This document shows, piece after piece, positions 1-64,000 of a stretch of 64,000 nucleotides of DNA. This DNA is from Syntrophothermus lipocalidus DSM 12680 (GTDB taxonomy: Bacteria > Bacillota > Syntrophomonadia > Syntrophomonadales > Syntrophothermaceae). Made by a program: the position numbers and the translations under genes. A model generated the notes under the pieces. It did no database searches, was not told where the DNA came from, and saw only the letters and a list, made by a program, of their open reading frames with translations. Every line of letters begins with the position of its first letter. The stretch's first letter is position 1. Location of the stretch: assembly GCF_000092405.1 (NCBI RefSeq), contig NC_014220.1:620001-684000 (forward strand), given 5' to 3'.

Positions 1-319
1 ACCTGGCTTCGACTACTTGCAAACCGCGGTCTACGCTCAGCTCGAGGCTGGGGTTTATATCAAGTCCTATACAGGCATAAAGCCTTCCCGTCATCAAGCG
101 TCCGGTTACCGAGTAGATCAAAAGGAAGAATAGGATAAAAGAGGCCGCCCAAGCCAAGGCTATAGTCGCTCGCCGGTTGACGAAGATGTCGGACCTGTTG
201 TATTCGATTTCTTCTCCTACTTGAAGAGGCCGGGTGGTCTTGATTTCTTTGAACTCGCATTCTTCTGTCATGATAACTGCCCGGCCTGGATAAGTTTCAA
301 CCACCATAGCTTTAGGCAT
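1..319 (-). CDS. rsgI: RsgI-type anti-sigma-I factor, N-terminal part (runs off the window)
   Basis: This is the first 106 residues of a membrane anti-sigma factor that would hold sigma-I inactive until an external signal arrives. The start reads MPKAMVVETYPGRAVIM, as expected for the cytoplasmic RsgI_N domain. A membrane segment lies at about residues 51-71, followed outside the membrane by the family signature GLDINPSLEL near residues 85-94. The ATG overlaps the last codons of sigI by 8 bases, and GGAAAGG lies about 10 bases upstream, so the two genes are translationally coupled. The sensor part (carbohydrate binding or other) is outside the window, so the signal cannot be named. Confidence 0.85.
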   Translation of the reverse strand, partial: MPKAMVVETYPGRAVIMTEECEFKEIKTTRPLQVGEEIEYNRSDIFVNRRATIALAWAASFILFFLLIYSVTGRLMTGRLYACIGLDINPSLELSVDRGLQVVEAR

Positions 320-1037
320 GAGCATCACTGCCTTTCCCCAGGCCCTTTACATACCGCTTCATCGTTTCCAGATCACTCAGCAGTACCAGGCAAAGGGCGA
401 TTATGTACTTGCGATGGCGCTTCACCGTTTTGGGGCTGATACCGCTCGCTTCAGACAGCCGTTGTACCGGGATGGTACCATATTTGGTGAAGTAGTCGCG
501 CATATCAGGTCTGTCGGTTATGGTTTGGGCTAGTTGCGCACACAAACGGCGCGAATCAAGGTGTTTAGGAGTCACTTGCACCAGGTCCCGTAGGCTTACA
601 CCATACTGAGCAAGCTTTTGCACAAAGTCTTTCATTTCCATGCGGATTTCGAGTTCTTCCCCGTTTACCAGAGCATCTTGGTCGGGCAGAGGGTTGCTTA
701 TATCGTCTACGTATATGATGCGCTTTCGATGCTTTTCCGTTGAACGCCGGTAATCGATGAGCCTTCTTTTTATCACGTCTGCTGCAAAGGACTGGAACGA
801 CCGTAGGCCTGGTTTGTAGGAACTGATGGCTTCGTTAAAGGCAATGAGAGCTACACTGTACTCATCCCGGTTTATTATATCTTCGTTAGAAGCCACGTTT
901 TTCAGTACCAGCGCTTTTATGAACCCCAAGTGCTGGGAAATGAGAAGCTCCCGGGCTTGGGTGTTCCCGTCCTGTGCCTCTCGTATTTGTTTTAATGTCT
1001 TTTCCTGTTCCGAGCGTGATCTCGCCGCTGTCACCAC
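312..1037 (-). CDS. sigI: RNA polymerase sigma factor SigI
   Basis: A 241-residue alternative sigma factor of the SigI family, known for heat-shock, cell-wall and, in cellulolytic clostridia, polysaccharide-responsive control. The sigma-70 region-2 part covers roughly residues 30-100 (EAISSYKPGLRSFQSFAADV and following), and a region-4-like helix-turn-helix (LSEASGISPKTVKRHRKYI) lies at about 193-212. It starts GTG (a second GTG follows at once) behind GAGGGGGTG. The following rsgI overlaps it, giving the usual sigI-rsgI pair. No promoter resembling a known SigI site was recognised upstream, so autoregulation is only inferred from the family. Confidence 0.9.
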   Translation of the reverse strand: MVTAARSRSEQEKTLKQIREAQDGNTQARELLISQHLGFIKALVLKNVASNEDIINRDEYSVALIAFNEAISSYKPGLRSFQSFAADVIKRRLIDYRRSTEKHRKRIIYVDDISNPLPDQDALVNGEELEIRMEMKDFVQKLAQYGVSLRDLVQVTPKHLDSRRLCAQLAQTITDRPDMRDYFTKYGTIPVQRLSEASGISPKTVKRHRKYIIALCLVLLSDLETMKRYVKGLGKGSDAHA

Positions 1038-1162
1038 CCCCTCTTTTAACTGTTCTTTCTCCTGTTGCTCTGTTCCTGCTTCCGATGACCATGAGTTGGT
1101 CTGGGTAGCGGTTTTTGGGGAATACTATGTATCAGGCAAGAAGCCACTTGAGGAGGGAAACG

Positions 1163-1336
1163 ATGCAATTGGAGTACCGGGTATTAGCTCGACTTTTGGC
1201 TCGGCAGGTAGCTGAGCTTGAGGAGGAGGTGGAAAAGCTGAGGCGCAAATGGGGGAGAGTTGCAGGCGCAACAGATGACCTCGAGGAAGCGAAGAGGGAG
1301 TTGCAGGCCCTGAAGAACCGCCTTGAAAGCTTATAA
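1163..1336 (+). CDS. Small coiled-coil protein
   Basis: A 57-residue protein rich in Leu, Glu, Arg and Lys. The segment LEEEVEKLRRKW and a second helix EEAKRELQALKNRLESL suggest a short antiparallel coiled coil. The ATG at 1163 is chosen because AGGAGGG lies 6 bases upstream; an in-frame ATG-less extension upstream to 1115 has no ribosome site. It sits between sigI (divergent) and the purine leader, before the promoter at 1354, so it is probably its own unit. No family was recognised. Confidence 0.6.
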   Translation: MQLEYRVLARLLARQVAELEEEVEKLRRKWGRVAGATDDLEEAKRELQALKNRLESL

Positions 1337-1353
1337 GGCCTGCTGTCGAATCG

Positions 1354-1383
1354 TTGACAGAGGTTCCGTGCTTTTGCTAATAT
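1354..1383 (+). promoter_or_regulatory. Sigma-A promoter of the purine operon
   Basis: TTGACA at 1354-1359 and TAATAT at 1378-1383 are separated by 18 bases. Transcription would start near 1390, just before the ykkC-type leader RNA, which places that RNA in the 5' leader of purE. Confidence 0.7.
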
Positions 1384-1402
1384 CAGGGTGTAAACAAATA
1401 TG

Positions 1403-1550
1403 GCGAAAGTGTGCCTAGGGTTCCGCGTGCTTTGGGCACGGACTGGTCCAAGTGGCACAGACGCACGCTGCGTTACACCGGAGGGATAGAAGCCCAGGCG
1501 GGTAGGTTTCGCTAAAGAAAAGGCGATGCGAACTCTACCTGCGTGGGCTA
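1403..1550 (+). ncRNA. ykkC-family riboswitch, probably PRPP-sensing (subtype 2b)
   Basis: The leader carries the hallmark ykkC strings CTAGGGTTCCG (1415-1425), ACTGGTCCAAGTGGCACAG (1442-1460) and CACCGGAGGGATAGAAGCCC (1476-1495). It also has the long extra helix that separates subtype 2 RNAs from guanidine-I: AGCCCA (1491-1496) pairs with TGGGCT (1544-1549) and GGTAG (1501-1505) with CTACC (1535-1539). Subtype 2 members sense ppGpp or PRPP, and PRPP members lie upstream of purine synthesis genes, as here. The assignment to PRPP is therefore by context. The expression platform (1551-1624) has a hairpin, CCTCGG/CTGAGG at 1563-1581, but no U-run, so control may be translational rather than by termination. 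Confidence 0.8.
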
Positions 1551-1624
1551 AATGTTTTATACCCTCGGTTTCAAGCTGAGGCAAATAAGGTGAATTATCG
1601 ATACTTGACACAAGGGGTGAAAAC

Positions 1625-2140
1625 GTGGCTAAGGTCGGTATCGTTATGGGCAGTGATTCCGATCTCGAAGTGATGAAACCGGCGGCTGAGATCCTGGACG
1701 AGTTTGGGGTTGCTTACGAGGTCACCGTGTGTTCGGCTCACCGTCTTCCCCGGGAGACCGCTAAGTATGCGGAAACGGCGATTGACCGGGGGCTTGAAGT
1801 AATTATCGCCGGGGCAGGGGGTGCAGCTCACCTGCCGGGGGTGATTGCTTCTTTTACCACGCTTCCGGTTATCGGAGTACCGATTAAAACCAGCACGCTT
1901 TCGGGGGTAGATTCTCTGTATTCCATCGTTCAGATGCCGAGGGGGATACCTGTGGCTACAGTGGGTATAAATGCCAGCGCCAACGCAGCTTTGCTGGCAG
2001 TATCAATTTTGGCGCTAAAGGATCCGGGTCTGAGGGAACGGCTTGAGGAGTTCAGGCAGAGACAAGCCGAAGAAGTAAAGGCCAAAGACGCCCGGTTAAA
2101 GGAACTGGGCATCGAAAGATACCTGCAAACGAGGGGGTAG
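1625..2140 (+). CDS. purE: N5-carboxyaminoimidazole ribonucleotide mutase / AIR carboxylase PurE
   Basis: A 171-residue PurE catalysing the carboxylation step to CAIR in purine synthesis. The start [14 protein letters not shown] and the [11 protein letters not shown] motif are the phosphate- and substrate-binding loops of the family, and [12 protein letters not shown] follows. GTG at 1625 is used, with AGGGGTG just upstream. No purK (ATP-dependent N5-CAIR synthetase) lies in this operon or elsewhere in the window, so either PurE uses CO2 directly with AIR or purK lies elsewhere. It is the first gene of the operon and directly follows the riboswitch. Confidence 0.95.
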
Positions 2141-2144
2141 GACG

Positions 2145-3440
2145 GTGATCGAGCGGTACACCCTGCCTGAGATGGGCAGAGTATGGTCAGAGGAGAACAA
2201 GCTAGCCAACTGGCTTAAGATTGAAGTCTTAGCTTGCGAGGCGTGGGCTAAGCTAGGGCGGATTCCAGAGGAAGCTGTTGAAAATATCAAAGCAAAAGCC
2301 GCTTTCGATATACGTAGGGTAAGGGAGATCGAGAACGAGGTTAGGCACGATGTCATCGCCTTTTTGACCAGTGTGGCAGAGTACGTGGGAGAAGAGTCGA
2401 AGTACATACACCTGGGGCTTACTTCCTCGGATATTCTGGATACCGGGTTGGCTTTACAGATGCGGCAGGCAACGGACCTGATTCTTGAGAAAGTTGAGGG
2501 ATTGACAAACGCCATTGGAAGGCAGGCCAAGAAGCACAAGTATACCTTGATGATGGGAAGGACGCACGGGGTTCATGCCGAGCCGATTACCTTCGGACTG
2601 AAAATGGCCTTGTGGTATACCGAGATGGAGCGCAATCGCCGGCGCGTAGAGCAGGCGCGAGAGGTGGTCAGTTATGGAAAAATCTCAGGGGCGGTTGGCA
2701 CCTTTGCCAACGTCGACCCGGCGGTAGAGGATTATGTGTGTTCCAGCTTGGGGCTTAAACCTTGCCCGGTTTCGACCCAGGTTATCCAGAGGGACAGGCA
2801 CGCAGAATTCATGGCCGCCCTGGCGGTAGTCGCCAGTTCGCTGGAAAAGATGGCGACCGAGGTCAGAAACCTCCAACGCACCGATATCTTGGAGGTGGAG
2901 GAACCTTTTTATTCCGGACAAAAAGGGTCTTCAGCCATGCCTCACAAGCGAAACCCCATGATGAGCGAGCGGGTGGCCGGGTTGGCTCGGGTCATTAGAG
3001 CAAATGCCCTCGCAGCTTTGGAGAACGTGGCTCTCTGGCACGAAAGGGACTTAACCCATTCCTCAGTGGAAAGGGTGATTATCCCCGACAGTTGCATTCT
3101 TCTGCATTACATCCTGGACAAGTTTACGAATGTGGTCGATGGATTGGTGGTCTATGAAGATAACATGCGGGTCAACCTGGAGAAAACGCTGGGACTGGTC
3201 TTTTCCCAGCGGGTAATGCTGGCTTTGATAGAAAAGGGGGTGCTCCGGGAAACGGCTTATCGCTGGGTTCAGCGGAACGCCATGCGAGCTTGGGCTGAAA
3301 AGGTCCCGTTGAAGCGACTGCTAGAAGAGGATGAAGAGATAAAGGCGAGACTTGAAGACAGCGAGTTGGAACAGCTGTTTGACTACTCATACCATACCAG
3401 GCATGTCGATGAGATATTCAGGCGATGCGGACTAGATTAG
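2145..3440 (+). CDS. purB: Adenylosuccinate lyase PurB
   Basis: A 431-residue member of the fumarase/aspartase superfamily. It splits fumarate from SAICAR and from adenylosuccinate, so it acts twice in purine synthesis. The signature GSSAMPHKRNPM (about residues 262-273) is the flexible catalytic loop, and TSSDILDTG and GRTHGVHAEP form the other active-site regions. It starts with GTG behind GAGGGGGTAGGA, 4 bases after purE. Length and motifs are normal. Confidence 0.97.
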   Translation: MIERYTLPEMGRVWSEENKLANWLKIEVLACEAWAKLGRIPEEAVENIKAKAAFDIRRVREIENEVRHDVIAFLTSVAEYVGEESKYIHLGLTSSDILDTGLALQMRQATDLILEKVEGLTNAIGRQAKKHKYTLMMGRTHGVHAEPITFGLKMALWYTEMERNRRRVEQAREVVSYGKISGAVGTFANVDPAVEDYVCSSLGLKPCPVSTQVIQRDRHAEFMAALAVVASSLEKMATEVRNLQRTDILEVEEPFYSGQKGSSAMPHKRNPMMSERVAGLARVIRANALAALENVALWHERDLTHSSVERVIIPDSCILLHYILDKFTNVVDGLVVYEDNMRVNLEKTLGLVFSQRVMLALIEKGVLRETAYRWVQRNAMRAWAEKVPLKRLLEEDEEIKARLEDSELEQLFDYSYHTRHVDEIFRRCGLD

Positions 3441-3461
3441 ACTAGAACAGGAGTGATGAGG

Positions 3462-4181
3462 ATGGAAAAACGAGAGTTGATTTACGAAGGCAAGGCCAAG
3501 AGGGTGTACTCCACCGACGATGAAAACCTCGTGGTGATAGAGTATAAGGATGATGCAACTGCTTTTGATGGCAAGAAAAAAGGCACTATAGAAAGCAAAG
3601 GCATCGTCAACAACCGGGTGACTTCGGTGTTGTTTAAGATTTTGGAAGATAACGGTATTCCTACTCACCTGGTCAAGCTGCTGGACGGGCGTAACATGCT
3701 GGCCAAGAAACTGAGCATAATCCCGGTGGAGGTAGTGGTACGCAACCGGATAGCCGGGAGCTTGGCTACTAGATTAGGGCTAGAAGAAGGAGCTCCTCTT
3801 CCCAATCCCATTCTCGAATTCTACTACAAATCGGACGAGCTGCACGACCCTATGGTGAACGAATACCACATTCTGACTATGGGGTGGGCCACGCCGGAGC
3901 AGTTGGCAGAGATGAAGGAAATGGCCCTCAAGATAAACTCGGTTTTGGTACCTTTTCTACGGGAGAGGAACTTGGAACTGGTTGACTTCAAACTCGAGTT
4001 CGGGGTTCACCAGGGCAAGGTAATACTGGGGGATGAGATTTCTCCTGATACCTGCCGCTTGTGGGATGTTCAAACCGGAGAGAAGCTGGATAAAGACCGT
4101 TTTCGCCGGGACCTGGGTAAAGAGCGCGAGGCGTATATAGAGGTGCTGCAGCGGATGGAAGGGGGTAGCCTTAATGTATAA
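3462..4181 (+). CDS. purC: SAICAR synthetase PurC
   Basis: A 239-residue enzyme joining aspartate to CAIR with ATP. It begins [20 protein letters not shown] and contains the usual [22 protein letters not shown] and [12 protein letters not shown] segments. The ATG at 3462 is preferred over GTG/ATG codons 6-9 bases upstream because AGGAGTG is then correctly spaced. Its end overlaps purS by 8 bases. A second, divergent PurC-like gene lies at 30790, but this operon copy is the canonical one. Confidence 0.96.
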
Positions 4182-4425
4182 GGGGAAAGTGCACGTAACT
4201 CTGAAAAAAGGGGTTTTGGATCCACAGGGAGATGCAGTTAAAAGGTCTTTTCACGTCCTAGGCTACAAGGGAGTTGATGATGTTCGGGTAGGCAAGTATA
4301 TAGAGGTAAAATTAGACGAAAAGAGTAAGGAAGCGGCTTACCGCCTACTGGTGGAAATGTGCGACCGGCTTTTGGCCAACCCGGTCATCGAAGAGTACCA
4401 GGTAGAAGTGGTGGAGGTCGAGTGA
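4174..4425 (+). CDS. purS: FGAM synthase subunit PurS
   Basis: An 83-residue small subunit that bridges PurQ and PurL in the three-part phosphoribosylformylglycinamidine synthase. The sequence ([20 protein letters not shown] at the N-terminus) is typical. It overlaps purC by 8 bases and is separated from purQ by a single base, matching the conserved purSQL arrangement of Gram-positive bacteria. Confidence 0.95.
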
Positions 4426-4426
4426 T

Positions 4427-5128
4427 ATGAGGTTCGGCGTGGTTGTTTTTCCAGGCTCCAACTGCGACGCAGACTGTTACCATGTGGTAAAAGAGGTACT
4501 GGGAGAAGAGGTAGACTACATCTGGCATCGTGAGACCAGCGTGGCTGGCTTCGATGCTTTAATTCTTCCCGGAGGGTTTTCCTATGGTGACTATCTCCGA
4601 ACCGGTGCTATTGCCAGCCTTTCCCCGATAATGCCGGCTTTAATCGAATTTGCCCAAAAAGGTGGATTGGTGATAGGCATATGCAACGGCTTTCAGATAC
4701 TTCTGGAGGCAGGTCTTCTGCCTGGGGCTATGCTGAAAAATGACAGTCTCCAGTTCCGGTGCTTGCCGGTTAACCTGAGAGTTAAGGCAATCGATACTCC
4801 TTTCACCTGCCTTTTGCAGGAAGATCAAGTGCTGACGGTACCTATTGCCCACGGGGAAGGCAACTATTTCTGTGACGATGAGGTCCTGGAGGAATTACAG
4901 AGAAACCGCCAGATTGTGTTCACCTATTGCGATCGTGAAGGTAACGAAACCCGAAAAGCCAACCCCAACGGTTCAAAGGCCAACATAGCTGGAATAGTGA
5001 ACCGGGAACGTAATGTCCTGGGCATGATGCCGCACCCGGAAAGGTGTGCTGAAACGATTCTCGGCGGGCGCGACGGCTATTACATACTCGCTTCCATGGT
5101 AAATTGGTTCAAGGGGGCTTGCAGGTGA
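4427..5128 (+). CDS. purQ: FGAM synthase glutaminase subunit PurQ
   Basis: A 233-residue class-I glutamine amidotransferase that supplies ammonia to PurL. The catalytic Cys sits in GICNGFQIL (near residue 87) and the His/Glu pair in [10 protein letters not shown] near residues 204-213. The N-terminus [20 protein letters not shown] is typical of the family. Its TGA overlaps the purL ATG by one base. Confidence 0.97.
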
Positions 5129-7332
5129 TGAAGGACAAGCCGGTGTGGCGAGAAATGGGACTGACTGATGAAGAATACGCTCAGATTAGGAACATTTTAG
5201 GCCGGGAGCCAAACTATCTCGAACTCGGTATGTTTGCCGTCATGTGGTCGGAACACTGCGGCTACAAGAACTCCCGGCCGGTCTTGAAGCTATTCCCTAC
5301 TTCAGGTCCTCGGGTTATCCAGGGGCCTGGTGAAAACGCAGGGGTGGTGGACATCGGAGATAATCAAGCGCTGGTTTTCAAGATTGAGAGTCACAACCAC
5401 CCTTCAGCTGTAGAGCCGTACCAGGGGGCAGCCACGGGAGTAGGCGGGATTGTACGCGACATTTTTACCATGGGGGCTCGCCCTATCGCTATTCTCGACT
5501 CGCTGCGGTTCGGCCCAATCGAGGACGAGCGAGTTAGATATCTTTTTTCGGGTGTGGTCTCCGGTATCGGAGGTTACGGGAATTGTTTAGGTATACCAAC
5601 CGTAGCCGGGGAGGTTTATTTCGAAGAGAGCTACCAGGGCAACCCCCTGGTAAACGCCATGTGTGTGGGCTTGGCCAACATCGACGACATCGCTTTGGCC
5701 GTAGCCGGGGAGATAGGGAGCCCGTTGATGGTGGTCGGGGCTAAGACCGGCAGGGACGGCATTCACGGGGCAACCTTCGCTTCCGAGGAACTTTCGGAGG
5801 AATCTGCTGACAAGAGACCCTCGGTCCAGGTAGGAGACCCGTTTATGGAGAAACTTTTGATCGAGGCCTGCTTGGAAATCATCCGGGAAGACCTGGTTTT
5901 TGGAATGCAGGATTTGGGAGCGGCAGGACTGACCAGTGCGGTAGCCGAGATGGCGGGCAAAGGGGACCGGGGAGTAGAGATCGACGTTTTGCTGGTTCCG
6001 AGACGGGAAGAGGGCATGACCCCTTATGAGGTGATGCTTTCGGAATCTCAGGAACGGATGCTGATCTGTCCTAAACCAGGAAAGGAAGACCGGATTCGCG
6101 AGATATTTGACAAGTGGGGGTTGGATGCGGCGGTTATTGGAAGAGTGACAGGTGACGGGATCTTTAGGGTAAAGGAGGGAGACCAGGTAGCAGGGGAGGT
6201 GCCGGTAGCCGGACTGACCAAGATGTGCCCGGTCTATTACCGCCAGGCGGAAGAGCCCGACTACTACCGAGAAAAGAAGGCTTTTGATCCGATGAGCCTG
6301 CCTGAGCCTGAGGACTACAACCTTGCGTTAAAGCAACTACTCGCGTCTCCGAATATTGCCAACAAGGAGTGGGTATATACCCAGTACGACTACCAAGTTA
6401 TGATCAACACGGCAATAGTACCTGGAAAAGCAGATGCCGCGGTAATGAGGGTCAAAGGTCATAAGAAAGGAGTGGCTCTCACCGCGGATGGCAACGGGCG
6501 CATGGTATTTTTAGACCCTTTCCGGGGCGGGATGCTGGCTGTGTGCGAAGCGGCCCAGAACCTGGCTTGTACAGGGGCCAAACCTTTGGCTTTGACCAAT
6601 TGTTTGAACTTTGGTAACCCGGAAAAACCGCATGTTTTCTGGCAGTTTGAGCAGGCAGTAAAAGGCATGGCAGCTGCGGCCAAGGAGTTAGAGATACCGG
6701 TAGTGAGCGGAAACGTGAGTTTTTATAACGAGACTAACGGGGAAGCCATCTACCCTACTCCCGTAGTAGGGATGGTCGGCCTCATCGATGACATTGAAAA
6801 ACGCACGGACATGGCTTTCAAAAACGATGACGACCTAATCCTGTTGATCGGAGGAATTAGAACTGAACTGGGTGGCAGCGAGTATTTGAAAGTTATGCAC
6901 CGGTTAGTAGCAGGTGAGGTGCCTGAAGTAAATCTCGTCCGGGAAAAAGCCCTCATCGATTTCCTATTGGCTGTGATTAGGAGCGGGTGGGTGAATTCCT
7001 GCCACGATATTTCGGATGGAGGGCTAGCCGTAGCCTTGGCTGAAGGGGCCATCACCGGGGGGCTGGGGTTTACGGTACAACTCGACCCAGAATGGCGGCC
7101 GGACGCTGTCCTTTTCAGCGAGGCCCCGGGGCGGGCGGTGATAACCATCTCTTGGTTGCATTTCGATGATGTGCTGGCCGCAGCCAAGAGTCACGGGGTC
7201 GAAGCCAGGGTCATGGGCAAGGTGGGAGGAGATAGACTGCTCTTCCGGAAAGGGCAGCGAGAAGTAATAAACCTGGGTGTAGAGGAGGCAGCAGCGCTTT
7301 GGGAGGGAGCTATAAGATGTTTCATGAGTTAG
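5128..7332 (+). CDS. purL: FGAM synthase subunit PurL
   Basis: A 734-residue small-form PurL, the ATP-dependent synthase part of FGAM synthase, needing PurS and Pur[17 protein letters not shown] and [20 protein letters not shown] are the expected N-terminal ATP/FGAR motifs, and two AIRS-type domains follow. The ATG at 5128 overlaps the purQ stop (TGATG) and has AAGGGGG upstream. The 3' end overlaps purF by 16 bases, indicating coupled translation. Confidence 0.97.
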
Positions 7333-8711
7333 ACGACTGGATGAAAGAGGCTTGCGGGGTTTTCGGTATATACCTCAAGGATGGGGACAACACATCTACC
7401 GAAGCGGCCCGCATAACTTTCTACGGACTATACGCGCTTCAGCACCGGGGGCAGGAAAGCGCTGGCATTGCGGTTTCTAACGGCCAGGAGATTATTTTGC
7501 ACAAAGCCATGGGGCTGGTCTCCGAAGTATTCTCCCCCGACGTGATAGCCAAGCTGGCGGGACACATCGCTATCGGCCATGTCCGCTATTCCACTACCGG
7601 GGAAAGCCACCTGTCAAACGCGCAACCGCTGGTTTTCCGCTACTTGAAAGGCATGGTGGCCCTGGGGCATAACGGCAATCTTGTGAACACCACCGAGTTG
7701 AGGACCCGACTGGCGACTCTGGGTTCGGTATTTCAGACCACAACCGACACGGAGGTAATAGCCAATCTAATAGCCCGTTATTCTCAGAATCCGCTGAAAG
7801 ATGCTCTGGTTAAAGCCATGATCGACATAAAGGGAGCGTACTCGGTGGTTTTGGCTACCGAGGATCGGTTGGTAGGATTCAGGGATCCGATGGGCATCAG
7901 GCCACTCTGCTTGGGAGAACTGGAGGGTAACTATGTTCTTGCTTCCGAGTCTTGTGCTCTTGATACCGTAGGGGCCAAGTTCATCCGTGACATAGAACCT
8001 GGCGAGATAGTAATAATCGACAGCAATGGGTTGTCTTCACACAAGGCCCTGTATTCAACGAGAAGGGCTCACTGCATTTTCGAATACATTTATTTTGCCC
8101 GGCCTGACAGTACTATCGACGGGACAAACGTGAACCGGGCGCGGCGAGCCATGGGACGCCAGTTGGCCAGGGAAAACCGGGTTGAAGCTGATATCGTGAT
8201 TTCCGTGCCTGATTCGGGGACATCTGCTGCCTTGGGCTACTCCAAGGAGTCGGGGATACCGTTCGAGGAAGGCCTGATGAAAAACCGGTATATTGGCAGG
8301 ACTTTTATCCAGCCTACTCAGAAAATGCGGGATACGGGAGTGAGGCTAAAACTGAATCCTGTAGTAGAGACGGTGCGGGGCAAGCGGGTTATCCTGGTAG
8401 ATGATTCGATTGTCAGGGGTACGACCAGCAAGAAGATAGTGAGTATGTTAAAAGGAGCAGGGGCCAAGGAGGTACACGTGGCGGTTGCTTCCCCGCCTAC
8501 CATTTGTCCATGCTATTACGGTATCGATACCTCTCGCCGGGAAGAGTTGATAGCCGCGAAAATGAATGTAGAAGCCATTCGAGAGTTTATCGGAGCTGAT
8601 AGCCTTCATTATATCAGTGTCGAAGGGATGTTTGAGGCTATAGAGAACAGCAGGGAGTCAATGTGTGCAGCCTGTTTCAATGGCGAATACCCGATACCGG
8701 TCGACGATTAA
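7317..8711 (+). CDS. purF: Amidophosphoribosyltransferase PurF
   Basis: A 464-residue enzyme that commits PRPP to purine synthesis by making phosphoribosylamine. A 12-residue propeptide precedes the N-terminal nucleophile Cys13 in ACGVFGIY, so it should be autoprocessed as in Bacillus. The PRPP loop is [14 protein letters not shown]. Cysteines in [19 protein letters not shown] and MCAACFNG match the four [4Fe-4S] ligands of the Gram-positive type, which makes the enzyme oxygen-labile. ATG 7317 has GGGAGGG about 8 bases upstream. Confidence 0.97.
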
Positions 8712-8727
8712 GATGAGGGGTGAGCTT

Positions 8728-9762
8728 ATGTCGGACGGTTTTACTTATAAAAAGGCCGGGGTGGATTTAGAAGCAGCTGACCGGTCGGTAGAACTTATCC
8801 GGCCCTGGGTTAAAATGACCAACAGGCCGGAAGTATTAGCGGATATCGGGGCGTTTGCCGGGTTTTTTGCTCTTGATCTAGCCCGGTTCCCCGAACCGGT
8901 TCTGGTTTCCGGTACGGACGGGGTAGGAACCAAACTGCGTATTGCCCAGATGATGGGGATTCACGATACCGTCGGCATCGACTTGGTGGCGATGTGTGTT
9001 AACGACATCCTGGTCCACGGGGCTGAACCCCTGTTTTTCTTGGATTATGTAGCAGTAGGCAAACTGGTTCCAGAAGTTGTCGAAGCCTTGGTCAAAGGGG
9101 TGGCCCAGGGTTGTGTTGAGGCCGGGTGTGCCCTGGTCGGCGGGGAAACGGCAGAAATGCCGGGAATGTACGGGGAGGATGAGTACGACCTGGCCGGGTT
9201 CGCGGTAGGGGTAGTTAATCGTCCCCGGTTGATAGACGGGAGTCGGGTTGGTGGTTCGCAGGTTGTTATCGGGTTGCCTTCATCCGGCCTGCACTCAAAT
9301 GGTTATTCTTTAGCGAGGAAAGTGCTTATCGAAAAGGCCAAATTCGGTTTGGACCAAGAAGTTGAGATTTTAGGGAAAACGCTGGGGGAGGAACTTCTGA
9401 CCCCCACGCGCATTTACGTTCGCAGTATCCTCAGGCTCATGTCAGAAGTGGATGTAAAAGGCATGGCCCATATTACCGGGGGCGGGATTCCGGGGAATCT
9501 CAAACGTATTCTCCCCGAGGGATGGGGGGCACTTATCGACAAGAGCAAACTGCCGGTTTTGCCGGTTTTTCGGTTGATACAAGAAACCGGTAACGTGGAT
9601 GAAGAAGAGATGTATCGCGCATTCAACATGGGGATAGGTTTTGTACTGATAGTAGATGAAGCTGAAATTGATCAAACTGTTAGCTTGTTGCAGTCAGAGG
9701 GAGAAAAACCTATAGTAATAGGTAAGATTATTCCCGGAATCGAAGGGGTAGTAATAAAATGA
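8728..9762 (+). CDS. purM: AIR synthetase PurM
   Basis: A 344-residue phosphoribosylformylglycinamidine cyclo-ligase that closes the imidazole ring with [35 protein letters not shown] and [11 protein letters not shown] are the family's ATP and substrate motifs. The ATG at 8728 is chosen for AGGGGTGA just upstream; the frame is open further 5' but only inside purF. It overlaps purN by 4 bases. Confidence 0.96.
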
Positions 9763-10442
9763 CGATTTCTCACAATTTGATGACAACCCGTAATTCTCAG
9801 GAACCCAAATTACGTCTGGCGGTTTTGGCTTCAGGTCGGGGAAGCAATTTTGAAGCCATTTGCCAAGCTGTTGACGAAGGCAGGTTGCACGGCCAGGTCG
9901 TGTTGCTGATAAGCGATAACGAGAATGCTCAGGCCTTGGAACGGGCTCGCAAACGGGGCATTAAAGCTTTGTACATAAATCCTCAAAGTTTCGCTTCGCG
10001 TATTGAATACGAAAAAGCCTTGGTTCGAGCGTGTCAGGAGGTTGAGGCTGACATAGTGGCTCTTGCCGGGTACATGCGGTTGTTGGGCAAGACTTTTTTA
10101 AACGAGTATCACCTGAAGACGGTAAACATCCATCCCGCTCTATTACCTGCTTTTCCCGGACTTCACGCCCAAAAACAGGCCTTAGACTACGGCGTCCGCT
10201 TCAGCGGGTGTACTGTGCACTTCGTTGACGAGGGAGTCGATACCGGCCCTATTATTCTCCAAGCCGTGGTTCCGGTGTACTTCGACGACACGGTAGAGAC
10301 TTTGGAGGCCCGCATTTTGAAGGAAGAACACCGTATATATCCTAAGGCTTTACAACTCATCGCAGAAGGAAGGGTGGTCGTAGAAGGCAGGCGGGTTCGG
10401 ATCATCGGGGACGAGCACGGGGATCAGGATACGCAGCCGTGA
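9759..10442 (+). CDS. purN: GAR transformylase PurN
   Basis: A 227-residue formyltetrahydrofolate-dependent glycinamide ribonucleotide formyltransferase. [19 protein letters not shown] is the phosphate-binding start, [20 protein letters not shown] contains the catalytic His, and [17 protein letters not shown] includes the catalytic Asp. It has an extra N-terminal stretch of about 15 residues compared with the shortest homologues. The ATG overlaps the purM stop (ATGA). Confidence 0.95.
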
Positions 10443-10469
10443 GGTTATGAGTACAAGGAGGCAGAGAGA

Positions 10470-11993
10470 ATGGCTAAAAGAGCATTGATAAGCGTTTCCA
10501 ACAAAGACGGGGTGGTAGAGTTCGCCCGGGGGTTGGAGGAGCTGGGATACGAAATAGTGTCGACCGGAGGAACTTACGATACCCTGGTGCAGGCGGGTAT
10601 CAAGGTGGTAAAGGTGGCCGAAGTTACCGGATTTCCAGAGATTCTTGATGGCAGGGTAAAGACATTACACCCGGCAGTGCACGGGGGTATCCTGGCGAAA
10701 AGGAGCCCCGATCACCTTGAACAATTACAAATGCACGGAATTCAAACCATCGATATCGTAGCGGTGAACCTATATCCTTTTCAGGAAACGGTCTTGCGCC
10801 CAGGAGTAACCCTGGAAGAGGCTATTGAAAACATCGATATCGGCGGGCCTGCCATGATACGGGCTGCGGCCAAGAACTACCGGTATGTGATAGTTGTGGT
10901 TAGGCCAGAAGACTACGGCCGGGTTTTAGACGAGCTTAAGGGGAAAGGCGACTTAGACGAACAGCATCGTTTAAGATTGGCGTTCGCGGCATTCAGCCAC
11001 ACTGCCGCTTACGATGCTATGGTGTCTTCGTACCTGGCTGGGCTTCTAGGGATTGGATTCCCGGAAGAGGTTGCCTTCGCAGGAGAAAAGGTCTACGAGT
11101 TGCGCTACGGAGAAAACCCGCACCAAAAGGCTGCTTTCTACAGGTACTATCTCCAGGGTGACGGGTTACCCAATGCCCAGCAGCTAAATGGTAAAGAACT
11201 TTCTTATAACAACATCATCGATGCTCAGGCAGCCGTGGCTTTGGTCAGAGAGTTTGACAAGCCGGCATGCGTGATTATCAAGCACACGAATCCTTGCGGA
11301 ACCGCGGTAGCCGATGACCTTGTTTCTGCCTATGAGAAGGCTTTTGCGGCCGATCCGGTGTCTGCATTCGGTGGCATAATCGCTTTCAACCGGGTGGTTG
11401 ATGCGGATACCGCCAAAAAGGTGGCAGAACCCTTTATGGAGGTGGTTGTAGCCCCTGGTTATGACGAAGAAGCTCTGGAGATTCTGAGGAGAAAGAAGAA
11501 TTTGCGGGTTCTGGCCTTGCCGGTAGAGGTCCAGTCTGGACTGGAAGTCAAATCGATAGAAGGCGGGTTCGTCGTACAAGAAGCGGATAGACACGAACTT
11601 CTGCCTGCAGAGCTCACCGTCGTGACAGACCGGGTCCCTACACCGGAAGAAATGGAGAATTTGTTGTTTGCTTGGAAAGTGGTAAAACACGTCAAATCTA
11701 ACGCGATTGTAGTGGCCAAAGACGGGTTGACTCTGGGGGTCGGAGCTGGCCAGATGAACCGGGTAGGAGCAGCTCGCCTGGCTTTAGAACAAGCCGGGGA
11801 AAGGGCGAAGGGGGCGGTTTTGGCCTCGGATGCGTTCTTCCCGTTTAAGGATACGGTGGAGCTGGCAGCCCAGTATGGTATTACCGCTATCATTCAGCCA
11901 GGTGGGTCCATACGCGATCAGGAAAGTATAGAGGAGTGCAACCGCCACGGGATAGCCATGGTTTTCACTGGCGTACGGCACTTCAAGCATTAG
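10470..11993 (+). CDS. purH: AICAR transformylase / IMP cyclohydrolase PurH
   Basis: A 507-residue bifunctional enzyme carrying out the last two steps to IMP. The N-terminal MGS-like IMP cyclohydrolase domain runs to about residue 190 ([40 protein letters not shown]). The transformylase domain contains [15 protein letters not shown] and [11 protein letters not shown]. It also takes up AICAR released by HisF of the neighbouring histidine operon. An AGGAGGCAGAG ribosome site precedes the ATG. Confidence 0.97.
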
Positions 11994-12042
11994 AATTAGT
12001 CAGGATATAATAGGCTCATCAAGCGGGAAAAGAGGGTAAGGT

Positions 12043-13329
12043 ATGGGGAAAAAGGTTTTGGTAGTAGGGTCAGGGGGCAGGGAACATGCCCTGGTATGGA
12101 AACTGGCATTAAGCCCCGACGTAGAGAAGATATACGCGGCACCCGGCAATGCTGGTATAGCCGAGCAGGCCGAATGTGTCGCCATAAACCCTACTGATAT
12201 TAGAGGGTTGATGCAGTTTGTCCTGGAAAAAGGGATTGACCTTACTGTTGTGGGGCCGGAAGCCCCGTTGATGGCAGGGATAGTAGATGCTTTTCAGGCT
12301 GAAGGGTTGAAAGTGTTTGGTCCTTCAACCCGGGCAGCCAGGATCGAGGGAAGCAAGGTATTTAGCAAGAATCTCATGCATAAGTACGGAGTTCCTACCG
12401 CCGAATACCGCGTGTTTGAGCGGATAGAAGAAGCCGCAGCTTATACCCGTGATCGGATGAAAGAGCCTGGGCTTCGACTGGTAGTGAAAGCAGACGGTTT
12501 GGCGGCTGGCAAGGGAGTAGTGGTAGCTGAAAATCAGGAAGAAGCTCTCGAGGCTTTAGAACAGGCTATGGTGCACAAGGTCTTCGGATCGGCGGGAGAC
12601 AGGGTTGTAGTAGAAGAGTGTCTCTATGGAGAAGAAGTCAGTGTGTTCGCGCTGGTGGATGGGGAAGAAGTGGTTTTCCTGGCTGCTGCTCAAGACCACA
12701 AGCGGGTTTTTGACCACGATCAGGGGCCTAATACTGGCGGGATGGGCGCCTATTCTCCGGCTCCGGTATACACTCCTGAACTGCATCGGGTGGTCATGCG
12801 TGACATCCTGGTTCCCACAGCCAGGGCTATGGTGGCGGAGGGCATCCCATATAGGGGGGTGCTGTACGCTGGGCTTATGGTAACCGACCGAGGACCTATG
12901 GTGCTGGAATTCAACGCCCGGTTCGGTGACCCAGAGACACAGGTAGTGATTCCTTTAATGGACACAGATATTTTCCCGGCTCTAGAAGCTGTGGCTACGG
13001 GCAACCTCAAACAGGCTGAGGTGACATTTAGCGATGAGGCTTGTGTATGTGTGGTTCTGGCCTCTGCCGGATACCCCGGAAGCTATGCCCGAGGGCACGA
13101 GATAACAGGGCTCCAGGAGCTGTCTCCTGACATATTGGTGTTTCACGCCGGTACTGCCAAAACCGCCGACGGCCGGCTAGTTACGGACGGCGGGCGGGTT
13201 TTGGGTATCGTGGCCAGGCGGCCCGACATCAAGTCTGCCATAGACCAGGTTTATAAAGAAATTCCTAAAGTGCATTTTGAGGGTGTCCATTACCGGCGCG
13301 ACATAGGGTACAGAGCCTTGAAGCGTTGA
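12043..13329 (+). CDS. purD: GAR synthetase PurD
   Basis: A 428-residue ATP-grasp ligase joining glycine to phosphoribosylamine. The N-terminus KVLVVGSGGREHALVWKLA, the loop VVKADGLAAGKGVVV and the metal-site region LEFNARFGDPETQV are all intact. The gap to purH is 49 bases, the longest inside the purine genes. The next gene begins 1 base after its stop codon, so transcription probably continues. Confidence 0.97.
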   Translation: MGKKVLVVGSGGREHALVWKLALSPDVEKIYAAPGNAGIAEQAECVAINPTDIRGLMQFVLEKGIDLTVVGPEAPLMAGIVDAFQAEGLKVFGPSTRAARIEGSKVFSKNLMHKYGVPTAEYRVFERIEEAAAYTRDRMKEPGLRLVVKADGLAAGKGVVVAENQEEALEALEQAMVHKVFGSAGDRVVVEECLYGEEVSVFALVDGEEVVFLAAAQDHKRVFDHDQGPNTGGMGAYSPAPVYTPELHRVVMRDILVPTARAMVAEGIPYRGVLYAGLMVTDRGPMVLEFNARFGDPETQVVIPLMDTDIFPALEAVATGNLKQAEVTFSDEACVCVVLASAGYPGSYARGHEITGLQELSPDILVFHAGTAKTADGRLVTDGGRVLGIVARRPDIKSAIDQVYKEIPKVHFEGVHYRRDIGYRALKR

Positions 13330-13330
13330 G

Positions 13331-13885
13331 GTGCATGAAGTGAAGAACATGGCAAGAGAACCATCACCTGTTCTGTTCTTGCTTTTATTGGCAGTAGTGA
13401 TAGCGCTGTGTATCTACACCCCTACTCGCTTTTTCATAAAGTTTACGGTTTTGTTTGGCCTGCCTTTTCTCTTGCTTCTGGCATGGTGGCGCCGGTTGAA
13501 GAGGTTTAGCCCGGCGTGGATTTTGGCAAGCCTGGGGATGATAGTTTTGCTAACCGTTTACGGCCTCGAGATGGCAGAGTTCCCGCAGAAACTCAGGGTG
13601 AAAGAGATAACCATGCAGGGCGATGTCTTGTTAGCTCAGGGCAAATATGATGAAGCGGTTGCCAAGTACAAGGAGATGGAGAAAATCGATCCCGAGAAAG
13701 CTAGGGAGAAAATGGCGGTAGCCTTGCAGCAGAAACGGTACAGAGAGGACTACCTGAAGGCGAAGAAGCTGGTGGAGCAAGGAAAGAAAGAAGAAGCCAA
13801 ACGCCTGTTGAGTTCCATACCTTCTACTGCTCGGGTCCACTCTGAGGCTCGGGATCTCTTAAGGCGGCTGGAGGAGGAACCTTAG
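13331..13885 (+). CDS. Membrane protein with a TPR-like C-terminus
   Basis: About 184 residues: two or three hydrophobic segments near residues 13-30, 35-50 and 65-80, then a soluble, charged helical tail. Segments such as GDVLLAQGKYDEAVAKYKEM and AKKLVEQGKKEEAKRLLSSI look like tetratricopeptide repeats, so a protein-interaction role is plausible. The start could be GTG 13331, GTG 13340 or ATG 13349, and none has a clear ribosome site. It follows purD by one base and abuts the HD-domain gene. No specific family was recognised. Confidence 0.65.
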   Translation: MHEVKNMAREPSPVLFLLLLAVVIALCIYTPTRFFIKFTVLFGLPFLLLLAWWRRLKRFSPAWILASLGMIVLLTVYGLEMAEFPQKLRVKEITMQGDVLLAQGKYDEAVAKYKEMEKIDPEKAREKMAVALQQKRYREDYLKAKKLVEQGKKEEAKRLLSSIPSTARVHSEARDLLRRLEEEP

Positions 13886-14563
13886 TTGCGAAAAAATGGT
13901 TTGATTACTTTGGAGGCTATTAAAAACAATACGGTTGTCAACGAATACATGGCCCGGGGCAACGAATTTATTGGCAACATTGGGGCCATAGAGCATAACC
14001 AGAAACATGCGGAATTGGTTTCGTTTCTGAGTTACGATATACTGAACTCTTTAGGCTATTCACAGCGGGAAGCGGAACTGGCCGCTATTGCCGGCTATCT
14101 TCATGATATAGGCAACCTGGTTAACAGGTATTCTCATGGATTGTCTGGAGCTATCATGGTTCTAGAGGTATTGATGGGAATGAATATGGATCCAGAGGAA
14201 ATAGCAGTAATCCTGGCAGCCATCGGCAACCACGAGGAACATGCCGACGGCCAGTCGGTTAACCCGGTGGCAGCAGCAGTGATACTGGCTGACAAGTCGG
14301 ACGTGCACCAAACCCGGGTACGCAAGCGGGAGTCGTCGTGCTTTACCATCCGGGACCGGGTCAATTATGCGGCCAAGGAATCGGCTCTTCTGGTCGATGA
14401 CGAGAAAAAAGTCATTACTCTAAGGCTTAGGATCGATACCGGAACCTGCTCGGTTATGGAATACTTTGAGATATTCTTGACCAAGATGCTGATGTGCAAA
14501 CGGGCGGCCGAGTTTCTCGGCTGCCAGTTTGAACTTCTTATAAACGACGTTAAGCTGTTGTAG
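13886..14563 (+). CDS. HD-domain phosphohydrolase-like protein
   Basis: A 225-residue protein starting with TTG behind GGAGGAGG (spacing about 7). A metal-binding HD pattern is visible: IEHNQKHAELV, then AGYLHDIGNLVNRYSHG (the HD pair), then GNHEEHAD and ILADKSDVHQ. Such domains hydrolyse nucleotides or phosphate esters; the substrate is not deducible. It sits directly after the TPR-like gene, between the purine and histidine clusters, which hints at a nucleotide-related role without proving it. Confidence 0.8.
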   Translation: MRKNGLITLEAIKNNTVVNEYMARGNEFIGNIGAIEHNQKHAELVSFLSYDILNSLGYSQREAELAAIAGYLHDIGNLVNRYSHGLSGAIMVLEVLMGMNMDPEEIAVILAAIGNHEEHADGQSVNPVAAAVILADKSDVHQTRVRKRESSCFTIRDRVNYAAKESALLVDDEKKVITLRLRIDTGTCSVMEYFEIFLTKMLMCKRAAEFLGCQFELLINDVKLL

Positions 14564-14626
14564 TCAGGTTTGGGCTCTTTTGTGCATGGTTTTATGTTTA
14601 TAACTATGTTTTAAGGGGGAGTACTC

Positions 14627-14926
14627 ATGTATGAGCCGAATTGGAGAGACGACCAGACCGACCAACTGGTTAAAGCCTTAGTAGCCTTAAAAAACGAAGA
14701 CGAGGGCTACCGGCTGCTGGATGACCTGTGCACAGTTTCAGAAATAAAGGCTATGGCTCAGAGGCTGCAGGTGGCCCGGATGCTCAAGGAGCACCATACT
14801 TATAACGGCATTGCCGAACAAACCGGGGCCAGCACCGCTACCATCAGCCGGGTGAAAAGATACCTGTACTACGGGGCTAACGGCTACCAGCTCATTTTAC
14901 AAAGGTTGAAGGAGCAGAATGATTAA
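14627..14926 (+). CDS. yerC: YerC/HisR, TrpR-superfamily regulator
   Basis: A 99-residue protein of the YerC/YecD family. The helix-turn-helix is YNGIAEQTGASTATISRVKR (about residues 63-82). It is followed immediately by hisZ with no gap, behind an AAGGGGGAG ribosome site. Members of this family have been proposed as histidine-responsive repressors (HisR) in Firmicutes, and its place as first gene of the his operon fits autoregulation. No operator was identified in the 63 bases upstream. Confidence 0.88.
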   Translation: MYEPNWRDDQTDQLVKALVALKNEDEGYRLLDDLCTVSEIKAMAQRLQVARMLKEHHTYNGIAEQTGASTATISRVKRYLYYGANGYQLILQRLKEQND

Positions 14927-16087
14927 ATGAAGGCTAAAGAGATCCCTCCAGGTTTCAAGGATCACGTTCCCCGAGAGGCCAAACTGAAAAGAATAATCGA
15001 GAAAAAGGCAGCAGACCTTTTTGCCTCCTGGGGTTATCAGGAGGTAATTACTCCTACGGTAGAATATTTGGAAGTCATACAAGTTGCTGATATGAACGTG
15101 GATCAGCAAGAGCTTTTTTTGTTCCAAAACCGGGACGGCCGACTTTTGGCCTTGCGCCCGGATATGACTATTCCCATAGCCCGGATGGCTTCGACCAAGC
15201 TGCGAAAAGATCCGTTGCCGCTACGTCTCTTCTACCGGGCCAATGTTTTTCGTCACAGCCTTTCTCAACATGGCAAGTACAATGAGTTCTGGCAGATAGG
15301 GGTAGAGATGCTGGGAGCAGGAGGGGAAAGGGCAGACGCGGAAGTAATTGCCCTGGCAGTCGAGCTAATGACTTGCTTGGGGGTGGAAGAGTTCCAGTTG
15401 AGCTTGAACAACGTCAAGATATTCAACCAGCTATTGCGAAAAAGTGGGCTCGCTCATGAAGACGAGAATGAGATTAAGAGACTGGTCATGAACAAGGACT
15501 TGGTCGGGCTTGAAAGGAAGCTATCGGATCTGCACTTGGACAGCAAGTTGAAGGAAACATTTATAGAGCTGCCGGTATTAAACGGGGGCCTGGAAATCCT
15601 GGAACGTTTACCGGATTTTTCGGAGTGGCCGGAAGTGATGGCCGGGGTCGAGGAGCTCAAGGTTTTGTTCCGGGCTCTGCGGGCTTTTGGCGTTGAAGAC
15701 CGGGTGGTAATCGACCTGGGTGTACTGAGGGGGCTGGATTACTATACCGGGGTGGTTTTTGAAGGTTATTCATCGAACCTGGGGTATCCTTTGTTGGGAG
15801 GCGGGAGATACGATAATGTAATGGGACGCTACGGTTGGCCTAATCCAGCTACTGGCTTCGCCGTGGGGGTAGAGAGGGTGCTCTTGGCCCTGGGGTCAAT
15901 GTCTGCACCAACAGAGCCTTGTTGTCTGGTGGCAGGCAGCGATCTGACAAAGGTGGCCGAGACTGCTCGCCGGTTGAGGAAGGAAGGGCGGGTTGTCTGT
16001 CTCGATGTCCACGGCCGGTCTCGAGATGAAGTCGAGGCCCAAGGCCGTCAGCGCGGCTGGGAACTGGTATGGGTCGATGATAAGTAG
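14927..16087 (+). CDS. hisZ: ATP phosphoribosyltransferase regulatory subunit HisZ
   Basis: A 386-residue histidyl-tRNA-synthetase-like protein without aminoacylation function. It activates the short HisG and carries the histidine feedback site. The class II fold motifs are seen in KIPPGFKD-like MKAKEIPPGFKD, ALRPDMTIPIARMAS and LLGGGRYDNVMGRYG. HisG just downstream is the short form (219 residues), which requires HisZ, so the pair is consistent. Confidence 0.93.
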   Translation: MKAKEIPPGFKDHVPREAKLKRIIEKKAADLFASWGYQEVITPTVEYLEVIQVADMNVDQQELFLFQNRDGRLLALRPDMTIPIARMASTKLRKDPLPLRLFYRANVFRHSLSQHGKYNEFWQIGVEMLGAGGERADAEVIALAVELMTCLGVEEFQLSLNNVKIFNQLLRKSGLAHEDENEIKRLVMNKDLVGLERKLSDLHLDSKLKETFIELPVLNGGLEILERLPDFSEWPEVMAGVEELKVLFRALRAFGVEDRVVIDLGVLRGLDYYTGVVFEGYSSNLGYPLLGGGRYDNVMGRYGWPNPATGFAVGVERVLLALGSMSAPTEPCCLVAGSDLTKVAETARRLRKEGRVVCLDVHGRSRDEVEAQGRQRGWELVWVDDK

Positions 16088-16105
16088 GGTGAAGAGGAGA
16101 ATGAG

Positions 16106-16765
16106 ATGTTAGCCGATACCGTGACTTTTGCCTTGCCTAAAGGGCGATTGATTGAACCAAGTCTTAACTTGCTGGCTGATCTAGGCCTTCCGACTTTTGA
16201 CATCAAGGAGGACTCGCGCAGTCTTCTGTTCGAGTTTTCGGAGCAGGGCCTGCGCTATATAATATGTCGTCCAACCGACGTTCCCGCATATGTCGAACAT
16301 GGGGCCGCTGATTTGGGTATTGTGGGGAAGGATATAATAGTGGAACAGGGCAAAGACGTGTTTGAGATGGTAGACCTAGGGTTCGGGTATTGCCGTTTTG
16401 TGGTTGCGGTCCCGGCCCAAATGAAGGATATCAGCTTGGAAGAGTTGAGTTACCGCCGGGTGGCTACTAAGTTTCCCAACGTGGCTGCCGAGTTTTTTCG
16501 GCAGCAGGGCCTACAGGTCGACATCATAAAGCTCCACGGAAACATCGAGTTGGCACCCCTTATGGGCATTTCAGATATGATCGTGGATATCGTTTCCACT
16601 GGCAGGACTCTGGCTGAGAATAACCTGGTGGAACTGGTCCAGATAATGGAGTCCACGGCCCGCTTGATCGTGAACCGGATAAGCTACAGAGTTAAGTACC
16701 ATAAGCTGCAACCCCTCATCGACAGGATAAGATACCTGGTAAAGAACAGAGAGGTGAGACAATGA
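16106..16765 (+). CDS. hisG: ATP phosphoribosyltransferase HisG (short form)
   Basis: A 219-residue catalytic subunit making phosphoribosyl-ATP from ATP and PRPP, the first histidine step. It lacks the C-terminal regulatory ACT-like domain of long HisG, so it needs HisZ. The pattern ALPKGRLIEPSLNLL at the start and IVDIVSTGRTLAENNL (PRPP loop) near residues 156-171 are typical. It overlaps hisD by 4 bases (ATGA). Confidence 0.95.
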   Translation: MLADTVTFALPKGRLIEPSLNLLADLGLPTFDIKEDSRSLLFEFSEQGLRYIICRPTDVPAYVEHGAADLGIVGKDIIVEQGKDVFEMVDLGFGYCRFVVAVPAQMKDISLEELSYRRVATKFPNVAAEFFRQQGLQVDIIKLHGNIELAPLMGISDMIVDIVSTGRTLAENNLVELVQIMESTARLIVNRISYRVKYHKLQPLIDRIRYLVKNREVRQ

Positions 16766-18057
16766 TTATCAGGAGAATGAAAGCAGGAACCGCAGATTTG
16801 GAGGAATTCCTGCGGGTTCCGTATTCCGGGTTACAGGAGCTGGAAACACGGGTAGCTTACATCGCGAAAGAAGTGAAAACCCGTGGAGACGAAGCGGTCT
16901 ATGAGTTTACGCGCAGGTTTGACAGGGCTGACATAGGACCTCACAACTTTAGGGTTGATGAAAGGGAGATAATCGAGGCTTACAAGGCCGTAGGCGAGGA
17001 GTACATTTCTGCCTTGCGGGCGGCAATTGCTAACATTAGGGCATTTCACCGCAGGCAGTTACATAACTCTTGGATGGAACCGGACGAAACCGGCAACATC
17101 TTGGGGATGATTTACCGACCTTTAGATCGCGTAGGCATATACGTTCCCGGGGGAACAGCGGCTTATCCTTCGTCTGTTCTCATGAACGCAATTCCAGCCC
17201 AGGTGGCGGGGGTAAGAGAGATAGTCATGGTGACACCGCCGGCAGCGGACGGGCGGGTTAACCCTTACACTCTGGTGGCGGCAGCGGAGCTGGGGGTCAA
17301 AGAGATTTACAAGATGGGTGGAGCCCAAGCCGTTTTTGCCTTAGCTTGGGGAACGGAAACTGTACCGAAGGTGGATAAGATTACCGGTCCTGGCAACATA
17401 TATGTGACCTTGGCTAAGAAAATGGTGTACGGAGATGTCGATATCGATATGCTGGCGGGTCCCAGCGAGATATTGATAATCGCAGACGACAAGGCGGAAC
17501 CTGCCTACGTGGCTGCTGACCTGATGTCCCAGGCTGAACACGATGTTCTGGCCCGATCCATGCTTGTTACGGACAGCGAAGAGCTGGTGGATGAGGTGGA
17601 AAGGGAAATTGGGCGGCAGTTGGCTTCGCTGTCCCGCCGTGACATAATAGAAAGGTCTTTACAGGAACAGGGTGCGGTTATAATCGTAAAGGACATGAGA
17701 GAAGCCTGCGAAGTGGCGAACCGGGTGGCACCGGAACACCTGGAGTTGATGGTTGAGCATCCCTTCGAATGGTTAGGGTATATTAAGAATGCGGGAGCCG
17801 TATTCTTGGGCAGGTACACCCCGGAACCGGTCGGCGACTACTATGCTGGACCTAATCACATCCTTCCCACTGGTGGTACCGCGCGTTTCTATTCGCCGGT
17901 GACGGTAGATACTTTCTTGAAGAAAACCAGTGTGCTTTACTATTCCGAGACCGGTTTGGCAAAGGCCCGGCAGGATATTGTAACTTTGGCCGAGATTGAA
18001 GGCCTGACTGCCCATGCCAATTCGGTCAGGATACGAAGGGAGGATACCGTCGAGTGA
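16762..18057 (+). CDS. hisD: Histidinol dehydrogenase HisD
   Basis: A 431-residue zinc enzyme oxidising histidinol to histidine in two NAD-dependent steps. [46 protein letters not shown] and SQAEHD (zinc ligands) are all present. It is coupled by overlap to hisG upstream and hisB downstream. Nothing unusual is seen. Confidence 0.96.
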
Positions 18058-18650
18058 GTGATGAAATAAGGAGTGCCGAAATCCACCGCAAAACCACCGA
18101 AACCGAGATTCTTTTACGAATGGAGCTGGACGGCACCGGGAGTTACCAGATAGACACGGAAATGCCTTTTTTAGGGCACATGTTGGCCCTGTTTTCTATG
18201 CACAGTTTGTGCAATCTCAAGGTATGGGCCCGAGGCGACACCGAGGTTGATGATCATCATACGGTAGAAGACATCGGCCTGTGTTTCGGACTGGCTTTGA
18301 AGCAGGCCATCGGGGACAAGAAGGGGTTACGCCGTTACGGTTCGGCTACCATACCGATGGATGAAGCCTTGGCCCGGGTGGTAGTTGACCTTTCCGGTCG
18401 CCCCTACCTTTCTTATCACGTGCCGGTGCCGGGGGAACGGGTTGGCACCTTCGCCACTGAACTGGTGGAGGAGTTCTTCCGGGCGGTGGTAAACAGCGCC
18501 GGGATAACCCTGCACATAGACCTGATCCGGGGAAGCAACAGCCATCATATCCTGGAAGCAGTCTTTAAGGCGTTTGCCCGCGCCTTGAAGGAAGCGATAG
18601 AGTACGAACCCCGGGTCGAAGGGGTTTGGTCGACTAAAGGTAAGCTTTAA
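18054..18650 (+). CDS. hisB: Imidazoleglycerol-phosphate dehydratase HisB
   Basis: A 198-residue single-domain dehydratase without the phosphatase part found in enteric HisB. Metal-binding motifs VDDHHTVEDIGL and SNSHHILEAVFKAFAR are complete. The GTG start overlaps the hisD stop. A histidinol-phosphatase gene and hisC are missing from this operon and from the window, so they must lie elsewhere. Confidence 0.96.
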   Translation: MSDEIRSAEIHRKTTETEILLRMELDGTGSYQIDTEMPFLGHMLALFSMHSLCNLKVWARGDTEVDDHHTVEDIGLCFGLALKQAIGDKKGLRRYGSATIPMDEALARVVVDLSGRPYLSYHVPVPGERVGTFATELVEEFFRAVVNSAGITLHIDLIRGSNSHHILEAVFKAFARALKEAIEYEPRVEGVWSTKGKL

Positions 18651-18686
18651 GGCTTCTAGACTCATTCAGGGGAAAGGGGAAGTTAC

Positions 18687-19292
18687 TTGATAGCGGTCAT
18701 AGACTACGGGATGGGCAACTTGCGCAGCGTTCACAAAGCCTTGGAGAAACTGGGGTTTGCGGTGGAGGTCACGTCTGACCCGGATAAGGTGGTTCAAGCC
18801 GAAAGGGTAGTGCTGCCCGGAGTAGGGGCGTTTGCCGATGCTGCCAGGAACCTGAGAAGTTCGGGTATGAATGAGGCTATTTCCGAGGTCGTGAGGGCAG
18901 GCAAGCCTTTTTTGGGCATCTGTTTGGGCCTGCAGCTTCTGTTTTCGGAAAGCGAAGAAGACGGTCTTCACCGGGGCTTGGATATAATCCCCGGGCGGGT
19001 TACGCGTCTGCCGTCCATCGAGAAGGTGCCGCATATGGGCTGGAACCAGGTGTCGTATTGTCAGAAGGTTCCGCTGTTCGACGGGATTCCTGACCAGTCT
19101 TATTTTTATTTCGTTCACTCGTATTACGTGGTGCCTTATGATGAGAAAGTCAAAGCGGCCACCAGCGACCATGGCATCACTTTCACCTGCGCGGTTGTAG
19201 ACGGTAACGTTTTTGCGACCCAGTTTCACCCTGAGAAATCCAGCACCCTGGGGCTGAAGCTGCTAAAGAATTTTGGAGAGTGGCGGCCATGA
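18687..19292 (+). CDS. hisH: Imidazole glycerol phosphate synthase glutaminase HisH
   Basis: A 201-residue glutamine amidotransferase that feeds ammonia to HisF. IDYGMGNLRSVHKAL is the typical N-terminus, the nucleophile is in GICLGLQLLF (Cys near residue 80), and the His/Glu pair is in TQFHPEKSS. The start is TTG behind AAAGGGGAAG. The stop overlaps the hisA start. Confidence 0.95.
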   Translation: MIAVIDYGMGNLRSVHKALEKLGFAVEVTSDPDKVVQAERVVLPGVGAFADAARNLRSSGMNEAISEVVRAGKPFLGICLGLQLLFSESEEDGLHRGLDIIPGRVTRLPSIEKVPHMGWNQVSYCQKVPLFDGIPDQSYFYFVHSYYVVPYDEKVKAATSDHGITFTCAVVDGNVFATQFHPEKSSTLGLKLLKNFGEWRP

Positions 19293-20017
19293 TTATTTTC
19301 CCGGCCATAGATATCAGGGAAGGACGCTGCGTGCGCCTGGTCCAGGGTAAAAGGGAGAACGAAATCGTTTATTCGAGCGAGCCGGCACGGGTTGCGCGGT
19401 CTTTCCAAGAGTTGGGAGCCCGCTGGTTACACGTGGTGGACCTGGACGGCGCTTTTGCCGGTGGCCCGCGCAACTTGGAAGTGATCGAAGAGATAGCGCA
19501 CTCAGTCGAGATTCCTTTTCAGGTGGGCGGCGGCTTGCGTAGCCTCGAGGATGTTGAACAGGTCCTGGCCGTGGGGGCGGCCCGGGTTGTAATTGGGACC
19601 AAGGCGGTAGAGAGTCCTAGTTTCGCTCAGGAATTGTTGGAGCGTTTTGGACCGGAAAGGATTGTGCTGGGGCTTGATGCCCGCGATGGTATGGTTGCGG
19701 TTAAGGGTTGGGTGGAAGTGGCAAAGGTGAAGGCTGTAGATCTTGCTCGGTCTATGAAAGAACTGGGAATCGTCCGGGCAGTTTACACCGATGTGACCAA
19801 GGATGGTTTGTTACAGGGACCTAATTTCGAGGCCACAGAGGAGATTGCCCGGAATTCCGGCTTACGCATCATAGCATCGGGGGGAGTCTCAAGCCTGGAA
19901 GATGTTGAGAAGCTTTTAACACTGGAGGAGCTAGGCGTTGAAGGAGTCATAATCGGTAAAGCCATTTATGATGGTACTATTGACCTGAGAAAGGCTTTAA
20001 GCTTGGTCGAGGAGTAG
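19289..20017 (+). CDS. hisA: ProFAR isomerase HisA
   Basis: A 242-residue (beta/alpha)8-barrel isomerase. FPAIDIREGRCVRLVQG holds the first catalytic Asp and VYTDVTKDGLLQGPN the second. IIASGGVSSLEDVEKLL is the second phosphate loop. ATG 19289 overlaps the hisH TGA; the two-codon upstream extension has no ribosome site. Confidence 0.95.
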   Translation: MIIFPAIDIREGRCVRLVQGKRENEIVYSSEPARVARSFQELGARWLHVVDLDGAFAGGPRNLEVIEEIAHSVEIPFQVGGGLRSLEDVEQVLAVGAARVVIGTKAVESPSFAQELLERFGPERIVLGLDARDGMVAVKGWVEVAKVKAVDLARSMKELGIVRAVYTDVTKDGLLQGPNFEATEEIARNSGLRIIASGGVSSLEDVEKLLTLEELGVEGVIIGKAIYDGTIDLRKALSLVEE

Positions 20018-20085
20018 AGGACTAGATAGTATTAAAGAAGTACTACTACTGGCCGCATGAGAAGAAGCATAGGGAGTGGGGATGA

Positions 20086-20844
20086 ATGCTGGCCAAAAGA
20101 ATAATTCCTTGCTTGGACGTTCACGAAGGCCGGGTTGTAAAGGGCGTGAATTTCTTGAATCTGAAAGATGCCGGAGATCCAGTGGAATTGGCGGCTTTTT
20201 ACGACCGAGAAGGGGCCGATGAACTGGTGTTTCTGGATATCAGTGCTTCTTATGAAGGCAGGAAGACAATGGTGGAAGTGGTTAGGAGGACTGCGGAAAA
20301 CGTGTTCATACCGTTTACCGTAGGCGGTGGCATAAGAACCCCTGAGGATATCCGGGTAATGCTAAACGCGGGGGCGGACAAGGTATCTATCAATACTGCT
20401 GCGGTGAAATCCCCGTCTTTGGTTATGGAGAGCGCGAAAAAATATGGGAGCCAGTGCATCGTGGTGGCTATTGATGCTCGCGAAGCAGGGCCCGGACAGT
20501 GGGAAGTCTGCATAAACGGGGGACGCACTCCTACGGGCATCGATGCTGTGTGGTGGGCGCAGAGGGTGGAGTCTTTGGGTGCAGGGGAGATACTCCTTAC
20601 GAGCATGGACAAGGATGGTACCCGCGACGGGTACGATATTGAATTGACGAGAGCGGTGAGCGAAGCGGTAAAGATACCGGTCATCGCCTCCGGAGGTGCT
20701 GGGAACCTGGAACACTTGGCAGAGGCGATTCTTGAAGGGAAAGCCGATGCTGTTTTATGCGCTTCCATCTTTCATTACCGCGAGTACACGGTGAAGCAAG
20801 CTAAAGAGTACCTGGAGGCTAAGGGAGTGGTGGTTAGACGATGA
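20086..20844 (+). CDS. hisF: Imidazole glycerol phosphate synthase cyclase HisF
   Basis: A 252-residue barrel enzyme that forms imidazole glycerol phosphate and releases [25 protein letters not shown] contains the first catalytic Asp and [14 protein letters not shown] the second. The gap from hisA is 68 bases, larger than elsewhere in the operon, with no clear promoter or terminator. It overlaps hisIE by 4 bases. Confidence 0.96.
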
Positions 20845-21503
20845 GTAGAGGCTTTATAGAACAGCTGAAATTTGATGAAAAGGGATTAATCCCGGCCATA
20901 ATACAGGACGAAAAGACCCAGCAGGTGCTGATGCTGGCTTACATGAACCGGGAGTCTTTGCTCAAGACTCTGGAAAGCGGGTATACCTGGTTTTATTCCC
21001 GCAGCCGCCAGTGCCTTTGGATGAAAGGAGAAACCTCGGGGAATGTCCAGAGGGTAAAAAATATCGCCTATGACTGCGACCAGGACTCGCTTTTGATTAC
21101 GGTGGACCAAGAGGGTGCTGCCTGCCACACCGGGCACTATTCCTGTTTTTACCGGGATTGGGATGGAACCCTTGTTTCACCACGGTTGTTCGACCCGGAA
21201 GAGGTTTACCCGCGGCGGCCTGGAACCCCCTCCATCTTGTTTGAACTTTACGAGGTGATACAAGCCAGGCAAAGACTTAGACCCGAAGGTTCCTACACCT
21301 CGTATCTTTTCAATGAGGGTCAGGACAAGATTTTAAAAAAGGTGGGGGAAGAAAGCGCGGAGGTAGTCATCGCTTCTAAGAACAACTCGGAGGAGCAACT
21401 GGTATACGAGCTGGCGGATCTCATGTATCATCTTTTGGTGTTGATGGTCTACCACGGTGTTGAGCTAAAGGATGTTTTTGCCGAACTACGCTCTCGTCGC
21501 TGA
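20841..21503 (+). CDS. hisIE: Bifunctional phosphoribosyl-AMP cyclohydrolase / phosphoribosyl-ATP pyrophosphatase HisIE
   Basis: A 220-residue fusion for histidine steps 2 and 3. The HisI domain (about residues 1-110) contains [24 protein letters not shown] and the zinc motif [12 protein letters not shown]. The HisE domain contains [19 protein letters not shown] and [13 protein letters not shown]. It ends the histidine operon. Downstream, around 21571-21615, an imperfect hairpin before a T-rich stretch may be a weak terminator. Confidence 0.96.
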
Positions 21504-21642
21504 AAAAGCGTTTACCGGTCAGGCACAGGTTAAATGAACGGGCTTGGTGTATAGATGTAGGAGGCACAACACTGGTCCCTAATTGATCTGGGAGTATAGA
21601 CCGGTTTTTGTTTTTATGATTTGCCTATGGGGAATGAGGTCG

Positions 21643-23772
21643 ATGAAGCTAGTGGAAGGATTAAACCAAGAGCAGAAGGAAGCGGTTTTACATGTGGATG
21701 GTCCGTGTTTGGTTCTGGCAGGAGCAGGCAGCGGGAAGACCCGGGTACTAACGACCCGCCTGGCTTATTTGTGTCATACAGGTATTCGTCCCAGGAACAT
21801 CCTAGCCATAACTTTTACCAACAAGGCCGCCCGCGAAATGAAAGAACGGGTAGAACGATTGATTCCGGGTTTTACCGGCCAGTGGATACAAACATTTCAC
21901 GCTACCTGCTACCGTATCCTGCGTCAGGAGATAGACCGCCTGGGTTACAGCCGGGATTTCAGCATTGTGGACGAGGCCGAACAGAGAGCTTTGGTCAAGG
22001 AGTGTTTACAAGACCTGAATGAATACCGAATCAAGCCGGAAGTAATAGCCTATTTTATAAATCAAGCCAAAAACAGCCTGGCCTCGGAAAAAAAGGATCT
22101 CGGAAGTTCGACCTTGCCAGTTAATCTGAGGGAAGTTTACCAAAAGGCCTTTCGCCTTTACCAGGCCCGGTTGAAGGCCATGAACGGCCTTGACTTCGAG
22201 GACTTAATTTTATTGACCATACGCCTATTTCGGGAAAACGAGGACGTGCTGGGTAAATACCGGGATCGGTTCAAGTACATAATGATCGACGAATACCAGG
22301 ATACAAATTATGCGCAGTACGTTTTAAGTCATACCCTGGCGCAAGAACACCGTAACCTCTTCATAGTAGGGGACCCGGACCAATCCATTTACAGTTGGAG
22401 AGGGGCCGAACCGGAAAATATCAAGCGATTTTTGAGGGATTATCCGGAGGCCAGAATCATCAAGCTGGAAAAAAACTACCGGTCTACCAAGGTTATATTG
22501 GACGCAGCCAATGCGGTCATAAGACATAACTGCGAACGCGAAGAAAAGGTGCTGAAAACCGATAATCCCGTCGGGGAGAAGTTGAGGCGTTTTCGGGCTG
22601 TAGATGGCCAGGAGGAAGCACAGTTCGTTGCCGAAACTATTGCGGAGTTGGTCCGGCAGGGGTACCGTTACCGGGATATGGCTATTTTTTACCGCACCCA
22701 TGCTCAGTCCCGCTACCTGGAAGACGTTTTAAAAAGAAGGCTGGTGCCTTACTATATTGTAGGCGCCCGCAGCTTCTACCAGCGAAAAGAAGTTAGGGAT
22801 GTACTGGCCTACCTGAAACTGGCAGTAAACCCTTTTGACACGCTGAGTTTTAGGCGCGTCATCAATCTTCCCCGCCGGGGGGTTGGGGACGTCACCCTGA
22901 AGAGGATAGAAGAATTTGCTGCTGCTTCTGCCTTACCGGTTTTGGAAGCCCTTGCTAATCCTGCGGATATTCCGGGGATTTCGCGCCGGGTAGCTGAGGC
23001 CTTGGAGGAGTTCTACGGGCTAATCAAGTTTGTGCAGGTTTTGGGAGAAAACGAGCCGGTAATGGCAGTTTTAGAACAGCTCCTGGAATCATCAGGATAT
23101 GTCGAAGACATTTGTCGAAGGGATCCGCTGGGGGCAGAGGAGAGGATAGAAAACCTGCGCGAGCTGAAATCGGTAGCCTTAGAATTCGACCGAACGCGGG
23201 GTGGAAACCTGGGAGAGTTTTTAGCCGAGGTTTCTCTTGTTCAGGATACAGATACGACGGATGTTTCCGATGCGGTGGCGATGATGACGTTCCACAGTGC
23301 CAAAGGTCTCGAATTTCCGGTGGTTTTCATGACCGGGATGGAAGAAGGTATTTTCCCCTCGGCTAAAGCGGAAACCGAAGCCGAGATCGAAGAGGAACGG
23401 AGGCTGTGTTATGTCGGTATCACCAGGGCTAAGGAAAGGTTGTTCTTGAGCAACGCGTTCAGCCGCGTTTTGTGGGGTTATGAGATGCGAAACCTGCCTT
23501 CCCGTTTCCTTGGCGAGATACCTAGAGGGCTTTTCATTTCAGACCATGCTGCGGACCCCGGGTTTACGGAGATACTCCCGGAAACCACAGACCCAAAGCT
23601 GGAGTTGGCCCCGGGAGACGTGGTAGAGCACCGTAAGTTTGGGCAAGGTATAGTGATTGATGTGTTGGAGGACGGGGAGATAGCCATAGTCGACTTTGTC
23701 GTAGCTGGGACCAAGATGTTGAGGACCGATATAGCACCTATGGTGAAGGTAGAGGGATCTGACGGTTGGTGA
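21643..23772 (+). CDS. pcrA: ATP-dependent DNA helicase PcrA/UvrD
   Basis: A 709-residue superfamily 1A 3'-5' helicase for repair and displacement of proteins from DNA. Walker A (LAGAGSGKTRVLT, near residue 27), ITFTNKAAREMKER (Ia), IDEYQDTNYAQY (II), GDPDQSIYSWRGA (III), EKNYRSTKVIL (IV), MTFHSAKGLEFPVVF (V) and CYVGITRAKERLFL (VI) are all visible. ATG 21643 fits ATGAGGT upstream better than ATG 21634 or codons further 5'. ligA follows 73 bases later, a common pairing in Firmicutes. Confidence 0.95.
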   Translation: MKLVEGLNQEQKEAVLHVDGPCLVLAGAGSGKTRVLTTRLAYLCHTGIRPRNILAITFTNKAAREMKERVERLIPGFTGQWIQTFHATCYRILRQEIDRLGYSRDFSIVDEAEQRALVKECLQDLNEYRIKPEVIAYFINQAKNSLASEKKDLGSSTLPVNLREVYQKAFRLYQARLKAMNGLDFEDLILLTIRLFRENEDVLGKYRDRFKYIMIDEYQDTNYAQYVLSHTLAQEHRNLFIVGDPDQSIYSWRGAEPENIKRFLRDYPEARIIKLEKNYRSTKVILDAANAVIRHNCEREEKVLKTDNPVGEKLRRFRAVDGQEEAQFVAETIAELVRQGYRYRDMAIFYRTHAQSRYLEDVLKRRLVPYYIVGARSFYQRKEVRDVLAYLKLAVNPFDTLSFRRVINLPRRGVGDVTLKRIEEFAAASALPVLEALANPADIPGISRRVAEALEEFYGLIKFVQVLGENEPVMAVLEQLLESSGYVEDICRRDPLGAEERIENLRELKSVALEFDRTRGGNLGEFLAEVSLVQDTDTTDVSDAVAMMTFHSAKGLEFPVVFMTGMEEGIFPSAKAETEAEIEEERRLCYVGITRAKERLFLSNAFSRVLWGYEMRNLPSRFLGEIPRGLFISDHAADPGFTEILPETTDPKLELAPGDVVEHRKFGQGIVIDVLEDGEIAIVDFVVAGTKMLRTDIAPMVKVEGSDGW

Positions 23773-23782
23773 TAGACTGTAG

Positions 23783-25852
<2,070 letters not shown>

Positions 25853-25896
25853 ACGAGGGGTAGAGCTGATGACGACCGCAACTTCTCGGGTTACGC

Positions 25897-26985
25897 TCAC
25901 TGAAGAAAGTCAGATAAAGGGGCGAATTCATACCCTTGTTTTTTCAGCTCCACGATTATGTTAGGCAGGGCCTGGGCATTGCTGGAGGAAACGTTGTGCA
26001 GGAGTATGACGGCCCCGGGGTGGATGTTGCCGGTAACGTCTTGGAATATCTTAGCAGGCGTAGGCTGATTCTTGACATCCCAGTCCCGAAAAGCCATACT
26101 CCAAAAAACTGGCCGGTAATTGAGGGAATGAAGGGTTGCCAGCACTTTTTCGCTGTAGGTTCCGTTCGGCGGTCTTACCAGCCGGGCAAGCGGCTGTCTG
26201 GTTGCAGCTAAGAAAGCGGCTTCAGTTGTTTCCAATTCTTTGTCTATTTTCTCTTCGGATATGGTGGTCAGATCAGGATGAGTCGCCGTGTGACTGCCTA
26301 CCACATGACCTTCCGCTACCATCCGTTTGACCAGCTCGGGGTGGGACGTGATAAAGGGCTTGGTTACGAAGAACGCCGCTTTTACCTGGTACTGGGCCAA
26401 GGTGTCAAGTATGGTGGCGGTGTAGCCCATTTCGTACCCGGCGTCAAAAGTGAGGTAGATTCGCTTGGCATCTGGACTTCCCAGGTAAATTCCGTTGTAC
26501 TTAGCCATCAACTCCCGCGCCGATTGGGGAATAAATGGCTGCTGGTGATTCTTGCCAGGGACATAGTACCAGACCAAGCGTTTGGCAGAGGGGGGCTCCT
26601 CACTGGCACCTGAAACAGGGTTACCGTTTGAATTGCCCGTCGAGTCAAGGTTCGTCGTTGATGCGTCCGAAGATGAAGATATCTTAGGCATGGTTCCAGA
26701 AGGAAGACTGTTTGTTTGGGTCTCGGTTTCACGATTATTACCATTTTGAGCAACACCGGAGGGGGTATCGCTAGTGTCGGAAGGGGTGTGACCGGTTGGA
26801 TACCAGCAGGCGTAGCCACCAATGGTCAAGCCAAAAACCAGGATCACGGCCAAAAAAATATACGAATAGAGGCGCAAGCGGATACTGGCTACGCTGGCGG
26901 GCACTGCTGTCTTGCGCTGGCGGGACCGAGTTTTTTTCCTTGAAACCTTGGACGGGTGCGCTTTTTTCTTGGGCCTTGTCGACAC
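25897..26985 (-). CDS. Membrane-anchored polysaccharide deacetylase (PdaA-like)
   Basis: A 362-residue protein. A basic N-terminus precedes a membrane anchor at about residues 38-60, then a Thr/Ser/Asn-rich linker to about residue 135, then a NodB-type carbohydrate esterase 4 domain. Motifs are YLTFDAGYEMG, in which the usual second Asp of TFDDG is replaced as in PdaA, GSHTATHPDLT (metal His pair) and RPPNGTYSEKVL. PdaA deacetylates muramic acid during spore cortex formation, which is the best guess here. GTG start behind GGATGGGGGT. A possible promoter, TTGTCG with TATAAA 16 bases on, lies upstream near 27014-27041. Confidence 0.85.
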   Translation of the reverse strand: MSTRPKKKAHPSKVSRKKTRSRQRKTAVPASVASIRLRLYSYIFLAVILVFGLTIGGYACWYPTGHTPSDTSDTPSGVAQNGNNRETETQTNSLPSGTMPKISSSSDASTTNLDSTGNSNGNPVSGASEEPPSAKRLVWYYVPGKNHQQPFIPQSARELMAKYNGIYLGSPDAKRIYLTFDAGYEMGYTATILDTLAQYQVKAAFFVTKPFITSHPELVKRMVAEGHVVGSHTATHPDLTTISEEKIDKELETTEAAFLAATRQPLARLVRPPNGTYSEKVLATLHSLNYRPVFWSMAFRDWDVKNQPTPAKIFQDVTGNIHPGAVILLHNVSSSNAQALPNIIVELKKQGYEFAPLSDFLQ

Positions 26986-27123
26986 GTGTTTACCCCCATC
27001 CCGGATGTGCTTTTATACTGTATTAAGCTGTTTCGACAATCACTGCCTTTATCCTCCAGGGAAATAATGGAGTGCATACCCGTCCAAAGAAAAACCAGAA
27101 TTGTACGTAACGTTACGGTTGAG

Positions 27124-27672
27124 TTATCCCTTAGCCTGGAAAAAACTGTTCATTTTGCTGTCCAAATCTTCCATGTTCACGTCTTTAAGAAAACTAAGGT
27201 CATAGCCAGTGACGTCCGAGAGCTCAAACAGCCGCCACCGACCGGATTCTTTAACCAGCAGGGCCAACTGCTGGCCCTGTACCTTACTGTTAGGTACCCG
27301 GTAATCACACACCACCAGAGCGGCTTTGCTTCCACTGCGGGTTAATGACGGCCGGGCTGTGACTTTTAGTTCACCTGTACCGGCTTCGGGCAGGTTTTGG
27401 GCCAGCGCTTGGCCCATCTCCTTGCGTATAGCTGATTCCCGTTTCAAAAGTTCGCTTGGAGCGGTATTGTTGTATTTTGGAAACAGCACAGAATAAGCCC
27501 AGTTCACGCTCAAATACTCGGCAGCTTGGTCGTATTTTCCTGTGCCGAGTAGTTGATAGAACTTTTCCACCGTTTTTTCCGGGGTAGAGACGTCGAAATA
27601 GGTCGCATAACCAAACATTCCTGCCAAAAGCACCACGATGAGAGCAATGTTCCACTTGGGTATTCCAAACAC
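27124..27672 (-). CDS. Exported or membrane-anchored protein, DUF4878-like
   Basis: A 182-residue protein with an N-terminal hydrophobic segment at about residues 8-26 (uncleaved anchor or signal, no lipobox). TPEKTVEKFYQLLGTGKYDQ and the closing GRWRLFELSDVTGYDL resemble the NTF2-like fold of lipoprotein-type DUF4878 proteins. The start is GTG behind GGGAGGCAG. It has its own promoter (27720-27748) and probably shares a transcript with the downstream deacetylase gene. Function is unknown. Confidence 0.7.
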   Translation of the reverse strand: MFGIPKWNIALIVVLLAGMFGYATYFDVSTPEKTVEKFYQLLGTGKYDQAAEYLSVNWAYSVLFPKYNNTAPSELLKRESAIRKEMGQALAQNLPEAGTGELKVTARPSLTRSGSKAALVVCDYRVPNSKVQGQQLALLVKESGRWRLFELSDVTGYDLSFLKDVNMEDLDSKMNSFFQAKG

Positions 27673-27978
27673 AATGGCCTGCCTCCCTCAAACTCGAGCT
27701 TACCACAGCTATGAGTCTCATTCTACACGTTTGATATACGTCGAGCAACCATTAATAATCCTTACCTGGAATCGGTTTTTCTTCGCAAACCGGCAGAGGA
27801 GAGCTTGGGTTTAGACGTAAGGGCATGGAACTTGCACGCGTATCGATTTTGGGCCAACAGGGCTTGTACAGGTAGCCCGGACGCAGGCTTGTGGCTTTCA
27901 GTCGATTGACGGGGGGGTAGGTTTTTGTTACCATGGCCTAATAAGAGGAATATTACGGGAGAAGAGGTAAGGCCCAAG
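27673..27978. other. Divergent intergenic region
   Basis: About 305 bases separate the minus-strand DUF4878-like gene from the plus-strand MoxR gene. A minus-strand sigma-A promoter lies at 27720-27748. A perfect 6-bp inverted repeat (CGGTTT/AAACCG) lies at 27772-27791. A possible plus-strand promoter TTGACG with TACCAT 17 bases on lies near 27906-27934. No gene was seen. Confidence 0.5.
27720..27748 (-). promoter_or_regulatory. Sigma-A promoter for the DUF4878-like gene
   Basis: On the minus strand TTGCTC (27743-27748) and TAGAAT (27720-27725) are 17 bases apart. This places transcription about 45-50 bases before the GTG at 27672. Confidence 0.55.
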
Positions 27979-28839
27979 ATGAAAAACCAGTTCAGTCGAT
28001 TCAGAGGATCAAATTCCTATATTGCCAGCGAAGAGCTGCAGAACAGCGTGAACGTTGCCATCGCTTTAGGTAAGCCTTTGCTCATCAAGGGAGAGCCTGG
28101 TACCGGCAAGACTATGCTGGCGAAGAGCATCGCCGATGCGCTGGGCAAACCGCTAATAATTTGGAACATCAAGTCTACGACCAAGGCTCAGGAAGGGTTA
28201 TACGTCTATGACACCGTTCAGCGTTTGTATGACAGCCAGTTCGGGGATCGTGACGTTAGCGATATCAGGCAGTATATAAAGCTGGGCAAGCTGGGAGAGG
28301 CTTTTGTAAGCGATGAACAGGTGGTGCTGTTGATCGATGAGATCGACAAGGCGGATTTGGAGTTCCCCAACGACTTGCTGTGGGAACTTGACCAGATGAG
28401 TTTTTACATTCCTGAGACCAAGGAGACTGTGGTTGCCAAGCACCGGCCGATCGTGGTTATTACCAGCAACGCGGAAAAAGAACTTCCGGACGCTTTTTTG
28501 CGGCGCTGTATCTTCCACTATATTGAGTTCCCGGATGCGGAACGCATGAAGGAGATCGTGGAAGTGCATTTTCCTGATCTCGATCGCAAACTTTTGGAAC
28601 AGTGTCTCGAAGCTTTTTACTGGATCCGAAGCCTGCCCAACCTACAGAAAAAACCCAGCACCAGCGAGCTGTTAGACTGGCTGCAGGCCCTGGTTATCGG
28701 CGGTATCAACCCGCGCAAGATCGGAGAGGAAATCCCGTTTCTCGGGGTCTTGCTTAAAAAGAACCAAGATGTCGAAACCTTGCTGTGGAATTTGCGTAAC
28801 CCGCGGGGCGGTCGTAAACCTTCGTTTTATTCCCGTTGA
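27979..28839 (+). CDS. MoxR-type AAA+ ATPase
   Basis: A 286-residue AAA+ ATPase with Walker A IKGEPGTGKTMLAKSIADAL (near residues 33-52), Walker B VVLLIDEIDKAD and a sensor region VVITSNAEKELPDAFLRRC. MoxR ATPases with a VWA-protein partner act as chaperone-like maturation systems. The next gene is such a VWA protein, of the CoxE type, 38 bases on. ATG 27979 is preferred because GAAGAGGTAAGG lies upstream and earlier codons lack a ribosome site. The client is unknown; no CO dehydrogenase lies in the window. Confidence 0.88.
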   Translation: MKNQFSRFRGSNSYIASEELQNSVNVAIALGKPLLIKGEPGTGKTMLAKSIADALGKPLIIWNIKSTTKAQEGLYVYDTVQRLYDSQFGDRDVSDIRQYIKLGKLGEAFVSDEQVVLLIDEIDKADLEFPNDLLWELDQMSFYIPETKETVVAKHRPIVVITSNAEKELPDAFLRRCIFHYIEFPDAERMKEIVEVHFPDLDRKLLEQCLEAFYWIRSLPNLQKKPSTSELLDWLQALVIGGINPRKIGEEIPFLGVLLKKNQDVETLLWNLRNPRGGRKPSFYSR

Positions 28840-28877
28840 ATCAGGGTGAATTACGGTTTTGGGATCGGGTGATAGTT

Positions 28878-30074
28878 ATGTTCACCGAGTTTTTTTATGA
28901 GTTAAGAGCCCACGGGGTGCCGGTGTCGGTCAATGAGTGGTACACGTTGCTGGAGGCCCTCGAAAAGGGGCTGGCCGGTTCCAGCCTTACCGGGTTTTAC
29001 TACCTCTGCCGGGCGGTATTGGTCAAGTCTGAAACCTATTATGATAAATTCGACCGGGCTTTTGCCAGCTATTTCGACGGTATAGAGACACCGGAGTCTT
29101 TGCCAGATAAGATATGGAAGTGGCTTGATAGGGAGCTTCCCGAAAATCACCGAGTGAAGTTTGACGGCACCTTACGCCAGTATGATATAGAAGAATTGAA
29201 GAGGATGCTGGCAGAACGCTTGGCTCAACAGAACGAAGAACACCACGGAGGAAACCGTTGGATAGGAACAGGGGGTACGTCTCCCTTCGGCCATTCCGGC
29301 TACCATCCCGGCGGAATCCGGCTGGGAGGAGAATCGCGCAACCGTTCGGCGGTCAAGGTGGCGGCTGAGAGACGCTGGGCAGATTTTACCGATGATGAAA
29401 CCCTGGACACGCGGCAGTTCCAGATGGCGTTGCGCAAATTGCGCCATTTCACTACCCGCTTTGAAGGACCGAGGACTGAACTGGACATCGATGCCACCAT
29501 CGAAGCGACGGGTAGAAATGCGGGCCGTTTGAAGCTGGTGTGGAACCGGCCTCGCCGTAACGCCATAAAAGTGCTGCTGCTCATGGATTCCGGCGGTTCG
29601 ATGCTGGCTTACAGCCGGCTCTGCAACCAGTTATTCACCGCAATGCACCGGTCTTCGCACTTTAAGGATTTTCAGGTATATTACTTCCATAATTGTATTT
29701 ACGATTGGCTTTATCCTCATCCCAGCTGTTTGCGTCGGGACAGTATAAAGACGAGTGACGTGCTCTCCAACCTCGATTCTGACTATCGGGTTATTTTGGT
29801 TGGTGATGCCAGCATGGCTCCCAGTGAACTGACGATGCCGGGGGGAATCATAGACTGGGATCTTCACAACGAGGAACCGGGGATTGCCTGGTTACAAAGG
29901 GTCAAGGATAGGTTCGAGTACAGCGTCTGGCTGAACCCGATACCAGCCAGTTACTGGCGGTGGACCGAGGGCGCGTATACCATAAAGCTGATCAGAGAAG
30001 TGTTCCCTATGTACGAGCTGACTCTGAACGGTTTGGAGCAGGCCATCAAGTGCCTGAAGGGTCGAGTGGTTTGA
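28878..30074 (+). CDS. CoxE-like VWA-domain protein
   Basis: A 398-residue partner of the MoxR ATPase. The N-terminus MFTEFFYELRAHGVPVSVNE matches CoxE-like proteins and supports ATG 28878 (GGGTGA 6 bases upstream) over a TTG at 28836 that overlaps the previous stop. The VWA domain near residues 230-370 has the MIDAS sequence LLLMDSGGSMLAYSR. The linker is Gly/His-rich (EEHHGGNRWIGTGG). The pair is likely cotranscribed. Confidence 0.88.
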   Translation: MFTEFFYELRAHGVPVSVNEWYTLLEALEKGLAGSSLTGFYYLCRAVLVKSETYYDKFDRAFASYFDGIETPESLPDKIWKWLDRELPENHRVKFDGTLRQYDIEELKRMLAERLAQQNEEHHGGNRWIGTGGTSPFGHSGYHPGGIRLGGESRNRSAVKVAAERRWADFTDDETLDTRQFQMALRKLRHFTTRFEGPRTELDIDATIEATGRNAGRLKLVWNRPRRNAIKVLLLMDSGGSMLAYSRLCNQLFTAMHRSSHFKDFQVYYFHNCIYDWLYPHPSCLRRDSIKTSDVLSNLDSDYRVILVGDASMAPSELTMPGGIIDWDLHNEEPGIAWLQRVKDRFEYSVWLNPIPASYWRWTEGAYTIKLIREVFPMYELTLNGLEQAIKCLKGRVV

Positions 30075-30121
30075 ACTCAAAAGTGCTGAGCAGGTCATAT
30101 AGATGGCGATAGGACGGGAGG

Positions 30122-30772
30122 ATGAAGGCAATCGGTTTAATAGGTATAGTCACAACCGCGTTTGTGGTAGGGTTGTCAGGGGCTATGACTCCGGGTCCTT
30201 TGACTCTGGTAACCATGGTTCGGGCGACCCGTAATGGGGTCAAAGCAGGGATGAAGGTTTGTCTCGGGCACGGGCTGGTAGAGGCATTGCTGGTACTGGC
30301 TTTGGGGCTGGGGGCAGGAGCCGTCTTAGCACGATCGAGCCTGGCGGGTGCGGTAGCGGCTATAGGAGCGGTTGTGCTTGGAGTCATGGGCTTTTTCCTG
30401 ATCAGGGATGCAAGGACAGCGAGTTTAGATGAAATGACGGCACTTATGGCTGAAGAACGGAACGAGTTAGGCCCGGTGGTGGCAGGAATAGGGGCCACGG
30501 TCGGTAATCCCTACTGGATTATGTGGTGGGCTACCGTCGGCGTGAGTTATATAGTTTTGGCCAGCAGATTTGGCTCCCTAGGGCTTGCTCTTTTTTTCGG
30601 TGGGCACTATCTGGCCGACATCATAACTTTGGGAATCGTCTCGGCGGTGATGGCCCAGGGGCGGCGATGGTTGAGCGGGGAATGGTACCGACGGTTGCTG
30701 TTGATTTTTGGGGTTTTCTTATGGGGAATGGCTGCGTATTTCCTGTACAGTGCTTGGCAGTTTTGGTATTAG
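30122..30772 (+). CDS. LysE/RhtB family exporter
   Basis: A 216-residue membrane protein with about six hydrophobic segments. The family signature GLSGAMTPGPLTLVTMVRAT lies at about residues 18-37. LysE-type proteins export amino acids or related small molecules; the substrate cannot be read from sequence. It follows the VWA gene by 47 bases and precedes the second PurC-like gene by 17 bases, so it may share a transcript with the latter. Confidence 0.85.
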   Translation: MKAIGLIGIVTTAFVVGLSGAMTPGPLTLVTMVRATRNGVKAGMKVCLGHGLVEALLVLALGLGAGAVLARSSLAGAVAAIGAVVLGVMGFFLIRDARTASLDEMTALMAEERNELGPVVAGIGATVGNPYWIMWWATVGVSYIVLASRFGSLGLALFFGGHYLADIITLGIVSAVMAQGRRWLSGEWYRRLLLIFGVFLWGMAAYFLYSAWQFWY

Positions 30773-30789
30773 ATAGGGGGGGCCAAAAG

Positions 30790-31464
30790 ATGAGGTTGGT
30801 ATACGAAGGGAAAACGAAGCGCGTTTACGAGTTAGAGGATGGGCGCTACCTGCTATATTTCAAAGACGATGTTACAGGTGAAGACGGGCGTATAGCCCCT
30901 GGGTCCAACTTTGTACTCGGAACCCTAAAGGGTAAAGGGCAAGCGTCATTAAAATTGTCCCGCCACTTTTTTGATTTGTTGAAGAAGGAAGGTGTTCCTA
31001 CCCATTACATCGAAGCGGATATTGAAAAGAACACGATGGCTGTCAGAAAGGCCAAGACCTTTGGCCGGGGGCTGGAAGTTATTTGTCGGTTCAAGGCTTA
31101 CGGGAGTTTTATTGAACGTTATGGAGACTATGTTGAGGAATTTCAACCTCTGGATGGCCTTGTCGAAATCACTCTCAAAGACGATGAACGCGGCGATCCA
31201 TTAATCAACGATGAGGCGTTGGTCAAACTCGGGCTGCTCACAGAAGAGGAACTAGTTCAGGTCAAGGAGATCGCTCGGAAGGTAGCGACGATAGTAAGGG
31301 ATGATTTGGCCTCTCGCGGATTAGACCTGGTTGACATTAAATTTGAATTCGGGAAAATAGGCGATGAAATCGCGGTTATAGATGACATATCGGGGGACAA
31401 CATGCGGGTCTTCAAAAACGGTCAGCAGGTTAGTGCTTGCGACCTAACGGATATTGTTGTGTGA
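30790..31464 (+). CDS. Divergent SAICAR synthetase-like protein (second PurC)
   Basis: A 224-residue PurC-family protein. It begins MRLVYEGKTKRVYELEDGRY and ends with IAVIDDISGDNMRVF, matching the family's nucleotide-binding start and catalytic DEISPD region. The segment after FKDDVTGEDG differs strongly from the canonical copy at 3462 ([10 protein letters not shown]), and the middle part lacks the VRNRIAGS stretch in normal form, having VICRFKAYGSFIERYG instead. It may be a redundant SAICAR synthetase or an enzyme joining an amino acid to a different nucleotide-like substrate. ATG 30790 follows a G-rich stretch. Confidence 0.85.
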   Translation: MRLVYEGKTKRVYELEDGRYLLYFKDDVTGEDGRIAPGSNFVLGTLKGKGQASLKLSRHFFDLLKKEGVPTHYIEADIEKNTMAVRKAKTFGRGLEVICRFKAYGSFIERYGDYVEEFQPLDGLVEITLKDDERGDPLINDEALVKLGLLTEEELVQVKEIARKVATIVRDDLASRGLDLVDIKFEFGKIGDEIAVIDDISGDNMRVFKNGQQVSACDLTDIVV

Positions 31465-31591
31465 GTCTACCCAAAACCGAGATTTTCGTATTATAATAAA
31501 TAAAAGAAAAGCCGGTCGGCATTTGCGATTATTTTGAGTTTAATCCGCGCACGCGAGACGGGTGCTGTATTATTGCGAGGGGGTGGAGGTA

Positions 31592-32566
31592 ATGGAAGAG
31601 GTAAAGAGAATTCTCGAAGGCGATGTCCGCATGGCATCCCGGCTTATCAGAAACCTTGAGGACAATATACCAGGGGCCAAGGAGACGGTAAAGAAGGTAT
31701 TTCCATACACGGGGAAGGCCCACGTGGTAGGGATTACCGGTTCTCCGGGGGCAGGCAAGAGCACGCTGACCGACGGTATCATAGCTTCGGTGCGGAGGAA
31801 AGGGAAGACGGTAGGGGTTCTGGCAGTAGACCCGACCAGTCCTTTTACCGGAGGGGCGATTCTGGGGGACAGGTGCCGGATGCAGCGGCACGCCGAGGAC
31901 CCGGGGGTATTTGTGAGGAGTTTAGCATCGCGGGGAGCGATGGGGGGATTGTCGAAGGCGATAGGGGACAGTATACACGTACTGGATGCGATGGGAAAAG
32001 ACATGATAATAGTCGAGACAGTAGGAGCGGGGCAGCAGGAAGTAGACATCATCAACCACGCTCACACCGTGATAGTGGTGCTGGTACCGGGGATGGGGGA
32101 TGCGATACAGGCGATAAAGGCGGGGATAATGGAGATAGCGGACATATTTGTGATAAACAAGGCGGACCGGGAGGGAGCCGGGAAGCTGTATGCTGAAGTG
32201 AACATGATGCTAGACATGTCGCCGTCGTTTCCGGGAGGCTGGAGGCCGCCGGTTATAATGACCAAGAACATTTACGACCCGCATCAATTTGCCCAGGACG
32301 TAGAGGTACTGGCGGAGAAGATAGAGGAACACTACAAGATGCTGATAGAGAACAACATTTTAGGTGAGCGGCAGAGAAGGAAGGCCTTATACGAGCTTAA
32401 CGAGGCATTGAGGGGTTATATACTGGAGCCGATATTAGACGAGCTGGTAAGGACGGGAGAATTCAGCCAGATGGTAGAACAGCTGGTAGCTAAAGAAGCT
32501 GACCCGTATACTTTGGCTGAGGAGGTTGCCCGACGGTATATGAACGGGAAGGTCAGTGTTTGTTAA
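31592..32566 (+). CDS. meaB: MeaB/ArgK GTPase, methylmalonyl-CoA mutase chaperone
   Basis: A 324-residue G3E-family P-loop GTPase that guards and reloads B12-dependent acyl-CoA mutases. Walker A is GITGSPGAGKSTLTDG (near residues 48-63), followed by VDPTSPFTGGAILGDRCRM, ETVGAGQQEVDI (switch/Walker B) and the base-recognition FVINKADREG. ATG 31592 has GGTGGAGG upstream. No mutase or epimerase gene lies nearby, although meaB normally sits next to them. A TATAAT at 31492-31497 may belong to its promoter. Confidence 0.93.
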   Translation: MEEVKRILEGDVRMASRLIRNLEDNIPGAKETVKKVFPYTGKAHVVGITGSPGAGKSTLTDGIIASVRRKGKTVGVLAVDPTSPFTGGAILGDRCRMQRHAEDPGVFVRSLASRGAMGGLSKAIGDSIHVLDAMGKDMIIVETVGAGQQEVDIINHAHTVIVVLVPGMGDAIQAIKAGIMEIADIFVINKADREGAGKLYAEVNMMLDMSPSFPGGWRPPVIMTKNIYDPHQFAQDVEVLAEKIEEHYKMLIENNILGERQRRKALYELNEALRGYILEPILDELVRTGEFSQMVEQLVAKEADPYTLAEEVARRYMNGKVSVC

Positions 32567-32588
32567 AAACGGGTGAGTTGGTCGGGAA

Positions 32589-32616
32589 GGGTGATGAGAG
32601 TCACCCTATTATTTTT
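32589..32616 (+). terminator. Rho-independent terminator after meaB
   Basis: GGGTGA (32589-32594) pairs with TCACCC (32601-32606) and is followed by TATTATTTTT. It closes the meaB unit before the repeat element. Confidence 0.75.
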
Positions 32617-32661
32617 GATCAGTCTTGCTTAGGTATGCTCCGTGAATGAGAGTGGCGCGAG

Positions 32662-32993
32662 AGAAGTGTTAGCCGGCTCGCTCCAAGACTCCTCGCCTGC
32701 AACACATCGGCTCGCTTCGGTGCGAAGCGTACCGCTCAGGATTCGTCCGGCACTCAGGGAATGGCATGCTCCGGGAAATCGGAAAGGGCTTCCAAGCTAC
32801 ACTCATCCTGAGTGCCGGAACTCAGTCCCTCGCTGTGCAAAACCTCCTGTTTTGCACTCCGCTTCGCAGCCCTCAGTTTCGCCGTGTGTTGTCCGGCACT
32901 CAACGGGAGTCTCAAGGACCTTTCTTTCATTAAATTGTCGCTGGGTTGAGTGCCGGAGCTCGTCATACGTCGCTTCGCCCGGCTAACACTTCT
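32662..32993. repeat. Palindromic repeat element with 15-bp terminal inverted repeats
   Basis: A 332-bp element whose ends are perfect inverted repeats: AGAAGTGTTAGCCGG at 32662-32676 and its complement at 32979-32993. Inside, a 12-bp inverted pair (TCCGGCACTCAG, 32745-32756, and CTGAGTGCCGGA, 32808-32819) and another (CCGGCACTCAAC, 32892-32903, and GTTGAGTGCCGG, 32945-32956) form two nested arms. Bases 32666-32713 recur inverted at 43096-43143, and 32960-32990 recur inverted at 44527-44557. No credible gene lies inside, so it could be a MITE-like or structured dispersed repeat. Confidence 0.75.
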
Positions 32994-33091
32994 CCACAGC
33001 AGCATTTTCATTTTCTAGTGGTAACTCCGCTAGGGGTCATGAAGGTATGTGTTCAAAACAGTTAGAATGTTTCCTTGTTAAGGAAGTACAG

Positions 33092-34075
33092 GTGAAAGAG
33101 AGGTTGACACGGATGCCGGATTTGCCCTATAGAGCGTATTCCGAGCACTTGAAAGCCAGATTTGGCCAAAAGGTGTACAAGCTACCCGTTAACCTGGCGG
33201 GAAGCTGTCCTAACCGGGACGGGAACCTGGGATGGGGGGGCTGCATCTACTGCGGCGAGGAAGGGTCGGGCTTCGAGTGTTTGCCCAACTGGATAGGAGT
33301 AAAGGAACAGCTGGAACGTAACAAAGCATATATCGGGAGAAACTACGGGTCACGCAAGTTCATCGCCTATTTTCAAGCTTTTACCAACACCTATTTACCT
33401 TTAGAAACCTTTGCCCAGAACATCGAAGCGGCGGTTGGGGATCCGGATATAATCGGGCTTTCCATCTCCACGCGTCCCGACTGTATCAGTGACGATTATC
33501 TCGATCGGTTGGCAGAAATAACCCGAGGTCGGGAGTTAGCGGTGGACATAGAGCTGGGCCTGCAGACCGTCAACTACCGGACCCTGGCTAAAATTAACCG
33601 CGGCCACACCCTGGCCGAGTTTATCGACGCGGTCCTCCGGGTTAAGCAAAGGGATTTCGCGGTCTGTGCTCACCTCATCCTGAATCTGCCCGGTGACGAG
33701 GAAATAGATGTCGTCGAAAACGCTAAAGTGTTATCTGCACTTGGGGTGCAGTATGTAAAACTGCACGCCCTGTATATTCTCAAGGGCACCGTGTTGGGAG
33801 AGATGTACGAGCGGGGAGAGGTACAGATAATCTCCCTAGATGAGTACGTGGAACGAGTGATCGCTTTTCTCGAGTACCTCCATCCAGATGTGGTAATCCA
33901 GCGGCTGATCGGTAGGGCGCCTGCCAAGAATACATTATTTTGTAATTGGGGTGTAAGCTGGTGGAAAATAAGAGACATGATCATTGAGCGAATGAAAAGC
34001 CGCCAGAGCTTCCAGGGTTGCAGGTGCGATTACCTCAACGGGAAGGCCCTGCGCAAGTTCCGGGGCCAGCTTTAA
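33092..34075 (+). CDS. Radical SAM protein of the YhcC/TIGR01212 family
   Basis: About 327 residues. The [4Fe-4S] motif is in the form CPNRDGNLGWGGCIYC (C-x11-C-x2-C), typical of YhcC/Elp3-like radical SAM proteins. STRPDCISDDYLD and GLQTVNYRTLAKINRGHT follow, with NLPGDEEIDVVENAKVL later. GTG 33092 (AAGGAAG upstream) and ATG 33113 (AGAGAGG upstream) are both possible starts. The substrate is unknown for the family. Confidence 0.87.
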   Translation: MKERLTRMPDLPYRAYSEHLKARFGQKVYKLPVNLAGSCPNRDGNLGWGGCIYCGEEGSGFECLPNWIGVKEQLERNKAYIGRNYGSRKFIAYFQAFTNTYLPLETFAQNIEAAVGDPDIIGLSISTRPDCISDDYLDRLAEITRGRELAVDIELGLQTVNYRTLAKINRGHTLAEFIDAVLRVKQRDFAVCAHLILNLPGDEEIDVVENAKVLSALGVQYVKLHALYILKGTVLGEMYERGEVQIISLDEYVERVIAFLEYLHPDVVIQRLIGRAPAKNTLFCNWGVSWWKIRDMIIERMKSRQSFQGCRCDYLNGKALRKFRGQL

Positions 34076-34120
34076 GCGCTGAAACTGTCTAACAGCGGGG
34101 AGAAAAGAACATGCAGGTAG

Positions 34121-35800
34121 TTGGGGGGAAGAGCTCTGTTCAGGGTACTTAAGGCAAGGTTAGACATTGTTCGTTCGCGGATGAAAGAAAAAAGAGGCGC
34201 AATATGCAACAACATAGCAGAACTTTCTGTCCCAGGCCGGAGATACTACATAATGGCTGCTCTTTCCGCCATTATAGCAACATTCGGTCTTTTATCGAAC
34301 AGCTCAGCAGTTGTCATAGGGGCGATGTTGGTAGCGCCTCTCATGGGGCCGATTTTTGGAATTGCTCTGGGAATATCGACAGGAGACAACACCTTGCTAC
34401 GAAAGGCGGTAGTAGCTGAGTTAGCTGGCGCAGCGCTGGTCGTTGGTTTAGCCGGTCTTTTCGGTATGATACCGCTTCGCCCCGATTTTGCAAACGAAAT
34501 ACTTGCAAGAACGCATCCTACAACTTATGATATCGTCATTGCCCTGGCTTCGGGTTTGGCAGGGGCCTATGCCATTCTCGATGAGAAAATGAGCGCGGCT
34601 TTGCCAGGTGTCGCCATGGCTACAGCTTTGGTGCCCCCGCTTGCGACTTTAGGATTGTGTCTGGCGGCTGGTCAATGGCAGCTGGCTTCAGGAGCGTTTC
34701 TTTTATTTTTGGCCAATTTGGTTGCCATTGAATTCGCGGCCACAGTCGTTTTCAGCGCTGCTGGGGTAGCCGAGCTTTCCATAGTCCAAAATGAAAGAAT
34801 TCCAGGGTTAATAAAGCGCTTTGGACTAAGTGTTGTGATATTGACAATAATGACCGTTTTTATGACCCAGACCCTGGTACAGGCCATTGGTGAGCAGACG
34901 TTTGGCAAACAGTTGAGAACGGCTTTGAATCAGCAACTGGCTCAAATGGCAGGAGCTCGTCTTTCTGATGTGCTGTATGAGAAGACTGCAGACGAGCTAA
35001 AGGTTGTAGCTGTTGTGCTTACACCTCAGGAGTTTTCACCTGAGCGAGTCGGGTTGATGGAGAAGCGGCTGGAAAAGGACCTAGACCTGCACTGCGAGTT
35101 GATTATTCGTTCGTTGATTTCGAAGGACGCCGACCAAAACGGACCTGTTTTTATTAGTGAGGAAGAACTACTTCGGCGGAAGCAGGTTGCCCGGGAAAAC
35201 GAATACATGAACCGGCTCTCTAAAGCGTTGTCGGAAGAGTTAAATGTCATACCTGGGGTGCAGTTGGTCGATATTCTAAGAAACGGCGAGGGTGAGAACC
35301 AAATAATTACGGCCACGGTAAGGGCTCCTGATCCAATTACTCCGAGACAGGTTCGCGAGCTAGAGGACAAACTTAAACCGCTATTATCAACCAATGCACG
35401 GCTGCTTGTGCGTTCAGTCATCACAAAGGAGGCAGATGATGAGCGCTTTCTCTACGAAAAGACGGAGGAAGCTCAACTTTTAGAGGGACCGGATGTGGAA
35501 TTGCTCCAGAAGTTAGAAGAGGTCTTAACTGCAGAGTTAGAGAAAAATGTTAAAGGGGCTGTCCTAAACGAAGTGCAGTTTAGACGGGACGAAGAGGGGT
35601 TGTTCGTATTTGCTGTAACCCGAACTCCCTTTACCATTTCGCCCAGAACGGTAAAGAAAATCGAAAGGAGACTTCAAACCGATGTTGAGCCTGACTTGAG
35701 GCTGATAGTGAGGTCAATAGTGGCGGGCGACGTTTCGGCGGACGATTATGTTGTTTTCGACGAAAAGGTTCTTAATAATGCCAAAGATAGGGAAGAATAG
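34121..35800 (+). CDS. DUF389 membrane protein with three C-terminal repeats
   Basis: A 559-residue protein. The DUF389 (TIGR00341) membrane domain covers about residues 40-250, with SSAVVIGAMLVAPLMGPIFG and ALPGVAMATALVPPLATLG as recognisable segments. The family is usually about 320-450 residues, and here the extra C-terminus holds three repeats of about 75 residues at 265-338, 366-439 and 465-539. Each ends with a variant of LIIRSLISKDAD (LLVRSVITKEAD, LIVRSIVAGDVS). The start is uncertain: TTG 34121 lies in frame, while a well-placed ATG at 34111 (behind GGGGAG) is one base out of frame across a run of six G. Confidence 0.85.
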   Translation: MGGRALFRVLKARLDIVRSRMKEKRGAICNNIAELSVPGRRYYIMAALSAIIATFGLLSNSSAVVIGAMLVAPLMGPIFGIALGISTGDNTLLRKAVVAELAGAALVVGLAGLFGMIPLRPDFANEILARTHPTTYDIVIALASGLAGAYAILDEKMSAALPGVAMATALVPPLATLGLCLAAGQWQLASGAFLLFLANLVAIEFAATVVFSAAGVAELSIVQNERIPGLIKRFGLSVVILTIMTVFMTQTLVQAIGEQTFGKQLRTALNQQLAQMAGARLSDVLYEKTADELKVVAVVLTPQEFSPERVGLMEKRLEKDLDLHCELIIRSLISKDADQNGPVFISEEELLRRKQVARENEYMNRLSKALSEELNVIPGVQLVDILRNGEGENQIITATVRAPDPITPRQVRELEDKLKPLLSTNARLLVRSVITKEADDERFLYEKTEEAQLLEGPDVELLQKLEEVLTAELEKNVKGAVLNEVQFRRDEEGLFVFAVTRTPFTISPRTVKKIERRLQTDVEPDLRLIVRSIVAGDVSADDYVVFDEKVLNNAKDREE

Positions 35801-35880
35801 CAGGTAAAAATCGAGCGACAAGTCCTGGTTCGGCGGGAAGAGACCAAGAGGCTCCATCTGATTTAAGACCTTCAGTAAGT

Positions 35881-35918
35881 AAAAACCCCTGAGCCGGCAC
35901 CTGTAGCCGGCCCAGGGG
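35881..35918 (-). terminator. Strong rho-independent terminator, minus strand
   Basis: CCCCTG (35886-35891) with GCCGGC pairs with GCCGGC and CAGGGG (35913-35918). On the minus strand the hairpin is followed by TTTTT. It ends any minus-strand transcript coming from 36249 and beyond. It lies 80 bases after the DUF389 stop but lacks a U-run on the plus strand. Confidence 0.85.
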
Positions 35919-36240
35919 TGAATCTTTGAGTGCGGCGTGCCCAGGAAAGCACGCACTTTCCGGTCGGGGTAAGCGCCAAGGCACGCCCCCGCCAGAATGC
36001 CTGCGTAAAGGGAAATCCTTGCGCAGAAGCCCATCGACTAAAGTACTCCCCGGAGCCTGAGGGCGAGCAAGTTGCCGGACCGCAATATAAGCTATATAAA
36101 GTGAATCCTGCCGCGTCGACCAAAAGGGCCCGAGGAGGAGAAAGGGGAGACCGAACCCCGCGCACATGGGCGAAGGCCATGGGAGCCGTGAGGTACCTGG
36201 AAGAGTAGCGGCGAAGATCCGTCGCAGCGTTGAGGGAGCG
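35886..36240 (-). ncRNA. Candidate structured non-coding RNA (GC-rich, highly foldable)
   Basis: About 350 bases without a convincing gene, visibly richer in G+C than the flanks and ending in the minus-strand terminator. Several strong hairpins are visible: CTGCG/CGCAG with AAAGG/CCTT inside (36001-36026); GCGTGCC (35935-35941) with GGCACGC (35980-35986), enclosing CCAGGAAAG/CTTTCCGG; CATGG/CCATG around 36166-36182. Frames are open on both strands, as expected of GC-rich RNA genes rather than proteins. It matched no RNase P, tmRNA, SRP, 6S or riboswitch signature that I know. It could also be a long 3' UTR of the sucrose genes. Confidence 0.45.
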
Positions 36241-36248
36241 GTTTGTCT

Positions 36249-36971
36249 TTAAGTGATAATCCCGTAATGTTGAAGAGCCTCCAAAATACCCCCCGCATGG
36301 GGCCTACTTGCCCTGTAAACCGTTGAAGGTAGTAACGAAGGCAGTATCTCACCGTTTGCAACTATTACTCCCCGATACCCCATCTGCAGCATATCAAGAT
36401 CGTTTCCACCATCTCCACAAACAAGCACTTTCTCTGATGGCAGGTTCAAGCGGGAAACAAGATATTTCAATGCCGGGCCTTTACCAGCCGCGGCAGGGAT
36501 AATGTCTACATTGCGGTCACTCACTATTACGCGTACAGCAAGGCCACTCAAGGCATTTATCAGTAGTGGCATAGATTCTTCTTTTAGTAAACGATAAGCC
36601 CTGCGCCAAGGCGAACGAATGCCTTGAGGAGAAAGACCAGGAATACCTGCCACTATCTCTTCTATCTTCTTGTTATCCCAGCCCTCGCTAAACCCGCTTT
36701 CCCATGTTCGATCCCGCCGAAATTCAGGCCGGTAGCGAATGACCGTGCCGACATCTGCGACCAGAACATCTGGAATCAGAAGGGCTTCGGTATTTATGAG
36801 TTTAAAGGCGGAAAAACTATGCCTGCCGGTGAGATAAATCAGAAATATCTCTCGTCGCCGCAGAGCTAGCCAGGAGTTGAGTTCTGTCAGTGTTTTCGGA
36901 TCCCCTACCAAGGTATCATCCAGGTCTGTTGCTAAGATGAGGAAAGGGTTGTCTTTTTGCCGTGACTCCAT
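36249..36971 (-). CDS. Sucrose-phosphate phosphatase-like HAD hydrolase
   Basis: A 240-residue HAD phosphatase of the sucrose-phosphatase type. Motif I is LATDLDDTLVGD, motif II YLTGRHSFSA, and the C-terminal motif IV CGDGGNDLDMLQMG. It would dephosphorylate sucrose 6-phosphate (or a related sugar such as mannosylfructose phosphate). The ATG, behind GAGGTGGGAG, lies inside the last 40 bases of the glycosyltransferase gene, so the two steps are translationally coupled. Confidence 0.85.
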   Translation of the reverse strand: MESRQKDNPFLILATDLDDTLVGDPKTLTELNSWLALRRREIFLIYLTGRHSFSAFKLINTEALLIPDVLVADVGTVIRYRPEFRRDRTWESGFSEGWDNKKIEEIVAGIPGLSPQGIRSPWRRAYRLLKEESMPLLINALSGLAVRVIVSDRNVDIIPAAAGKGPALKYLVSRLNLPSEKVLVCGDGGNDLDMLQMGYRGVIVANGEILPSLLPSTVYRASRPHAGGILEALQHYGIIT

Positions 36972-38182
36972 TCTCCCACCTCATGGTAAAGCGCAGAAAG
37001 ATGTTCTACTACCTTGGGCCATATAAACTGGCGCCGTACGTGGTTGGCAGCTGCCCGTCCTATTTTAATTGCCAATGCCGGATCGTGCAACATTTCTCCC
37101 AACCTTGCTGCCAGACCCTGCGCATCACGTGGTGGGACAAGATAGCCCGTGATGCCGTCAACTACAGTGAATTTCAATCCACCCACGCGGCTGGCAATTA
37201 CCGGTGTGCCACATGCCATGGCTTCTAAGGCCACCAGCCCAAAAGTTTCGTAATACGAGGGAATGACACAGACCTCAGCCGCTCTATAGTAGAGGGGCAA
37301 TTTTTCGTGCGGTTGCGCCCCCACTGTCAGAACCCAACCGTCTAGCCTCCGGTTACAGATCTCTTCCTCCAAGTACTTCCTGGACTGCGGATCTCCTCCG
37401 ATGATTAGTACGCGAACATCCTCTATAAAGCTGGAGTTATCCCTGCTCAGCATTTCAAGAGATGTCAAAAGGGTATTTAGGCCTTTGTTCTCATCAAAGC
37501 GACCCACATAAACTACCACCTTTTTATCCTCTAGACCCAGCTGGGCTTTGCTCTCATGTCTTTTTCCGGGATGAAACAGCATGGGATCTACACCGCACGG
37601 CACCAATGCAATCCGTTCGCTACAGGCTCCATAGTCCTTAATAAGCCGCTCCATTTCTTCCGGTGCCGTGGCCACAACACAATTGACCCCTTCAACAATT
37701 TTTCTTTCAGCCTCCAGACGTCGGAGTAGGCCTATCCCCTTCAGCCCAGTTTCACTGGCTTTAATGCTTCCTAAAGAATGAGAGGTATGCACCTGGGGAA
37801 CACCGAGATATTCCTTAAGGTTAAGGCCAGCCAAACCGGAGAGCCAGTAATTGGAATGAATAATGTCGTATCTCTTCTTGCTCCAGTTCAAATATTCTTT
37901 GAGTTCTCTAACGAAGTGCTGCACATAGCCGTATAGCTCGTCTTTTGGGATAAACTCTTTTCGCCCGGCTGCTAACCGAATAACCGAGCCCTTTGGGCCG
38001 AGCCTTACCTGTGGTTCTACGTTGTTATCCTGCCAATGGGTGAAAACATCTACTTCCCAATCCAATTGTTGCAAACCTAAAGCCACCTGACGAACGTAAA
38101 TGTTTTGGCCACCTGACTGGATTCCCCCTAATTCGGCCAAAGGGTCACCGTGAATCGAAATGATCATAGCTCTTCGTGCCAT
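36932..38182 (-). CDS. Sucrose-phosphate synthase-like glycosyltransferase (GT4)
   Basis: A 416-residue GT-B glycosyltransferase. HGDPLAELGGIQSGGQNIYV at about residues 11-30 is the sugar-acceptor loop seen in sucrose-phosphate synthases. VVYVGRFDENKGLNTLL and the EX7E motif in YETFGLVALEAMACGTP are the nucleotide-sugar part. With the adjacent phosphatase it would make sucrose or a sucrose-like compatible solute. Mannosylfructose-phosphate synthase is a close alternative. It lies directly downstream of the osmolyte transporter operon on the same strand (95-base gap, GGATAAGGAGGAG before the ATG). Confidence 0.8.
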   Translation of the reverse strand: MARRAMIISIHGDPLAELGGIQSGGQNIYVRQVALGLQQLDWEVDVFTHWQDNNVEPQVRLGPKGSVIRLAAGRKEFIPKDELYGYVQHFVRELKEYLNWSKKRYDIIHSNYWLSGLAGLNLKEYLGVPQVHTSHSLGSIKASETGLKGIGLLRRLEAERKIVEGVNCVVATAPEEMERLIKDYGACSERIALVPCGVDPMLFHPGKRHESKAQLGLEDKKVVVYVGRFDENKGLNTLLTSLEMLSRDNSSFIEDVRVLIIGGDPQSRKYLEEEICNRRLDGWVLTVGAQPHEKLPLYYRAAEVCVIPSYYETFGLVALEAMACGTPVIASRVGGLKFTVVDGITGYLVPPRDAQGLAARLGEMLHDPALAIKIGRAAANHVRRQFIWPKVVEHLSALYHEVGEWSHGKKTTLSSS

Positions 38183-38277
38183 CTCCCCAACTCCTCCTTA
38201 TCCGCGGTATTAAGTCGACGTCTAATGCCCGTTGAAATACTGCGGACAGTTGTGCCCCTGACTCCCGAAAAGGCCAC

Positions 38278-39195
38278 CTAAAGAATTCCCTTATTCTTCA
38301 GAAAATCCGCCGCTACCTTGGCCGGATCCTCTCCTTTTTCTTTGACCAGGTAGTTCATCTGTTGCATATCAGCCTCACTGATTTTGCCGCCTAGAGAGTT
38401 CAGTGCGCTCTCCAATTCCGGATATTTTTCCAAAGTATCCATCCTTACTACGGGTGCACAGTAATACGGCGGGAAGAAATGTTTGTCATCCTCCAGAATT
38501 GTCATTCTGTAGCTAATCAATTCTCCATCGGTTGAAAAGGCATCAATGACATCGGCTTTCTTGTCAGCAACCGCTTTGTACTTCAAGCTCGTTTCCATCG
38601 CCTTCGTTTCCTTAAACGTTAGTCCGTAAGTTTCTGAAAAGCCGGGGAAGCCGTCCTTCCGGTTGTAAAACTCCTGTTCCGCACAGAAGATGAGGTCTTT
38701 GGCATAAGGTTTGAGGTCCGATATGGTCTTGAGGTTATTCTGCTCGGCAAATTCCTCTCTTACCGCAATAGCGTAAGTGTCGTTAAAACCAAATGGTTCC
38801 AGCCACTTTATCTTGAACTGCTTGTTGTATTCTTCCTGCACAATCCTGTATACCTCATCGGGATCTGTTATGACATCTCTTTTTAGAATAGCCATCAAGC
38901 CGGTGCCCGTATAGTCAGGATAGAAATCGAGCTCACCTTTTTTCAAACCCTGCCAACAAACCAGGGTTCCCCCCAGATTCAGTTTGCGGTTTACTTTAAG
39001 GTCGGTCTTGGCTTCGATAACCTGGGCCATCATTTCTCCCATTATTATGTTTTCGGTAAAGTTTTTTGAACCTACAGTCACTACGCCCCCCTTACCTGAA
39101 TCCGATGTTGATCGACTTTCACATCCGGCTGTCAAGCCTACAACCAAAAACACCGTTAATAACAGCCAGAGTCCTCTGAGAAATTGTTTCTTCAT
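38278..39195 (-). CDS. Osmoprotectant ABC transporter, substrate-binding lipoprotein (OpuCC/OsmX type)
   Basis: A 305-residue lipoprotein. The signal peptide ends in LTAGC with the lipidated Cys at residue 25. GSKNFTENIIMGEMMAQVIE and GELDFYPDYTGTG are hallmarks of the OpuBC/OpuCC/YehZ family binding glycine betaine, choline or carnitine. ATG 39195 has GGAGGAAAGGG upstream. It is the last gene of the transporter operon. Confidence 0.93.
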   Translation of the reverse strand: MKKQFLRGLWLLLTVFLVVGLTAGCESRSTSDSGKGGVVTVGSKNFTENIIMGEMMAQVIEAKTDLKVNRKLNLGGTLVCWQGLKKGELDFYPDYTGTGLMAILKRDVITDPDEVYRIVQEEYNKQFKIKWLEPFGFNDTYAIAVREEFAEQNNLKTISDLKPYAKDLIFCAEQEFYNRKDGFPGFSETYGLTFKETKAMETSLKYKAVADKKADVIDAFSTDGELISYRMTILEDDKHFFPPYYCAPVVRMDTLEKYPELESALNSLGGKISEADMQQMNYLVKEKGEDPAKVAADFLKNKGIL

Positions 39196-39214
39196 AGCCC
39201 TTTCCTCCATTCCT

Positions 39215-39838
39215 CTAAATGTTTTGAGCAACAGTGTTGCTAAGACCTTTCGGAGCTATGAACCGCTCCAGTTTGCTTAAGCCAGCGTCTGAAACAACAG
39301 CCAGCAAAGCAGCCGGAACAGCTCCTGAAAGGATCATCGCGGTGTTCATTTGCTGCATTCCCCTCCAAATAGGAGCCCCCAACCCGCCAGCACCGATCAA
39401 TACACCGATGGCAGCTATACCGATGGCTGTAACCGTAGCTACTCTGATGCCGGCCATGATTACCGGCAGAGCCAACGGTAGCTGAACCATGCGTAGAAGT
39501 TGCCACCTTGTCATACCCATTCCCTTTGCAGCTTCGATTAACGCCCCGTCAATCCCAATTATTCCGATATAAGTGTTCCTCACAATTGGGAGAAGCGAGT
39601 ACACGAGTAGTGCCATAATCAGAGGAGTATCCCCTAATCCCAACCACAACATAAACAAAGCCAGAAGAGCAAGGGCCGGTATAGTCTGCATAACATCCGT
39701 AAACCCCACTACTAACTGGGCTGCCCAACGGTTCCCGGTAATCAGGTATCCTATTGGAACCCCGATCAAGATGGCCAGACCAACTCCTGCCAGCGTCAGT
39801 TCAAGGTGTTGGATACTGAGTAACCAGATATTAAACAT
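39215..39838 (-). CDS. Osmoprotectant ABC transporter permease (OpuCD/OpuCB type)
   Basis: A 207-residue inner-membrane permease with about five or six hydrophobic segments. IEAAKGMGMTRWQLLRMVQL is the EAA loop that contacts the ATPase, and IGAGGLGAPIWRGMQQMNT follows as usual. ATG 39838 behind GGGAGGTGAAAAC is chosen. It overlaps the end of neither neighbour and precedes the binding-protein gene by 19 bases. Confidence 0.92.
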   Translation of the reverse strand: MFNIWLLSIQHLELTLAGVGLAILIGVPIGYLITGNRWAAQLVVGFTDVMQTIPALALLALFMLWLGLGDTPLIMALLVYSLLPIVRNTYIGIIGIDGALIEAAKGMGMTRWQLLRMVQLPLALPVIMAGIRVATVTAIGIAAIGVLIGAGGLGAPIWRGMQQMNTAMILSGAVPAALLAVVSDAGLSKLERFIAPKGLSNTVAQNI

Positions 39839-39842
39839 GTTT

Positions 39843-40499
39843 TCACCTCCCTTCATCTGGAACTAATTGGCTTCCCCGAGGGGTCAAGAACATCTCAACT
39901 TTACCCAGTATCCACCCCGCCCCGATGGCTAAAACGGCGGTGGGAACAGTGCCAGCGATGATAAAGTTGGCATCCGCTGTCTGTATCCCAGTAATGATGA
40001 GGTCTCCAAGTCCCCCCGCTCCGATGAAGGCGGCCAGGGTAGCCCAACTAATCAGATAGACGGTGGAAATACGTACACCGGCCATAATAATAGGTAAGGC
40101 CAACGGAAACTTAACCATCCATAGCAGCTGACGCGAGTTCATCCCCACGCCTGTTCCGGCCTCAATATACACAGGGTTAACATTTCTTATACCGGTATAG
40201 GTATTCCGTATAACCGGCAGGAGCGAATACAGGACCAGGACGACCATCGCGGGAAGGGGGCCTATCCCCAACAACGGCAGTACAAACCCCAGAAGCGCCA
40301 GGCTGGGAATAGTCTGAATACTGCCCGTCGCTGCAAGGACGTAATCAGCCAGCTTTTCTCGTCTTGTTAGCCAAATGCCAAAAGGGATGGCGATCAAGCA
40401 CCCGATCAATTCTGATCCCAGGGCCAAGTAGAGGTGTTGTACCGTTGCCGTAATAATGGTCGTTGAATTCATACTTAGAAATTGGCTGAAGCTAATCAT
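39843..40499 (-). CDS. Osmoprotectant ABC transporter permease (OpuCB/OpuCD type)
   Basis: A 218-residue permease paralogous to the next gene. IEAGTGVGMNSRQLLWMVKF is the EAA loop and FIGAGGLGDLIITGIQTAD the following signature. ATG 40499 is preferred because GGGGGG lies 6 bases upstream; ATG 40505 touches it. Its start overlaps the ATPase gene end by 8 bases. Confidence 0.92.
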   Translation of the reverse strand: MISFSQFLSMNSTTIITATVQHLYLALGSELIGCLIAIPFGIWLTRREKLADYVLAATGSIQTIPSLALLGFVLPLLGIGPLPAMVVLVLYSLLPVIRNTYTGIRNVNPVYIEAGTGVGMNSRQLLWMVKFPLALPIIMAGVRISTVYLISWATLAAFIGAGGLGDLIITGIQTADANFIIAGTVPTAVLAIGAGWILGKVEMFLTPRGSQLVPDEGR

Positions 40500-41613
40500 T
40501 CTCATCCCCCCAAACCACCGATGCCATTGCGTTGACCATACTGGTTCTAGTCACCAGGCCTCTTAGATGACGTTGTGCGTCTACCACCGGCAGGTACTTC
40601 AATTTGCCACCGACCATCAAGTCAAAGGCGTCTTTGGCGGAAGTAGAGTTTAGCACCGTGACCAGATTGTGATCCGCAATTTCGCCAATTCTATAAACAC
40701 GTTGGTGTTCGCGGTCCAGGTCCTCTATGCTTACCCCACCTACCAAAACCCCCTCTTCATCGACCACCAGCACGGTATCTACCCGCTTGCGCTTCATGAG
40801 GGCCAGGCATTCGGCGAGTCCCATTGACGGCAGGACTGTCACGGGGTTGAGATGCATGACCTGTTCAACCGTCAACAGCGCGTAATTGCCCCTTCTGTTT
40901 TTGCCGACAAAGGAGGCTACAAAATCGTCTGCAGGTTTGCGCAGAAGATCTTCCGGCGTAGCGACCTGTATGACCTGTCCCTCCTTCATCACCACCACCC
41001 TGTCGGCCAGTTTTAGTGCTTCGTCTATGTCGTGAGTGACAAAGATGATAGTCTTACGTAACCTTTTTTGCAGGTTTTTAAGCTCGTCTTGAAGGGCTTC
41101 CCTGGAAATGGGATCTAGGGCCCCGAAAGGCTCATCCATCAGAATCAAAGGCGGGTCCGCAGCCAAGGCCCGCAGAACTCCGATTCGCTGCTGTTGCCCG
41201 CCGGAAAGCTCATTGGGGTAGCGATTGGCGTATACGTCAGGGTCCATACCTGCCATTTCCAATAATTCGTGTGCCCTGGCCCTGCTCTTTGTGGCAGGCC
41301 ATTCTAACAACCTCGGTACCACGGTTATGTTTTCTTCTACCGTCATATGGGGAAAGAGACCGATCTGCTGAATGACATAGCCTATCTGTCTCCTTAGGGC
41401 TACCGGATCTACATCCCGAACATTTTTCCCGTTTACCAGAATATCTCCTTCCGTTGGCTCGACAAGCCGGTTCACCATTTTCAGGGTGGTTGTTTTGCCA
41501 CATCCGCTGGGTCCTATCAGAACAACAAGCTCGCCCTCTTCCACCTCAAGGTTCAAGTTTTTCACTGCTATGTGGCCGTTGTAGTCCTTGCTCACTGCTT
41601 TGAATTTAACCAC
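40492..41613 (-). CDS. Osmoprotectant ABC transporter ATPase with CBS domains (OpuCA type)
   Basis: A 373-residue ATPase. Walker A is [14 protein letters not shown] (near residue 33), the signature is [16 protein letters not shown] and Walker B is [13 protein letters not shown]. Two CBS domains occupy about residues 255-368 ([35 protein letters not shown]). In Listeria and Staphylococcus the CBS domains of OpuCA bind c-di-AMP and inhibit transport, so the same is inferred here. GTG start, with GGAGG about 12 bases upstream. First gene of the operon. Confidence 0.94.
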
Positions 41614-41636
41614 TTAATACAGCTACCTCCTTGTGT

Positions 41637-41665
41637 ACTATAGAGTTAGTTTTAGTCAGCTCCAA
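41637..41665 (-). promoter_or_regulatory. Probable sigma-A promoter of the osmolyte transporter operon
   Basis: On the minus strand TTGGAG (41660-41665) and TATAGT (41637-41642) are 17 bases apart. The start site would lie only about 17 bases before the GTG, right at the GGAGG site. If used, the mRNA would not contain the c-di-AMP riboswitch at 42430-42560. Confidence 0.5.
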
Positions 41666-41817
41666 GCCAATAGACCTGATCCTTGACAACCACACAGGAA
41701 TCCTGGGGCAACTTGGATAAATATTCTCGTAGAGGCAGGGGGCTTCGATCACCTCTTTGGGAGGCAATGCTATCCCTCACGAAAGAGTGAAGCCCCCATA
41801 CGAGAGGACTCGAATGA

Positions 41818-42205
41818 GCACGTTTTCCCAACGCCCGGGCCCTCGTGGCCTATGGCGGAGTGGATGCCTCCGTCAGGGCTTCGGGTCTGTTTGAGGGCAC
41901 CCGTAATCGGATGTCTAAACGTGGCTCCCCTATGCTTAGAAACAGCCTGTGGTTGGCTGCTGTTTCGGCCCGTCGCTTTAACCCGGAATTGAAAGCCTAT
42001 TATGAGTTAAAATGCCGTCAGGGAAAGCATCCGAGTGTTGCTACCGGAGCTGTTGCCAGACGGCTTGTTCATCTGATTTACTCTCCTCTGGAAAGATAAC
42101 CGACCATATGACCCGAATTATCGATGGTCCCGGCCAAAGCAGCAAAAATAACCAGGATCCCTATGTGATTGTCCAAGATATTTTTGCTTTAGTCTATTGA
42201 CTTTT
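41818..42205 (+). pseudogene. IS110-family transposase remnant (C-terminal part)
   Basis: The reading ARFPNARALVAYGGVDASVR, then FEGTRNRMSKRGSPMLRNSL and GKHPSVATGAVARRLVHLIY, is the C-terminal transposase domain of IS110/IS116/IS902 elements. Only about 94 residues remain up to the stop at 42099; a stop codon sits just before them at 41815 and the RuvC-like N-terminal half is missing. The short right flank ends around TTGACTTTTTATAG (42187-42200), which resembles IS110-type right ends. It is oriented opposite to the transporter operon and lies between it and the riboswitch. Confidence 0.85.
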
Positions 42206-42429
42206 TATAGCACGTCTTTCGTTAGGATAAATAATCTGTAAAAAGGCAATTACATCCTACAGGGCAGGTTTTATCATGCCCGCCGAGAGGGCACCATTAA
42301 CACGTCCGTACACTGAATAGGCGCATAAGGTTGCTTCCACCAAAGGTTCATTATTTCCTAAGTCACAGGAAACTCAGGGGGAGACTTAAAGGGGCAAAAT
42401 TGTGAAAGTGAGACTCAAGAATGAACCCC
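42206..42429. other. Spacer between IS110 remnant and riboswitch
   Basis: About 220 bases with no gene. On the minus strand it is the region just downstream of the riboswitch. It contains small inverted repeats, CCTGAGT/ACTTAGG (42357-42378) and GGGCA/TGCCC (42262-42281), but neither is followed by a clear U-run, so no terminator could be assigned. Confidence 0.4.
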
Positions 42430-42560
42430 ACCCTCTCCCTTTACGCTTACGAGGTTAGCTGACGGATTCGGGCCAGGGCGCCCTACCAGCAGTAACTGCC
42501 GGATTCACCCCAAAACGTTGGGTCCCCCGCTTCCGGGCCTGGCGACCCGGAATTCAGCAT
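42430..42560 (-). ncRNA. c-di-AMP riboswitch (ydaO/yuaA leader)
   Basis: On the minus strand the conserved strings follow in order: GGAAGCGGGGGACCCAA, GGGGTGAATCCGGC, GGTAGGGC, CCGAATCCGTCAGCTAACC and CTCGTAAGCG. These are the signature of the ydaO aptamer, which binds two c-di-AMP molecules and normally switches genes off. Known targets include cell-wall hydrolases and potassium or osmolyte transporters. The next intact minus-strand genes downstream are the OpuC-type operon, 820 bases away, with an IS110 remnant in between. A TATATA box lies just upstream (about 42583-42590), but no matching -35 was found. Confidence 0.92.
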
Positions 42561-42658
42561 ACAAGATGGGCTTCGCGGCCGATATATAATTTTTACCCCA
42601 TGTAGGGGTTATGAATTTTGGCCTTGGCAAAACCTCCTTCAAGACTCGACAGTCCCAG

Positions 42659-42922
42659 TCAACTTCTTACCCTAATCTTCCATTCATTTCCTCCTATCCT
42701 AGAGGGTAACCCCATTCTTACAATCAAGTCAAGTTTATAAGCAGCAATACGGTTGTGAACTTGTATGCTGTCCCAGCTACAGTCCCCAAAAACAATCTTA
42801 GGCTTGGTCTGTGGGCCGGTCTGGGACTGCTTTTCATTTTGATCACAACCAGAAACCGTGAAAACAACCGTCAAAGCAAGTAAGACGAAATACAACAACA
42901 CACGATGCTTAGCCAAGGACAT
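42659..42922 (-). pseudogene. Truncated glycine-betaine binding lipoprotein (ProX/OpuAC type)
   Basis: A signal peptide with lipobox VSGC is followed by KPKIVFGDCSWDSIQVHNRI, the start of the mature part of glycine-betaine binding proteins. The similarity then breaks off and the frame ends after about 87 residues, where 280 or more would be expected. The ATG at 42922 has GGGGGAG 8 bases upstream and a good promoter, so the 5' end is intact and the 3' part was lost by deletion or rearrangement. Confidence 0.8.
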
Positions 42923-42973
42923 AGCCGATACTCCCCCTTCACAAGCTGTTTGCGATAGTTGCTTTGTTTTTAA

Positions 42974-43002
42974 ATTATATCCCAAACAAAGACATCTGAC
43001 AA
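42974..43002 (-). promoter_or_regulatory. Sigma-A promoter of the truncated binding-protein gene
   Basis: On the minus strand TTGTCA (42997-43002) and TATAAT (42974-42979) are separated by exactly 17 bases. It lies about 50 bases before the ATG at 42922. Transcription from it could run through the truncated gene into the c-di-AMP riboswitch. Confidence 0.75.
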
Positions 43003-43095
43003 CCTTAAAGTAATTATGAAGTTGGTGGAAGCGCCATAAAAAAATTCGGGCCCGAGCCGAAATGCCATGCGTATGCCATTAGCCATGTTTAGACA

Positions 43096-43188
43096 GAGCC
43101 GATGTGTTGCAGGCGAGGAGTCTTGGAGCGAGTCTGCTAACACTCCTCTGCGAAACGTCGTTCTAAACTGTTTTCGTTCTCTAGTGGT
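43096..43188. repeat. Partial copy of the dispersed palindromic repeat
   Basis: Bases 43096-43143 are the inverted complement of 32666-32713 with only two visible mismatches in 48. Bases 43171-43188 match 33005-33022 directly with two mismatches (TTTTC followed by CTAGTGGT). This copy lacks the inner arms of the full element. It fills most of the 321-base gap between the truncated binding-protein gene and busR; no gene is credible there. Confidence 0.7.
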
Positions 43189-43244
43189 GAGACTTTTAAG
43201 TGTCGCCAGGGTCTTTGGTTTATTTGTGAAGAGGGTGAAGCGTC

Positions 43245-43916
43245 TTACGTGTTAACGAGGTCATACACCTTATTTTTACTTTCCGGAGGGCCTACAAAGA
43301 CAAGTATGTCTGCTTCTTGTATGATGAAGGAAACGTCAGGAGAGAAAATCTGCTCACCGTTACGTTCTACGGCTAAGACTGTGGCTCCGGTCCTGGCCCT
43401 GAAATCTACTGCAGACAGACTCTTACCGACCAGGTATGATCCCCTGGGAACCTGGATTTCTTCGATTTTTTGTAACCGCCCCGCCATTCTCGTGGTATAG
43501 GCGACCAGTTTATTGAGTATCTCATCTATTTCTCGATTAAGTCTATTTCTTTCTTCCACCAATTGTACTATTTGATTACACATGTCTTGTACAATGTAAC
43601 GAGATTCGAATTCTTTAATGAAGGCTTCGGCTGCTTCAGCGGTTCCTACAATTATTCCGCGTCCCGGCTGGGCAACTACTACATTCATGCTCTGCAAAAG
43701 CGCGACAGCCCGTCTGATTGTCTCCGGCGAAACATTGTATTGACCAGCTAATGCGGAACGACCGTAAAGTTTTTCTCCTTGCTTATAGTGTTTACGTGCA
43801 ATTTTCGAAGCAATCTCGAGAGCTATCTGTTCATAACGCGGCATATCGGAAGTGGAACGCTCGTTCTTATTCTTGTTTCGGCCATTGTTCGAGCCTGAGA
43901 GAATTGAAGATTTCAT
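43245..43916 (-). CDS. busR: GntR-family regulator with RCK_C domain (BusR-like)
   Basis: A 223-residue regulator. The winged helix is YEQIALEIASKIARKHYKQG with SALAGQYNVSPETIRRAVAL (about residues 28-80). A helical linker of about residues 115-150 leads to a C-terminal RCK_C/TrkA_C domain (VPRGSYLVGKSLSAVDFRAR). In streptococci and lactococci BusR has this layout, binds c-di-AMP and represses a betaine transporter. Location beside osmolyte-uptake genes and a c-di-AMP riboswitch supports the same role. AGGAGGT lies before the ATG. A perfect BusR operator was not found near the opuC or truncated-gene promoters. Confidence 0.85.
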   Translation of the reverse strand: MKSSILSGSNNGRNKNKNERSTSDMPRYEQIALEIASKIARKHYKQGEKLYGRSALAGQYNVSPETIRRAVALLQSMNVVVAQPGRGIIVGTAEAAEAFIKEFESRYIVQDMCNQIVQLVEERNRLNREIDEILNKLVAYTTRMAGRLQKIEEIQVPRGSYLVGKSLSAVDFRARTGATVLAVERNGEQIFSPDVSFIIQEADILVFVGPPESKNKVYDLVNT

Positions 43917-43978
43917 TATCTAAACCTCCTGTGGGAAGCTGGTAAAAGCAGAAAACGAACATACAAACCGGCAACAGC

Positions 43979-44006
43979 ATTATAACATCACCGGGGCGGT
44001 ACGCAA
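43979..44006 (-). promoter_or_regulatory. Sigma-A promoter of busR
   Basis: On the minus strand TTGCGT (44001-44006) and TATAAT (43979-43984) are 16 bases apart, about 60 bases before the busR ATG. It lies just downstream of trmO. Confidence 0.6.
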
Positions 44007-44046
44007 AACTTATCTTTCCTAATCGATAACCTGGAGCAAAGGACGG

Positions 44047-44442
44047 CTATAATCTGTTTTCTGCTGGTAGGGCGGGCTTGATATCTAAGACTGGGGTCCC
44101 GTCGACGGCATCCAGCCCGACTACCCGTAGTTCGTTGCCTTTCTTCTCGATTAGCCTGACGACGGAAAAACCAATAGGGTTCGGACGGTCGGGCGAACGG
44201 GAAGCGAATACCCCTTTGAGTTCGGATTGACCACGCGGGTAGACCCGTAGAGTCTGGCGACGGGCCTGGTGTAGCCAGTAAAGGACCACCAGGCGGTCAA
44301 ATTGTTCTACTCCATCCAGGGCGGCAGCGAAGTCGCCGAAAACTTCTATTATGCATTCGTCGCCCGATTCATACCCGCTTTTGGGAGCAGCTTCGCGGCT
44401 GAGATAAGGAGAACGTATCGTTCCAATCGGGACAAGGTTCAC
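44047..44442 (-). CDS. trmO: tRNA (t6A37) methyltransferase TrmO
   Basis: A 131-residue protein of the TsaA/YaeB/TrmO family, which uses SAM to methylate N6-threonylcarbamoyladenosine 37 of tRNA-Thr. VNLVPIGTIRSPYLSREAAP at the N-terminus and ASRSPDRPNPIGFSVVRL are the family motifs. GTG 44442 is chosen for GGGGAGG about 7 bases upstream. It is slightly shorter than E. coli TrmO, lacking its C-terminal extension, as is common. Confidence 0.9.
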   Translation of the reverse strand: MNLVPIGTIRSPYLSREAAPKSGYESGDECIIEVFGDFAAALDGVEQFDRLVVLYWLHQARRQTLRVYPRGQSELKGVFASRSPDRPNPIGFSVVRLIEKKGNELRVVGLDAVDGTPVLDIKPALPAENRL

Positions 44443-44460
44443 GCCATTGCCTCCCCAATA

Positions 44461-44500
44461 GCCACTGATGGACACAGATTAACATAGATTTACACTGATT
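44461..44500. repeat. Tandem 10-base repeat (GACACAGATT type)
   Basis: Three adjacent decamers, GACACAGATT, AACATAGATT and TACACTGATT (44471-44500), are preceded by a fourth degenerate unit at 44461-44470. The pattern lies between trmO and the repeat fragment at 44527. Confidence 0.65.
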
Positions 44501-44526
44501 GCACCTAGAATGTGCAGCCACAAGTG

Positions 44527-44557
44527 AGTGTTTAGCCAGGCGAGCGACATAAGACGA
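44527..44557. repeat. Third fragment of the dispersed palindromic repeat
   Basis: The complement of this stretch matches the right end of the full element (32960-32990) at about 28 positions with two single-base gaps: TCGTC, GTCGC, TCGCC and GGCTA blocks are shared in order. It lies in the 205-base gap between trmO and the CapA gene, with no other feature recognised. Confidence 0.55.
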
Positions 44558-44647
44558 ATAGTGATTTTAATAGCGGCTAAAAAGGAATTCTTCCAAGTTA
44601 CGCGAACCTAGTCAGTAGCGATTTTCCGACCGAATGGAGGCAAAAGG

Positions 44648-45793
44648 GTGAAGCGAGGATGTCGACTGGTGTTGCTAATAATGTTCCTGGTCACGATGGC
44701 AGGGTGCAAAGAAGCCCAGCCGGTAAGTGGTACGGGGACAGATGTCCCAAAAGGCATTTTTCAACCGAAAACTGGAGAGATGCTAGCCGTCGGTGATGTG
44801 ATGTTGGCACGGAAGGTTGAACGCCTGATTGCCAGCCAAGGGGAGGGGTATCCTTTTGCTCGATTAGGAGATAGCCTCAAGGCAGCGGACCTCGTTTTTG
44901 GTAATCTGGAATCGCCTTTATCAGAAAGGGGAAGGCCTCTACCGGGCAAAGGGATATGTTTTCGAGCCCGACCAAGCATGGCAGCCGAATTGGCCCGGCG
45001 GGGATTTGATGTCTTGAGCATAGCCAACAACCACGCTCTCGACTATGATACCCCGGCTTTTGAAGACACCCTTCGGTTGCTGGGCGAGGCGGGAATCAGG
45101 ACGGTAGGAGGAGGGGGAAACATTACCGAAGCCAGAAGCCCTGTGATTCTGGAAGAACAGGGACTCAAAATAGCCTTTCTGGCCTACACCGAGATGGCGG
45201 ACATATACTTTCATCCCAAGTATCAAAGAAGATTTCAGGCTACCCAGGACGTGGGTGGGGTGGCTCCTCTGGTGGAAGCTGACGTAAAAGAAGACATAGC
45301 GGCCGTTCGTGATAAGGTCGATATCCTGGTACTGTCCCTGCACTGGGGAACCGAGTACAGCGACAGGCCGACGGATGAGCAGCGCCGGCTGGCCCGGGAG
45401 TTTATCGATGCGGGGGCTGACATTATACTAGGGCACCACCCTCATGTGATACAAGGGGTGGAAAGATACGGGCGCGGGATTATCGCTTACAGCCTGGGAA
45501 ATTTTATTTTCGACCAGAACCAGAAGCTCGCAACCAAGCAAGGCATGATGCTGAGGTTCAAGGTTTCCAGGGGAGGAGTAGAGGAAGTCACGGTACTACC
45601 AGTTTTCATCAATGAAAGCCAACCGGTAGTGGCATCCGGGGAAGAGGGAAAGCCGATTCTGGAGAGGATAAGCGCCCTTTCCCAGGACCTGGGCACGAAG
45701 CTTACACTAAACGAAGACCGCGCGGTGGTGACCCTGAATCCGGAAAAGGCTACCACCATGCCAATTGAACCAGCACAAGCAGGGAGTGAGTAA
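44648..45793 (+). CDS. CapA-family lipoprotein (metallophosphatase-like)
   Basis: A 381-residue lipoprotein with lipobox VTMAGC (Cys20). Its CapA/PGA_cap domain has the calcineurin-like motifs AVGDVMLARKVERLI, FGNLESPLSE, SIANNHALDYD, LSLHWGTEYSD and ILGHHPHVIQGVE. CapA proteins take part in poly-gamma-glutamate or cell-surface polymer handling; no capB/capC genes lie here, so that role is not assured. GTG start with GGAGG 8 bases upstream. Its 3' end overlaps the convergent membrane-protein gene by 44 bases. Confidence 0.88.
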   Translation: MKRGCRLVLLIMFLVTMAGCKEAQPVSGTGTDVPKGIFQPKTGEMLAVGDVMLARKVERLIASQGEGYPFARLGDSLKAADLVFGNLESPLSERGRPLPGKGICFRARPSMAAELARRGFDVLSIANNHALDYDTPAFEDTLRLLGEAGIRTVGGGGNITEARSPVILEEQGLKIAFLAYTEMADIYFHPKYQRRFQATQDVGGVAPLVEADVKEDIAAVRDKVDILVLSLHWGTEYSDRPTDEQRRLAREFIDAGADIILGHHPHVIQGVERYGRGIIAYSLGNFIFDQNQKLATKQGMMLRFKVSRGGVEEVTVLPVFINESQPVVASGEEGKPILERISALSQDLGTKLTLNEDRAVVTLNPEKATTMPIEPAQAGSE

Positions 45794-46181
45794 AGAAAAG
45801 CCAAGCGCTGGTGCGCTCTATCTTCCAGTTAAACAGATACTTCAACGGAATCCGCCCCCGGAAGAACTGGTTCATGGATATTAAAAGCAAGGCCAAATGC
45901 ATGAACTCAAACCCGACAAACAAACCGGTTAAGACCCGGAAGAGCAGGTTTTGAATGACCAGAAAAACCAGCACGAAATAAAGAGTTTCGACTAGAAAGC
46001 TGCCTCCCAGCATCAAATGCAGGTGCCGGCGCGACTTCTCTTTATGCGATATCATCCAGTCGGCTAGACCGGATAACAACATTTTTTCAAATTCTTCTGG
46101 CTTCGATCTGATAATGTAGAAAAAATATACGGAGTAAACCAAAAGGAGGCAAACTGCAAGAATAGCCAGACCCGTTTCCAT
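45750..46181 (-). CDS. Small membrane protein of unknown function
   Basis: A 143-residue protein with an N-terminal membrane segment (about residues 4-24) and two or three further hydrophobic stretches (around 65-85, 88-110 and 125-143). A basic loop SHKEKSRRHLHLM lies between. ATG 46181 behind GGGAG is chosen. It is divergent from the FAD oxidoreductase gene and convergent with capA. No family was recognised. Confidence 0.65.
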   Translation of the reverse strand: METGLAILAVCLLLVYSVYFFYIIRSKPEEFEKMLLSGLADWMISHKEKSRRHLHLMLGGSFLVETLYFVLVFLVIQNLLFRVLTGLFVGFEFMHLALLLISMNQFFRGRIPLKYLFNWKIERTSAWLFFTHSLLVLVQLAWW

Positions 46182-46253
46182 ATCGAGACTCCCATCTTTT
46201 TTAATACAATATAGCATATAGGACCAAACCGAGCCAGATTGAGGAGGTAAACC

Positions 46254-47354
46254 ATGACCCAGGACACAGTCGATGTTCTAGTAATTGGAGCCGGGGTGGT
46301 AGGCCTGGCGGTTGCGAGGGAACTGGGTCTTAGATACCCGGGCAAAACGTTGGCGGTAGTTGAGCGAAACCGTACGTATGGGCTGGAGGTTTCAAGCCGC
46401 AACAGCGAGGTAATTCATTCCGGGATCTACTACCCGGGCGACACGTTGAAAACACGTCTGTGTCTGGAAGGGAAGAATCGCCTGTATGAGTATTGTGCCA
46501 AGCGCTCCATACCCTGCCGGTGTACGGGGAAGCTGATAATCGCCACCGACGAAGCAGGGCTGGATAAACTGAATGTTCTCGAGCGACAGGGGAAAGAATA
46601 CGGCATCCTGGTTGAACGCTTGACCCGGGAACGAGTAGCTGAAATGGAACCGGATATCAGCGCTGTTGAAGCTTTGTTCGTCAGGGACAGCGGTCAGGTT
46701 GATGTTCACCGTCTTATGCAGAGCCTGTTTTTCGAAGCCAGGCAATCGGGGGTCGATTTCGTGTTCGATTCAGAAATACAGGCGGTTGAGTACACGGGAA
46801 GCCTCTATAAGCTACACAGCAATCGAGAAGTCATTCAGGCTTTAAGTGTTGTAAACTGTGCCGGTTTAGGGGCAGAAAAAGTGGCACAATTACTAGGACT
46901 CGATACTGAGAGCTGCGGTTACCGGTTACATCCATGCAAAGGAGAGTACTTCAGGATCAGGAAAAAACTCTCAGTCAAACACCTTATTTACCCGGTGCCT
47001 GGAATTAACAGTCTCGGCATCCATCTTAGCTTCGATATGCAAGATAGAATCCGTCTGGGGCCGAACGCGTACTACGTTGACGACATCGATTACGGTGTGG
47101 ACGAGGCTCATATAGACGAGTTTTACGACGCGGCAATTGCGTACTTGCCTTTCATTCAGAAGCGGGACCTGACTCCGGACTTCGCCGGGATCAGGCCGAA
47201 GTTACAAAGACCAGGCGAAAGTTTCCGGGACTTTGTAATTGCCCAAGAGAGCAGTCGGCGTTATCCCGGCTGGATCAACCTTATCGGTATTGAATCGCCG
47301 GGATTAACCTCTTCACTGGCGATAGCGGAGTATGTGGCGGCGATGTTTAACTAG
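46254..47354 (+). CDS. FAD-dependent oxidoreductase, L-2-hydroxyglutarate oxidase (LhgO)-like
   Basis: A 366-residue DAO-family flavoprotein. VDVLVIGAGVVGLAVARELG is the Rossmann FAD-binding start, and NSEVIHSGIYYPGDTLKTRL is typical of LhgO/glycerol-3-phosphate oxidase relatives. SPGLTSSLAIAEYVA closes the FAD site. Likely substrates are L-2-hydroxyglutarate or related 2-hydroxyacids. GAGGAGG precedes the ATG. Confidence 0.87.
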   Translation: MTQDTVDVLVIGAGVVGLAVARELGLRYPGKTLAVVERNRTYGLEVSSRNSEVIHSGIYYPGDTLKTRLCLEGKNRLYEYCAKRSIPCRCTGKLIIATDEAGLDKLNVLERQGKEYGILVERLTRERVAEMEPDISAVEALFVRDSGQVDVHRLMQSLFFEARQSGVDFVFDSEIQAVEYTGSLYKLHSNREVIQALSVVNCAGLGAEKVAQLLGLDTESCGYRLHPCKGEYFRIRKKLSVKHLIYPVPGINSLGIHLSFDMQDRIRLGPNAYYVDDIDYGVDEAHIDEFYDAAIAYLPFIQKRDLTPDFAGIRPKLQRPGESFRDFVIAQESSRRYPGWINLIGIESPGLTSSLAIAEYVAAMFN

Positions 47355-47410
47355 GTCGTTTTCCGCAGATACCACAATTGGATTGAAGAAAGAGTGTGCA
47401 GGAATAGACA

Positions 47411-47431
47411 AACCCGGCTTTGTGCCGGGTT
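47411..47431. terminator. Bidirectional terminator between convergent genes
   Basis: AACCCGGC (47411-47418) and GCCGGGTT (47424-47431) form a perfect 8-bp stem between the FAD oxidoreductase (ending 47354) and the Rpn-like gene (ending 47443 on the minus strand). T-runs are short on both sides. Confidence 0.6.
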
Positions 47432-47442
47432 CCCTTGAAGAC

Positions 47443-48309
47443 TTAATTTCCTGTCTCGGGTTTCAGCAACAACACCTCATCGAGAGGAAGACCGGTTATC
47501 TCGGCCACGTCCTCGGGCGAAAAACCTTTCTTCAAAGCCGCCCGCGCAGTTTCTATCTTTCCCTCGATTCTTCCTTCGATTTTTCCTTCAATTTTCCCTT
47601 CGATTCTTCCTTCTTTTCTTCCTTCTTCTCTTATCCACTGTTCAATCTGGGTCATCGCTACCACCTCCAATAAACGCCTTTTTTCTGCTTCTGTCATGTA
47701 CTTGTCGCTCAAGGCTATAATCGCCGCAAATACCAGGTTCTGCTTTTCATCCTTAATCTTTTTCGCCAACTCCGCCGCCTTCAATGCTACTTCCCCTTCA
47801 CTTTCTTCATGTTCCATTAAGGGAAGAAAGATGAGGCGCACTACCTCACTTTTGCTTAATTCTTCCCCTCTTTCAATTTTTTCGCTTAAGTAGCGGTATT
47901 CTTTTTCTCCATCCAGTCGGTGTAGGTAGACGTTTTTTACCCGGTATGCCAGCGAGCCACAGTCAAAACCATCTGATGCTTCTTTTACTCGGCCCGAATA
48001 TATAACCACAGTTCTGATGGTCTGCCAGTATCGTTCCAGCAGTTTCAGGTCGTACCCGGCAAAGCGATGTAAATCGTTTCTTGACACCGCTGTCGTCTGA
48101 AATTCCAGGTGTAAAAGGCTTCCATCTGCCAGGCGAAAGAGAAAGTCTATGCGCTCTTCCTTGACTTCAGCTACCGGGAGTACGGTGGGCAGCATATCCA
48201 CTATGGGCGGAAGATCAAGTCCGATAGCTTCCAGGGTCTGCCCGCGGAAAGCTTCAGCTGTGGCTTTAAGGATTATGTCGCTTGTTTGGCGGCTTATTCT
48301 AGTCTCCAG
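47443..48309 (-). CDS. Rpn/PD-(D/E)XK family nuclease-like protein
   Basis: About 288 residues if it begins at the CTG at 48309, or 252 from the first standard codon (GTG 48201). VKEERIDFLFRLADGSLLHL and EFQTT carry the D...ExQ core of the PD-(D/E)XK fold of Rpn recombination-promoting nucleases. The C-terminus has a run of GKIEG/GRIEG units, common in this family, encoded by 12-base DNA repeats at about 47557-47628. Codons 5' of 48201 read TRISRQTSDIILKATAEAFR, which belongs to the family, but contain no ATG/GTG/TTG; GAGGAGGGG lies 8 bases before the CTG. Confidence 0.75.
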   Translation of the reverse strand: METRISRQTSDIILKATAEAFRGQTLEAIGLDLPPIVDMLPTVLPVAEVKEERIDFLFRLADGSLLHLEFQTTAVSRNDLHRFAGYDLKLLERYWQTIRTVVIYSGRVKEASDGFDCGSLAYRVKNVYLHRLDGEKEYRYLSEKIERGEELSKSEVVRLIFLPLMEHEESEGEVALKAAELAKKIKDEKQNLVFAAIIALSDKYMTEAEKRRLLEVVAMTQIEQWIREEGRKEGRIEGKIEGKIEGRIEGKIETARAALKKGFSPEDVAEITGLPLDEVLLLKPETGN

Positions 48310-48332
48310 CGTCTTTACCCCTCCTCGCTTTC

Positions 48333-48362
48333 ATTATACCGATAAATATTTAAGGCCAGCAA
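48333..48362 (-). promoter_or_regulatory. Possible promoter of the Rpn-like gene
   Basis: On the minus strand TTGCTG (48357-48362) and TATAAT (48333-48338) are 18 bases apart. The start site would fall at or just before the GAGGAGGGG ribosome site, so the leader is very short. Confidence 0.4.
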
Positions 48363-48467
48363 GCGGTAAAGATGCGGTTGTAGCTTCGTCGGTGCAGGCG
48401 CCGAGCGAGGAGTTTCTGTCTGTGGACCAGCTCCGGGTGAATTCAGCCATCACTTGACTCAATCCGG

Positions 48468-49352
48468 TTATGACTGCTGCCTCAGAACAAATTCATTTTT
48501 GAGGTTCTTCAGGTTATTCATGAGAATTTCCGATTTCAGCATCACGAGCTCGACTTGCTGTTTTTTTATGGCTTGTTCCAGGTCCTGGACTGAGAATTCG
48601 GTGCGGCTGATGATGCTTTGGTCTGCTCCCTGGGCTTGGGCCTTGAGGTGGTCCCAGTATTCCCGCAAACGGGCAGCATGCTGGCTGGCGGGGGTCCATT
48701 GGCCTTGGCTTGCTTTAAGCGTGGCAGCCATAGCCTCGTATTTGACCCGAAAGTAGTCTGGGGGAACAGGGGAAGTGAAGACCTCAACCACATCGGCGTA
48801 AGAACTATAAAGCTCGATAGCCGCCTCCAGGGCAATTTCAGGGTTTCTTTGGGCTACCGCGGCGGTGAGGTTTTCGAGGCGATCCTCGAACTGGGTGCGC
48901 TTGGAAGTACTGAGCCCGGCTTTGACTGCTTCCGGTTCCAGCATATTCCAGTTCTTGTGCATGTTCTTGAGGGTTTGGTCCTCCTTACTCCAATTGCTGC
49001 TTTGAGAACCGGATTGGGACTTCTTGGATTGGTTTCCGGTCTCTTTTGACTTGGACTTGGTTTGAGCTGTCGAGGTTTTTTCCTGTTCAGAGCTTTTTTC
49101 AGGTTCTAACTTCGTGTTTTGGACAAGAGACGCCGGTTTGTTGCCGGATTTGTACTTGCTATCGACTACTGCAATTATCTGTTCGAGGTCAGTAAGGAAC
49201 TGGGACAGAGCCCCGGGAGCCTGCGGTTTTTGCCCGATAACAGGCCCCGGCTTTTTCGCTTCAGAGTTGCGTGAGCCCGAGCACCCCGGTAGTGTCAAGC
49301 TCAGGGCTAGAAGGATTATTAACATTAAAACTACGGGTGAACGCATTCTCAA
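48468..49352 (-). CDS. Lipoprotein of unknown function with a Ser/Lys/Gln-rich linker
   Basis: A 294-residue protein with a signal peptide and lipobox LPGC (Cys24). The region of about residues 85-125 is low-complexity (Ser, Lys, Gln, Thr). Most of the rest is predicted helical, for example LENLTAAVAQRNPEIALEAA and VQDLEQAIKKQQVELVMLKS. Starts TTG 49352 (GGGAGGG 7 bases upstream) or ATG 49346. No known domain was recognised; it is probably an extracytoplasmic helical protein. Confidence 0.7.
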   Translation of the reverse strand: MRMRSPVVLMLIILLALSLTLPGCSGSRNSEAKKPGPVIGQKPQAPGALSQFLTDLEQIIAVVDSKYKSGNKPASLVQNTKLEPEKSSEQEKTSTAQTKSKSKETGNQSKKSQSGSQSSNWSKEDQTLKNMHKNWNMLEPEAVKAGLSTSKRTQFEDRLENLTAAVAQRNPEIALEAAIELYSSYADVVEVFTSPVPPDYFRVKYEAMAATLKASQGQWTPASQHAARLREYWDHLKAQAQGADQSIISRTEFSVQDLEQAIKKQQVELVMLKSEILMNNLKNLKNEFVLRQQS

Positions 49353-49416
49353 TTTTTATCCCTCCCGGGAAGTGGTTTAACAGTCGTGGTGGTGAATTTG
49401 CGCGGTCCCCAAAAGG

Positions 49417-51009
49417 TTAACTCCCTGACACGTATACCCGGTAATCGATATTGGGAAAGATGTTGTTCCTGGCTTCTAATTCTCGAAGCCATTCGTCATC
49501 GCGGCGACCTTCCTGAAGCAGGTAATATAGTCTGGTGAAGTTGTTTACGTGTTCCTTAGTGCGGCGCACAGCGTATTCTACCATTGTCCCTGTCTTCATG
49601 ATGAAAGCCCAGTCGCTGGATTGAGCCAGTAAAAGCTCCCTAGCAGCCTGGTTAAGCATACGCCTGATGATGTCATCCGAACTGGGATATCGGTTGGCCA
49701 GCTCGACCATGCGCTCACCTGCTTTGTGGAGGTGGCGGTAGATCCATTCATTAGACTTTTCCAACCATACCTCGTTGTAGCCTTTATGTCCCCAACTGCA
49801 AGCATTAGGTACCGCTGCCTGGTTCATCGGATATTCTTCCAAGTAGTCGGAAGCAGTAGTCGTCCGGAACACCTGTTGATCGTGAGGTATCTTGCGCAGG
49901 AGATAGTTGAGGAAATCGGGGCCTTCGAACCACCAGTGACCGAAGAGTTCAGCGTCGTAAGGGGCAACCACGATTGGTTTTCGGTCCAAAATTTGCGCTA
50001 GGTACTCGATCTGGCGTTCCCGGTTGAACATGAAGTTGCCAGCGTGGATAGCCGCTTTTTGCCGGGCCCAGTCCGGTTGGTAAGGTTCCTTGTACTCGCC
50101 TTTGCCGGTTATGCGGTAATATTTGATCCCCGTATCCAAGCGGATCCCTTCCGGGTGGACGTACTCCTTGATGTAATCGAAGTCCAAGTCATAGCCTATG
50201 TCCCTGTAAAATTCGCGGTAGTCAGGGTCCCCGGGGTAGCCTTCTTTGGCACTCCACACCTGTTTGGAAGACTCGACATCCCGGCCAAAAGCCGCAACTC
50301 CGCTCCCAGGGCAGTAAAGAGGGGCATAGACCCCATAGCGGGGCCGGCGCGAAGCGTACATGATGCCGTGGGTGTCGGTGAAAAAATAACGAACACCGTA
50401 CTCTTTAAGAACCAGGTCGTCCCCGGGTTTGTACCCGCATTCGGGAAGCCAGAGGCCACGAGGAGGCTGCCCGAATGTTTCGCGAAACACCTGGATCCCG
50501 ACTGCTACTTGGGCCCGTACCTGCTCTTTCTGAATGCCTATCAGGGGTAAGTAACCGTGGGTGGCACACGTAGTTATCAGCTCCACCTTACCCGTTGCCA
50601 AGAGCTCCTGGAAGGCACGGATCAGCCGGCCTTTGTACCTGTGGAAGAGAAACCGGTAAGCATTGGTGAAACGGCGTTCGTACATCTGGGCGACATAGTT
50701 GAAATCGGGCATGTTCCGGGTTCGTACCAGTTCTTTTTCCGAGAGTTCTACCAGTTTTTCCAGGTGTTTCTTGTACCTCCTCATCAGAAGCTCGTCATTG
50801 AGCATGGTGATGAGGGTTGGGCTGAGAGATATCGTTAGCCGGAAATCGATCTCATCCTCCGCTAATCTGGTCAGCACCTGGACTAAGGGTATATAAGTTT
50901 CGGTTATGGCCTCATAAAGCCATCGTTCCTCCAAACAGTGTTCGCTCTCAGGATGACGGACAAAAGGCAGGTGAGCGTGAAGCAATAGCAATAAGTAACC
51001 TTTGATCAC
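49417..51009 (-). CDS. GH57 1,4-alpha-glucan branching enzyme (DUF1957)
   Basis: A 530-residue glycoside hydrolase family 57 protein. LLLLHAHLPFVRHPESE is the first conserved region, GLWLPECGYKPGDD contains the nucleophile Glu, and APYDAELFGHWWFEGPDFL holds the acid/base Asp. The C-terminal helical DUF1957 part is present. Such enzymes introduce alpha-1,6 branches in glycogen-like polymers. It lies 2 bases after the DUF4912 gene, so they are cotranscribed. Confidence 0.92.
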   Translation of the reverse strand: MIKGYLLLLLHAHLPFVRHPESEHCLEERWLYEAITETYIPLVQVLTRLAEDEIDFRLTISLSPTLITMLNDELLMRRYKKHLEKLVELSEKELVRTRNMPDFNYVAQMYERRFTNAYRFLFHRYKGRLIRAFQELLATGKVELITTCATHGYLPLIGIQKEQVRAQVAVGIQVFRETFGQPPRGLWLPECGYKPGDDLVLKEYGVRYFFTDTHGIMYASRRPRYGVYAPLYCPGSGVAAFGRDVESSKQVWSAKEGYPGDPDYREFYRDIGYDLDFDYIKEYVHPEGIRLDTGIKYYRITGKGEYKEPYQPDWARQKAAIHAGNFMFNRERQIEYLAQILDRKPIVVAPYDAELFGHWWFEGPDFLNYLLRKIPHDQQVFRTTTASDYLEEYPMNQAAVPNACSWGHKGYNEVWLEKSNEWIYRHLHKAGERMVELANRYPSSDDIIRRMLNQAARELLLAQSSDWAFIMKTGTMVEYAVRRTKEHVNNFTRLYYLLQEGRRDDEWLRELEARNNIFPNIDYRVYVSGS

Positions 51010-51011
51010 TG

Positions 51012-51665
51012 TCAGTCTCCTTTCCAGCCGGGCTCAAAATCGTAGAATGAAGGCGAAGTGGCGTCGAACGGGATGGCACCTATTCTTTCAATTATTCTTT
51101 GCTCGTAGTCATTTACCATCATCCACTCTTCGTCTCCCAGAGTTGAAATGTCATTGCGGGGGGTCATGACCGCGTTGGATACGGTAATAGGGAGAAAGCC
51201 GGAGGGCGTAAGCAGCCCTAGTATACCGTAATAAGGGGTATTAGGTTTGCCTACGTGGATGTGCCAGTCCCCAACCAGGCTTTTGACCCGGATATCGAAG
51301 TGAGACCGAGGATCTGACAGTTCCAGGATTCGAAGGCAGATGTTATCATAAGTGGCTAGGTCACCATAAGAATGCCGGATGGCTTCCCAGCGGTCAGGCG
51401 CTATTTCCCAGTAAGCATACAGCCATTCCGGATCCCTGACCAAGAGGGTCAACCGCACATCGTGGTAATAGCGCGGCAGTTCCACGGCAAAGGCAGGCCG
51501 CGGTCTGGTTTCAACCGGCACACCCAGCTCGTCCGAGGCTTCAAAACTGAGGTCTGAAGGGCGTGGTGCCGGTTTCTTTGAAGGTTTGTTCTGCCGCCGC
51601 CCTACAGCCAATAAGGATATGAAAGCCAAGAGAAGAAAAAGGAAGAATAATACGTCCGGATTCAT
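51012..51665 (-). CDS. DUF4912 protein with N-terminal membrane segment
   Basis: A 217-residue protein. An N-terminal anchor at about residues 4-21 is followed by a DUF4912 domain (about 65-205) containing LTLLVRDPEWLYAYWEIAPD, WHIHVGKPNTPYYGILGL and SNAVMTPRND. DUF4912 genes often neighbour GH57 branching enzymes, as here. The domain may bind carbohydrate or regulate the enzyme; its function is not established. CTAGGAGGG lies before the ATG. Confidence 0.85.
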   Translation of the reverse strand: MNPDVLFFLFLLLAFISLLAVGRRQNKPSKKPAPRPSDLSFEASDELGVPVETRPRPAFAVELPRYYHDVRLTLLVRDPEWLYAYWEIAPDRWEAIRHSYGDLATYDNICLRILELSDPRSHFDIRVKSLVGDWHIHVGKPNTPYYGILGLLTPSGFLPITVSNAVMTPRNDISTLGDEEWMMVNDYEQRIIERIGAIPFDATSPSFYDFEPGWKGD

Positions 51666-51705
51666 GATTTCCCTCCTAGGTGATCAATATTGAAAAACGA
51701 AACGA

Positions 51706-51736
51706 GGAATAATTACTGCAACGGGCTTATTATTCC
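51706..51736. promoter_or_regulatory. Inverted repeat in the divergent glucan-gene promoter region
   Basis: GGAATAAT (51706-51713) and its exact complement ATTATTCC (51729-51736) flank a 15-base spacer. It lies between the divergent DUF4912/GH57 unit and the GH15 gene, where an operator would be expected. No regulator is identified. Confidence 0.4.
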
Positions 51737-51772
51737 CAAATACCTCATAATAAATGAGCGCGGGGGATGATG

Positions 51773-53743
51773 GTGAGACAAGTAGTGTTGGGCAATGGCA
51801 GTTTGTTGTTAAATTTTGATAATGAACTTAATATTCGGGACCTTTATTGGCCTTATGGGGGGTTCGAAAACCATGGAGATAGGAATCGCACTAATTTTGG
51901 CGTCTATACAGACGGGAAACTTTCTTGGTTTTTTGAAGACTGCTGGCGTAAAGAGATTTCCTGCACAGAAGAAACCCCGGTTACGGACATCCGGGCATCC
52001 AATCCCGAACAGCAGGTAGATCTTGTTATCAACGATGCCGTCCACTGGGCAGAAGATTTCTACATGAAAAAAATCGCGGTAAAAAACCGAAGCGTTTACC
52101 CCCGTGAAATAAAACTGGTATTTTACCAGGACTTATCCATCAAAGGAATTGAAGCCGGGGATTCGGCCGTTTATGATCCTCAAACCGGAGGAATATACCA
52201 CTACAAAAAAGGATGTTATATCCTGGCCAATTGCCGAACCGATAAGGGTACGGCTAAAGAATACAGCACCGGAGTCAAGAGGTACCGGGGAAAAGAAGGT
52301 ACTTACCGGGATGCGGAGGACGGTATGCTTTCACTGAACCCGGTTGCTGATGGGCCTGTTGACAGTGCTCTCTCCGTAAGCTTGAACTTGGAAGCAGGGG
52401 AGGAAGGCCTGGTCTACTACTGGCTCATCGTGTGTCACTCTCTTGCCGCCTTGAGAAGAGCCAATGACCGCTTTATGAGTAAACATCCGGAAACTTGGTT
52501 GCAAGAGATAATCAGGTACTACCGCCGCTGGATCAAGAGACAGGAACGAGATTATCAGGATCTGAGTCCGGAGGTACAGCGGGTTTTTAAACAGAGCTTG
52601 TTTACTATTAAGGCTCAAATGGACAGGAGAGGGGCGGTGGTTGCATCTTCCGATGCCGATACGTTTCTGGTGGCACGGGATCACTACATGTATTTATGGC
52701 CGCGGGACGGGGCCATGGTCGCTCACGCTTTGGACCTGGCCGGTTACCCTGAAGAGACCCGTAAGTTTTACACGTTTTGTGGTGCCCTGCTGTCAGATGA
52801 AGGGTATTTTCTGCAGCGCTACAACCCGGACGGAAGCCCGGGATGTACCTGGCATCCATGGCTCATGCACGGCCAGCCCTGTTTGCCTATCCAAGAAGAC
52901 GAGACCGCGCTTGTGATATGGGCTCTGGGGCAGCACTGCCGGCTTTATCAAGATGAGGATTTTGCGAGGTCGATGTTTGAGAGCCTGGTCAGGCCATCCG
53001 TCAGGTTCATGCTGGATTACACCGATGCGGTTACGGGTTTGCCCAAGCCGAGCTGGGACCTGTGGGAGGAGCGTTGGGGCATTTTCGCTTTTACCTGCGG
53101 GGCGGTGTATGGGGCTTTGCAGGCAGGAGCTCTGATGGCCCGGGCTCTCAATGCGATGGACCTGGCTGACGAATGCGAGAAAAGAACGGCTGAACTAAAG
53201 CAGGCGATGGTGAGGTGGTTGTATTCGGAACAGCTGGGACGGTTTGCCCGGGGCCTTTTAATCAGCGAACAGGATGAGATGATGACGGATCTCACCCTCG
53301 ATTCCAGTCTGCACGGGCTATACGCGTTTGGAGCTTTTGCGCCGGGGGACGAGAAAGTAGTGAAAACTATTCATACCTTAAAGGAGGGGTTATGGGTCAA
53401 GACCTCCGTCGGCGGGATGGCTCGTTACCCTGGGGATTATTACTTCCGAGTAGCCGACAATCTGCATGAGGTACCTGGGAATCCTTGGATAATCACTACT
53501 TTGTGGCTAGCAGACTGGTATATCCGGAGAGCGGAAGGCATTGGTGATTTGAAGCCGGCCCGTGAGCTCATCGAGTGGGCCGCAGCCAAGGCGGTAGGTA
53601 CGTGTTCGCTGCCGGAGCAGGTTCATCCCTATACCGGCGAACCGTTGTCGGTAGTCCCTCTTACTTGGTCCCATTCCACCTTCGTGCAGGTAGTAATCTC
53701 TTACCTGGCAAAGCGGGCGAGATTGAGGAAAGAGTTGCACTGA
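51773..53743 (+). CDS. GH15 glucoamylase/trehalase-like enzyme
   Basis: A 656-residue cytoplasmic glycoside hydrolase. The N-terminal beta-domain starts VRQVVLGNGSLLLNFDNELN, and the (alpha/alpha)6 barrel includes RDHYMYLWPRDGAMVAHALD, SWDLWEERWGIFAFTCGAVY (first catalytic Glu) and PLTWSHSTFVQ. It lacks a signal peptide, so it acts on internal alpha-glucans. The GTG at 51773 is used because GGGGG ends 6 bases upstream; ATG codons at 51767 and 51770 lie too close to it. It is divergent from the GH57/DUF4912 pair. Confidence 0.9.
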   Translation: MRQVVLGNGSLLLNFDNELNIRDLYWPYGGFENHGDRNRTNFGVYTDGKLSWFFEDCWRKEISCTEETPVTDIRASNPEQQVDLVINDAVHWAEDFYMKKIAVKNRSVYPREIKLVFYQDLSIKGIEAGDSAVYDPQTGGIYHYKKGCYILANCRTDKGTAKEYSTGVKRYRGKEGTYRDAEDGMLSLNPVADGPVDSALSVSLNLEAGEEGLVYYWLIVCHSLAALRRANDRFMSKHPETWLQEIIRYYRRWIKRQERDYQDLSPEVQRVFKQSLFTIKAQMDRRGAVVASSDADTFLVARDHYMYLWPRDGAMVAHALDLAGYPEETRKFYTFCGALLSDEGYFLQRYNPDGSPGCTWHPWLMHGQPCLPIQEDETALVIWALGQHCRLYQDEDFARSMFESLVRPSVRFMLDYTDAVTGLPKPSWDLWEERWGIFAFTCGAVYGALQAGALMARALNAMDLADECEKRTAELKQAMVRWLYSEQLGRFARGLLISEQDEMMTDLTLDSSLHGLYAFGAFAPGDEKVVKTIHTLKEGLWVKTSVGGMARYPGDYYFRVADNLHEVPGNPWIITTLWLADWYIRRAEGIGDLKPARELIEWAAAKAVGTCSLPEQVHPYTGEPLSVVPLTWSHSTFVQVVISYLAKRARLRKELH

Positions 53744-53804
53744 AAAGGATTTTGATGCCGGGGAGAGAATGTATTCATGAAAACGGAGTGGAGGCGGGCC
53801 GAGG

Positions 53805-54527
53805 GTGAGATTTCCGGGAGAGGACGTTCGTTGGGGTTTGTTCGAGGTTTTTGCGGTGCTGATTGTTACCTTCTTGGTAGTGCAGTCTTATCCGTGGTGG
53901 GGGCCCCAGGTTATGGCTTACCTGGTTTACAAGGGCTGGGTTTCAGCGACCTTGATAAACGAGTTTATTTTTACTTATTTGATTCAATTTGTGGTCATGG
54001 TGGGAGCGGTACTGGTTCTGGCCCTGGTAGTTCGCAGGTGTTCGCCGAATAAAATAGGCTTAACACCTACCAGGGGTAAAACGCTGATCGAGTGGGGGAT
54101 TGGCGGGGGCATCTTGCTGTTTGCGGTTATCCTGGTCATGGGGCTGATTTTGCAACGAGTATTTCCCGAGATCCCTCCTCAGGCGTTCGAGTGGGTGCTA
54201 AAACGGGTCGGCAGCCTGAAAGAATTCGTTCTCTTGTTAGTGGTAATAAGCATATTGGCTCCTTTAGCCGAAGAGCTGTATTTTCGGGGATTTGTATATC
54301 CCGTCTTCCGCAAGTACACCGGAGTGACGGCCGGGATTCTCTTATCAGGGGCGTTCTTCGGAGCCGCCCACTTTGACCTGTGGCGGTTTATTCCGTTGTC
54401 GGTGGGAGGGGCGATTCTGGCTTTCGTATACGAAAAGAGCGGGTCGATATATCCTTGCTGGCTGGCCCACGGGCTGTGGAACGGGGCCATGGGGCTCGCT
54501 TACTACTTCAAGATACTCGCGGGTTGA
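53805..54527 (+). CDS. CPBP-family intramembrane metalloprotease
   Basis: A 240-residue membrane protein with six to eight hydrophobic segments. Motif 1 is AEELYFRGFVYPVF (EExxxR), motif 2 FFGAAHFDLWRF (FxxxH) and motif 3 WLAHGLWN. CPBP proteins include prenyl-protein proteases and bacteriocin-immunity proteins; the substrate is unknown. GTG start with GAGG upstream, 61 bases after the GH15 gene. Confidence 0.88.
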   Translation: MRFPGEDVRWGLFEVFAVLIVTFLVVQSYPWWGPQVMAYLVYKGWVSATLINEFIFTYLIQFVVMVGAVLVLALVVRRCSPNKIGLTPTRGKTLIEWGIGGGILLFAVILVMGLILQRVFPEIPPQAFEWVLKRVGSLKEFVLLLVVISILAPLAEELYFRGFVYPVFRKYTGVTAGILLSGAFFGAAHFDLWRFIPLSVGGAILAFVYEKSGSIYPCWLAHGLWNGAMGLAYYFKILAG

Positions 54528-54537
54528 CTGCGGGCAC

Positions 54538-54566
54538 TTGACAACCGTCGGGCGGATTCCAATAAT
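54538..54566 (+). promoter_or_regulatory. Sigma-A promoter of fmdB
   Basis: TTGACA (54538-54543) and AATAAT (54561-54566) are 17 bases apart, about 45 bases before the fmdB ATG. Confidence 0.6.
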
Positions 54567-54610
54567 TAGAGAGGAAAGTGAATTAAGAATAACGAGAGAG
54601 GGGTGAAGTT

Positions 54611-54913
54611 ATGCCAGTCTACGATTACAAATGTCAGCATTGTGGTAAGTTTGAGATCGTCCAAAGGATAACTGCTCCCCCTTTAGAGGAGTGCCCGACC
54701 TGCGGAGGCAAGGTTGAGAGGTTGATCAGCCGGAACGTAGGTATAGTTTTCAAAGGCCCGGGTTTCTATACCACCGATTCGAGAGAAAAAGACCGCCTGC
54801 GCGAGCTTAACCGGGAGAGGCAAAAGGATAACCAGGCCTTGTTGGACGGAGATGTCGGTGGTTTCGTGAAACAGTCCGATGAGACCGATAAGAGGATCGC
54901 TGAGATGGGCTAG
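54611..54913 (+). CDS. FmdB-family zinc ribbon protein
   Basis: A 100-residue protein with the N-terminal zinc ribbon MPVYDYKCQHCGKFEIVQR and CPTCGG (two CxxC pairs) and a charged C-terminal helix. Proteins of this family were named after a putative regulator of formamidase, but their role is general and unclear. GAGAGGGGTG precedes the ATG. A strong terminator follows, so it is a single-gene unit. Confidence 0.88.
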   Translation: MPVYDYKCQHCGKFEIVQRITAPPLEECPTCGGKVERLISRNVGIVFKGPGFYTTDSREKDRLRELNRERQKDNQALLDGDVGGFVKQSDETDKRIAEMG

Positions 54914-54925
54914 CTAAAAGGCAAG

Positions 54926-54954
54926 GCTCCCCCCTTTTTGGCGGGGGCTTTTTT
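54926..54954 (+). terminator. Rho-independent terminator after fmdB
   Basis: A C-rich arm (GCTCCCCCC, 54926-54934) pairs with GGCGGGGGC (54940-54948), followed by TTTTTT. It ends the fmdB transcript just before the HAD gene. Confidence 0.85.
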
Positions 54955-55021
54955 GTTGGTAGGAGGGAGAGGCCACCTGCTTGTCGAATCTGTAAAGGAA
55001 GATACGAAGGCAGGTGGGACC

Positions 55022-55783
55022 TTGTTCAAGGCCATCACGTTCGATTTTTGGAATACTTTGTATAAAGGGCCCGGAGCCAACGACGTTACGGAAAAGCGTA
55101 TCGAACTGGTGCAAAAGGTGTTGCAGGAAGGCGGTTTATCGTCGGATCGGCGGGCGATAACCAGGGCTTTCAAACGTTGCTGGCAGCGGGCATATTTTTA
55201 CCAGAGAATCAACGGGTTGGAAATAACTCCGCGTGGGCATGTGGAGTGTATCAAGAAGGAACTCGGGTTGAAGCTGGACCCGGAGTTAGATGAAAAGCTC
55301 TACCGGGCGTACACCCAGGCCCTGTTAAAGGCACCCCCGGAATTGAACGATGGTGCCCGAGATGTATTACAGGAGTTGAAAGAGCGATATCGGTTAGCGG
55401 TTATCTGTAATACCGGGGCAACCCCTGGCCTCATATTGAGAAAACTGATGGCGGCCGATGGCATTCTGGGGTATTTTGACCTTACTGTTTTTTCGGACGA
55501 AGTTACCTGGGCCAAACCGAACATCAGGATATTCCGTTATACCTTGCAGAGACTAGGGGTCAATCCGTATGAAGCGGTACACGTTGGGGACGATACCATA
55601 ACCGACGTCATCGGGGCGAAAAGGGCGGGAATGAAGGCGGTATGGATATTTCCCCAGGCGAATCAGCCTGTGCCTGAGTGCGACTGGCATATAAGGGATT
55701 TGCGTGAGCTCAGGCAGATCTTTGGGAAGGCGGTAGAATTCGGTGGAAGTGAAAAATGTAGTAGAAAGTTTGGTGTGGAATAA
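55022..55783 (+). CDS. HAD-superfamily hydrolase
   Basis: A 253-residue HAD hydrolase. Motif I is ITFDFWNTLY, where the second Asp of DxD is replaced by Trp as in several family groups. Motif II is AVICNTGATP, motif III includes AKPNIRIFRY and motif IV VHVGDDTITDVIGAK. The TTG at 55022 with AGGTGG upstream is chosen, since upstream codons run into the fmdB terminator. Its end overlaps comFB by 41 bases. The substrate is unknown; a phosphatase or dehalogenase-like role is possible. Confidence 0.82.
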   Translation: MFKAITFDFWNTLYKGPGANDVTEKRIELVQKVLQEGGLSSDRRAITRAFKRCWQRAYFYQRINGLEITPRGHVECIKKELGLKLDPELDEKLYRAYTQALLKAPPELNDGARDVLQELKERYRLAVICNTGATPGLILRKLMAADGILGYFDLTVFSDEVTWAKPNIRIFRYTLQRLGVNPYEAVHVGDDTITDVIGAKRAGMKAVWIFPQANQPVPECDWHIRDLRELRQIFGKAVEFGGSEKCSRKFGVE

Positions 55784-56021
55784 CTTGGACAGCGTCCTTG
55801 CCCATAAGGAAGGGGCATGTCGGTGTGAAAGGTGCCGGGCCGACATAGCTGCTTACGCCTTGAACCGGCTGAAACCCAGGTACGTGGTGACGGCCGAGGG
55901 TGAGGTCTATGTCAAGGCCGAGTTTCTTACTCCTCAGTTTCAGCTGGATGTCATAACCGCCTTGGCAGAGGCCGTAAACCAGGTGAGCGAGCATCCTAAC
56001 CATGGTCAACCAGAAGAATAA
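55743..56021 (+). CDS. ComFB-family protein
   Basis: A 92-residue protein with the ComFB pattern KNVVESLVWNNLDSVL, CRCERCRADIAAYALNRLKP (cysteine cluster suggesting a metal site) and PRYVVTAEGEVYVKAEF. ComFB proteins were first seen in a late competence operon and have more recently been linked to cyclic dinucleotide binding. The gene overlaps the HAD gene by 41 bases and rnhA by 20 bases. GTG start behind GGAAGGCGG. Confidence 0.85.
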   Translation: MEVKNVVESLVWNNLDSVLAHKEGACRCERCRADIAAYALNRLKPRYVVTAEGEVYVKAEFLTPQFQLDVITALAEAVNQVSEHPNHGQPEE

Positions 56022-56469
56022 GCGTACGGTTGTTATTTATACCGACGGCGCCTGTTCTGGGAACCCGGGCCCAGGCGGGTGGGGTGCGGTGTTACTTTAC
56101 CAAGACCGGCACAAAGAGCTAAGAGGAGGGGACCCAGAGACGACCAACCAGCGGATGGAGTTGACCGCAGTTATAGAAGCTCTGAAGGCCTTAAAGGTCG
56201 AAGGCTGGGACGTAGAAGTTTATTCCGACAGCGCCTACCTGGTTAACGCCTTTAATCAGGGTTGGCTTGAAAAGTGGCAAAGAAACGGCTGGAAGAACGC
56301 GAAAAACGATCCGGTAGCCAACCAGGATCTGTGGCAAGAGTTGCTTCGGTTGTCCAAGAAAAACAAGGTGAAGATTATCAAAATAGCCGGGCATTCAGGC
56401 GACTTTTGGAACGAAAGGTGTGATGCCTTGGCGCGCCAAGCTATTAAAGAGATCAGTGGTCGGGATTGA
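56002..56469 (+). CDS. rnhA: Ribonuclease HI
   Basis: A 155-residue RNase H that cuts RNA in RNA-DNA hybrids. The catalytic acids are seen in IYTDGACSGNPGPGGWG (first Asp), NQRMELTAVIEAL (Glu) and EVYSDSAYLVNAF (Asp), with AGHSGDFWNERCDALAR supplying the His and last Asp. Full length and intact. It overlaps comFB by 20 bases. Confidence 0.94.
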   Translation: MVNQKNKRTVVIYTDGACSGNPGPGGWGAVLLYQDRHKELRGGDPETTNQRMELTAVIEALKALKVEGWDVEVYSDSAYLVNAFNQGWLEKWQRNGWKNAKNDPVANQDLWQELLRLSKKNKVKIIKIAGHSGDFWNERCDALARQAIKEISGRD

Positions 56470-56504
56470 CTAACAGGCACGGTTGCAAGTTGGGAGCGGT
56501 TGTT

Positions 56505-57155
56505 TTGAAGGTTAGTGTATATAAAGACTACGAAAATGGAAGATTAGGTCTAGGGGTTAAAGTGGTGGCTGAAAAGGCTACACTGGCCGATCTCCTGGAA
56601 GCCTGGGAGCCCCTGGCCGACGACGACAGCGTTTTCAAACAGTACGCGCAAGACAACTACTCTCCATGCAAAGGGTGTCGGGTCAACTGCTGTAAACAGG
56701 CTTATGTTATCCCGGACCTGGTATCCTTGAAAAAAATGAGCGATTACCTACGGTTATCGCCTCTGGAGTTTGCCATCCGGTACTTTGATCAAGAAAAACT
56801 GAGGCTGAACCTACCGCGATTACGGTCTTCTCCCTGCACGTTTCTGGTGGAAGACTGCTGTTCAGTATACCCGGCCAGGACCCTCATCTGCCGCTTTTAC
56901 CTGTGCACGCATATCCTGGGAGAAACGGAAGAGCTCATTTACTCTATTGCTTTGGCCGGCATGGCTGCGACTCAGCTCTACCTTAACGGTCTGGGAATCA
57001 TAGATCTCGGAGGCGAGGTCTACGGAATGTCCAGCTATGAAGCATGTTTACGTAGCCTCTTAGACAGCTCGCGGGAGACCGAAGGGGCCAGGGCGTTTCT
57101 CGAAGCCCACGACTATTCGGATATACCCCTGACCGTTTTTAACCTCGGCAGGTGA
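56505..57155 (+). CDS. YkgJ-family cysteine-cluster protein
   Basis: A 216-residue protein with the zinc- or Fe-chelating cysteine pattern CKGCRVNCCKQAYVIP, then SSPCTFLVEDCCSVYPARTL and ICRFYLCTH, the YkgJ/UPF0153 arrangement. The start is TTG 56505 behind GGGAG; a TTG at 56466 overlapping rnhA is the alternative. It lies directly upstream of the hydrogenase operon (64 bases), but a functional link is not established. Confidence 0.8.
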   Translation: MKVSVYKDYENGRLGLGVKVVAEKATLADLLEAWEPLADDDSVFKQYAQDNYSPCKGCRVNCCKQAYVIPDLVSLKKMSDYLRLSPLEFAIRYFDQEKLRLNLPRLRSSPCTFLVEDCCSVYPARTLICRFYLCTHILGETEELIYSIALAGMAATQLYLNGLGIIDLGGEVYGMSSYEACLRSLLDSSRETEGARAFLEAHDYSDIPLTVFNLGR

Positions 57156-57219
57156 CATCCATTGCTCTGGCTGACATTTGCCGGTTCTTCCGTACTCCCG
57201 GGGGAAAGGAGTACGGGTA

Positions 57220-59217
57220 TTGTCTGCTTTGAAAACGTTTTTGTTAATGTCCGTGTTCTTGCCTTTCTCAGTTGCTTTGGCGAGTTATATAATCAAAGAT
57301 ACAAACTGGCGCAGGATTCTCGTTGTCACCATGTCGCTAATACTCGGACTTGCAGCTTATTGGCTGTATGCTAAAGTGCCCTTAACCCCGGTCTTTATTT
57401 CCTTCCACGGGTGGGAAAAAGCGGTCACCTTCCTCGATATTCTCCTCTTGTTCTACATCCTTTACGTTGGAATCGAAAACCGGCATCTACCCATCGGGAT
57501 ACTGGCCATATTGCAGCTAGCATTGGTGGCGTACGTCGAGGGGTTCTTGGGTCCAGACTCCCGAGCTGTCGGCACTTTTGCCGTTGACCGCTTGTCGGTC
57601 GTCATGTTCTTGGTCGTATCAGTTATCGGATCCCTTATTTGCGTCTATGCTCTTCCGTACATGGAAGAGCGTATAGAACACGTCGAGTTAGACCGTAACC
57701 GGCGTTTCTTTTTCTGGTTTGTCTCGTTCTTAGCGGTCATGAATGGGCTGGTTTTTGCCAACAACGTTCTCTGGCTGTATTTCTTCTGGGAAGCCACTAC
57801 CCTTTGTTCCTTTCAGCTAATCGGTCACGACGATACCGAAGAAGCACGCCGTAATTCATTACACGCGCTTTACCTCAATTCCGTAGGTGGGCTGGCCATG
57901 ATTGCTGGTATAACCGTGATGCTGGCCGGATTTACCGGGAGGACTCTGTCTCTGGCGGACATAGCTGCGAGCGACTTGGGGCTTGTCTCCCCCGTTTTTC
58001 TCCTGGCCCTGGCTCTGTTTATGACCGCTGCCTTTACTAAGTCAGCTCAGTTTCCTTTTCAAAACTGGCTTTTGGGGGCTATGGTAGCTCCTACACCGGT
58101 ATCGGCTTTGCTTCATTCCAGCACCATGGTCAAGGCCGGGGTATACCTCGCGGTGCGGCTGGCCCCGGCCTACGACGGTACCGCTCTTGCGACGTTCATA
58201 GCCTTGATCGGCGCTTTCAGCTTTTTTGCCGCTTCTTTGATGGCGGCGGGTAACGGTGACTCCAAGGCAGTTTTGGCCTACTCGACGGTAGCAAATCTCG
58301 GGCTTATTTTCGCTTGTTGTGGGATCGATCTTCCGCTTTCAGTGGCGGCTGCGGTTCTGTTGATCATCTTCCATGCCTTAGCCAAAGGGGTTCTTTTCAT
58401 GGGAGCGGGAGTTATCGAGCACCGACTAGGTTCGCGGAACATAGAGAGCATGGAGGGATTAGGAGAAAAGCTGCCTTTGCTGGCTCTGCTGATGGTTGGC
58501 GGGGGTTTTGCCATGTTCTTGCCGCCGTTCGGGATGCTGTTCTCCAAGTGGGCGGCCATGGCTTCGGCTGCGATCTCGCCTTTGGTCTTACTGTTATTCG
58601 TAGCCGGCAGTGCCCTGACGACCGTTTTTTGGAGCAAATGGATGGGCCGGATCCTGGCCGCGTCACCGGGTAGGGTTGCTAAACGGGCTACAACACATGT
58701 TTCGAGCCGTGGGGCAGGATACTACGCCGTTTCTCTGGGTATTCTAGGTTTAGCTACTCTTGTGCTTTCTTTTGGGGTGACAACCGTAATTGACCGGCTG
58801 GTTGCCCCCGCCTTGGTTTGGTTCTACCCGTTAGCTTTTCAACCTGCCCTGGGCGGAAACGTGATACTGTTCAGCTGGGCGAGCTTTTTCCACCCTAACC
58901 TGGCGGCAACGGGATTGCCGGAAGGAGTTTTTCCCTTCGGTCTTATGGGAGGAGCCTTGGTGGCTACCTTGGTCTTGCCCTGGCTTCTGTTCAGGCCCGA
59001 ATTTCAAACTACCAGTTCAGTTTACCTTTGCGGCGAGAACATGCCTGGTGAAGAAAACCGTTGTTTCGTCAGCAGCATGGAAAGAGGGACCGAAATGGCG
59101 TTGGCAGGCTACTATTTCACCGGTTTTATAAATGAAGGACTTTTGAGGCGATTGGGCTGGATGGGAGGGGCTATTCTCGTACTGATGCTAGGGGTTATCG
59201 TTTTATGGGTGCTCTAG
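57220..59217 (+). CDS. echA: Ech hydrogenase subunit A, proton-conducting NuoL-like protein
   Basis: A 665-residue membrane protein of the NuoL/HyfB/EchA type, with about 14-16 hydrophobic segments. It would carry ions across the membrane, driven by ferredoxin-dependent proton reduction. Conserved parts are WLYFFWEATTLCSFQLIGHD, FTKSAQFPFQNWLLGAMVAP and TPVSALLHSSTMVKAGVYL, with the key Lys and Glu residues in membrane segments. TTG 57220 has AAGGAG 8 bases upstream. It overlaps echB by 13 bases. Confidence 0.88.
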   Translation: MSALKTFLLMSVFLPFSVALASYIIKDTNWRRILVVTMSLILGLAAYWLYAKVPLTPVFISFHGWEKAVTFLDILLLFYILYVGIENRHLPIGILAILQLALVAYVEGFLGPDSRAVGTFAVDRLSVVMFLVVSVIGSLICVYALPYMEERIEHVELDRNRRFFFWFVSFLAVMNGLVFANNVLWLYFFWEATTLCSFQLIGHDDTEEARRNSLHALYLNSVGGLAMIAGITVMLAGFTGRTLSLADIAASDLGLVSPVFLLALALFMTAAFTKSAQFPFQNWLLGAMVAPTPVSALLHSSTMVKAGVYLAVRLAPAYDGTALATFIALIGAFSFFAASLMAAGNGDSKAVLAYSTVANLGLIFACCGIDLPLSVAAAVLLIIFHALAKGVLFMGAGVIEHRLGSRNIESMEGLGEKLPLLALLMVGGGFAMFLPPFGMLFSKWAAMASAAISPLVLLLFVAGSALTTVFWSKWMGRILAASPGRVAKRATTHVSSRGAGYYAVSLGILGLATLVLSFGVTTVIDRLVAPALVWFYPLAFQPALGGNVILFSWASFFHPNLAATGLPEGVFPFGLMGGALVATLVLPWLLFRPEFQTTSSVYLCGENMPGEENRCFVSSMERGTEMALAGYYFTGFINEGLLRRLGWMGGAILVLMLGVIVLWVL

Positions 59218-60053
59218 TAAAAGTACTGCTTATAGTTATCTTAGCCCCCGTCTTGGGCGGACTACTCTTGGGGGTTGACCGCAAGCTCACGGCCAGGATG
59301 CAGGGGCGTCAAGGTCCCCCTGTAATTCAACCGTTTTACGATCTCGTCAAGTTGTGGGCCAAAACCAGCACTTATACCAACAAGCCCCAGGTGTTTTTTA
59401 TCTGTGCCTATCTCGTATGGATGCTGCTCGGCCTGGTTATGCTGGCTACCGGGCTGGATTTTCTGGTATTCGTCTTCACTATGACTGTGGCCGAGGTGGC
59501 TTATGTACTGGCGGGGTTTGCTACCCGTTCTCCTTACAGCCACATCGGAAGCACCCGCGAACTGATACAGGTGCTGGCGGCAGAGCCGGTCTTACTGTTT
59601 GTTGCGTTTGCGCTTTACCTAGAAAACGGGACTTTTCTCGTCCAGGGGGCCTTCGTCAATCCGTCGCCTTTGTTGTTATCTTATCCTTTGTTGTTTTTGG
59701 CAGTTCTCTTAATCCTGACCATCAAAATCCGCAAATCTCCGTTTGATATATCCACTGCTTTACACGCGCATCAGGAGATAGTGCGCGGGATTAACACCGA
59801 GTTTTCGGGTCGGTACCTGGCAGTGGTCGAGCTGTCCCACTGGCTGGAGACGGTGGTTTTTCTCTTCGTCGTGTTCCTGTTTTGGGCTAATCCTTGGTGG
59901 GCCGGGGTTTTGGTGGCACTGGCCGCCTATTTCTTGGAGTTGGTTGTGGATAACATTTCCCCGCGAATGAATTGGAACTGGATGATTAAAGTAGCCTGGA
60001 CAGCCGGTATCCTGTTATCCACGAGCAACATGGTTTGGAGGGTATGGGGTTAA
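59205..60053 (+). CDS. echB: Ech hydrogenase subunit B, NuoH/HycD-like
   Basis: A 282-residue membrane subunit homologous to NuoH and HycD, linking the hydrogenase module to the ion channel. DRKLTARMQGRQGPPVIQPF with YDLVKLW is the family signature near residue 25, and KIRKSPFDISTALHAHQEIV is the second conserved loop. About eight membrane segments are visible. It is coupled to echA by overlap. Confidence 0.93.
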   Translation: MGALVKVLLIVILAPVLGGLLLGVDRKLTARMQGRQGPPVIQPFYDLVKLWAKTSTYTNKPQVFFICAYLVWMLLGLVMLATGLDFLVFVFTMTVAEVAYVLAGFATRSPYSHIGSTRELIQVLAAEPVLLFVAFALYLENGTFLVQGAFVNPSPLLLSYPLLFLAVLLILTIKIRKSPFDISTALHAHQEIVRGINTEFSGRYLAVVELSHWLETVVFLFVVFLFWANPWWAGVLVALAAYFLELVVDNISPRMNWNWMIKVAWTAGILLSTSNMVWRVWG

Positions 60054-60093
60054 TAGCCGTACTCGCACCAGGCTACTTGAAGGAGTGAACGTC

Positions 60094-60591
60094 TTGAGCC
60101 TTGTTCATCGTGCACGATCAAAGTCCCCGTGGGTAATGCATTTTGACACTGCGGGTTGCAACGGTTGTAGTATTGAGGTGTTTGCTTGTTTTACTCCTTT
60201 GTATGATTTGGAGCGGTTCGGTATTGTAAACGTCGGAAACCCGAAGCACGCTGACGTGCTTTTGGTTACGGGCACTGTCAACCACAAGGCCAAGAGGGTG
60301 TTGAAGACTGTCTACGACCAAATGAATCATCCCAAGGTCATAGTGGCGGTAGGTATCTGTGCTACCTCCGGCAATGTCTTTCACCAGAGCTACAATTGTT
60401 TGGGAGGAGTGGACAAGGTGGTGCCTGTGGACGTGTATGTTCCCGGGTGCGCGGCCAGGCCAGAGGTCATTATTGACGGCATTTTCCTGGCCTTGAAGAA
60501 ACTGGAGGAGAAAAGAAGGGACAAGGATGCAAACCATCGAGAAGTTGAACCGACAGGAACTTCTGGACAGGGTGAGGCAGCTGTCCGGTAA
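60094..60591 (+). CDS. echC: Ech hydrogenase small subunit C, NuoB-like
   Basis: A 165-residue small subunit carrying the proximal [4Fe-4S] cluster. Ligands are seen in DTAGCNGCSIEVFACF, VAVGICATSGNVF and YVPGCAARPEVI. The TTG at 60094 (AAGGAG 8 bases upstream) is preferred; a GTG at 60085 touches the ribosome site. Its C-terminal 20 or so residues are encoded in the 65-base overlap with echD, which is unusual and low in conserved features. Confidence 0.92.
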   Translation: MSLVHRARSKSPWVMHFDTAGCNGCSIEVFACFTPLYDLERFGIVNVGNPKHADVLLVTGTVNHKAKRVLKTVYDQMNHPKVIVAVGICATSGNVFHQSYNCLGGVDKVVPVDVYVPGCAARPEVIIDGIFLALKKLEEKRRDKDANHREVEPTGTSGQGEAAVR

Positions 60592-60904
60592 GGGAGCTCG
60601 CCTGATTTCGATTACCGGGGTGGACACCGGCCAGTGGTTGGAACTTATTTACGTTTTTGAAGACGAGTTGGAGATGGTGGCTTTCAAGACAGAGGTGGAA
60701 CGGGAAGGCTTTTTCCCGAGCATTGACCATTTTTACCCGGGGGCATGGCTGGCTGAAAACGAGATCCAAGACTTGTTCGGACTGAAGTTTGACGGGTTGG
60801 GGGTAGATTTCGGGGCATACATGCTTCTGAGCCACGACAGCCCAAAGCGGCCTTTTATCAAAGAAGTACGAGTAAGAGGGGCTATGAAATCTGATGAAAG
60901 CTAG
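60527..60904 (+). CDS. echD: Ech hydrogenase subunit D, NuoC-like
   Basis: A 125-residue subunit matching the NuoC/HycE N-terminal domain. WLELIYVFEDELEMVAFKTE, then FFPSIDHFYPGAWLAENEIQ and DLFGLKFDGL, is the typical NuoC core. It has no redox centres and helps hold the large subunit. It begins inside echC (65-base overlap) and overlaps echE by 11 bases. Confidence 0.88.
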   Translation: MQTIEKLNRQELLDRVRQLSGKGARLISITGVDTGQWLELIYVFEDELEMVAFKTEVEREGFFPSIDHFYPGAWLAENEIQDLFGLKFDGLGVDFGAYMLLSHDSPKRPFIKEVRVRGAMKSDES

Positions 60905-61973
60905 CACCATAATTCCTTTCGGACCCCAGCACCCGGTCCTGATCGAACCCCTACAGCTGGCTCTGAAGGTCGAAGACGAGCGGGTAGTTGAGGTGAGACC
61001 GGCCTTGGGTTACACTCACCGGGGACTGGAGAAAGGGGCGGAACTAAACGATGTAGTCAGAAACATTTTTATGGCGGAAAGGGTTTGCGGCATCTGCTCC
61101 TTTATCCACAGTTGGTGCTACTGTGCCTGTATAGAGGAGCTGTTGAACGTCGAGTCGCCGCCCCGGGCAGAATTCATCCGCCTCGTTTCCGCCGAGCTTA
61201 CCCGCATACACAGTCATCTATTGTATCTCGGGCTTTTGGCCGACGGCCTGGGGTTTGAGAGCTTGTTCATGCAGTTTTGGCGGGTGCGAGAAAGGGTTTT
61301 AGATCTGATGGAGGCAATCAGTGGCGGGCGCGTGATTATGGGCAACTGCACCATCGGCGGGGTGAGGAAAGACATAGATGCGGACATGGTTCGGGCTATA
61401 TTCAAAGAAGTGAACGAGGTAGAAAGGGATCTCGTACCGCTAACCCGGGCCATGCTGAACGATTACACGGTCAAAAAACGAACAGTCAGTAAGGGAATCC
61501 TCAGCAAGGAAGATGCGGTCAAGTTCGGGGCCGTGGGCCCCGTGGCCAGGGCCAGCGGGGTAAGAACCGATGTAAGGCTTCTGGGTGAAGGTCCATACAA
61601 GTATGTGGATTTTGAAGTGGTGTTAGATAAGGATGGAGACGCTTACGCCCGCACCTCTGTTCACGTGCGCGAGGTGTTTGTCTCCCTGGACTTGATCCGG
61701 CAAGCACTCTTCAAATTGCCGGCCGGGGGAATAAAGACTGAATGGAAGGGAAGGGTTCAGGGCGAAGTTATAAAACGTATGGAGCAGCCGCGAGGAGAGA
61801 TGATGTACTATATTCGGGGGAGTGGCAATCGTAACCTGGATAGATTCAAGGTGAGGACTCCCACCTTCGCGAATATTCCACCCCTTTTAGAAATGTTGCC
61901 TGGTTGCGAATTGGCGGATGTTCCGGTGATAGTCATTTCCATTGATCCCTGCATTGCCTGTACCGAGCGATAG
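60894..61973 (+). CDS. echE: Ech hydrogenase large subunit E, [NiFe] catalytic subunit
   Basis: A 359-residue catalytic subunit. The four Ni-Fe cysteines are present: C65 and C68 in ERVCGICSFIHSW, and C353 and C356 in SIDPCIACTER at the very end. This makes it a true hydrogenase rather than a complex I-like NuoD, which lacks these. The protein ends three residues after the last Cys, so there is no C-terminal extension for an endopeptidase, as known for EchE and CooH. Other signatures are GLEKGAELNDVVRNIFMAER and GGVRKDIDAD. Confidence 0.96.
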   Translation: MKASTIIPFGPQHPVLIEPLQLALKVEDERVVEVRPALGYTHRGLEKGAELNDVVRNIFMAERVCGICSFIHSWCYCACIEELLNVESPPRAEFIRLVSAELTRIHSHLLYLGLLADGLGFESLFMQFWRVRERVLDLMEAISGGRVIMGNCTIGGVRKDIDADMVRAIFKEVNEVERDLVPLTRAMLNDYTVKKRTVSKGILSKEDAVKFGAVGPVARASGVRTDVRLLGEGPYKYVDFEVVLDKDGDAYARTSVHVREVFVSLDLIRQALFKLPAGGIKTEWKGRVQGEVIKRMEQPRGEMMYYIRGSGNRNLDRFKVRTPTFANIPPLLEMLPGCELADVPVIVISIDPCIACTER

Positions 61974-61991
61974 ACTAAGGAGTTGATGAGA

Positions 61992-62354
61992 GTGCCGGGG
62001 ATGTTGATTCAGGTATTCAAAAACCTTTTTTCCCGGCCGGCAACTAGGGGCTACCCTTACCAGCCAAGGGAACCGTTCCGGGCAGCCCGGGGAACTTTGA
62101 TGCTCGATATCGACAAGTGCATAGTTTGCGGGGCTTGCGAAAAGGCGTGCCCCGCCGGGGCGATTGAGGTGAAACCCAAGGAACACCTGTACAAATACGA
62201 CCCGTACAGTTGTATCGTTTGCGGGAACTGTGTAGAGGCTTGTCCTACCGGCTGTTTCGAGATAACCTCAGAGTGGCGCAAGCCGGTGACCGAGATGCGA
62301 ACGATGGTCTGGGAGGTTACCCGGACTAAGAAACGGGCGGAGAGAATGGCCTAA
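61992..62354 (+). CDS. echF: Ech hydrogenase subunit F, 2x[4Fe-4S] ferredoxin-like
   Basis: About 120 residues with two ferredoxin motifs, CIVCGACEKACPAG and CIVCGNCVEACPTG, separated by about 25 residues as in NuoI/HycB/EchF. It passes electrons from reduced ferredoxin to EchC. GTG 61992 lies 9 bases after AAGGAG; ATG 61986 (3 bases after it) and ATG 62001 are alternatives. It closes the six-gene operon. Confidence 0.92.
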   Translation: MPGMLIQVFKNLFSRPATRGYPYQPREPFRAARGTLMLDIDKCIVCGACEKACPAGAIEVKPKEHLYKYDPYSCIVCGNCVEACPTGCFEITSEWRKPVTEMRTMVWEVTRTKKRAERMA

Positions 62355-62482
62355 GCTTGGTTGAAACGCATCTCTGTATGACGGTTTAATTTTAGAAGGT
62401 CAAGGCTGATCGCTAGAGGAGAAGTAGAATAGCGATAGATATCCTACCCCGTTTAGTAACCATAGCAGACTTGGCACACTTT

Positions 62483-62512
62483 TTGACATCAATTTGCAGT
62501 GAACCGTATAAT
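62483..62512 (+). promoter_or_regulatory. Sigma-A promoter of the sigma-54 activator gene
   Basis: TTGACA (62483-62488) and TATAAT (62507-62512) match the consensus exactly, with an 18-base spacer. This excludes start codons at 62499 and sets the start at 62541. Confidence 0.8.
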
Positions 62513-62540
62513 GAAAACAAGAAGGGTAGGTAAGGGCGCC

Positions 62541-63935
62541 ATGGTGGACACCAGCAGGTTACCTGGAATAGACAAAAAGCACCGAGTAAGTATGAAGGAC
62601 CTGTTGTCAACCATCGATGGACAGGTTGGTGTTTATTTGACGGACGGAGCAGCCTTCACCTTGGGAGTCAGCCGTGCCTATGAAGAGTTGACTCAGATAG
62701 CAGAAGAAGAAGTTATTAACCGACATATGCGCGAACTCGAAGAGGCAAAGTTCATCGACAAATCGGTGACTCTGCTGGTCTTGAAGAATAAAGCCCCTTT
62801 AACTATACAGCAGAAAATACTGCGTAGTAAGAAAAAGGTAATCGTTACTGGCAACCCGGTGTTCAACCAGGAAGGCGAAATACTCTTGGTTGCAACCACG
62901 GTATGTCCAACAAACGAAAAAAATGAGTTCTTAGCCACTCTTGAAAGCACCCCCCACGTTCTCTCAGCTATAGAGAACATGGTGGCTACAAGCAAGGCCA
63001 TGCAGAGAGTGCTTTTAAGGGCTATCCGGGCTGCAGCCACCGACTCCACAGTTCTGCTAATAGGGGAATCGGGCGTAGGCAAGGAGGTTGTGGCCAGGGT
63101 TATTCACCAGAGTAGTCAACGCAGAAGCAAAGCCTTTGTGAAAGTAAACGTGGCTTCGCTTCCTGATGAACTGATTGAATCTGAACTCTTTGGCTATCAG
63201 CCCGGGGCTTTTACAGGAGCGACCAAATCCGGCAAGGTGGGCTTAGCAAAGGCTGCTGACGGAGGAACCCTGTTTCTGGATGAGATTAGCGAAATACCGC
63301 TGAGTAGCCAAGCAAAACTCCTACGCCTGCTTCAGGAAAAAGAGTTCATTCCCATAGGAGGCGTAACTTCTACCAGAGTAGATGTCAGGTTTATCGCTGC
63401 TACTAATAAGAACCTGGAGGAAATGGTCGAAAAGGGAGAGTTCAGACAGGATCTTTACTACAGGCTTAACGTCATCCCGATCCATATCCCCCCTTTGCGA
63501 GAGCGTAAAGAAGATATTCATCCTCTGGCCGAGATGTTTCTTGACAAATTCCGGAGACGCTTCTCAATCGACAAAAAGCTATGTCCTTCTGGCCTGCAAG
63601 CGCTCTTGGATCACAATTGGCCAGGAAACGTCCGGGAACTAGAAAACCTGCTGGAGAGACTGGTCGTTCTCTATCCTCAGTCCAAGATTACTAGAGAGTT
63701 GGTAGAGAACGAATTGGGGACGCGTTGTGTCAAAACGAGAAATGGATCCTTCCAGGTAAGCAGCACAGTGATCAAAGAGAAAAAGGATCTTTCGCATGCG
63801 GTGGACTCGTTTGAGAAACAGCTCATCGAGCAGACTCTTCGCCAATGTAATTTCGATCTCCGCAAGACCGCTAAAGCTCTTGGTATTCACCGCACGACCT
63901 TGTTAAGGAAGATGAGGAAGTACGGAATCAATTGA
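62541..63935 (+). CDS. Sigma-54-dependent transcriptional activator (PAS, AAA+, Fis-type HTH)
   Basis: A 464-residue enhancer-binding protein. An N-terminal PAS-like sensor covers about residues 20-120. The AAA+ domain spans about 150-375: Walker A IGESGVGKEVVARVIHQSSQ, the sigma-54-contacting ELFGYQPGAFTGATKSGKVG (GAFTGA), Walker B GGTLFLDEISEIPL and FRQDLYYRLNVIPIHIPPLR. The C-terminal Fis-type helix-turn-helix is LRKTAKALGIHRTTLLRKM. ATG 62541 lies just downstream of the promoter, with AAGGG upstream. Its target genes are unknown; no consensus -24/-12 promoter was found nearby. Confidence 0.93.
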   Translation: MVDTSRLPGIDKKHRVSMKDLLSTIDGQVGVYLTDGAAFTLGVSRAYEELTQIAEEEVINRHMRELEEAKFIDKSVTLLVLKNKAPLTIQQKILRSKKKVIVTGNPVFNQEGEILLVATTVCPTNEKNEFLATLESTPHVLSAIENMVATSKAMQRVLLRAIRAAATDSTVLLIGESGVGKEVVARVIHQSSQRRSKAFVKVNVASLPDELIESELFGYQPGAFTGATKSGKVGLAKAADGGTLFLDEISEIPLSSQAKLLRLLQEKEFIPIGGVTSTRVDVRFIAATNKNLEEMVEKGEFRQDLYYRLNVIPIHIPPLRERKEDIHPLAEMFLDKFRRRFSIDKKLCPSGLQALLDHNWPGNVRELENLLERLVVLYPQSKITRELVENELGTRCVKTRNGSFQVSSTVIKEKKDLSHAVDSFEKQLIEQTLRQCNFDLRKTAKALGIHRTTLLRKMRKYGIN

Positions 63936-64000
63936 CATCCTTCCTAAGTCAAGTTTGCTCGAAGCAGAATGCCGGCCTTTCGCGAGCCAGTACCTGGGGC

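Follow-up and report, generated by a model that had tools for sequence, protein, structure and literature searches.

The osmolyte locus in the analyzed DNA (a 64,000-nucleotide stretch of the genome of the thermophilic anaerobe Syntrophothermus lipocalidus DSM 12680, referred to as the window) probably arose by fusion of two once-separate c-di-AMP-linked modules, one of which, the BusR module, was left behind by an opuA-type operon that was mostly deleted. The first module would be inherited and would consist of a ydaO riboswitch heading an operon for a CBS-type OpuC transporter, extended in this genome by genes for sucrose-phosphate synthase (SPS) and sucrose-phosphate phosphatase (SPP). The second module would comprise a BusR-type regulator together with the promoter and operator of a former OpuA-type operon. 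In the course of events that we infer, the OpuA-type operon lost everything beyond the first ~70 codons for its binding protein, leaving a homology break about 75 nt 5' of the riboswitch, and an IS110 element was inserted into the leader of the first module and then decayed. A first-pass annotation had placed solute synthesis genes, an OpuC transporter with CBS domains, a ydaO riboswitch and a BusR-like gene together in a single control island. All of these features are present and adjacent (Table 1), but their unity is only partial. An OpuA-type relic and an IS110 remnant had been overlooked.

Table 1. Features of the osmolyte locus, with positions numbered from the first nucleotide of the window.
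Feature	Position	Strand	Basis
Probable operon terminator, strong hairpin and U tract	35881-35919	(-)	predicted 14-bp stem, then UUUUUAC
SPP, sucrose-phosphate phosphatase	36249-36971	(-)	PF05116 190.8 bits; 1s2o E 1.5e-35
SPS-like GT4	36932-38182	(-)	best PDB match Tll1590 6kih E 6.5e-86; adjoins SPP
opuCC, lipoprotein substrate-binding protein with OpuAC domain	38278-39231	(-)	PF04069 244 bits
Permease, OpuCB/CD type	39215-39856	(-)	PF00528
Permease, OpuCB/CD type	39843-40505	(-)	PF00528
opuCA, ATPase with two C-terminal CBS domains	40492-41613	(-)	TIGR01186 proV 429.5 bits, cutoff 326.6
IS110-family transposase C-terminal remnant	41845-42099	(+)	PF02371 48.3 bits; NF033542
ydaO/yuaA c-di-AMP riboswitch aptamer	42430-42569	(-)	RF00379 96.3 bits
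Relic of OpuA-type glycine betaine/proline binding protein	42659-42985	(-)	blastp/tblastn to G050 OpuAC
Promoter TTGTCA-17-TATAAT	42974-43002	(-)	11/12 consensus matches
BusR-type operator candidate CAACTTCATAATTACTTTAAGGTTGT	42999-43024	(-)	dyad match
Probable terminator of busR transcript	43045-43061	(-)	stem TTCGG/CCGAA and T7 tail
busR-like gene, GntR winged helix, coiled coil and RCK_C (TrkA_C), 223 aa, intact	43245-43916	(-)	PF00392 45.9 bits; PF02080 60.9 bits

Profile searches identified an OpuC/ProV-type set consisting of a ProV-type ATPase with two CBS domains, permeases and an OpuAC-type binding protein. OpuCA is 88% identical to its homologue in G060, a genome of the same family, and its CBS region aligns with that of Listeria OpuCA (5ks7) with an E-value of 1.7e-21. 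We take the c-di-AMP pocket of L. monocytogenes OpuCA to include V260, V280, T282, Y342, I355 and R358, and in the alignment to 5ks7 the window protein is identical at each of these positions except for I355L. At the sequence level, the window OpuCA resembles the OpuCA c-di-AMP sensors of Listeria (5ks7) and Staphylococcus (5iip) in joining an ATPase to two CBS domains and in retaining the presumed contact positions. Control of OpuC by c-di-AMP through the CBS domains is plausible on these grounds. By family membership (profile and PDB searches), the SPS-like glycosyltransferase and the adjoining S6PP-family phosphatase constitute an SPS/SPP pair, which scored below the equivalog cutoffs in an NCBIfam profile search. 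Their closest solved structures are the Thermosynechococcus Tll1590 protein (6kih), presumably a sucrose-phosphate synthase, and a cyanobacterial sucrose-phosphatase (1s2o), respectively. The sucrose synthesis pair sits downstream of a c-di-AMP riboswitch, and fold prediction and sequence place a probable operon terminator ~330 nt past the SPP gene.

The match to the riboswitch aptamer far exceeds chance (gathering score 38, E 1.6e-21, model positions 1-134), and the aptamer helices covary among 28 relatives. A ydaO riboswitch also precedes opuCA in G060, G001-G004 and G059, with G060 having neither the IS element nor BusR. Since the aptamer is intact and relatives keep it directly 5' of opuCA, a riboswitch layer acting on OpuC is plausible. 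At low osmolarity, c-di-AMP would switch the leader off and close the transporter via the CBS domains, which would lower both expression and activity of the importer. Such combined RNA and protein control of the transporter is plausible and nothing unusual, a ydaO riboswitch immediately 5' of CBS-OpuC being the norm in relatives.

The window leader has nevertheless been rearranged. Homology with G060 begins at window position 42642, ends at 42380 (80% over this segment) and restarts at 41632, and thus flanks the IS110 remnant, which is missing from the G060 leader; relative to G060, the window has 747 nt of new leader sequence. The remnant is single copy, and no intact IS110 copies were found elsewhere in the genome. 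Because of this remnant, the riboswitch lies 816 nt from opuCA instead of about 214-220 nt as in G060, and because the remnant, which is antisense, separates the two, the riboswitch may no longer be part of the opuCA transcript. Two scans revealed no intrinsic terminator in the riboswitch leader of either the window or G060, and neither an intrinsic terminator nor a strong sigma-A-like promoter was found between riboswitch and opuCA. Output of the riboswitch is uncertain since the window leader does not form the GGGGCUU/AAGCCCC platform of G001, G002 and G004 (z of -0.3 versus -2.8 to -4.3). Compared with the ydaO/yuaA family (RF00379), then, the window has the intact aptamer and the downstream osmolyte transport gene but differs in the intervening IS110 remnant and in lacking a recognizable platform. 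Another osmolyte gene with a c-di-AMP riboswitch and a second control layer is ablA, which has tandem Na+/c-di-AMP riboswitches, although in that case RNA supplies the two layers and Na+ serves as the additional input (PMC9337991).

G001-G004 possess a TTGAC-type promoter with TAGAAT/TAAAAT 46-60 nt 5' of the aptamer, a region in which the window has only weak matches. Transcription of opuC probably begins at or 5' of the riboswitch, with the old BusR-controlled promoter as the top candidate. This promoter is the best on the minus strand within 43250-41601, and its -35 element overlaps the right arm of the candidate operator, a layout that is shared with G050 (TTGTTA-17-TATAAT). The operator dyad is the sole match in the 64 kb (0.02 expected), and a flexible pattern found no other BusR-type dyads in the 2.4-Mb genome. 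Homologous dyads occur in the intergenic region 3' of busR in G050 (AACAACTT-N12-AGGTTGTT) and G096 (GACAACTT-N12-AAGTTGTC), where the arms are 12 nt apart versus 13 in the window. Two GAC half-sites are spaced 22 bp apart exactly in G096 and nearly so in G050, whereas in the window one arm is changed (ACC in place of RAC) and the spacing is 1 bp greater. Every known BusR site has the 22-bp spacing, and binding is lost when it is shifted by +5 or -10 bp (PMC8517857). Because GAC-N22-GTC showed no peak over 82 GntR-RCK_C loci (only 3 loci at spacing 22), the argument for an operator draws solely on the two closest relatives.

The open reading frame at 42985-42659 retains just the N-terminal part of the OpuAC-type binding protein whose gene comes after busR in G050 (blastp, 49% identity, 41 aa, E 3e-11), where busR is followed by an intact OpuA-type operon. 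The likely start of the relic is at 42922 and its homology spans 42889-42737 (tblastn covers query residues 21-68 only), beyond which unrelated sequence runs to a stop. A search of three frames between the relic and the riboswitch recognized no further homology to binding proteins or permeases. By comparison with G050, the operon from which the relic derives is likely the BusR-like repressor's own target. Designation of opuC as a BusR target by adjacency alone was dropped, as the OpuAC relic and the G050 context speak against it.

The regulator itself has the architecture of BusR (GntR winged helix-turn-helix, coiled coil and RCK_C), matches S. agalactiae BusR (7b5t) over residues 20-212 (phmmer E 4.9e-24), and is 67% and 59% identical to homologues in G096 and G050, respectively. 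The c-di-AMP pocket of S. agalactiae BusR involves I153, G154, N157, V158, A164, T165, I166, G180 and P181, along with a W159/F182 patch (PMC8517857). The window protein does not preserve this pocket: A164 and T165 are identical and I153L and I166V are conservative, while the remaining pocket positions are substituted, and the changes in the region include W159R, P181V, F182S, G180D, G154S and H160A. In the BusR-busAB (opuA) system of S. agalactiae and L. lactis (PMC5919688, PMC8517857), the regulator has the same GntR-RCK_C architecture, its gene likewise lies before the promoter of a glycine betaine transporter, and the bipartite operator has half-sites 22 bp apart as in the closest relatives of the window locus. 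The window differs in that the target operon is a stub, W159, P181, F182 and G180 are replaced, and in the operator one arm is altered and the spacing is a base pair wider. Since its likely own target is a stub, its pocket is mostly substituted and its operator is altered in arm and spacing, the case for a BusR layer at this locus is weak. Of the three c-di-AMP layers proposed in the first-pass annotation, the riboswitch and CBS layers are thus supported, and the DNA layer is doubtful yet not dead, as the strong promoter overlaps the only BusR-type dyad in the genome.

A somewhat unlikely alternative, compatible with the fusion, is that the GntR-RCK_C protein is a related regulator for another ligand rather than a c-di-AMP sensor. 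The 82 homologues fall into two classes, one with W159+GP and one with R159, the latter being the class to which the window protein would belong. The W159+GP class is far more often found beside Opu genes (11 of 14 versus 11 of 68, p 1.2e-5 with kinship ignored); many R-class genes adjoin housekeeping genes. On the other hand, the 11 R-class loci next to OpuC or OpuA include Moorella, the R-class genes of G096 and G050 have BusR-type dyads, and sequence is variable among RCK_C domains that bind c-di-AMP.

Further readings concern which layers operate. Three active layers at one locus are possible, but it is quite improbable that BusR represses the promoter at 43002-42974, ydaO terminates transcripts that escape, and the CBS domains gate the transporter, each in response to c-di-AMP and on one opuC-SPS-SPP transcript. 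The strong promoter overlaid by the sole dyad, the intact BusR reading frame, and the failure to find an intrinsic terminator on the minus strand between this promoter and opuCA are consistent with such an arrangement, while the ACC arm, the extra base pair in the spacer, the substituted pocket and a 1.35-kb leader with an antisense IS remnant argue against it. Equally doubtful is promoter capture, whereby loss of opuA would have put a BusR-controlled promoter 5' of ydaO-opuC-SPS-SPP, with one messenger acting on initiation, elongation and transporter activity for a combined solute uptake and synthesis operon. Alternatively, BusR and its promoter may be dead or serve only the stub, with opuC transcribed from a promoter located within the IS110 remnant or downstream of it, riboswitch control lost and only the CBS level remaining. 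The remnant, the new leader sequence and the unrecognizable platform favor this reading, as does a candidate promoter just 5' of opuCA (TTGGAG-17-TATAGT, 41665-41637) that could drive opuC alone; it is unlikely, though, given that this promoter matches the consensus weakly and that full conservation of the aptamer at 96 bits suggests selection.

The fusion of two modules agrees with the distribution of these devices in other genomes. Elsewhere in Bacillota, it is common for a BusR-like gene to stand immediately before OpuC or OpuA. At the head of OpuA-type operons, G050 has BusR but G061 has ydaO; at the head of OpuC operons, Syntrophomonadales-type genomes have ydaO but Moorella has BusR. This shows that Bacillota swap c-di-AMP control devices among osmolyte transporters. 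The earlier suggestion that the locus has no precedent holds for the full combination, as BusR and ydaO together with Opu genes were found only at the window locus in surveys of 82 BusR loci and 80 OpuCA loci, but not for its pairs, since ydaO with CBS-OpuC, BusR with CBS-OpuC, and BusR with ydaO (at eam) recur elsewhere. The upstream flank in G060 carries its own transposase, because of which the ancestral flank is not certain. The window locus may capture the serial joining of a ydaO leader to a BusR promoter and, if the promoter is live, would be a natural experiment on what, if anything, stacked layers of c-di-AMP control add to a single one. The genome encodes two diadenylate cyclases, one of which adjoins a glmS ribozyme, the neighbor expected for a cdaA-glmM-glmS locus.

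All parts of the osmolyte locus proposed in the first-pass annotation (SPP, the SPS-like GT4 gene, OpuC, the riboswitch and the GntR-RCK_C gene) were confirmed at their positions. The OpuC-type transporter is complete and its ATPase carries two CBS domains. The genome, contained in one contig of 2,405,559 bases, has two diadenylate cyclases, so the organism presumably makes c-di-AMP. The annotation had also suggested that layered control by c-di-AMP through the CBS domains, the riboswitch and BusR would be a novelty. Among the loci surveyed the combination of BusR, ydaO and CBS-OpuC does occur in the window alone and is new in that sense, yet it seems to have arisen by chance through decay. 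Its DNA (BusR) layer is the least certain part.

Features of the locus and of other parts of the window (window positions)
Feature	Position	Strand	Remarks
GntR-RCK_C (BusR-like) gene	43245-43916	-	intact
Promoter TTGTCA-17-TATAAT	43002-42974	-	best on this strand
OpuAC-type ORF	42985-42659	-	initial portion
ydaO riboswitch	42569-42430	-	RF00379, 96.3 bits
IS110 transposase C-terminus	41845-42099	+	one copy in genome
Intergenic stretch after SPP	35870-36230		GC-rich, structured
Terminator hairpin within that stretch	35885-35919	-	strong
Guanidine-I riboswitch	1404-1502	+	66.6 bits

Two remnants overlooked in the earlier annotation lie on opposite sides of the riboswitch, one from an IS110 element and the other from an OpuAC-type binding protein. 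The latter matches the protein encoded after busR in genome G050 (49% identity over 41 residues, E 3e-11), and homology stops beyond this point. In G050 the BusR gene precedes an intact OpuA-type operon without CBS domains or a riboswitch; G061 has the same operon, but with a ydaO riboswitch in the lead. In G060, a member of the same family, the riboswitch (L195 7084-7224) is 214-220 nt ahead of an opuCA 88% identical to that of the window, and neither a BusR in the genome nor an IS in the riboswitch-opuCA leader was found. DNA homology between the window and G060 falls into two blocks (window 42642-42380 and 41632-38277), separated by 747 nt in the window versus 155 nt in G060. ydaO is likewise followed by opuCA in G001-G004 and G059, and among 63 genomes a close BusR homologue within the order was found only in the window's genome and G050. 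The upstream BusR-type promoter unit would be the leftover of a deleted OpuA operon, and may drive the whole transcript.

The window promoter resembles in layout the opuAC promoter of G050 (TTGTTA-17-TATAAT). Overlapping its -35 box is a candidate dyad, CAACTT-N13-AAGGTTG, which has no other match in the window (0.02 expected) or the genome. Intergenic dyads after busR in G096 (GACAACTT-N12-AAGTTGTC) and G050 (AACAACTT-N12-AGGTTGTT) have outer half-sites exactly 22 bp apart, and 22 bp is the half-site spacing reported for BusR (PMC8517857); compared with these, the window dyad has one outer half-site altered and a spacer longer by one base. No enrichment of GAC-N22-GTC was found over all 82 GntR-RCK_C homologues, and the operator claim is therefore restricted to the clade of the window, G050 and G096. 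In G096 a tandem pair of BusR-type dyads occupies the intergenic region between a 67% identical BusR homologue and a dapB-like gene (L071 11414-11560; G096:C9:39445-39506). The first dyad has the exact 22-bp GAC/GTC half-site spacing, and the pair is a better BusR test site than that of the window.

Of the ligand contacts described for BusR (PMC8517857; S. agalactiae numbering), A164 and T165 are retained in the window protein, which has L for I153 and V for I166. The others are replaced, among them P181 as well as W159 and F182 of the patch, termed highly conserved in that study. The 82 homologues (L009, L071-L150 and the window) split into a W159+GP class and an R159 class, which includes the proteins of the window, G050 and G096. 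Opu genes are neighbours in 11 of 14 members of the former versus 11 of 68 of the latter (p 1.2e-5, relatedness ignored). The pocket sequence neither proves nor excludes c-di-AMP binding by the window protein. R159-class genes often adjoin leuS/comEA or prmC. At L085 (9071-13169) a GntR-RCK_C gene lies ~1.4 kb from an SPP-SPS pair, with a fructokinase-like gene between them, a second link of this family to sucrose synthesis.

The positions that we take to contact c-di-AMP in Listeria OpuCA are identical in the window except for one I-to-L change. The CBS region aligns with the Listeria OpuCA CBS domain (5ks7) with an E of 1.7e-21. A significant long hairpin follows the aptamer in G001, G002 and G004; folding of the window leader did not form it, nor was a classical terminator found in that leader. 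Because the aptamer is intact, the riboswitch is probably still in use, with a putative regulatory step. Most likely, riboswitch and CBS domains would together place both expression and activity of OpuC under c-di-AMP control, perhaps reaching the SPS-SPP pair too. The same control is proposed for the transporter in the relatives. Such dual control of one transporter has already been described for KimA, according to a title cited in PMC9337991.

Across 398 Bacillota genomes, a GntR-RCK_C protein occurs in 88 and a c-di-AMP riboswitch in 257. BusR is immediately ahead of CBS-OpuCA in ~15 examined loci (e.g. in Moorella), and no riboswitch was found near these. In six other loci BusR adjoins ydaO ahead of a KamA-type aminomutase gene, not opuC, and the two such genes tested encode glutamate 2,3-aminomutase (eam), scoring above the TIGR04368 cutoff. 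Among named OpuCA loci, the 80 closest to that of the window have ydaO upstream in seven cases, BusR in six and both in none; mutual exclusion is not claimed, since independence predicts only ~0.5 co-occurrences.

The arrangement of GntR-RCK_C gene, ydaO and eam-type gene, tandem in L091, L092 and L093 and divergent in L110, L111 and L123, recurs in two other lineages and places candidates for DNA- and RNA-level c-di-AMP control on a beta-glutamate gene. The second c-di-AMP riboswitch of the window's own genome (L010 7599-7792, minus strand; G000:C1 near 1495600) leads an eam gene (L010 5970-7223, minus strand; TIGR04368, 685 bits versus a cutoff of 650); beta-glutamate is an osmolyte. In G040 (L203 4148-11506) Opu transporter operons are duplicated in tandem, with a ydaO aptamer ahead of one copy. 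The structured stretch that follows SPP folds with a z of about -2.5; it is single copy, with no match in Rfam or the family genomes. The guanidine-I riboswitch scores barely above its gathering score of 63.
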